From: a virus
Length of the DNA: 32,269 nucleotides
Virus record (IMG/VR): IMGVR_UViG_3300020421_000086
Coordinates: 1 to 32,269 of that record
Reading direction: 5' to 3' (one strand)
A model generated the notes under the pieces. The model saw only the letters and a program-made list of their open reading frames with translations, ran no database searches and was not told the origin of the DNA. A program made the translations under genes and the position numbers. Below are positions 1-32,269 of the stretch, one piece after another; position 1 is the stretch's first letter; the number at the start of each line of letters is the position of its first letter.

Positions 1-210
1 TCCGTAACCATTTACGTTACCATCAATATATGGTTCAAAGTAAGCAGTTGCTGTAGGAACGTCCCCTTCAGCTGGGTTGGTGTTACTTGTAAAGAGTTTC
101 AGTACAAGGTTTCTCGGTGAGTTATCTTCGAGATCCGCAACAAAATTATTTTGCGCTATCAGATATCTAAGTGACTCAATTTCACCAATATTAGGGACTA
201 GTAATGCCAT
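1..210 (-). CDS. Small virion structural protein, partial (3' end cut by window edge)
   Basis: Only the first 70 codons are inside the window. The reading frame is open from an ATG at 210-208 to the left edge and begins MALLVPNIGEIESLRYLI. I recognise this opening as typical of a small protein family in the structural cluster of marine T4-like cyanophages, which I know only as uncharacterised virion or tail-associated proteins. The start is well supported: a strong Shine-Dalgarno GAGGAG lies about 8 nt upstream (sense strand), and a T4-type late promoter is about 43 nt upstream. It is the last gene of the minus-strand series and has its own promoter, unlike the tightly coupled genes before it. 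The specific function is unknown. The gene and its start are well supported; the structural role rests on family memory and context. Confidence 0.75.
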   Translation of the reverse strand, partial: MALLVPNIGEIESLRYLIAQNNFVADLEDNSPRNLVLKLFTSNTNPAEGDVPTATAYFEPYIDGNVNGYG

Positions 211-252
211 CGATACAACTCCTCTGAGGGGTTAGACTTTAAGAACTATACT

Positions 253-260
253 TATTTATA
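253..260 (-). promoter_or_regulatory. T4-type late promoter (TATAAATA) for the left-edge gene
   Basis: On the minus strand the gap between the 224-aa gene and the left-edge gene reads CTATAAATAAG, an exact match to the T4 late promoter core TATAAATA. That core is recognised by the gp55-type late sigma factor together with the sliding clamp. It lies in one of the few non-coding gaps (211-265) and points toward the ATG at 210, leaving a leader of about 35-40 nt with a good ribosome binding site. No -35 element is expected for this promoter class. Confidence 0.75.
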
Positions 261-265
261 GTATT

Positions 266-940
266 CTACAATTTTAATTTTAGAGAGATTAATAACCTTC
301 TAATATTAGTCACGCTTACCACGTTAAAGTTTAGGATGTCTCCTGCAACAATTGTGGTATCCCAGTTATTTAGTACATCATCAAAGTATTTATTTGTTGA
401 TTGCAACTGAACCCTTTGATTTTGAGTGATACTAGTGAAAGTTGGGAAATTTTGGAAAGTAGTTTTTGATATGTCGAAAACAATATCTCCAGTTTGATCA
501 CACAATACTCGTACATTTTCAATCTTTCCACTTACATCTATAGTTACTCTACCCTTATCTCCAGCGATCATTGGAGTACTTCCACTATCGATAACATAAT
601 TTACAGTTCGGGTAAGATCCGCAGCAGCGGCCAAAGCGATCATGAAAACATTATCAGTACCAGTAGGTGCAGTTGTAAATACAATCTTATCTCCAGAAAT
701 ATTATAATCCGTTGCTGGATTTAAAAGTAAATTATTCTTGGATACAATCAATTGTTGATTGTTATTTGGACTGTATGCAACACCTTGATCAGTCAATGAG
801 AATGTTTTACCAATCCCATTCATTCCCGTAATAGTATCCAGTACGATATTACCGTATTGAATAGATTTTGAAGGAATTTCATAATCAACACCAACGTTAT
901 AATCGCCAGGTTGATTTAAGGTAACTAGATAATCTGCCAT
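266..940 (-). CDS. Fibre-head-like virion structural protein (224 aa)
   Basis: Residues about 45-105 carry a beta-rich module with the pattern N/V-x-[IV]-N-x-[VL]-x2-x-P-x2-[DF]-Y followed by G-x-x-I-x-F-x3-P. Related forms occur twice in the 3428-aa protein of this window. Residues about 115-224 resemble a domain that often ends marine phage tail proteins: an early G-D-K-G turn, a D-x-[TS]-G-x-I-x-[FV]-D-I strand, W-x-T-x-I-x-A-G-D then I-L-x-F-x-V, and a final L-x-L-K-L. I infer a compact beta-sandwich fibre tip or decoration protein. No enzymatic motif is seen. The ATG overlaps the stop of the preceding gene as TAATG, indicating translational coupling, and an AGG lies upstream. A receptor-binding role is possible but unproven. 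Confidence 0.75.
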   Translation of the reverse strand: MADYLVTLNQPGDYNVGVDYEIPSKSIQYGNIVLDTITGMNGIGKTFSLTDQGVAYSPNNNQQLIVSKNNLLLNPATDYNISGDKIVFTTAPTGTDNVFMIALAAAADLTRTVNYVIDSGSTPMIAGDKGRVTIDVSGKIENVRVLCDQTGDIVFDISKTTFQNFPTFTSITQNQRVQLQSTNKYFDDVLNNWDTTIVAGDILNFNVVSVTNIRRLLISLKLKL

Positions 941-1272
941 TATGAAACGCCTGGTATAACTAAAACATTTCCCTGTATGGGTCTTGTTTTATATGAATTG
1001 GGTGAAGTCAAAACGAGATCATATACATATCTTCCACCTTCTATTGAAGTAGTAATCGTGCTAGCAAGAGCAACCTTCACTTGTCCGTTAATCCTGTCAG
1101 GGAATGTAACAACAAATGCATTGGATTTTGTAGCGTCAGGGTGTTTCTTTATCTTAGACTCGGCAGTATAACCAGTCAAATTTAAAGAAGTGTTATTATT
1201 ATTTTTTATAGTAAAAGTTGCTTCAAAATCTACGCCCTGATCAAGAACTAGGTTGACATTTCTTGCCGTCAT
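940..1272 (-). CDS. Small beta-sandwich-like structural protein (110 aa)
   Basis: The protein opens MTARNVNLVLDQGVDFEATF, then has an LTGYTAESKIKK stretch and ends in G-x-V-x-V-I-P-G-V-S. This matches a short all-beta family common in tail and baseplate clusters of marine phages. The D-x-G-x-D-F-x3-F and LTGY elements also recall the N-terminal domains of some phage baseplate upper proteins; that comparison is from memory. It has no signal peptide, membrane segment or cysteine. The next gene (224 aa) begins inside its stop codon (TAATG), so the two are probably made together, perhaps as an attachment piece plus tip. The start has no recognisable Shine-Dalgarno sequence; a late-promoter-like CATAAATA lies about 20 nt upstream. 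Function is inferred only. Confidence 0.7.
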   Translation of the reverse strand: MTARNVNLVLDQGVDFEATFTIKNNNNTSLNLTGYTAESKIKKHPDATKSNAFVVTFPDRINGQVKVALASTITTSIEGGRYVYDLVLTSPNSYKTRPIQGNVLVIPGVS

Positions 1273-1292
1273 AGTAATAGGAAGATTTTAGT

Positions 1293-1300
1293 TATTTATG
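1293..1300 (-). promoter_or_regulatory. Possible late promoter (CATAAATA) before the 110-aa gene
   Basis: The minus-strand sequence CATAAATA differs from the T4 late core TATAAATA at the first base only. It overlaps the stop codon of the 68-aa gene, in the 23-nt gap before the ATG at 1272. Position and orientation suit a late promoter for the 110-aa and 224-aa pair. With one mismatch in AT-rich DNA, chance is possible. Confidence 0.4.
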
Positions 1301-1502
1301 ACAATTTACTCAAAACTACGTTCAACATGGACTTAATCTCACTCATTTCATCTTTTAATTTATCAAGTTCCTGTTTTTCTGTTAGTTTTTGATTTTTCAT
1401 TTTTATGTAATTATCATATTCACTATCTGAGCAATTAATTATTGCACCAGAATTAGCATCTCTATAAAGCGAAGAACTATCTTGAACTTTTATTTTGTCC
1501 AT
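1296..1502 (-). CDS. Small coiled-coil virion protein (68 aa)
   Basis: Residues 1-35 carry a conserved-looking head (IKVQDSSSLYRDANSGAIIN, then a short D-S-E-Y-D-N-Y-I-K-M-K stretch). Residues about 36-67 form a charged, leucine-spaced heptad pattern (KLTEKQELDKLKDEMSEIKS), a clear coiled coil. The S-x-L-Y-R-D-x3-G-A-I-I-N head recurs in small proteins of marine T4-like phages, next to the DUF4815-type giant. The ATG overlaps the stop of that giant gene by one base (TAATG), with no separate Shine-Dalgarno, so translation is probably coupled. A trimeric or dimeric adaptor for the giant protein is a reasonable guess. The exact role is unknown. Confidence 0.75.
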   Translation of the reverse strand: MDKIKVQDSSSLYRDANSGAIINCSDSEYDNYIKMKNQKLTEKQELDKLKDEMSEIKSMLNVVLSKLS

Positions 1503-4500
1503 TAGATAGAAGCAATCGCTCTCAAGTCACGAAGTTTAGGAACAAACGCATAGTTAGTTCCACTCATAATGATTTTAATTTGGAATCCATTAAACTGTGG
1601 AAGATTTCCAGCACTAAACTTGTACTCTTTGTAATCGTTCTCAGTTCCAGAAGCAAGAATTCTTCTATCTGGTTTTCCATTATTCTTAGCCTTATTGATA
1701 ACAAGACCATTAGAATCTAGGTTATCGAAGCCTGGGAATAGTTCAAATAATTGGTACTGTGGTGGAGCATCAACTCTGAATATCCTATACAGAACTCTTA
1801 TATCATTGGTAGAATGTCTGTATGCGTCAAACATAACTGTCAATCCATCAGCAGCCTTTTCAAGATTAACAACCTTAGAAAGATAAACTGCGGCACTTGG
1901 ATCACCATCAAGAGAATTGACTCTCAAATCACTTGCATAATCAGTTACCTTAGAGTTAATCCTATCCATTGTAGTAATGATATTAACTCTATCTAAGTCA
2001 ATCATTGGACTGACTTTGGGATCCTGAGTATCCATAAAGAACTGCATAGTGAATGATTTCCTGCCAGGGAAGTCAGCCAACTTATTCAATTCATTAATCT
2101 TAGAACCAATTATCCTTGGAGAACTCATGGTATTATTACTATTAAGAGATATTGGTTCATATCCCTGATCAACATAAGCATCTAAAGATCCATCTGGACT
2201 ATTACCACTAAATGTTCTTATCTTAGTTTCAATTGTTGTTCCTTCTGGTTGTAAGGTTCCAATATTAGGTCTAATAATATTGAATGGAATATTCTGTGTT
2301 GCTTGTGGTCCAAATGGAACACCGACCATTACATATTGTTGATCATAACTACCACCAGATTTAGTTTCTCTCCAGAACAATTCAGGGAATCCACTAGAAT
2401 TTCCAGTTGCTCTATCTATTCCACGACTTGATATTCCAACTTTAACCCAATAATGATCAACATCAATTGGATATGTTGCAAGATCAGTGTCAGAGAACTT
2501 GTGACTTGTATTAATCCTTCTTAGAGAAACACCATTCAACTCATACTTAAAGATCTTATCATTGATATTATAATCACCAGCTTTGGTGGTATCATAGGAT
2601 CTTGATATACCAGTTATAGTTCCTTGAGATGTATTAACACCAGTGTATTGAATGACTTCGTTACCAATATGAGCATAGCCTGGGTTAGAACTATCAACTA
2701 CTAAGTTTTCAAAGGAAGTAAAGATACCAACAGCAGAAACCTTAATATCAGAAGTACTTGAAGAATCAAAAGAAGCAGTTACTTTTTCTGGTTTAACATC
2801 AGGTTCTACTCCAAAGAGTTCAACTTGATCTTGAGGAGAGTACATACCATGATTGGAATGTCTAACTCTGAAATGCAATCCGTCAGTAACAGTGTTTAGA
2901 TACTTGATAGCACCACCATTAACTACGGTTGTACCACCAGAACCAACATAGACAATTGCAGAAGAAGCATCGATCTTAGGAAGACCTTGTATTCTGTCAA
3001 GTAAGATTGTATTAAATGCACTAATAACACCAACATTATTTGGTATTGTTAATCTTAAACCTTTACCAAAGTTATCAGTCTTACTAGTATCAACAGTTAG
3101 TACATCACCAGCGGAATATCCAGTACCACCAATAGATACTGTTGCAGCAACACCAATTCTATTATTAACGTGGAGTTTTATTTCAGCACCAGAACCACTA
3201 CCTGTTTGTGAAATTAGAGGAACGTTGTTATAAACAATAGAGGAATTGGTAAATCCAGTTCCAACATTGGTCAAAGTTAAAGCACTTCCAATTCCAATTG
3301 CACCAAGAACCTTATTTAAATTTGCACTAAAGTTTGGATTGTTTTGTTGGTAAATTGTTGTACCTTCAGAAAGTCCTGTAATCTGAGCAGAAGTTAAACT
3401 ATTAGCCAATCCAACAACCTTGTTATGCTCAAGCATATCAATTGGATTTAAAGCAAGTGAAACAATTTGTCTGTTTCCAATTTCCAAATCTGGGTTGTAG
3501 AAATTAACTCTACCAGTTTCATTTGTAAAGTTTGCTCTGTATAGATTAAACTTAAGGTCTTCCAACTGACTTGGATCCCATGTTGCACCGTTCTGTGACT
3601 TAAACAATGAACCAAGTAAAGGCTGAGATGAAACAATTATCTTCTCAGAGTCGGCAGCATTAATTGTAGTAATGTCTTCTTCACCCATTCTAGAGATAAA
3701 GACATAGTATTCATTAGATGCAGATAGAAGAACTAAACAATATTCTCCACCACCCTCAAGAAATACTGGGGATGGGAATGTAAATGTTGTTGCCTTGGAA
3801 CCATCTTCAGACAATACAACCTCTGATGGATCAAGAACCACTTCACCAAATGGCAGAATATCTTGAGTAGGCAAACCAGTTTGTAATGTCCTTACTTGAA
3901 GTGTTACTGGAAGAGCATTTGTATCTTTCGCTCTAAAGTAAATATCACATTTTGTTAGATAAACACCATTAATATCTGGTACTTCAAAAGATTGTGCAAG
4001 AGGGTCGACCCATCTTGTCTGACTTGTTGACCTGTTATTGAAACTGGTATCAACAACAAGTCTGCTGTCAGTATCAGTTAAAGATCTATCTTGTGACTGA
4101 GGTATGCGTTGAACATCAGCATTTCTCATTCTCAAGGTACTTGCTTCAATATTCTGAAGGGTTCCAGAAGAAGTGAAGTTAGTTTCAGCAGAACTATCTG
4201 TGAATCCAGAGATTGTGGAGTTAGCAGCACTACTTGTTAATGTGAATGTCTTAGTACCAGTGTTGAATGATGGTGCAGAAGGAACAGTAGGATCAGGTAA
4301 ATATAATGATCCAATTAGAGATCCTGCTCTATCAGTAACTAATCTAATGTCTTTAACGGTTGCAATTGCACCACTAGACTGTCCTATTAGTTTCATACCA
4401 GTGGTAATATAACCATAGAAACCAGATGCAGCCTGCAATTCCAATGCTGCAGTATCTACGTTAAGTAGTGTAGCAGTAGATGAATATGCAGAAGATATAT

Positions 4501-7500
4501 TTGAAGCAGGAGAATATGGATTCTCTTTGTATGTTTGTGTTGGAGAATTATAAGGTCCGTACTTATGATTCTGATTTGCTAACCTGAATCTAATTGCATC
4601 ATTGTTAGTATTTGGACGACTTCCTTCAACAACTTCGCCAGGTCCAAATGTACCACTAACCATCTCAATTTCAATGAGTTTTGGTACGACATACTTTTGC
4701 ATGTCGATGTTATCAAAGAATGGATAGAGTCTTGTATTAGGCTTAAGTCTCCTACAAACAAACTCAATATTCCTTGATCTCATTGTAGCAACAACTTCAG
4801 TTGAAACTACCTTATCTCCAAGACTTGTAGTATCAAATCTTTCACCAACCCTAAACTGAATACCTTCTCTAGTTTGATTGGTAGTTGTAGTTGTAGTTTG
4901 CTCTCTGAAGTTCCAAGTATCATCCCTAAAGTTAGTAGTTGTGGTAATTGGAACACCATGGCGACCACCTTGACCATATTCACCTCTGGTCTCTGTTGTA
5001 CCAGTCATGGTTGTTCTGGTATCACTAAACACAGAAGGTCCAGTAGATGTACTAGATCCTGTCCATGTTGTCTCCCATGAACCCCAGTCAATTGGAGATA
5101 GACCAGTATTACTATCTGCACCAGTCTGACCCATAAATCCATTGTAGGATCCTTCTATGTCATAGGTAGCAGAGCTCCTTCTTGTCTCAATCCAAGTATC
5201 AGTAGATGGATTAAGTTCAATTTGACCAATCCAATTAACAACAGCAAATGGATTTACATTCTCAATTCTTGTTGCAAACTTGTTCTCAAGATAAACAGTA
5301 TCACTATAATCTAGACATACAACGTCACCAATTCTCTTGACATTTGCATCTCCAAGATCTGTTACGAATCTATAGTCAGCAGCAGGACTTGCGGAAGTCG
5401 CAGCACCAACAATAGCTTCAGAACCCAACAACATATCAATAGATGTTGTATAGTGTTGTGGTCTCAATCTACCAGAAACCGCATCAATACTTGCTTTATA
5501 CTGGGTGTTAGTTACATCACCAGCAACAGATGATTTGAAATTATCAACAAAGAATCCAGCCTTAAATCTGTCAAGATTAGTTTGTGGATCACGCAAAGAC
5601 ATATTTGCAGTATCACTTTCAAGAAGTGACAATGCCGTATAATATTCAACGTTCTTAAGTCTATCTTCAATAACACCGATATCCTTCATTCGATATCTCT
5701 TATATCTTGCAAGACGCAATCTTGCTTGAGATGAATCGTAAAGATATGGTGGTAAAGATATTGTTGCAACTTCTAATGCATTATCAATGGCATTAGGTAT
5801 CTTAGGTTCAATAGCTGGAATACCTTTAGCAAGAGTAAATATTCCTTCTTTAGTCAAATAAAGTTTATCAATTCTACCAAGATAATAATCATAAGAAACA
5901 TTCATAGACTTATCTTTGGCAACAACATGTGTTGAAGATGAAGTGAATGGATCAAACAATCTTGCATTAAATTCAAAAGGAGAACGACCAGCAGCTGCAG
6001 AAGTTGCTCTTGGTCTCAAGTCAATAATATCAGCGCCAGGTCTTCCTCCTACAAATGGTATTCCAAAAGAATACAAGTCATCATCATAGGAATTAACAGT
6101 TACAAAGTCGCCTGGGTCAGAGTTCTCAATAACAAAATTATTGTAAATGATCTTTAATTTCTTTACAGGAGCCTCAGATCCAGGCTTCCTTACAATAGCA
6201 GAAAAATCAACATAATCCATCCTCTGGCCTGGATCAAACTCAAAGTTATTTCTAATATCTCTATCGCCAGGAACAAATGATAATATATCTGCAACTACAT
6301 TTGATTCTTCAAATACAATTTCTTCACCAACTTGGAATGAATTCTCATTTTGATGTACAAATTTAACTTCATTTGATCCATTATTTTCAACTAAAACAGC
6401 AGAAGCACCAGAACTCTTACCAATGATAGTTTCACCTTCTAGAGTATTGAGAATATTAGCATTTAAATTCGTCAATACCAATGCAGGTAATTGTGGTTCA
6501 GAAGTTGAAGAAGATTCAATAATAGCTAAAACATATGCAACATCTGGTACAGTAAGAGATATTCTCTTATCTTCTACCCTTGTACCATAAATTGTAGAAT
6601 AACTAAGTCCATTATTATTAGTTGTTGCACCAACTCCAGCCATACTAGACTTGGACTTGTCAATAGTAATTTGAGTTGCTCTCTTAAATATCTTATTCTT
6701 TGGTTTTACATTAACTTTCTTCCAAGTAACTGTCAATACAGCAGTTCCAGAGGCAGTAGCCAAATTACTTAATGTAGCCGTTCTTCCACTTACAGTAAGT
6801 TTCTGATTGTCAAGACTTTCAACAACTCCAGTGCCAGGGAAAGCAAGGTTGTAATCTTCTTCATCATATGGTTCTAAAGAGAGATTGGAATCAGCTTCTA
6901 AAGTTCCACTATATGCATTATTTGTAATGGATATAGTATATGATTTTCTAAAAGTAATATTCGCATTATTAAGTCCTACAGAAGCAATATTAGTCTTAGA
7001 TAATTGAGCAAATAAGAATGCTTTAGAGTTGTTCTGAACTTCTAATGTAGTTTTGAACAAATCACTTGTAGTTGTAGTAGCACTAGGTAATGATCCAGTA
7101 CAAACTCCAGCAACTGTTGTCAATTGTCCTACAACAATTTCTCCACTAGTAATCTGTTTAATATCAGCATAAGAAGGAGTTGTATTTCCAGGCACACTGT
7201 AACTAATAACATCTCCAGTCTTAATTCCCACATTAAGGAAACTAGCATTAGGAGAAGTTACAGTTGATACACCACCACTACCACCTGTAATGGTGAATTG
7301 AGTAGCAGATGGTCCGATAAGACTACCAATAGTTAAACGTGGGTCTGCGGTAAATGTAGATCCCGTTCCAACGAACTGGAATACATCTTGCATACCATAA
7401 TCATCAACCCTAGTAATAGATCTGGAAATAGCATTTCCATTAGCATAAATCTCTTCACCCTCTTGGAATTCACCAACAACTTGATAAAGAACTAATTGAT

Positions 7501-9013
7501 TTCTACCACTAACAGACTCATACAAATATCCAGCAGCATTACTACTTCTACCCTCAATGTATTGAGGAACTTGTAAAGAAGTAACTGCTGTATTAAGGTT
7601 CAAATATGTGAATGTATTAACATCATAAAGTGAAGATTCAAATGTTGTATCTGCGCCAGAATATGCAACATTCTTTAACTTCATATCATACAGTCTTGCA
7701 ACCCCAATATGCAATCCACTTGCGGTGCCTGGAGTAGCAGTTCTCTTATTGTATAAGTGAATATATGAAGTAGTTGAAATACCAACGTCTGGTGACCCAA
7801 AAACGTTATCAAGTTCAACCTGCCTACCTACACTGAACGGAATAGATTCATTATTAATTGTCTCTGTAGTCCTTGGTTTAGGTACATCAACAGTGGTTGT
7901 ATTTAAAGTTTCTACTTCATAACCACGAACATATGCCTTACCAGGCCCAATGGATAGACACATTAAGTCATCCGTTGGTTTGTTACCCTGTTGTGTTAAT
8001 TGTGTTGCATAATAAGAACCATTATTACCAGTCCTATCATTTAAACATTCCTTAGCAATAACTGGGAATGGTTTGATGTAATAGTTACCAGACTCATCAT
8101 AAGTCCTTCTAGCTAATTCATCACGAATTAAATTATAATTTGTTTCTTTAACAAACTTGGATATTAAACCATTCTCAATCCTCATTAACTCAATGAAGTT
8201 CTCATCATTGAAGTCAGTAAGAGGTTTCTTAACTAATGTAGTTGAAATCTTAAATCTATCTGCGCCAGGTGCAGCATAGTTGGAGAATCCTCTTGCATTA
8301 TCATACAAATCATTGTCTGTATTTGATGCAGTTACAAGTTCCTCTTTGATTAATAGTCCAATCCTATAAGAAGGTTTATTTGTATATTGATCAAGAATAA
8401 CTGTTGCATTACCAACAGTTACAAAGAATCCTCTGATAAAATATACACCCTCTGCAATTTTAGCAGCAGATCCTGTTGCAGTTGCATTAGATATTAAAGT
8501 TGTAGCAAAACTAGAACCAGATCTAATACTAGCAAGAGAATAAGTAACGTCTTCCTGTACTATTAAATTCTCACCATCGGAGAACCTGTTTCTAGAGAAA
8601 TCAGTGTCACTAGAACTTTGATACTTAATATAAAGAGTATAGTTCCCTTTAGTTGATGTTCTATTATCAATATAACCTTCTACCTTTGCAGATACACCAC
8701 TTGTTTCGCCTTTAATCTTTTTACCAACTAAATTAGCAACATACAGTGAAACTGGAATACCTAAATGTGTATCATCAACCTGAACACAAGTATAATCTGA
8801 TTCATATGCCAACTGGCCAGGAACCACTACAGCACCTTCTTTAAAGAAATGCTTACCAAACTTTTCAACCTGATTCTGAAGAATAGATTGAAGAGTCGTT
8901 AATTCCCTAGACTGGATAGGTAATCCAGGCTTAAATAGCACCCTCTGATAATTCTTACTCTCATTAAAATCATCAAAGTATGGAGATGAATTGAGATTAG
9001 TATTTTGTGGCAT
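1502..9013 (-). CDS. Giant DUF4815-type baseplate/tail structural protein (2503 aa)
   Basis: The N-terminus (YFDDFNESKNYQRVLFKPG, then QSRELTTLQSILQNQVEKFG and an F-F-K-E-G-A-V-V-V-P-G turn) is the hallmark of the DUF4815 domain found in structural proteins of marine and T4-like phages. Later landmarks are: a Ser/Thr/Gly-rich linker at about residues 1310-1390; the MRSRNIEF...LKPNTRLYPFFD block at about 1405-1430; a DPLAQSFEVPDINGVYLTKC beta-sandwich domain at about 1665-1840, perhaps carbohydrate-binding-like; a G-N-E-V-I-Q-Y-T-G module at about 2100-2150; and a C-terminal beta-rich domain after residue 2330 ending LRDLRAIASI. There is no signal peptide or membrane segment. It follows gp8 by 6 nt, with GGAG inside the end of gp8, so it occupies the gp9/gp10 region of the T4 order. 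It is probably a baseplate-attached fibre or wedge-periphery protein. Equivalence to gp10 is not shown. Confidence 0.85.
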   Translation of the reverse strand: MPQNTNLNSSPYFDDFNESKNYQRVLFKPGLPIQSRELTTLQSILQNQVEKFGKHFFKEGAVVVPGQLAYESDYTCVQVDDTHLGIPVSLYVANLVGKKIKGETSGVSAKVEGYIDNRTSTKGNYTLYIKYQSSSDTDFSRNRFSDGENLIVQEDVTYSLASIRSGSSFATTLISNATATGSAAKIAEGVYFIRGFFVTVGNATVILDQYTNKPSYRIGLLIKEELVTASNTDNDLYDNARGFSNYAAPGADRFKISTTLVKKPLTDFNDENFIELMRIENGLISKFVKETNYNLIRDELARRTYDESGNYYIKPFPVIAKECLNDRTGNNGSYYATQLTQQGNKPTDDLMCLSIGPGKAYVRGYEVETLNTTTVDVPKPRTTETINNESIPFSVGRQVELDNVFGSPDVGISTTSYIHLYNKRTATPGTASGLHIGVARLYDMKLKNVAYSGADTTFESSLYDVNTFTYLNLNTAVTSLQVPQYIEGRSSNAAGYLYESVSGRNQLVLYQVVGEFQEGEEIYANGNAISRSITRVDDYGMQDVFQFVGTGSTFTADPRLTIGSLIGPSATQFTITGGSGGVSTVTSPNASFLNVGIKTGDVISYSVPGNTTPSYADIKQITSGEIVVGQLTTVAGVCTGSLPSATTTTSDLFKTTLEVQNNSKAFLFAQLSKTNIASVGLNNANITFRKSYTISITNNAYSGTLEADSNLSLEPYDEEDYNLAFPGTGVVESLDNQKLTVSGRTATLSNLATASGTAVLTVTWKKVNVKPKNKIFKRATQITIDKSKSSMAGVGATTNNNGLSYSTIYGTRVEDKRISLTVPDVAYVLAIIESSSTSEPQLPALVLTNLNANILNTLEGETIIGKSSGASAVLVENNGSNEVKFVHQNENSFQVGEEIVFEESNVVADILSFVPGDRDIRNNFEFDPGQRMDYVDFSAIVRKPGSEAPVKKLKIIYNNFVIENSDPGDFVTVNSYDDDLYSFGIPFVGGRPGADIIDLRPRATSAAAGRSPFEFNARLFDPFTSSSTHVVAKDKSMNVSYDYYLGRIDKLYLTKEGIFTLAKGIPAIEPKIPNAIDNALEVATISLPPYLYDSSQARLRLARYKRYRMKDIGVIEDRLKNVEYYTALSLLESDTANMSLRDPQTNLDRFKAGFFVDNFKSSVAGDVTNTQYKASIDAVSGRLRPQHYTTSIDMLLGSEAIVGAATSASPAADYRFVTDLGDANVKRIGDVVCLDYSDTVYLENKFATRIENVNPFAVVNWIGQIELNPSTDTWIETRRSSATYDIEGSYNGFMGQTGADSNTGLSPIDWGSWETTWTGSSTSTGPSVFSDTRTTMTGTTETRGEYGQGGRHGVPITTTTNFRDDTWNFREQTTTTTTNQTREGIQFRVGERFDTTSLGDKVVSTEVVATMRSRNIEFVCRRLKPNTRLYPFFDNIDMQKYVVPKLIEIEMVSGTFGPGEVVEGSRPNTNNDAIRFRLANQNHKYGPYNSPTQTYKENPYSPASNISSAYSSTATLLNVDTAALELQAASGFYGYITTGMKLIGQSSGAIATVKDIRLVTDRAGSLIGSLYLPDPTVPSAPSFNTGTKTFTLTSSAANSTISGFTDSSAETNFTSSGTLQNIEASTLRMRNADVQRIPQSQDRSLTDTDSRLVVDTSFNNRSTSQTRWVDPLAQSFEVPDINGVYLTKCDIYFRAKDTNALPVTLQVRTLQTGLPTQDILPFGEVVLDPSEVVLSEDGSKATTFTFPSPVFLEGGGEYCLVLLSASNEYYVFISRMGEEDITTINAADSEKIIVSSQPLLGSLFKSQNGATWDPSQLEDLKFNLYRANFTNETGRVNFYNPDLEIGNRQIVSLALNPIDMLEHNKVVGLANSLTSAQITGLSEGTTIYQQNNPNFSANLNKVLGAIGIGSALTLTNVGTGFTNSSIVYNNVPLISQTGSGSGAEIKLHVNNRIGVAATVSIGGTGYSAGDVLTVDTSKTDNFGKGLRLTIPNNVGVISAFNTILLDRIQGLPKIDASSAIVYVGSGGTTVVNGGAIKYLNTVTDGLHFRVRHSNHGMYSPQDQVELFGVEPDVKPEKVTASFDSSSTSDIKVSAVGIFTSFENLVVDSSNPGYAHIGNEVIQYTGVNTSQGTITGISRSYDTTKAGDYNINDKIFKYELNGVSLRRINTSHKFSDTDLATYPIDVDHYWVKVGISSRGIDRATGNSSGFPELFWRETKSGGSYDQQYVMVGVPFGPQATQNIPFNIIRPNIGTLQPEGTTIETKIRTFSGNSPDGSLDAYVDQGYEPISLNSNNTMSSPRIIGSKINELNKLADFPGRKSFTMQFFMDTQDPKVSPMIDLDRVNIITTMDRINSKVTDYASDLRVNSLDGDPSAAVYLSKVVNLEKAADGLTVMFDAYRHSTNDIRVLYRIFRVDAPPQYQLFELFPGFDNLDSNGLVINKAKNNGKPDRRILASGTENDYKEYKFSAGNLPQFNGFQIKIIMSGTNYAFVPKLRDLRAIASI
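4880..5085 (-). repeat. Ser/Thr/Gly-rich low-complexity linker in the DUF4815-type protein
   Basis: About 70 codons of the 2503-aa protein encode runs of Thr, Ser and Gly, including a run of six Thr. The stretch lies between the N-terminal half and the conserved MRSR/LKPNTRLYPFFD block, and looks like a flexible or glycan-like spacer between two folded halves. Confidence 0.6.
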
Positions 9014-9019
9014 TTTCTT

Positions 9020-10615
9020 TTAAAACTCCAGTACTATCTTGATGTCTTCCTTCTGACTTGCAGAACGAGGAATAGCGGTTCTGTTATCAATATAGATCAC
9101 TTCACCTGACTTAGTATTAAATTCCGCAGAAGATATACCAGCACTGAAATTCATTCCTAATTGGTACGTCTTATTATTTATTGACGTACTAACACCGTTA
9201 TAATCGGTATTGATCGATAATAGTGACCCAACAACAGAAGAACCACTAATAGTAACACCATATCCAGCATCTGGATTAGTTGTAAATGGGATAACTTTAT
9301 ATCCAGTAGCACTGGAAGCAAGACCCATTGGTTGGTAGTATTTCAACACTCCCGTTACCTTATCCCAAGATGCCACATATCCAATTGCAGTTGATCCAAC
9401 ACCAACTGTCTGGGTAATCTCAGAATCAACCGCATATGTTGTTGCAGTTGTAAGGCCTCCCATCTTCAAAGCTTTTAATCCACTAACAATGGAAGTATCA
9501 AGTAATTCAGTATCACTTCCAAAAACAGTGGGATTCTTAATAATACCAACCCTAGCAAAATCATTACCTTCAATGATGTCTGGGTTAGTTTCTAATGTCT
9601 CAAATCTAGAATATAGAAGAGTTCTATAAGCTCCCAACTCTCTATAGATGTCATATCCATGACCACCTTTTGGCGGGATAATAACATTAAATTGTGCTAC
9701 AGATGTTGTACCAATACCAGTATTAGTTAAGTTAGCAAGAGGCCCACCACTATCACTGCCAGGAGCGCCTGGGAAGAACCTTATAGATCCATGAGTATAT
9801 CCCGTACCACCATCGGTAACGAATACCTCAGATACCTTTCCGAAAGAATCTACAGTAATAGTTGCCTTACCATCAACACCATCTCCCAAAATAGGAACAT
9901 TTGCAAAGGATGTAGAGATGGGCTGATAACTTGCACCCCTATCATTAACTACAACTACTTCGATTTTACCATCAATTGCATTATTTTTTGTAGCAATTGT
10001 TTCTCCAGTATCACCCCAACTTTCTGGAACTGGGATATATTCAATGGAATCGAATTTTACGATTTCCGAGGGTTTAATTGTGTAAAGGTATTTCCAAACA
10101 TAACCATCGCCACTAGTACCAGCTGCTCTAGCTTCAAGGTCAATAAATGTGGGTTGGTCATATGAAGGCCTTCCCTTTGGGTTCTCTGGGTCTGATCCAT
10201 TTTGCAAACAGACATATACTTTCAAATCTTCATTAACAATATAAAAATTTGCCTCATAGAGACTTCCCTGACTTGTAATTGGAGTCAAGTTGTATATATT
10301 GTAATCATGTCGATACATTTCATATGTAGTACCTGCCACCCATTTAACCTTTCTCACCAATCTACGAACATCCTTGTCCGTGATTTTTTTCATTGCAATG
10401 ACTGATTCCTTAATGGAATACTCTTCTTCAAATCCATCTAAAGGGGAAGGAGTATTTGTCGCCCAACTAGAAGTACCACCAGCTTTAGGTTCAATAGAAT
10501 TGGGTAATCCCAAAAACGCATAATATTTATTTACAGTCGATCCAACACCAACAAAACTTTTAACAAAAGTCTCGGCGTTCAGAATCCTGAATTGTTCAGA
10601 AATAATGGCAGGCAT
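9020..10615 (-). CDS. 8: Baseplate wedge protein gp8-like (531 aa)
   Basis: In T4, gp8 is a dimeric component of the baseplate wedge. The assignment rests on direct resemblance to the T4 protein as I remember it. The N-terminus has SEQFRILNAETFVKSF and an N-K-Y-Y-A-F-L-G strand. Residues 170-178 (DGYVWKYLY) match the T4 DGYVWEYLF block. The C-terminus GEVIYIDNRTAIPRSASQKE ending D-I-K-I-V-L-E-F matches T4 GEMIYMENRPPIIMAMDQTE ending N-I-L-F-T-F. It is about 200 residues longer than T4 gp8 (334 aa). The extra length includes a TDGGTGY-containing segment (about 205-300) of the type seen in the giants here, and a second insert (about 365-490). The start follows a 34-nt leader with no Shine-Dalgarno, shared with the 340-aa gene. 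Confidence 0.92.
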   Translation of the reverse strand: MPAIISEQFRILNAETFVKSFVGVGSTVNKYYAFLGLPNSIEPKAGGTSSWATNTPSPLDGFEEEYSIKESVIAMKKITDKDVRRLVRKVKWVAGTTYEMYRHDYNIYNLTPITSQGSLYEANFYIVNEDLKVYVCLQNGSDPENPKGRPSYDQPTFIDLEARAAGTSGDGYVWKYLYTIKPSEIVKFDSIEYIPVPESWGDTGETIATKNNAIDGKIEVVVVNDRGASYQPISTSFANVPILGDGVDGKATITVDSFGKVSEVFVTDGGTGYTHGSIRFFPGAPGSDSGGPLANLTNTGIGTTSVAQFNVIIPPKGGHGYDIYRELGAYRTLLYSRFETLETNPDIIEGNDFARVGIIKNPTVFGSDTELLDTSIVSGLKALKMGGLTTATTYAVDSEITQTVGVGSTAIGYVASWDKVTGVLKYYQPMGLASSATGYKVIPFTTNPDAGYGVTISGSSVVGSLLSINTDYNGVSTSINNKTYQLGMNFSAGISSAEFNTKSGEVIYIDNRTAIPRSASQKEDIKIVLEF

Positions 10616-10638
10616 TTTAAGCTAGTGGTGTTTTTTCT

Positions 10639-10646
10639 TTATTTAG
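10639..10646 (-). promoter_or_regulatory. Possible late promoter variant (ACTAAATA) before gp8
   Basis: The minus strand reads CCACTAAATAAAGAAAAAAC between the stop of the 3428-aa gene (10650) and the gp8 ATG (10615). The core ACTAAATA differs from TATAAATA at two bases, so by itself it is weak. However, the downstream AAATAAAGAAAAA is identical to the leader after the exact late promoter at 21994-22001, which supports a shared regulatory design. Confidence 0.45.
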
Positions 10647-10649
10647 TGG

Positions 10650-13600
10650 TTAAGTCAAAGGTTTTATTCTAGAAACAACAGCAGAAGTCGATAAACCTGT
10701 TAATCCGTTGTCTGAATTTACGAAGAATTCCTTCGGAGTACCAGCTCCTCTATTTTGATATCCGTAAATTTGTCCCCATGTATATTTACCGTAGAAGGTA
10801 TCGATAAGATGATCAGTAGTAAATCCAACTTGAATATCACTATTGTTATTTGGTCCAGGCTGGAACGCACATGTAACTGTTACTAAACCAGAAACAGAAT
10901 CACCTACTGTAGCATATTCAACTCGGAATATACCACCAAGATTATCTCCTGATGGAATGATTCCAACTTTATTTAATGGATAATTATTAATTCCACCAAT
11001 CGCAGTTGTAATTCCAGTTAATGCGTGTCCTACAACACAAGGACTATCATAGATTATAAAGTAATCATCTTTCTGCAATTGACTGTAATTGATTCCTAAA
11101 GCATTAAGTGAAGAATACCCATATCCAAGGTTAGTATTATCATTGAAATTAGACTTCAATGTGAATTGTAACCTAGGTGGAACAGTAACACCTATACCAG
11201 GCATCCAAGTATTGATGCCAACTATAGTACCAAAATCACCCTTAGTTCTAAGTGAAAGAATATCTTCTTTCTTAGTCTTATCTGGAGAAACAATTACTGG
11301 TGGAGAACTTCCAACATCATATCCGAATCCACCGTCAGTAATGGTGACACTTGTAACTACACCAGCCGTAACAGACGCAGTTGCGGTTGCTCTATTGATT
11401 ATTGGATCAGCATAGAAAGCAGTTGTTCCAGATCCTACTGCAAGAACTCTTCTACCACGACTTAAACCAAAATTAGTAGATGCAAGATCCCTAATTGCAT
11501 TTGGATGTGATACTGGTCTAGAGTTCCAATTAATAAGATCGAATGAATAATACAAACTACCAGTAGTACTTATTCCAACATATATTCCATCTATAAACTT
11601 AAGATTCCTAAAGTCAAATGTAGCAGGATGAACTGCATTGTTATATTGTTGAGAACTCCAAGGTTGCCAGTAGTTTTTATCAGAAGAAATTCCAATAGTT
11701 CCATTGTCTCCAACTGCAATGAACTGATTACCATCGTAGATAATATCATTGAAATTGTAACCTGTATTACTTTGTTTTGGAGACCATATTGTTCCATCAT
11801 TAGATGCAATAATAGCACCACCATTACCAACTGCAATGAATTCATTCTGAGCATAAACAACAGAATTTAAATTCTGTACTGTATTTGAGAATTGACTAAA
11901 GTAAGAATCACTCGTAAGACCAACAGCAGTAAAGATAGATCCTGCAGCACCAACTGCAACCCAAGTGTTTCTTGCACCTTCCCAAATCACATCATTGAAA
12001 CTACCAGCATATTCACTAACATACGTTACTGTTAAGTTTAGAGCAGGAACCTGTCTATCCTCTTTAAGATCCATTTCTTTCCAAGAGGTTATACTGTTAC
12101 CAATACTTACTCCTCTTGCAAGACTTCCAAAGTCTCCACCAGCAACAACATAGAGATCGGTAGGAGCAGAATATGTCCAACCAACACCAACTGAATTAAA
12201 TGTAACAGTTCCACCAAATCCAATATTTCCTCTTTCCCAGAAAACACCACTCTTAGTATTAATAAATCTACTACTACTTCCAACAGCAACAATAGGTTCT
12301 TCTTCTGTAAATGCTCTCCACTCAATAGTATCAGATACACCAGTTATTACATCATCAAACTTCCAATCCTTAATGATATCTCTCTTCTTAATAGTTGAGT
12401 TTGATATTGATATTACTGGATCAGTTTGGTATAGGTAACCAGTTCCACCGTAACTAATCGTTAGTGCTGAAATACTGGATGAAGTAGAAACAATAGATGT
12501 TACAATGCCAGGTTCAATATCATAATCCTCAAAGATTTGTGCATTTCTTTCAGACTGTGTTAGTAAGTCAATATCAGAGAATACTGGGTATGCATTATTA
12601 ACCCAAATAATATTATCACTACTACCAACGTTTCTAATAATTCTAGTTGTAGGTAGAACCTTTGCCTTCAAACTTGGTCTAGCCTTAGAGATTAGAACAC
12701 CAGAAACAACCTTGTCTCTCTTCTGTTTTTCCCATGTAATAGGTCTCTCAGCAGTTTGATCAGTATTAATACCAATACTATCATATGCGAAAGTTTCTAA
12801 AACATCAGAAGCAACGATTCTCTTACCAGTTCTTGGGAACTGATCAACATCCATTATATCAAGTCTATTCTCTTTAATTTGAACAATATCACCAGCCTTA
12901 ACGGTCAATGGTGGTTCTACTGTTTCAACATCTCTATTAGATCCTCTAAAGTAGAATACAGAACATTTAGAACCTGGCTTAGGAGGTTCTGTAAAGATAA
13001 CTCTACTACCTTTAAAGATATATGAGAATTGAGGATCCTGTAGAATATCGTTAATGTAGATAAAGATATTATTAGTAACATCCATATCACTACCAGGCAA
13101 AGTCTTAAGACTTAGGATTTCAGTAGTTCCACCAGTAGTCACAGATAAAGTGAATTTAGTACGTATTCCATTAAAGTATGTGGAGATGTTATCAAACAGA
13201 ATGAACTGTCCCATATAGAAGGATGAGAACTTATCATTGTCTAATTCTGTTACTTCCAATTGGAAAGCAGTAAGAACACCAACTCTTGGATCAGTTGATA
13301 GTCCAGCAAGTGTCAATTCATCTGTAACTTTATATCCAACACCTTCTTCGGTTAAATCAAATTGACCAATACGACCACTAACATTAACACGTACATTAGC
13401 TACCGCATTTGTTCCAATTCCTGTTCCACCAGAAACATATTCTAATGGTTTGTTGAAATATGGATCTGGTTCTGTTACATCCAAGAATACTGGTTTATCA
13501 ACTCTACCACCTCTCTTAAAGTTAGCATACTCGGTACTTACACCAAGATTAACTCTAAAGCTACCACCATCTATTCTTTCTATAACATCTACTCCAGAAT

Positions 13601-16600
13601 ATCCATCACCAGTAGAAGATGTTATTCTCTTACCGTGGAACATCTGACCACCTCTATTATAGTGGTGAACACAAGTTGATATACCTACATTAACAACATA
13701 TTCATTTGCAGAAATAATCTTATCTACAAATGTTCCCCCAGAAGCATAGTCAGATCCACTTGCTGAATTATTAACAAGTCTAGGAGCAACAATAGCACCT
13801 TGAATCGTTCCACCAGTCTTATAGAATGTTGGTACAGTAGATACACCAACGTTCATTTCTACCTTAGTATTATTGATAACTCTAGTTACCTGAGTGCCAT
13901 CGAACCAAGGATCTCCTTTCTTAGGATATGCATGTGCTTGAACATTACCATCTCTAGTACAAGTAAATGTTAAAGCACCTTGTTCAAACTTAAAGTTGGT
14001 TGCATTAGTGAAACTATGACCAGCACCAACTGTCATTGTCATAACACCCACAATTTCATTATAAGTTGCAGCTGTAGCGGTGTATGGTTTATTGGTTGTT
14101 GTTCCTACATTGACTTTCAACGTATTTGGTAAAGATCCATCAACAACTAATTTTGCATTATGAGCTGGATCACTTGTACGTGGATATGCATGTTCTGTTG
14201 CATTATCATCCATTGCACAAGTGTATATTAGAGAATCGGTAGCAATTCCAATACTCCTACTGTAATCTATTCCATGTGCATCATCAGTTGTTAATTCAAC
14301 CCATCCAGTTGTTGGAATATAAGTTGCATTAGTAACATTAAATGGTCTTATTGTAGATACACCAATGTGAAGTGTAATGGAATTATCACTATGAGTCTTG
14401 ATTCCTATTTCTTGATTATCAATAGGATCTCCAGTATTAACTGCCTTACCAACATTTAATGTTACTGTATTATTTGTGGTTGCCGCAATTGCAACATTCT
14501 TTCCATTAATCCTATCACTATTTCGAGGATAAGTGTGGTTACTAGCATGACCATCCTTAGCACAAGTAAATATCAAAGAATTAGTAGCAATACCAATATT
14601 ATCTCCAGTAACAAGTCTATGATTAGCAGATGTTAAGGTTAATATTCCAGTTATTCCTGTGTAATCAGCAGCAGAAACATCTAATACAGATCCAGCAGTA
14701 CCAACATTAACAGTAATGGTATTTGTGGTTGTAGATGCAATAGAAATTACTTTTGCATTATATGGGTCAGTTGTACGTGGATACGCATGATCACTAGAGA
14801 AATTATCTTTTCCACACTTGAATGATATACCACTTGTAACTATTCCGATCTTATTCTGACTGGCAGATGCAATAACCACTGTTGCTGGATCAACAGTCAT
14901 TGTCATAACACCAGTTACACCATCATATACAGCAGTTGTAACACCAGCATATTGTAGAGTAGATACACCAACCTGAGCTGAAATTGTTGTTGCAGTTACT
15001 CCAGTTATTGTCATCTCCTTCTTATGATAAGGATCCGTTGTACGTGGATACTGATGTTGTGTATTATGACCGTCTCTTGCACAAGTAAATGTTATACCAC
15101 CCGTTGCAATTCCAATTCCGCCTGGAGTTGCAGTTGATAAGCCGTGACCAGATGGAACAGTTATCGTTAGAACACCCGTAGATGGAATGTAAGTAGCGGT
15201 AGAAATATTTGTTGTTACGTTAGTAGAAACACCAACATTAATGGTAATAGTATCTACTGTAGTTGCTGCAATTGCAACGTTAGTTAATCCATGAATAGGG
15301 TCTGTACTACGAGGATATGACTTAGGAGTAACGAATCCGTCTCTAGCACAAGTAAATGTTAAAGATTCAGTCTTAATTCCAACAGTATCAGTACCAGCAA
15401 GAAGACCATGAGCAGAGCCGAACGTTAGTACTAGATTACCTGTAGCAGGGGCATATGTTACACCTGTTGGAGTAAATTTAGTGCCTGTCCAAGAACCTTT
15501 ATGAACTGCATCCGTGGTAGCGAATGTAGACTGGAATTGGTGAGCATAATCACCACCAGTAAATGCAGCACCAGCTGATGAAGTGACGTAAGTATGTGCA
15601 AAATCACCACCAAACTCTAATGCTCCTGTCAATGCACTATGGAATTGATGAGGATAGTCACCACCAAGAACTATAGCACCTGCATTAGCACTGACAAAGG
15701 TATGAGCATATCCAGTTCTAGGATATGTGTGATTTGTTGCATGAGCATCTTGATTACAGGTAAATGTCATTCCATCTGTAGAGATGCCTAATGTTCCATT
15801 TGCCTTAGCTAATCCATCATCATCTGCATTATAGAATACATGGTCATAATCTCCACCACCATAAACAGAACCTGCACTTGCTGAAATAAATGTATGTTCA
15901 GATAAGTTGGAAGATGTACCAACATCAATAGTAATACCAGTAGCAGATGTAGAAACAACCTTAACAGCTGTATTATATGCAGGGTCAGGACCCTTCAATG
16001 CAGTTGCTCTAGGATAGAAATGATTAGTTAAATGAGCATCTTTAGCACAAGTAAATTTAAAAGCACGAGTTTTTAATTTAACACTCTGTCCTTTTCTGAT
16101 CTTATGTGATCCAATAGTTAAAGTAAGAAGTCCAGTAAATGGATCATAAGATCCTCCAGTCGGACTGTAAGGTGTAATAGTCGAAACACCAACTCTACAA
16201 CTAAAGGTATTTTCTGTTGTGTCAAAAACAGGAACCCATTTTGATGCAACTGGATCTGTAGATCTTGGGTAACTATGGGTGGAAGATTTACCATCCATAC
16301 TACAAGAGAATCTTATAGAATTTGGTGCAAACCTTACCCTATCTCCATTAGTAAATTGATGATTAGGTACAGTACATGTAATAATACCAGTGGCTCCATT
16401 ATAGTAAGCCATATTGACGGTATAATAATCTGCAGCCTTTAATTTCTCTCCAATTCTTGGTGATTCAATTACAAGTTCTCCAGTTGCAGGAGTATATGTA
16501 GAAGTTGTAATTGCATGAGTTTGTATCGTAGATACTCCAACATTTACTGTAATAGTAGTTGCAGATGTTGATCCAATACCAACACTTAAGTTTCCACCAT

Positions 16601-19600
16601 AAGGATCAGTTGGTCTAGGATAAGAATGTAATGATCTATGTTCATCTCTAGAACATGTAAATGTTAGAGATCCTGTGTTGATTCCAATAGTATCAGATGC
16701 TTTCTTGAGTCCATCAGTAAGACCAAGGAAGAATGTATGTGCAGTAGTGTTTGTAGATACTCCGACAAATACAGAGAATGTATTAACTCCTACATTATAA
16801 ATTGATAACCATTGATTACTGAAAGGATCTGATGGACGAGGATATGGTTTGGGTGCTGTGTAACCATCTTCAGCACACTTAAATGAAATTGATCCATCAA
16901 GAAATTTAACATATTCACCACTCTTAAACCCATGAGAAGCAATTGTTGGTTCTAATACACCAGTGGAAGGTGTATAGGTAGCGGTTGTAATCGTGTGTGA
17001 AGAGGTTGAAGTATAAGTATGACCAGATCCAACTGTAAGTACTAAATCACCTGTTAGAGGATCATAAGTAGAGGTTGATATAGATCTCTTAGCAAGAGTA
17101 CTAACACCAACTCTTACAGTGAAATTATTTGTTGATACAGTCGTAATTCCTATATTCTGTCCATAAACAGGATCAGTTTCTCTTGGATATGCATGTTCTG
17201 TAGCATATCCATCTTTAGCACACTTGAATATTAGAGAACCAGAATCAATTCCAATTTTCTGTACAGTCCTTAATAACCCACCAGTAGTTGCACTTTCAAA
17301 GGTATGTGCATAATTACCACCAGTAATTACTGCATCTGTTGAAACTCCTGTAAATTCATGTTGATAATCACCACCAGTGATTACTGCATCATTAGCAACA
17401 CCTTGATTGGGAATAAATGTGTGAGTAAAGTTTCCAGCAGAAGTCTGTCCTATCTGCACCGTAAACATCGTACCAGCAACACCAGTTACAGGTACAGCTT
17501 TATTGTAATATGGGTCTGTAGGTCTTGGATAGAAATGAACTGTGGTATTAGCATCTTTTAAACAAGTAAATGCTAAAGAACCTTCCTTAAACTTAACAGA
17601 GTCACCAACAATAATACCATGATTAGTGTTATCCAAAACAACTGTCATAATACCCACAGAAGGAGTATAATGAACAAACACTGGAGTCTGTTTAACTATT
17701 GTAGAAATACCAACATTAACACTAATAGTTGTTGCACCAACACCAGTTATAGGAATAGCAGTATCATATATTGGATCTGTTGTTCTTGGATATGTTTTAA
17801 TGGATTGCTTTCCATCCATTTCACACTTGAATTTTATTGAATTGGCAGCAATCTTAATACTATTTCCTTGAAGTAAATCATGATTTCCAATGGTCATCGT
17901 CATGATACCAGTGGAAGCAGTGTAACTAGCGTCTGTTACTGTACGATTAACTATTGGTGATGTTCCTACATTAATCTCAAAAGTATTAGCAGTTGTATTT
18001 CCAATTGCAACCCATTGATCACTTATTGGATCAGTTGATCTAGGATATGTGTGAGTGGATCCATATCCATCCATTGAACACTTAAATCCTATAGAATTGT
18101 CAAGAACTTTAATGGTATCACCATTAAGGAATCCATGACTAGGAACAGTTATAGTCAATATACCAACAACTGCATTATAACGAGATGTAGTGACTGAATG
18201 TACAGAAGGACCAGATAATCCATGACCATTAACTGTCAGTACTAAGTCTCCTGTACTGGGGTTATAATCAGCAGCAGTTGGAGTTGTATTACTACCACCA
18301 ACAACAGAAACACAATTGGTATTCTCGGAACCAGCAACAAATGTATGGTTATATGCACCACCAACTATGATTGTTTCATCTAAAGAACTGACATAACGGT
18401 GTGTATATGCACCACCTCTGAATATTGCGTTTGATGCAGATGTAACAAACTTATGTACAAAGTCTCCACCAGTTCTTACAGCCCCATCATTTGCTTTAAC
18501 AAATGTATGTGCATAATCACCACCCAATATTAAACCACCAGTCTTTCCACTTACAAATGTATGTACGAATTGATCTTGAGGAGGAGCATAACCAACTTGA
18601 GCTGTAACTGTATTTGTGGTTACACCAACAATAGGTACTGAAGCATTATATGTACTTGATTGTCTTCTTGGATAATAATGTGTTCCAACACCTGCATCTA
18701 TTTCGCAGGTCATTCCAATACCAGTTAATAAAACATCTTTACCAACTTTAAATCCATGAGGTGCAGCGGTAGTAACCGTCATCACACCTGTTGTATTATC
18801 ATACTCAGCGTTACTTAAATTAAGTCTAGGAGAATAGTCACAAGTAAATGCAATTCCACTAAAAACAACACAATCATCATCTTTTAGATTGTGATCCTTT
18901 TTAGTAAGGACTGTTGCCATACCAGAAACATTATCATATACAACTCTAGTAACTTCTACAGCTGGACTACTTCCAAATGTAACCGCAGTTCCTGTTGGTT
19001 CAATAAAGTCATTAGTTATTAATCCATGACCTTCTAATGGAACATAAGAACCAATACCTTGTTGGTGAGTATGTATTCCAAGAGTTGTCATTCCAGCACC
19101 AATATTCACTTGGAAATTGATGTTATTTTCAACCTTTGTTACACCAAAAACTTTTCTTGCATCACTTGGGAATGTGATATCCCCAATAGGAGTACTAAAT
19201 GCAATACCAGTTAATCTAACGGCATTATCAACTGTTAATCCATGTGCATACTGAGCTTGTATTGTAGCAATACCTGTAGATGGATTGTACCAAACATTTG
19301 CAATTGAAGTACTTATTCCAAGTTCATCACCATGAGCAGTGATTGTTGTAATTCCATCTGAAGGAGTACCATCCAGATATGCGATTGATTTTGGTGTATA
19401 ATATCCAGTTCCACCATGAGTAATGGAGAATGCCGTAATAATACCAGCTTCTGTTCTCTCTACTACACCACCAGTTACATAATTAAGTCCAAAACTGGAG
19501 AGACCAACAAAACATTTAAATGTATTGGTAGTTACTCCAAGAATATCAAATCCAACTACATTCTTACCTTCAAGAATAGAAGTATCAACACCAGATCTAA

Positions 19601-20936
19601 CTGTACCACCAGCAACGTATGTCAATGGCATTGTTGACACACCAGCCATTACTTTTACTTCATTTGCATTATCATTACTAACAATTGGATAAGCATCTTC
19701 TCTAAATCTGTAGGTAGTAAGACCATTTGTTATATCAACACCAGCAACTATAACATTTCTTGATTGGTTAGTACCTGTTCCAATATAATGACCACCAGTT
19801 GATCTTATACTTGCAATACCAGTTAGATAATCATATTGAAAGAGAGAAATATTTCTAGTAGCAGATAATGGAGAGAACGTAAATCCAGCTCCAGTAATTC
19901 TTATTCTATCGTCTATATCAAATCCATGAGCTGCACTTGTTGTAAAGGTAGCAATTCCTGTTATTTGATTATAAATTGCGGTAGTAATACCAACAGTAGT
20001 ACCAGCATTAGTACCCATTAAAGCAGTTACACTCGCTCCATAACCCTGAGATGATCTAACATTAATCTCAGGAACTGCTCTATATGCCTGTCCCTTACCT
20101 GTAACTTTGGTAAATTCTATAGCACCAGTTGTACCAACACCAACTCTACCAGATGCTTTTAATGGATAATAGTATCCAGAACCAGTTTGAAGACCTACTT
20201 TTACAATTCTTCCTGCTCTAGGTACTCCACTTAAGAAATTGATTTTGTTTTCTGAAGTATCGACAACCTCAAAATCAGCACCAGGCGTTTGTACAACGTT
20301 GTTTATTAATACAAAAGGATTGTTATTAATATCAACACCAGTATTGACATCATTATAGAGAGCTGTTACTATACCTAAATTTTCTGTTAAATTAAACTGC
20401 GTTCCAGCAATACCCGTAAAGTCAAGAGAAAGGTCATCTAATATTACATTCTTATCCTTAACAGCATAAGGATCCATTTTTCTGGAGAACAATCTTCCAG
20501 CAAATGTAGATCCAGTCTCTAATCCAACAGGACCAGCTTTACCATACGGTGCATCTGTAAAATATATCTTATCATCAACAATATTATAATCTCCAGTATA
20601 TACCGAATTACCAGAACCTACAGTATGACTAGTTGCTATTGAACCAAAAGCTCCACGTTCTACAACAACATCAGAAGCAGTTGTAGTACTAAAAACTGGA
20701 TAATATCCTAAACCACTTTTGAATATTACAATTTCTGCAATAGTACCAACACCAGAAATGGCAGGATAAAACACACCTTCCGTTACAGGTGTCATTGTCC
20801 CGTCTATTTCAACTTTTGGAGGATCAGTCTTGGCGTATCCAACACCACCATCCAGCACCTCAATTTTTTCTATTCCGTAATCGGAATTAAAATAAGGCCT
20901 TAAGAGAGCTCCAGATCCAGGCGTAGTCCTTGGCAT
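10650..20936 (-). CDS. Giant repeat-rich adhesin-like virion protein (3428 aa)
   Basis: I recognise this as a very large marine T4-like structural protein but cannot name it. Order of parts: an N-terminal region with I-x3-x-G-G-x-G-Y turns (about 20-90 and 260-310); a beta module also found in the 224-aa protein (about 190-255); a repeat array (about 740-2340) with 16 copies of C-x2-D-x5-[HK]-x-Y-P-[RK], each in a module with Y-x-P-x-T-G-x-L-T-x-T and H-G-[FL]-x2-G-[DN] strands, plus ten GG-x-[YF]-x-H-x-[FY] repeats; a second copy of the 224-aa-type module (about 2590-2670); a BNR/Ycf48-like propeller region (about 2865-3145); and a last G-G-F-G-Y-D segment. No signal peptide or enzyme site is seen. 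The start has AGGA 8 nt upstream, 13 nt after the stop of the 340-aa gene, implying co-expression. It is likely a long fibre or spike on the baseplate. Confidence 0.85.
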   Translation of the reverse strand: MPRTTPGSGALLRPYFNSDYGIEKIEVLDGGVGYAKTDPPKVEIDGTMTPVTEGVFYPAISGVGTIAEIVIFKSGLGYYPVFSTTTASDVVVERGAFGSIATSHTVGSGNSVYTGDYNIVDDKIYFTDAPYGKAGPVGLETGSTFAGRLFSRKMDPYAVKDKNVILDDLSLDFTGIAGTQFNLTENLGIVTALYNDVNTGVDINNNPFVLINNVVQTPGADFEVVDTSENKINFLSGVPRAGRIVKVGLQTGSGYYYPLKASGRVGVGTTGAIEFTKVTGKGQAYRAVPEINVRSSQGYGASVTALMGTNAGTTVGITTAIYNQITGIATFTTSAAHGFDIDDRIRITGAGFTFSPLSATRNISLFQYDYLTGIASIRSTGGHYIGTGTNQSRNVIVAGVDITNGLTTYRFREDAYPIVSNDNANEVKVMAGVSTMPLTYVAGGTVRSGVDTSILEGKNVVGFDILGVTTNTFKCFVGLSSFGLNYVTGGVVERTEAGIITAFSITHGGTGYYTPKSIAYLDGTPSDGITTITAHGDELGISTSIANVWYNPSTGIATIQAQYAHGLTVDNAVRLTGIAFSTPIGDITFPSDARKVFGVTKVENNINFQVNIGAGMTTLGIHTHQQGIGSYVPLEGHGLITNDFIEPTGTAVTFGSSPAVEVTRVVYDNVSGMATVLTKKDHNLKDDDCVVFSGIAFTCDYSPRLNLSNAEYDNTTGVMTVTTAAPHGFKVGKDVLLTGIGMTCEIDAGVGTHYYPRRQSSTYNASVPIVGVTTNTVTAQVGYAPPQDQFVHTFVSGKTGGLILGGDYAHTFVKANDGAVRTGGDFVHKFVTSASNAIFRGGAYTHRYVSSLDETIIVGGAYNHTFVAGSENTNCVSVVGGSNTTPTAADYNPSTGDLVLTVNGHGLSGPSVHSVTTSRYNAVVGILTITVPSHGFLNGDTIKVLDNSIGFKCSMDGYGSTHTYPRSTDPISDQWVAIGNTTANTFEINVGTSPIVNRTVTDASYTASTGIMTMTIGNHDLLQGNSIKIAANSIKFKCEMDGKQSIKTYPRTTDPIYDTAIPITGVGATTISVNVGISTIVKQTPVFVHYTPSVGIMTVVLDNTNHGIIVGDSVKFKEGSLAFTCLKDANTTVHFYPRPTDPYYNKAVPVTGVAGTMFTVQIGQTSAGNFTHTFIPNQGVANDAVITGGDYQHEFTGVSTDAVITGGNYAHTFESATTGGLLRTVQKIGIDSGSLIFKCAKDGYATEHAYPRETDPVYGQNIGITTVSTNNFTVRVGVSTLAKRSISTSTYDPLTGDLVLTVGSGHTYTSTSSHTITTATYTPSTGVLEPTIASHGFKSGEYVKFLDGSISFKCAEDGYTAPKPYPRPSDPFSNQWLSIYNVGVNTFSVFVGVSTNTTAHTFFLGLTDGLKKASDTIGINTGSLTFTCSRDEHRSLHSYPRPTDPYGGNLSVGIGSTSATTITVNVGVSTIQTHAITTSTYTPATGELVIESPRIGEKLKAADYYTVNMAYYNGATGIITCTVPNHQFTNGDRVRFAPNSIRFSCSMDGKSSTHSYPRSTDPVASKWVPVFDTTENTFSCRVGVSTITPYSPTGGSYDPFTGLLTLTIGSHKIRKGQSVKLKTRAFKFTCAKDAHLTNHFYPRATALKGPDPAYNTAVKVVSTSATGITIDVGTSSNLSEHTFISASAGSVYGGGDYDHVFYNADDDGLAKANGTLGISTDGMTFTCNQDAHATNHTYPRTGYAHTFVSANAGAIVLGGDYPHQFHSALTGALEFGGDFAHTYVTSSAGAAFTGGDYAHQFQSTFATTDAVHKGSWTGTKFTPTGVTYAPATGNLVLTFGSAHGLLAGTDTVGIKTESLTFTCARDGFVTPKSYPRSTDPIHGLTNVAIAATTVDTITINVGVSTNVTTNISTATYIPSTGVLTITVPSGHGLSTATPGGIGIATGGITFTCARDGHNTQHQYPRTTDPYHKKEMTITGVTATTISAQVGVSTLQYAGVTTAVYDGVTGVMTMTVDPATVVIASASQNKIGIVTSGISFKCGKDNFSSDHAYPRTTDPYNAKVISIASTTTNTITVNVGTAGSVLDVSAADYTGITGILTLTSANHRLVTGDNIGIATNSLIFTCAKDGHASNHTYPRNSDRINGKNVAIAATTNNTVTLNVGKAVNTGDPIDNQEIGIKTHSDNSITLHIGVSTIRPFNVTNATYIPTTGWVELTTDDAHGIDYSRSIGIATDSLIYTCAMDDNATEHAYPRTSDPAHNAKLVVDGSLPNTLKVNVGTTTNKPYTATAATYNEIVGVMTMTVGAGHSFTNATNFKFEQGALTFTCTRDGNVQAHAYPKKGDPWFDGTQVTRVINNTKVEMNVGVSTVPTFYKTGGTIQGAIVAPRLVNNSASGSDYASGGTFVDKIISANEYVVNVGISTCVHHYNRGGQMFHGKRITSSTGDGYSGVDVIERIDGGSFRVNLGVSTEYANFKRGGRVDKPVFLDVTEPDPYFNKPLEYVSGGTGIGTNAVANVRVNVSGRIGQFDLTEEGVGYKVTDELTLAGLSTDPRVGVLTAFQLEVTELDNDKFSSFYMGQFILFDNISTYFNGIRTKFTLSVTTGGTTEILSLKTLPGSDMDVTNNIFIYINDILQDPQFSYIFKGSRVIFTEPPKPGSKCSVFYFRGSNRDVETVEPPLTVKAGDIVQIKENRLDIMDVDQFPRTGKRIVASDVLETFAYDSIGINTDQTAERPITWEKQKRDKVVSGVLISKARPSLKAKVLPTTRIIRNVGSSDNIIWVNNAYPVFSDIDLLTQSERNAQIFEDYDIEPGIVTSIVSTSSSISALTISYGGTGYLYQTDPVISISNSTIKKRDIIKDWKFDDVITGVSDTIEWRAFTEEEPIVAVGSSSRFINTKSGVFWERGNIGFGGTVTFNSVGVGWTYSAPTDLYVVAGGDFGSLARGVSIGNSITSWKEMDLKEDRQVPALNLTVTYVSEYAGSFNDVIWEGARNTWVAVGAAGSIFTAVGLTSDSYFSQFSNTVQNLNSVVYAQNEFIAVGNGGAIIASNDGTIWSPKQSNTGYNFNDIIYDGNQFIAVGDNGTIGISSDKNYWQPWSSQQYNNAVHPATFDFRNLKFIDGIYVGISTTGSLYYSFDLINWNSRPVSHPNAIRDLASTNFGLSRGRRVLAVGSGTTAFYADPIINRATATASVTAGVVTSVTITDGGFGYDVGSSPPVIVSPDKTKKEDILSLRTKGDFGTIVGINTWMPGIGVTVPPRLQFTLKSNFNDNTNLGYGYSSLNALGINYSQLQKDDYFIIYDSPCVVGHALTGITTAIGGINNYPLNKVGIIPSGDNLGGIFRVEYATVGDSVSGLVTVTCAFQPGPNNNSDIQVGFTTDHLIDTFYGKYTWGQIYGYQNRGAGTPKEFFVNSDNGLTGLSTSAVVSRIKPLT
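11500..12340 (-). other. BNR/Asp-box-like (Ycf48-like) propeller region in the 3428-aa protein
   Basis: About 280 residues contain repeated blades of the type N-x-[IV]-x-[YW]-x-x-N-x-[FW]-[IV]-A-V-G-x-x-G-x-I followed by S-x-D-x3-W. Clear examples are NEFIAVGNGGAIIASNDGTIW, NQFIAVGDNGTIGISSDKNYW and NTWVAVGAAGSIF. The S-[NS]-D-G-x-x-W element is the Asp-box of BNR repeats, and the AVG-x-x-G-x-I strand recalls photosystem II assembly factor Ycf48-type propellers. I count four to six blades, including degenerate ones. No sialidase catalytic arginine triad was identified, so a binding or scaffold role is more likely than catalysis. Confidence 0.6.
15520..15712 (-). repeat. GG-x-[YF]-x-H-x-[FY] short repeats, three copies
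   Basis: Residues encoded here contain GGDYPHQF, GGDFAHTY and GGDYAHQF spaced about 17 residues apart. They are introduced by YAHTFVSANAG, which is joined directly to a truncated YPR module. Confidence 0.75.
15820..15905 (-). repeat. GG-x-[YF]-x-H-x-[FY] short repeat, single copy
   Basis: The segment reads EHTFISASAGSVYGGGDYDH then V-F, between the ninth and tenth YPR modules of the 3428-aa protein. Confidence 0.65.
17290..17430 (-). repeat. GG-x-[YF]-x-H-x-[FY] short repeats, two copies
   Basis: The encoded segment contains THTF, then GGDYQHEF and GGNYAHTF about 17 residues apart, each preceded by D-A-V-I-T. The two D-A-V-I-T-G-G halves look like a recent tandem duplication at protein level. 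Confidence 0.72.
18331..18575 (-). repeat. GG-x-[YF]-x-H-x-[FY] short repeats, four copies
   Basis: The encoded segment contains VHTF, then GGDYAHTF, GGDFVHKF, GGAYTHRY and GGAYNHTF at 17-19 residue spacing. It lies between the first and second YPR modules. This is the longest run of the short His/aromatic repeat in the protein. Confidence 0.78.
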
Positions 20937-20949
20937 TTATTACGTCCTA

Positions 20950-21972
20950 TCAAAGAATGTTAAGAGAACTACTGCAATATACTCTTGCAGATCCAGTACT
21001 ATCTCGTATAATACTAAACGTTAGAATATCATCATTACTCGTTGAAGGAGGTGGATTACCACCAACCCAATGAATTCCACCAGCAACAGGAATACTATTC
21101 ACTTTAACTGCATCACCATACGTAGCACCGACTCCTGCGTTGTTAATCAGAGTAATCGTAGTAGCCTTACTATTTAACGCAGTTACATTAGTGAAATCCC
21201 AAGTTATAACTGATGTCGTAAGTCCCCCTAAAAGAACAGATCCTTGAGAAACGTCTATAGTTAGAGTGCCACCAACAGCTGTTAATCCATCTGTCCATTT
21301 ACCTACTACTTTTTCAGTAATATCTCCATTTAGATGAGATGTACCACTAAAAGTACTAATACCAGTGATTTGGACATCACCCCTAACATCCAATCTGGAT
21401 GAAGGAGCCGTAGATCCTATACCACAATATGCACCAGCAGTAACAACAAAACTCTCTGATGGAATCGCTAATTCATTAGATGAAACTTGGAATCCATGTG
21501 CATTACCCTTTGTAATTGACCATATTGTTGGTCTTTCATTTGAATATGAAGCAACTTGTAACTGAGATGTAGGAAGTGATGTTCCTATGCCCACCATACC
21601 ATCGGATTTAATCCTAAACATGGTTGTAGCATAACCAATCTCTATAGGACCATCAGCAATTGCACCAGGCTGTTGTATTGTAATTTTACCAACATCAGAA
21701 TAACTAGAGGTTATAACACCAGTAGTATTAATATCAATTGAAGTATCTACATTTCCAGCAATATTAGCATATGTCGAAGTCGTTGCAATACCACAATTTG
21801 TAGAGTATCCAGCGGTACTAGCGTAAGATACGAAACTGATTAAGTTCGCTCCATCCCCAAAGACTGTATATACATCTTCAAAGTTGGAATTAATTTTCAA
21901 TGTTCCAGCTAACAGGGTATCCCCTGTCCCATCATTGGGCGCCGAACCAGTGTTTATACCTTGCCTAGCCAT
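20950..21972 (-). CDS. Fibre-stalk-like virion structural protein (340 aa)
   Basis: The N-terminus (MARQGINTGSAPNDGTGDTL then L-K-I-N-S-N-F-E-D-V-Y) is a recurrent head of marine T4-like structural proteins. The middle has two V-G-I-G-[TS]-x2-P-[TS]-S-x-L-x-V repeats (about residues 125-140 and 190-205), characteristic of beta-helical phage fibre stalks. The C-terminus has an I-H-W-V-G-G-N-P-P-P loop, then D-x-L-T-F-S-I-I-R-D and C-S-S-S-L-N-I-L, which resembles a small capping domain of many marine phage tail proteins. I infer a trimeric short fibre. It ends with TGA 13 nt before the 3428-aa start, so the two giant/short partners are probably co-expressed. It has an exact late promoter upstream and no Shine-Dalgarno. 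T4 has no gene between 7 and 8, so this is an insertion relative to T4. Confidence 0.82.
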   Translation of the reverse strand: MARQGINTGSAPNDGTGDTLLAGTLKINSNFEDVYTVFGDGANLISFVSYASTAGYSTNCGIATTSTYANIAGNVDTSIDINTTGVITSSYSDVGKITIQQPGAIADGPIEIGYATTMFRIKSDGMVGIGTSLPTSQLQVASYSNERPTIWSITKGNAHGFQVSSNELAIPSESFVVTAGAYCGIGSTAPSSRLDVRGDVQITGISTFSGTSHLNGDITEKVVGKWTDGLTAVGGTLTIDVSQGSVLLGGLTTSVITWDFTNVTALNSKATTITLINNAGVGATYGDAVKVNSIPVAGGIHWVGGNPPPSTSNDDILTFSIIRDSTGSARVYCSSSLNIL

Positions 21973-21993
21973 TACTTACAAGTGGTTTTTCTT

Positions 21994-22001
21994 TATTTAT
22001 A
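21994..22001 (-). promoter_or_regulatory. T4-type late promoter (TATAAATA) before the 340-aa gene
   Basis: The minus strand reads TAACTATAAATAAAGAAAAA between the stop of the 2999-aa gene (22003) and the ATG at 21972. The TATAAATA core is exact and lies in non-coding DNA about 21 nt before the start. It would drive the 340-aa and 3428-aa genes as a late transcript. Confidence 0.75.
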
Positions 22002-22002
22002 G

Positions 22003-25000
22003 TTAATATGGAGGGTTGTCATCATGAGATGCTAATGTTGTTCCCATACGAGTAACAGTTGAGTTAAATCTATTGGTATCATAATAGAAATTATTATCAA
22101 CTTCTTTCAATGCATTTGCATATCTCGCCTTAACGAATGAAGTATCACCAATTGATTTTACCTTCATCAATTCATCATCAATTTGAATAACATCATTTCT
22201 TGCTAAGGAACTAATTCCAGCAGAAATAACAATACCCTGATCAGTAGCAGATACTTGAGATCCAACTCCAACAGTAAGTTTTTTATTCTTAATTGGAGTC
22301 TGAATAATATTATCAATCATAATAATAGCATTCAACTTGGGATTCGCATACTTAAGAACATGTGTTCCAGTACCAAATCCAGTGAAGTCCATTGGTAATG
22401 AAGTTGATAATCCAGATAATCTAAATGTCACATCATCAATCTTCTGTGCAAATACCGTTTCTGGCATTACTGTAGTACCAAGTTCAATTGGAGTCATGTA
22501 TAGATCATCAGCAGGTGTAGCACCTCCAATATATGTTCCAGCAATAGAAATTCTATTGGTAACTGCATATCCAGTTCCACCTTGAACAACATTTACACCA
22601 GTTACATCTAAATTAGCATCTCTAGTAACATCAAATGTTGCACCATTACCAGATCCATTATTGGTAGATGGTAGATTATAATATGTTGTTAAAATACCAG
22701 TTCTCGTTCCTGTAACAGCAGTAACTGGGAATGTAAGATTATTTGCTGGATTTGCACCACCTAGATGTGTTCCAGCAATACTTACAGTATCACCAACATC
22801 ATATCCAGCACCACCTTTAATCAACACAACAGCAGTGGATATTGCAACACCAGTTGTTTGATCAAAATCGAATTTAACTTGGAATCTTGCTCCAGTACCA
22901 TTTCCAGTAGTAATGCCAGGCAAACCACCATCAGGACTACCAAATCCATACCATCTATAGAGAACTATTGGATTTGAAGTAACAGCAACACCAGTTACAG
23001 GGCCTGGGATTTGAACATTATAACCATTCTCATACATGGCACTGGATCCAGTACCAGAGGTAACAACAGACATAACAATGTCTTTAGTTCCTGTTGCATG
23101 AGATGTTGTACCAATACCAATTCCATCTCCACCCTGTTTATCAAGAACTAACTCTTGACCAGATTGGAAATTATGTCCTTGAATACTAAGTGCATTATTA
23201 GTTAAATTAACAATATTAGGATCTGAAGAACCATATGATACTTTAAATACTGGTTTATTATCAGATTTTAAATCAAATACAGTGTTTCCTTGTAGAGTAC
23301 CAGTTCTATCATGACTACCATTAAATCCTTGAGAAATATCATCCAATTTAAGAACTTTATTAGTCTTATTAAGAATATAACTCTTAATTGGTCTTCCTTC
23401 TGGGAAGTATATTCTCTGAACAGATCCATCTGGTAAAGAATCATCTTCGGTTACCATACAGAAATTCTGTTTATTACCTAAGAATACTTCATTATCAATA
23501 TTGATTATAAGATCAATTTTTTGATCTGCTGGTTTAACCTTCATGTTGTTGGATTTTGCAATACCAACACTTACTAAGTTTAATGCATCTGCATCTTTCT
23601 TAGGATCACTAGTAATTCTTAAATCAGAAAATTCAAGGAATCCTGATGGGTGTAGAATAGATCTTACGGATTCTTTCCACTGATTATATGGAAGATCACT
23701 CTTAATTGAGTATGAGAACTTCTGATAGTAGAAGTTATCTGATATTCTTTGACCGAAATCATTAAGAATACCAAAATTCATATCATTCTTGGATACTTTA
23801 TTTCTAGTAACTCCAAGTTTAGTTTTGACCTTAAATTTGGTTACGTCTCTTACGTTACCAGATAACTGAGACACTTCACCAGTTAAAGTTTCCCCAGACT
23901 TAAGTACTCCTATAGTATCTCTTAATCTTAGTTGATTTAATCTTGAATTCCAACCATTTTCTGCAACATATCCTTCAAATTTAGAAGCAGTTACTCTTTC
24001 ACCAGAAACATACTTTCCATCATCAATTAGTTTCATATCAAAGACAGCCATGTCTTTGTAATTGACGATATAACCTAGAGTAAAGTCATCATCATATTGA
24101 CCAAGAGTTACAGTTGAAATTCCTGCAACATTAGCCATACTGTAAGTAATAGTGTAATTTGTAGTATTGACACCTGTTACTGGGAAGAAACCATAGTCAT
24201 AAACTGCGGAGTTAAAGTTACCTTCTCCCTGTGTTATTGAATCTGGTGTTATTCTACATCCTTCAACGAAAACAGAGTCTCCAATCGCAAATGGGAATGA
24301 AATAATAGTCGAAGCATACCCAGTTGTTACTGGTTTATTGAATTGTGGATCAAGAAGAAGTTCTACAGTTACATCAGTACCAGAATGTGTAATATTATCA
24401 ATATCATAACCATTAGAGTTCTTAGTAGTAATGATACTTAATGGTTCATTAAATTCATAAGCATTTTCAATAACTTCTACTCTATCAACAGATCCACCAA
24501 TAACATGAGCAGCAATCTTAACATTATCATTACCACGAACAGTAAGAGTTGGTGGTTGAGTATAATTCTTTCCACCTGTTGTTACACCAACCTCATCAAT
24601 CCTTGCAATTCCATTAATATCTACAATTGCAGGAACACTTAAGAATGGTAACAAAGTAGGATCAGTTGGATAATCAAATCCATCTTTTACTCTTTCAAGA
24701 TTATCAATTTCACCTATTTCTGGAGAAGATACTTTAACTATACCATCCTTACCTTGAGTACTAGCAAAACCAACAACTTTAGGTAATACTCTATATCCTT
24801 TGCCAGGGAAATTGACCTTAGTTTTAGCAATTGGTCCTCTAGCAGTATCAGAATCAGTTCTATAAGTTATTGTACTAACACCAACCCTAGAAACATACAT
24901 CTGAGGCTCTGTTGGTTTAGACTTTAGGTTGAATGTAAATTCCTTATCACTCTTTCTAAGAACACTATGTTCTGCCTTAATAACGATCTTATCGAAAGTT

Positions 25001-28000
25001 ATGTTATTTCTACCAGTAACTTCAGTATCAGATATACCATATAATTTTCTATCGTCAGAAGGAACAACAGGAGTTAAATTATAATAACTCTTTCTTGGAT
25101 AATTAGTACTCGATCTAAGACTAACAGTAGAATTGGGAGTGCCAGGAATACCACTTCTACTTACATTAAATCCAGTATCAGCATCACCACTTACATCCAA
25201 TCTATTAACAAAATCAATATCTTCAAAGAAGTCCAATCTCATATCAAGAAGAGTCTGATCAGAAACATCAAAAGTGATAATATTACCAGTAGTGAAATTA
25301 AGTGCTGGATTAATCTTAGCAAGATGATATGAACCAACTGCAACACTCGTAATATTAACTATCGTAGCATTATCTACATCTCTTCTATGCTTACATAATT
25401 TTATTGAACTAACATCTTCCCTCAAAACAAAATATGTTTCATTATCAATTAATCCATTTATAGCATTTCCACCTGAATAATATACAACTTTATCACCACT
25501 TTGGAATGATGGGTTGTTAATTGCAATTTGAGTTAAATCTGCACTAAAATCATTATTATCGAAAGATATTTTTTCAGTAGTTATTTTAGCAAGTACTGGA
25601 TCATACCTTAAAGAAACTGTTTCTGTTGCAACAGGTATTGCATCAATTGTAATTACATCACCACTAGTTAAATTGTGATTAGTTTTAGTGGTTATCAGTC
25701 CATAATATCTTTCTATTGTAGAAGTAACTTTAGGGAAATTAGTAAGAAGTGAATGTCCAAATCCAATATTGTTTGCAAGATTATAGAAATATACCGCATC
25801 AGCAGCAGTAGGGAATCCAACAGTAGATAATCCAATACGATCTCTACCAAGATTCACAGCATAAACAGTAGATCCTGTTTCTAAAATTACTGTTCCTATA
25901 CCAGTTGTTGCTCCAACAGATGTTTTAGTCCAAACAAGTCCAGTACCTGCATATCCAACATCATAAGTCAATTCCTGACCTGTTGTATAAGTGTGTCCAT
26001 CAGGCATATAGATTGATCTTTCAGGAACAAATCTATTCTCTATTGAATAATTTCCACTAGTATTCAATCCAGTAGAGATTATATCATAATGAGTTCCAGT
26101 AGATCCAACACCAACAGAATTTTTTGGATCAAAATATGTGTAATAATTCTTTTGTGATAGGTATGTAATATCCTCATTACCCACTTCAAAGGAGAACTTA
26201 GTGGGTTTTAAAATAATATTAGCAGTTCCAGCTCTATGTGTTGCAGCCATACCGACATAGAACTCTCTTTTAACAAGAAGTCTAGAGTATTGATCATCAA
26301 TACCCATAACCCTCATTGATTCAGTTCCTATACCAATAATATCATCTTGAGCAAATCCAAAGGTATCAGTTACACTAATATAAGTCGTAACCCCAGTAGT
26401 ACCAACATTTGCAAGATCAGTAGCCAATCCAACAGACCTAGTAATAACTTTTACCTTTTGAAGTCCATTAAACGGTGTGAATTGTGATGTTGAGATTCCA
26501 GAAAGGTATATTGTTTCACCATTAGCAATTTCATGTGGAACTGTTGTTATACCTACAATTCTTCCTTCTTCCAATAAAAGAGTTGTTTCTGGGAAAGTAG
26601 ATACTCCAATTTGTACAGTATTAACTTCAGAACCCAATACTTCAGAAACAACAATATTTGTTCCTGTACCATCTGTACCAACATTATCTAATGTAAGACT
26701 ATCATTGACTTTATAATCAGTTCCTCTAGCAAAAATAGTTACTGAGGATATACCAGAAGTTTTGGTCTTTGTTACATTAAATCTTTGTTTGTAATTGTCA
26801 CTTATTTTGTCAATAAGATCATAATCAGAGTTTCCGTATGAGAGATAATATGGACCAACATTTCTTGTCAAGTCCTCTTCTATTACAGGATTGTCCTGAT
26901 TAAAAAATGTTATGAAGTTATCTTCAATTGGAAGATCCTTGAATTTTGTACCCATGATGTATGGATACTTAGGTTCAGCAACACCACTAGAATCAACATC
27001 AATACTATAGAAATATGCATATGTACCATCTGGATATTGTGGAGTTATACAGTACCTTCCACCATATTCATCCATATCTCCAGAATTATCATACTTAAAG
27101 TCATCAATAAAGTAGCCCAAAGCATACCCAGGCGGTCTCAGACCGACTTTAGATGTAGTATCGACTATGTAACTAGTTGTTAGTCTTATAACACTACCAC
27201 CAGTAGGAGACTCAAAACCATAAGGACCATATATTGGATTACCATCATAAGCATACCCCAATATAGGAGAGTGTTGTGGATTTGCACTTTGTTCTAAATT
27301 GCCAGAATCAATATTATCACCAAGTTGATATCTCAACTTCTTAGGTGGATACATTGATACTGTTTGGAGTTGAAACTCTGGGTTATTACTTGGTTTGGTT
27401 ATAAGTGAATCTTCATCACTAATAATATCCTCATTCTTAACTACCTGATTAATCTTCCATTCATGCACATCACCAATAAACTTAGCACCAAGACCTCTAT
27501 TCCTTAAAGTTAATGTAGTCTCACTTATTGCATATCCAACTCCACCATCAAGTATTTGAACACCCGTTATTTTATTATTAGTAATAACTGGTTGAATATC
27601 AGCAAAACTACCTGTAGGACTGGTTACAATTATATCAGAATCTTGTCTAAATCCTAAACCAGAAGCAAGTATTTGAACATCTACAATAGAACCACCAATA
27701 ATAATTGGTTTTAACAAAGCTGGAGTAGTAACTGTAGATATACCAATATCTGGTCTTCTATGGAAATCTAAAATGTTAGTACAACCATATCCAGTACCAC
27801 CTTCTTCCAAATAAACACTTTGAATAGTTCCAAGTACCTTTGGACTTATTGTAGGTTGAATAATCGTAGTAGATCCTATCGCAGAAAGAGTTTCAACAGC
27901 AACTACAATAGGTGGATATGCAATGGTATGTTTTCCACCTGTACCTGTTCCACGGAGAGTTGCATTTCTCTTTTTATCATAATTTTCGGGAGTTTTTTGA

Positions 28001-31000
28001 GTACCAATACCAACATCATATAATTTAAATCTATTACTATCTAATTTACCAACAGCATAATTGGTAGTTGTTGATAGTCCATTAATAATAGTTCCAGTAG
28101 CACTATATTGTACTATTTCTCCACTCTCAAACTTATGATTAGGTGCAAAAATATAATCATCAGAGGTACTTATACCAGACTGCACATCACCATTAACAGG
28201 TCTTCCAGGCACAATGACCTTTTTGTTTGAATAACCAGATCCAGGCTCTTTTACATATATTTTAGTAATAGTGTTTTTTGCTTGTAATGTAGTTAATCTA
28301 TGGAAACCAAAACTAACAGATCCCAAATTAACTGTATTAATTCCAGAAATAGCTTCTTCTGGAGTTGTATGTAATTTAATTATTAAATCACTAACTGGAA
28401 AAGCATAATAAGTTGAACCACTTACAATATTACCAACTGGAGTATTTCCTCTTGCATCATATACAACAGCTTCTCCTAGTTCAAAATTATGTCTAGTTTC
28501 AAAATCAATTGTATCTGATGTAGTATTAACTGATGAACCGTCTGCTTTAAAGTTATTTTGAATTTTTCCTCTAACAAAGTTAGATTCCAAAACAGCACCA
28601 GTACCATTACCACCAGTAACAGATATCTTTGGTTTTTCTTGATATCCTATTCCAGGCGTTACTAGTTTGACCTCTCTAAATGATCCCGTTACGTTAGCAT
28701 GAGCAAAAGCACCAGAACCCTGATTATCATTAATGATTAATGGAGGTCCATTAAGAACATCATAATCTTTACCAGAATCAGTTACTTCAATATTAGAAAT
28801 ATCTCCATAGAATATCTGTTCATCAAGAACAGTAGGTGGAAATAATTCAACACCATTACCCAATAGTGCTATAGGTCTATTATCAATATCTCTTTTGTTA
28901 GGATCATCAAAATAATTCTTTTCTTTTACATATGGTAATTTACGTAAAATCTTCTGGTTTTTAAGTGTTTTATTCTCCCAACCAGACTTGTATATGTACT
29001 GTCCAACAGTACTTGTTTTTAAAGCAATATACTTATTTGCAAATACATCAGCACCACTATATGAAAGTCTAAACTCGGTCTGGTTTACACTAGTAACAAA
29101 GTAAATACCAGTTTGAATTCCACTTAAAGTAGTATTATCCCAATATATCTTATCTCCAGTTACATAATTGTGTTTAAAAGCAGTATTGGATTGAGGGTCA
29201 ATAGATTTTATCGTATATGTATATCCACCACCCAATATTGGAGTTCCACTTTCTGTTGCTTCTACAGTATCCGATTTAACCCAAACTTTGTTATCTGTAG
29301 CAAAGATTGGATAGTTTGGTAATCCAGAAGAAGCAACATAATTATATTTCTCATCTCTATCCAAATAAGTATTCTGAACACCTACTGGGAAATCATCAAC
29401 ACCAGCAAAATAATTAGAGTTATGAGAAGCTTTTATAACCTTCTTCTGAATTGATGTTGGAGAAGTAGGAGGAGTTGAAGATACCTGAACTACAACAGTA
29501 TTTGAGAATTTCTTTTGTACATTTGTTGCTCCATACTCAATATCCTTAACAATAACAGATATAGAATTTCCAAACTGGTCTGATAGAGTTAATTCTTCAT
29601 CAACGTAAAAAACGATAGCATCAAATAGTACAATTCTATAGGTATTGATGTTTACCTGACTAAATGATGAGATCGAATGAGTAGAGGGAATATTATAGAT
29701 CCAGTTATTGAATTTTGGATCATCTCCCAAATCTTGACCAAAGGAGTTCAACTTCATTGAATCTCCAACCATCATATTTGATGTGTCGGTAGTATCAACG
29801 GTATCAATAACATTTACAAGTCTAAATTGCAATAAAGCAGTTTGACCTATACCAGAATATGCATATGCTAACTTATTTTGAAATATATCTGCAGCGAAAT
29901 TTAAATCAGTAGATATACCAGTTACACCAAGAAATTGATTAACTGTTTTATCTGTGTATGATACAGTAAGGAAGTTGGCATCTTTTGTTGGTTTAATTAA
30001 AAGATTACCAGTTTTACCAAATCCAACTGTAGAATCAACAACTAGAGAAGTCGAATCTTCTTTAGTTTCTTCAAGAGTTTTAGTTTTGCCTGGAATCTGG
30101 AAGGATCCATCAAAAGAAGTAGAGTCTAAAGATAGTTCATAAAAATCTTTAGTCCCAACAGGTCTATATTCTACGTTGTAAATTGAAGCACTTGCAGTTC
30201 CAATGCCAGGTATATCTTGATATAAGAAATTACCAACTGCATTAAGTGGCTCCCCTCCAAAAAGATTCTCTACGAGGAGGTGTTTAGTTTGGAAATATAC
30301 ATTAGATGATGCAGAAATAGTCTGATCAATTGGTTTAATCAGTTCAATCTCTTCACCATAAAGTAATTTAAAGAGAATCTGATAGGATGCATCAGTTCCC
30401 TTCGACATGTAAAAGTCTTTTGCCCTTGTTAGAACATTACTAATTGATGTTCCAGTAGTAAAGGTTCTATTTTCAAAGCCAGGAAGGAACTCAGTCTTAA
30501 ACTTAGTAAAGAATGTTTGTAGGAATAAGTTACTTAAATTTTGTACTGGCGTAGTAGCTACATGTTTATCAGCGTCTGTCTCTTCAAAACTTAAAAATTC
30601 CGATGCGTCTTCTCTTGATATCTGATCAATACCACTGAATCCTCTAGCACAACCTAAAAATTGTGTCGAAGTCTTTGAGGTATATGTAATAATCTCATTA
30701 TCAATCTTTAAAAGACCATATGTAGTTGGCCAACCACTAGTAGAAGCTACATTTATTGTAGTTTCACCAGCAAGAATATCAGCCGTCAAAACCGTTGCAG
30801 GCACTAGGGTTTCATTGTTAAATGCACTGATCTTTCTATAATCAACAAGATTGCTAGCTAAATCACCAACACCACCTTGATGTTCCTGTGATTGATAATA
30901 GACGTTAAGGAACTCACTAAAGAGGGGTGACTCCTGATTCAGAAATTCAGGAATCTGCGACTCAATAATATGAGAGATTTTTACCTTTTTAATATCCGTC

Positions 31001-31002
31001 AT
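22003..31002 (-). CDS. Giant YHYH-domain baseplate protein in the gp7 position (2999 aa)
   Basis: The N-terminal 250 residues carry a conserved phage block (SPLFSEFLNVYYQSQEHQGG, then A-K-D-F-Y-M-S-K-G-T-D-A-S-Y and L-L-Y-G-E-E-I-E-L-I-K-P). Residues about 1215-1330 form a YHYH domain. About residues 2408-2465 hold FYYQKFSYSIKSDLPYNQWK, then R-S-I-L-H-P-S-G-F-L-E-F, a block known from marine T4-like structural proteins. Between these are many G-G-x-G-Y turns and repeated phage modules (four of the I-D-x-E-I-I-x-Y type, four of the F-x-x-G-[ED]-x-V-x-Y type). No signal peptide or membrane segment is seen. The ATG directly abuts the gp6 stop (TAAATG). Position after gp6 makes it the counterpart of T4 gp7 (1032 aa), the wedge organiser, but I see no direct sequence match to T4 gp7, so no symbol is given. 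Confidence 0.85.
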   Translation of the reverse strand: MTDIKKVKISHIIESQIPEFLNQESPLFSEFLNVYYQSQEHQGGVGDLASNLVDYRKISAFNNETLVPATVLTADILAGETTINVASTSGWPTTYGLLKIDNEIITYTSKTSTQFLGCARGFSGIDQISREDASEFLSFEETDADKHVATTPVQNLSNLFLQTFFTKFKTEFLPGFENRTFTTGTSISNVLTRAKDFYMSKGTDASYQILFKLLYGEEIELIKPIDQTISASSNVYFQTKHLLVENLFGGEPLNAVGNFLYQDIPGIGTASASIYNVEYRPVGTKDFYELSLDSTSFDGSFQIPGKTKTLEETKEDSTSLVVDSTVGFGKTGNLLIKPTKDANFLTVSYTDKTVNQFLGVTGISTDLNFAADIFQNKLAYAYSGIGQTALLQFRLVNVIDTVDTTDTSNMMVGDSMKLNSFGQDLGDDPKFNNWIYNIPSTHSISSFSQVNINTYRIVLFDAIVFYVDEELTLSDQFGNSISVIVKDIEYGATNVQKKFSNTVVVQVSSTPPTSPTSIQKKVIKASHNSNYFAGVDDFPVGVQNTYLDRDEKYNYVASSGLPNYPIFATDNKVWVKSDTVEATESGTPILGGGYTYTIKSIDPQSNTAFKHNYVTGDKIYWDNTTLSGIQTGIYFVTSVNQTEFRLSYSGADVFANKYIALKTSTVGQYIYKSGWENKTLKNQKILRKLPYVKEKNYFDDPNKRDIDNRPIALLGNGVELFPPTVLDEQIFYGDISNIEVTDSGKDYDVLNGPPLIINDNQGSGAFAHANVTGSFREVKLVTPGIGYQEKPKISVTGGNGTGAVLESNFVRGKIQNNFKADGSSVNTTSDTIDFETRHNFELGEAVVYDARGNTPVGNIVSGSTYYAFPVSDLIIKLHTTPEEAISGINTVNLGSVSFGFHRLTTLQAKNTITKIYVKEPGSGYSNKKVIVPGRPVNGDVQSGISTSDDYIFAPNHKFESGEIVQYSATGTIINGLSTTTNYAVGKLDSNRFKLYDVGIGTQKTPENYDKKRNATLRGTGTGGKHTIAYPPIVVAVETLSAIGSTTIIQPTISPKVLGTIQSVYLEEGGTGYGCTNILDFHRRPDIGISTVTTPALLKPIIIGGSIVDVQILASGLGFRQDSDIIVTSPTGSFADIQPVITNNKITGVQILDGGVGYAISETTLTLRNRGLGAKFIGDVHEWKINQVVKNEDIISDEDSLITKPSNNPEFQLQTVSMYPPKKLRYQLGDNIDSGNLEQSANPQHSPILGYAYDGNPIYGPYGFESPTGGSVIRLTTSYIVDTTSKVGLRPPGYALGYFIDDFKYDNSGDMDEYGGRYCITPQYPDGTYAYFYSIDVDSSGVAEPKYPYIMGTKFKDLPIEDNFITFFNQDNPVIEEDLTRNVGPYYLSYGNSDYDLIDKISDNYKQRFNVTKTKTSGISSVTIFARGTDYKVNDSLTLDNVGTDGTGTNIVVSEVLGSEVNTVQIGVSTFPETTLLLEEGRIVGITTVPHEIANGETIYLSGISTSQFTPFNGLQKVKVITRSVGLATDLANVGTTGVTTYISVTDTFGFAQDDIIGIGTESMRVMGIDDQYSRLLVKREFYVGMAATHRAGTANIILKPTKFSFEVGNEDITYLSQKNYYTYFDPKNSVGVGSTGTHYDIISTGLNTSGNYSIENRFVPERSIYMPDGHTYTTGQELTYDVGYAGTGLVWTKTSVGATTGIGTVILETGSTVYAVNLGRDRIGLSTVGFPTAADAVYFYNLANNIGFGHSLLTNFPKVTSTIERYYGLITTKTNHNLTSGDVITIDAIPVATETVSLRYDPVLAKITTEKISFDNNDFSADLTQIAINNPSFQSGDKVVYYSGGNAINGLIDNETYFVLREDVSSIKLCKHRRDVDNATIVNITSVAVGSYHLAKINPALNFTTGNIITFDVSDQTLLDMRLDFFEDIDFVNRLDVSGDADTGFNVSRSGIPGTPNSTVSLRSSTNYPRKSYYNLTPVVPSDDRKLYGISDTEVTGRNNITFDKIVIKAEHSVLRKSDKEFTFNLKSKPTEPQMYVSRVGVSTITYRTDSDTARGPIAKTKVNFPGKGYRVLPKVVGFASTQGKDGIVKVSSPEIGEIDNLERVKDGFDYPTDPTLLPFLSVPAIVDINGIARIDEVGVTTGGKNYTQPPTLTVRGNDNVKIAAHVIGGSVDRVEVIENAYEFNEPLSIITTKNSNGYDIDNITHSGTDVTVELLLDPQFNKPVTTGYASTIISFPFAIGDSVFVEGCRITPDSITQGEGNFNSAVYDYGFFPVTGVNTTNYTITYSMANVAGISTVTLGQYDDDFTLGYIVNYKDMAVFDMKLIDDGKYVSGERVTASKFEGYVAENGWNSRLNQLRLRDTIGVLKSGETLTGEVSQLSGNVRDVTKFKVKTKLGVTRNKVSKNDMNFGILNDFGQRISDNFYYQKFSYSIKSDLPYNQWKESVRSILHPSGFLEFSDLRITSDPKKDADALNLVSVGIAKSNNMKVKPADQKIDLIINIDNEVFLGNKQNFCMVTEDDSLPDGSVQRIYFPEGRPIKSYILNKTNKVLKLDDISQGFNGSHDRTGTLQGNTVFDLKSDNKPVFKVSYGSSDPNIVNLTNNALSIQGHNFQSGQELVLDKQGGDGIGIGTTSHATGTKDIVMSVVTSGTGSSAMYENGYNVQIPGPVTGVAVTSNPIVLYRWYGFGSPDGGLPGITTGNGTGARFQVKFDFDQTTGVAISTAVVLIKGGAGYDVGDTVSIAGTHLGGANPANNLTFPVTAVTGTRTGILTTYYNLPSTNNGSGNGATFDVTRDANLDVTGVNVVQGGTGYAVTNRISIAGTYIGGATPADDLYMTPIELGTTVMPETVFAQKIDDVTFRLSGLSTSLPMDFTGFGTGTHVLKYANPKLNAIIMIDNIIQTPIKNKKLTVGVGSQVSATDQGIVISAGISSLARNDVIQIDDELMKVKSIGDTSFVKARYANALKEVDNNFYYDTNRFNSTVTRMGTTLASHDDNPPY
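27000..27360 (-). other. YHYH domain within the 2999-aa protein
   Basis: The domain has the signature L-G-Y-A-Y-D-G-N-P-I-Y-G-P-Y-G, a later L-G-Y-F-I-D-D-F-K-Y-D, then D-E-Y-G-G-R-Y-C-I-T-P-Q-Y-P-D-G-T-Y-A-Y-F. These match the YHYH family as I remember it (DGxPIYGPYG and the NGR-x-[CV]-x-TPE-YP-x-GTYAYF ending). The family is widespread in bacteria and marine phages and its function is not established. The segment is encoded in frame with no break. Confidence 0.82.
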
Positions 31003-32269
31003 TTATCTTGTATAGACTGAGCCAGTTGTGTAGCTGGATGTAGTGACGTATGATGTAGCAGATGTGTTTTCACCAGATGAAACAACGTCAGGAATAGCAG
31101 AGACTTCACTATGTTGAACGTCTAGTTGTAAATACAAATCTTTCAACGCAATAACATCATTGGATTGAGGAATTCCTTCTATCTGAATTGTTCCGTTTGC
31201 CAATGAAGTACCTGTTATATTTACCACATCCAAAATGATCTCTCCTTTTGTATAATCTATTGTTCCAGCATCATTTTTAACAATGAGTGGTAGATTGTTT
31301 TCAAGTTTAAAGAATACTAATCTTCCAGTTGTAGTTCCAGTTATAGGAACATCTCCAAGATAAACAGTTCCATTGATGTTACTTACAGTAAATCCTGTAG
31401 ATTTAATTCCATAACCATCACACTGTTGGTAGAAAGCATTTCCATAACAAAGTTCGTATGTAGCAAATGTATTAATTTCGGGAACGATATCCCTTCTCAT
31501 CTTAACTTTTGTGATGTTAGAAGTAACACCCCTAGCAGAGTCATCAATCAAACCAACAACTTTACTATATTTAAATCTTCCACCGAAAGCATTAATATCA
31601 GTAGATTGTGCATAACTGGTTAATGTCTTAACTACAGATGTCCTTAAATCAGTTACATTAGATATTGCGTTAGTGTTGTAATAAACAGATGAATCAACTT
31701 CAACATAAAGATACTTAAGATCAATGATCTCTGGTTTAATTCCAGCAATAGAATATTGCTTCAATTGTGTAGAGATACTATCTTTAGTAATTTGAGATAG
31801 GAACGAACCATTTCTTGGTTTAATCGATATGAATACCTTTCCATACTCAGGTGGATCTAACTCCTCACCCCCATAAGCGGTTACAGACTCGACATTAGGA
31901 TAAACATATGGAATGATACCCTTATAGTCATTTGCGGTTACTGCACGGTACTGTGCAGCGTATATACGGGGTGCCAGGTATTTGATCGAACTGATATCTT
32001 CTACATTATCACCATTTGAAGCACTAGATGTAGTTGTAAGTAAAGAAATACCACTTGTAAGAGTTGCATCAGTATCATCTTTCAAAATACCAATGAAAGA
32101 GAAGTTAGTAGCACCATTAGCAAGAGGTCCATTAGTTACAATGTAACTGACAGAAACTGTTGCACCAGCTGGTGGTTTCTTACCTAAGATTCCATCACCA
32201 AAGAGTATCTCATACTGTTCATCTTCAATTTCCTGAATGAGGAACAATTTAGAAGTAGAATCTACTCTT
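31003..32269 (-). CDS. 6: Baseplate wedge protein gp6-like, partial (5' end outside window)
   Basis: In T4, gp6 forms the continuous ring that joins the baseplate wedges. Motifs seen: FGDGILGKKPPAGATVSVSY (the baseplate J-like FGDG-x-x-G-x-x-PPAGA signature), APRIYAAQYRAVTANDYKG, YGGEELDPPEYGKVFISIKP, and FGGRFKYSKVVGLIDDSARG then S-N-I-T-K-V-K-M-R-R-D. Together these identify the C-terminal two thirds of a gp6. The frame is open to the right edge (it reads RVDSTSKLFLIQEIEDEQYE from the edge inward), so a TTG at 32247 that could serve as a start is an internal leucine and the true start is beyond the window. T4 gp6 is 660 aa; about 422 codons are present. The stop TAA is followed at once by the ATG of the 2999-aa gene. 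Confidence 0.95.
   Translation of the reverse strand, partial: RVDSTSKLFLIQEIEDEQYEILFGDGILGKKPPAGATVSVSYIVTNGPLANGATNFSFIGILKDDTDATLTSGISLLTTTSSASNGDNVEDISSIKYLAPRIYAAQYRAVTANDYKGIIPYVYPNVESVTAYGGEELDPPEYGKVFISIKPRNGSFLSQITKDSISTQLKQYSIAGIKPEIIDLKYLYVEVDSSVYYNTNAISNVTDLRTSVVKTLTSYAQSTDINAFGGRFKYSKVVGLIDDSARGVTSNITKVKMRRDIVPEINTFATYELCYGNAFYQQCDGYGIKSTGFTVSNINGTVYLGDVPITGTTTGRLVFFKLENNLPLIVKNDAGTIDYTKGEIILDVVNITGTSLANGTIQIEGIPQSNDVIALKDLYLQLDVQHSEVSAIPDVVSSGENTSATSYVTTSSYTTGSVYTR

Follow-up and report, generated by a model that had tools for sequence, protein, structure and literature searches.

The 14-residue motifs that recur in the giant protein P0001 belong to a repeat that is widespread in cyanophage tail proteins and mostly structural. 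The true repeat unit is a β-barrel module of about 80 amino acids, and the 14-mer is its best-conserved β-hairpin. We consider it likely that the motifs form a structural hairpin within a tandem β-barrel domain of a gp7-type cyanophage baseplate protein. Marine T4-like cyanophages use the module very commonly in building their giant tail proteins, yet its matches to Pfam families all fall below cut-off and none to a solved structure is significant. Its definition gives a domain boundary for expression and structure solution and lets module gain and loss be read among Prochlorococcus and Synechococcus phages. A metal-loaded spike, a hypothesis that would otherwise attract bench work, is made unlikely.

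The operon and the sixteen motifs

The window, the whole stretch of 32,269 nucleotides that was analysed, encodes six large proteins on its minus strand. From gene content and order we identify it as the baseplate operon of a T4-like marine cyanophage (Kyanoviridae). Its order, gp25-gp6-gp7-340 aa protein-P0001-gp8, is that of Synechococcus phage S-SSM7. P0001, an ORF of 3,428 amino acids, carries all of the motifs and has gp6 (PF21387) and gp8 (PF09215) on either side. The other proteins include a 2,999-amino acid YHYH protein, a 2,503-amino acid DUF4815 protein, and the 340-amino acid protein, which has an N-terminus of T4 gp9/10 type.

P0001 is 55-57% identical across most of its length to SSSM7_103 of S-SSM7, which is annotated as gp7, the baseplate wedge initiator. 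Over its first ~80-120 residues it aligns with the N-terminus of a baseplate wedge subunit in ACG-2014d and S-MbCM6 (T4-GC_107 in the latter), and its module region matches PHROGs 5342, 701, 1276, 18802, and 2885 (E 9e-109 to 3e-165). The initial annotation had placed the motifs in an extracellular phage fibre. This is not established, and a baseplate location appears better supported, because of the synteny with S-SSM7 and the gp7 annotation of the orthologue.

The regular expression C..D.....[HK].YP[RK] finds exactly 16 gapless 14-mers in the P0001 translation (Table 1). The count, the coordinates, and the division into 13 motifs with His and three with Lys (M3, M6, and M11) agree with what had been reported from inspection of the sequence. 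There were no matches in 2,000 residue shuffles of P0001 or in the other large proteins of the window.

Table 1. Features of P0001 (window coordinates)
Feature	Coordinates	Strand	Basis or remark
P0001, giant baseplate/tail structural protein	10650..20936	-	orthologue of S-SSM7 SSSM7_103
Stretch with all 16 motifs	13920..18707	-	P0001 residues 744-2339
Motif M1 CEIDAGVGTHYYPR	18666..18707	-	regex
Motif M2 CSMDGYGSTHTYPR	18039..18080	-	regex
Motif M3 CEMDGKQSIKTYPR	17784..17825	-	regex; Lys type
Motif M4 CLKDANTTVHFYPR	17523..17564	-	regex
Motif M5 CAKDGYATEHAYPR	17181..17222	-	regex
Motif M6 CAEDGYTAPKPYPR	16836..16877	-	regex; Lys type (His in L002 and L003)
Motif M7 CSRDEHRSLHSYPR	16614..16655	-	regex
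Motif M8 CSMDGKSSTHSYPR	16263..16304	-	regex
Motif M9 CAKDAHLTNHFYPR	16008..16049	-	regex
Motif M10 CNQDAHATNHTYPR	15717..15758	-	regex; module truncated after YPR
Motif M11 CARDGFVTPKSYPR	15309..15350	-	regex; Lys type
Motif M12 CARDGHNTQHQYPR	15042..15083	-	regex
Motif M13 CGKDNFSSDHAYPR	14775..14816	-	regex
Motif M14 CAKDGHASNHTYPR	14523..14564	-	regex
Motif M15 CAMDDNATEHAYPR	14178..14219	-	regex
Motif M16 CTRDGNVQAHAYPK	13920..13961	-	regex; only motif ending YPK
Complete module M3, 83 aa, single-module prediction	17691..17939	-	AlphaFold2 pLDDT 86.8, pTM 0.70
Tandem modules M2-M4, three-module prediction	17415..18212	-	AlphaFold2 pLDDT 85.5, pTM 0.49

The module and its predicted fold

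The module consensus is Y...TG.LT.T...HG...GD.I.I...SL.FTC..DG....H.YPR.TDP.....V.I..T..NT.TVNVG. In P0001 the module period is mostly ~75-115 residues, and successive Cys residues lie 74-136 residues apart except for a gap of 209 residues after M1. The motifs are thus repeated, as first described, and their placement is loose rather than regular. The P0001 modules have diverged to a mean pairwise identity of 37% (maximum 53%), in line with the divergence noted earlier, and some of them are separated by exact 18-residue repeats of the GGDYAHTFVSANAGAIVL type. Across the family the spacing from Cys to YP is nearly, not strictly, fixed, being 10 in 653 of 703 cases. One module of the P0001 protein family, at residues ~547-613, has the barrel pattern and no Cys at all.

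The suggestion that each module folds as a small unit is borne out, as a prediction, by the AlphaFold2 model of M3, computed with 116 aligned sequences. The model has six strands of three or more residues and a three-residue helix right after the Cys; in the predicted secondary structure a strand ends at the Cys and, after the helix, a return strand leads to YP. Three modules had also been proposed for modeling. The monomer was predicted with a similar pLDDT, and the geometry between modules is not fixed because the pTM is only 0.49.

Covariation among 697 modules links alignment columns 34-47 and 36-45, which gives the register of an antiparallel hairpin, in agreement with the predicted secondary structure. 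It also links D40 with T44 and Y48 with D53, and loss of D40 accompanies loss of H/K46. The couplings of Cys-37 are based on only nine Cys-less modules. Residues 33, 35, and 37, which alternate in L-x-F-x-C, are hydrophobic or Cys and probably face the core.

These patterns suggest how the hairpin may be built. The L-x-F-x-C strand would aim Leu, Phe, and Cys at the module core, with the Asp at +3 capping the turn and pairing with Thr or Ser at +7. The His or Lys at +9 may pair across the turn with its Asp side, and Tyr-Pro-Arg-x-x-Asp would close the return strand. Cys would be a packed core residue, a ligand for neither a metal nor a disulfide, and the exposed tip could vary freely. Gain and loss of modules in the distal array would change the length of that section, which may act as a spacer, in baseplate or stem, that presents tail or fibre parts.

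Conservation and spread of the module

Modules were collected by a DNA pattern, and conservation was therefore recomputed on records that the pattern had not fetched. In a set of 58 modules from phage records selected without the motif, Pro is conserved in 100%, Cys in 98%, Tyr in 90%, and both Arg and the second Asp in 88%; these modules have the first Asp in 84%, but His in only 53%, with Lys in 25%. Among 778 collected modules, the 555 of His type retain Cys in 100% and Asp in 96%. The 145 modules of Lys type (about 20%) retain Cys and Tyr in 100%, Arg in 99%, and Asp in 90%. The 78 modules with neither residue retain Cys in 97% and Asp in 36%. A single Cys is present in 708 of the 778 modules, against a background of 0.29% Cys in P0001.

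The exchange of His and Lys can be followed at one orthologous module, M6, which has Lys in P0001 and His in two relatives, L002 (95% identical) and L003 (88% identical). Between P0001 and L002 this K to H replacement is the one change in 96 codons at the six skeleton positions. The eight other motif positions changed in 16 of 128 codons and the rest of the modules in 54 of 1072, a 2.7 times faster rate for the non-skeleton motif positions (P=0.002, in a test chosen post hoc). The same eight-position test with L003 gives P=0.02. These rates are consistent with a rigid hairpin whose exposed tip can change.

The family extends well beyond the window, as a profile search, proposed as a check in the initial annotation, confirms: iterated searching recovered 919 unique modules in 165 loci. 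A tblastn search with three modules matched 295 INPHARED records and one with a more distant module pair matched 368, all of them Synechococcus or Prochlorococcus phages, cyanophages, or "Marine virus" single-cell records. The DNA pattern was found in at least 120 IMG/VR stretches and in 29 stretches of bacterial or archaeal assemblies. Module-bearing proteins are gp7-like, giant structural proteins, or annotated short or long tail fibres. A search of plasmids for the modules gave no match, and literature searches for the motif found no description of it.

Nonlabens xiamenensis was considered as a non-cyanobacterial host. The modules on its contig are 97% identical to those of cyanophage P-TIM40 and the contig also carries T4 gp23, so it is most simply a contaminating phage. 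Other module-bearing contigs in bacterial and archaeal metagenome-assembled genomes are probably virus contigs. Two pattern matches (L016 and L024) lie in ordinary cellular contigs and show no module, and we regard these as chance.

Copy number varies among relatives. Exact motifs number 16 in P0001, 18 and 17 in two related loci (L004 and L005), 12 in S-SSM7, and seven in P-SSM2. Between P0001 and L005, M1-M9 and M16 have clear orthologues and the segment between has mostly turned over.

Possible roles of the hairpin and comparison with known systems

The initial annotation proposed a metal-loaded spike in which Cys, Asp, and His would coordinate a metal ion, either inside one module or between chains. 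The almost invariant Cys, the highly conserved Asp, and a hairpin register that sets the three on neighboring positions, and is thus compatible with their proximity, would suit such a site, but His is replaced by Lys in about a fifth of modules with Cys, Asp, Tyr, and Arg retained, and the two residues swap at M6. Cys also remains in modules that have lost Asp and His; this independence makes a ligand triad unlikely. P0001 has no CxxC, and its one HxH (residue 622) lies outside the motif modules, so that the HxH sites on which the analogy with T4 gp37 draws are missing. We therefore regard metal loading as very improbable; most likely the conserved Cys, Asp, and His are structural rather than a metal-binding site. 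Once the virion has been released into oxygenated seawater, each Cys could cross-link to that of a neighboring chain or module and so stiffen a stalk, and this would agree with an extracellular virion and with one Cys per module in a protein otherwise poor in Cys. The L-x-F-x-C alternation, though, would turn Cys to the core-facing side of the strand, the irregular module spacing (74-209 residues) disfavors regular bonds from module to module. Cross-linking is not supported, and we hold it to be very unlikely. The structural hairpin explains the strict single Cys only in part. A packed Cys can usually be replaced by Ala, Ser, Val, or Thr, and packing does not normally demand that hundreds of diverged modules keep their Cys at near 100%. 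Because Cys is kept at this level despite the low background, an unrecognized thiol role is possible.

The nearest folds raise another reading, in which the modules are weak glycan-binding barrels, the array attaches polyvalently to sugars on the cyanobacterial surface, and the hairpin tip is the sugar site. Foldseek with one module ranks the phi92 endosialidase first (prob 0.96, TM 0.53, rmsd 3.3) but at E 0.31, with chains of UBA1 and UBA6 among the weak matches. Neither one module nor the three-module model has a PDB fold match below E 1e-3, and a PDB sequence search with the whole of P0001 returned nothing. The Pfam families most often touched, both below threshold, are End_beta_barrel (PF12195; eight of 116 modules, best E 0.0023, below the 35-bit cut-off) and E1_FCCH (PF16190; seven of 116 modules, weakly). 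The E1_FCCH match at residues 672-695 scores 25.7 bits, short of the 29.5-bit cut-off, and spans positions 4-27 of the 70-position model. In profile alignment the modules fall inside the annotated barrels of the K1F and phi92 endosialidases. K1F has three sites for polysialic acid, of which the barrel is one, and a mutational scan of K1F identified S460, S468, and G504 in it as host-discrimination positions (PMC12632334). A by-eye reading of the sequences places the cyanophage hairpin as an apparent insertion at the loop with S460 and S468. This placement and the fast-changing tip would favor sugar binding. Against it, automatic aligners disagree on the second half of the barrel, there is no significant match to any carbohydrate-binding family, and a skeleton nearly identical across modules and phages is unlike a host-range determinant. 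We judge glycan binding rather unlikely, and slightly more doubtful still is the narrower proposal of a polyvalent array, up to ~20 repeats per protein, in which the sugar-binding loop of a barrel related to that of the endosialidases has given way to a hairpin that is near-invariant apart from its changeable tip. A match of the module profile to iota-carbonic anhydrase (E 7e-5 to 1e-4) was only the sum of three weak domains, each with an independent E >2; it was rejected as chance, as was a match to antibodies (YYCARD).

The structural hairpin remains our preferred interpretation. The fibre tips formed by T4 gp37 and gp12 are, like P0001, phage tail proteins, and their metal sites are His clusters on trimeric fibres; the cyanophage motif modules contain no HxH, and their His is replaceable by Lys. 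End_beta_barrel, as in K1F and phi92, shares with the cyanophage module a TGG and HGLxVGDxV core and a similar size, but the K1F and phi92 barrels have no Cys and no YPR hairpin, whereas the cyanophage modules have both. E1_FCCH, the FCCH domain of ubiquitin-activating enzymes, shares an HG..GD.V segment with the modules. The five PHROGs matched by P0001 are labeled tail fiber, virion structural protein, or baseplate wedge subunit, labels that name neither module nor hairpin. The closest counterparts, S-SSM7 SSSM7_103 and P-SSM2 gp7, have the module family in common with P0001; in P-SSM2 the counterparts of P0001 and of the YHYH protein are fused as one gp7 of 5,195 amino acids, whereas in the window they are separate proteins.

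Cysteine retention in the modules

Across hundreds of diverged modules, the one Cys at alignment column 37 is retained at 98-100%, and elsewhere in module-bearing proteins Cys is rare. A structural hairpin with this Cys probably packed in the module core, rather than serving as a metal or disulfide ligand, would account for the retention only in part.

Probable origin of a module locus in a bacterial assembly

The 188-kb contig NZ_RMVE01000006.1, from the Nonlabens xiamenensis 1Q3 assembly, contains T4 gp23 and modules 97% identical to those of cyanophage P-TIM40; it is probably phage contamination of that assembly.

Other repeats and the baseplate operon

Between the modules, the giant baseplate/tail protein P0001 contains tandem GG[DN][YF]xHx[FY]xxAxxxAI repeats (for example at residues 792, 810, 828, 846, and 864); the period is 18 residues in 47 of 49 tandem pairs drawn from 18 ORFs. 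Beyond the modules, its C-terminal third reads like Asp-box/BNR-type repeats (e.g., SNDGTIWSP..., FIAVGDNGTIG).

Repeat and repeat-like regions of P0001, with the YHYH protein of the operon
Feature	Window	Residues	Details
Tandem 18-residue repeats, P0001	15515-18580	786-1808	
C-terminal third of P0001, beyond modules	10650-13900		
2,999-aa protein	22003-31002		Pfam YHYH domain, E 6e-20; baseplate operon

In cyanophage P-SSM2, the counterparts of the YHYH protein and P0001 form a single gp7.
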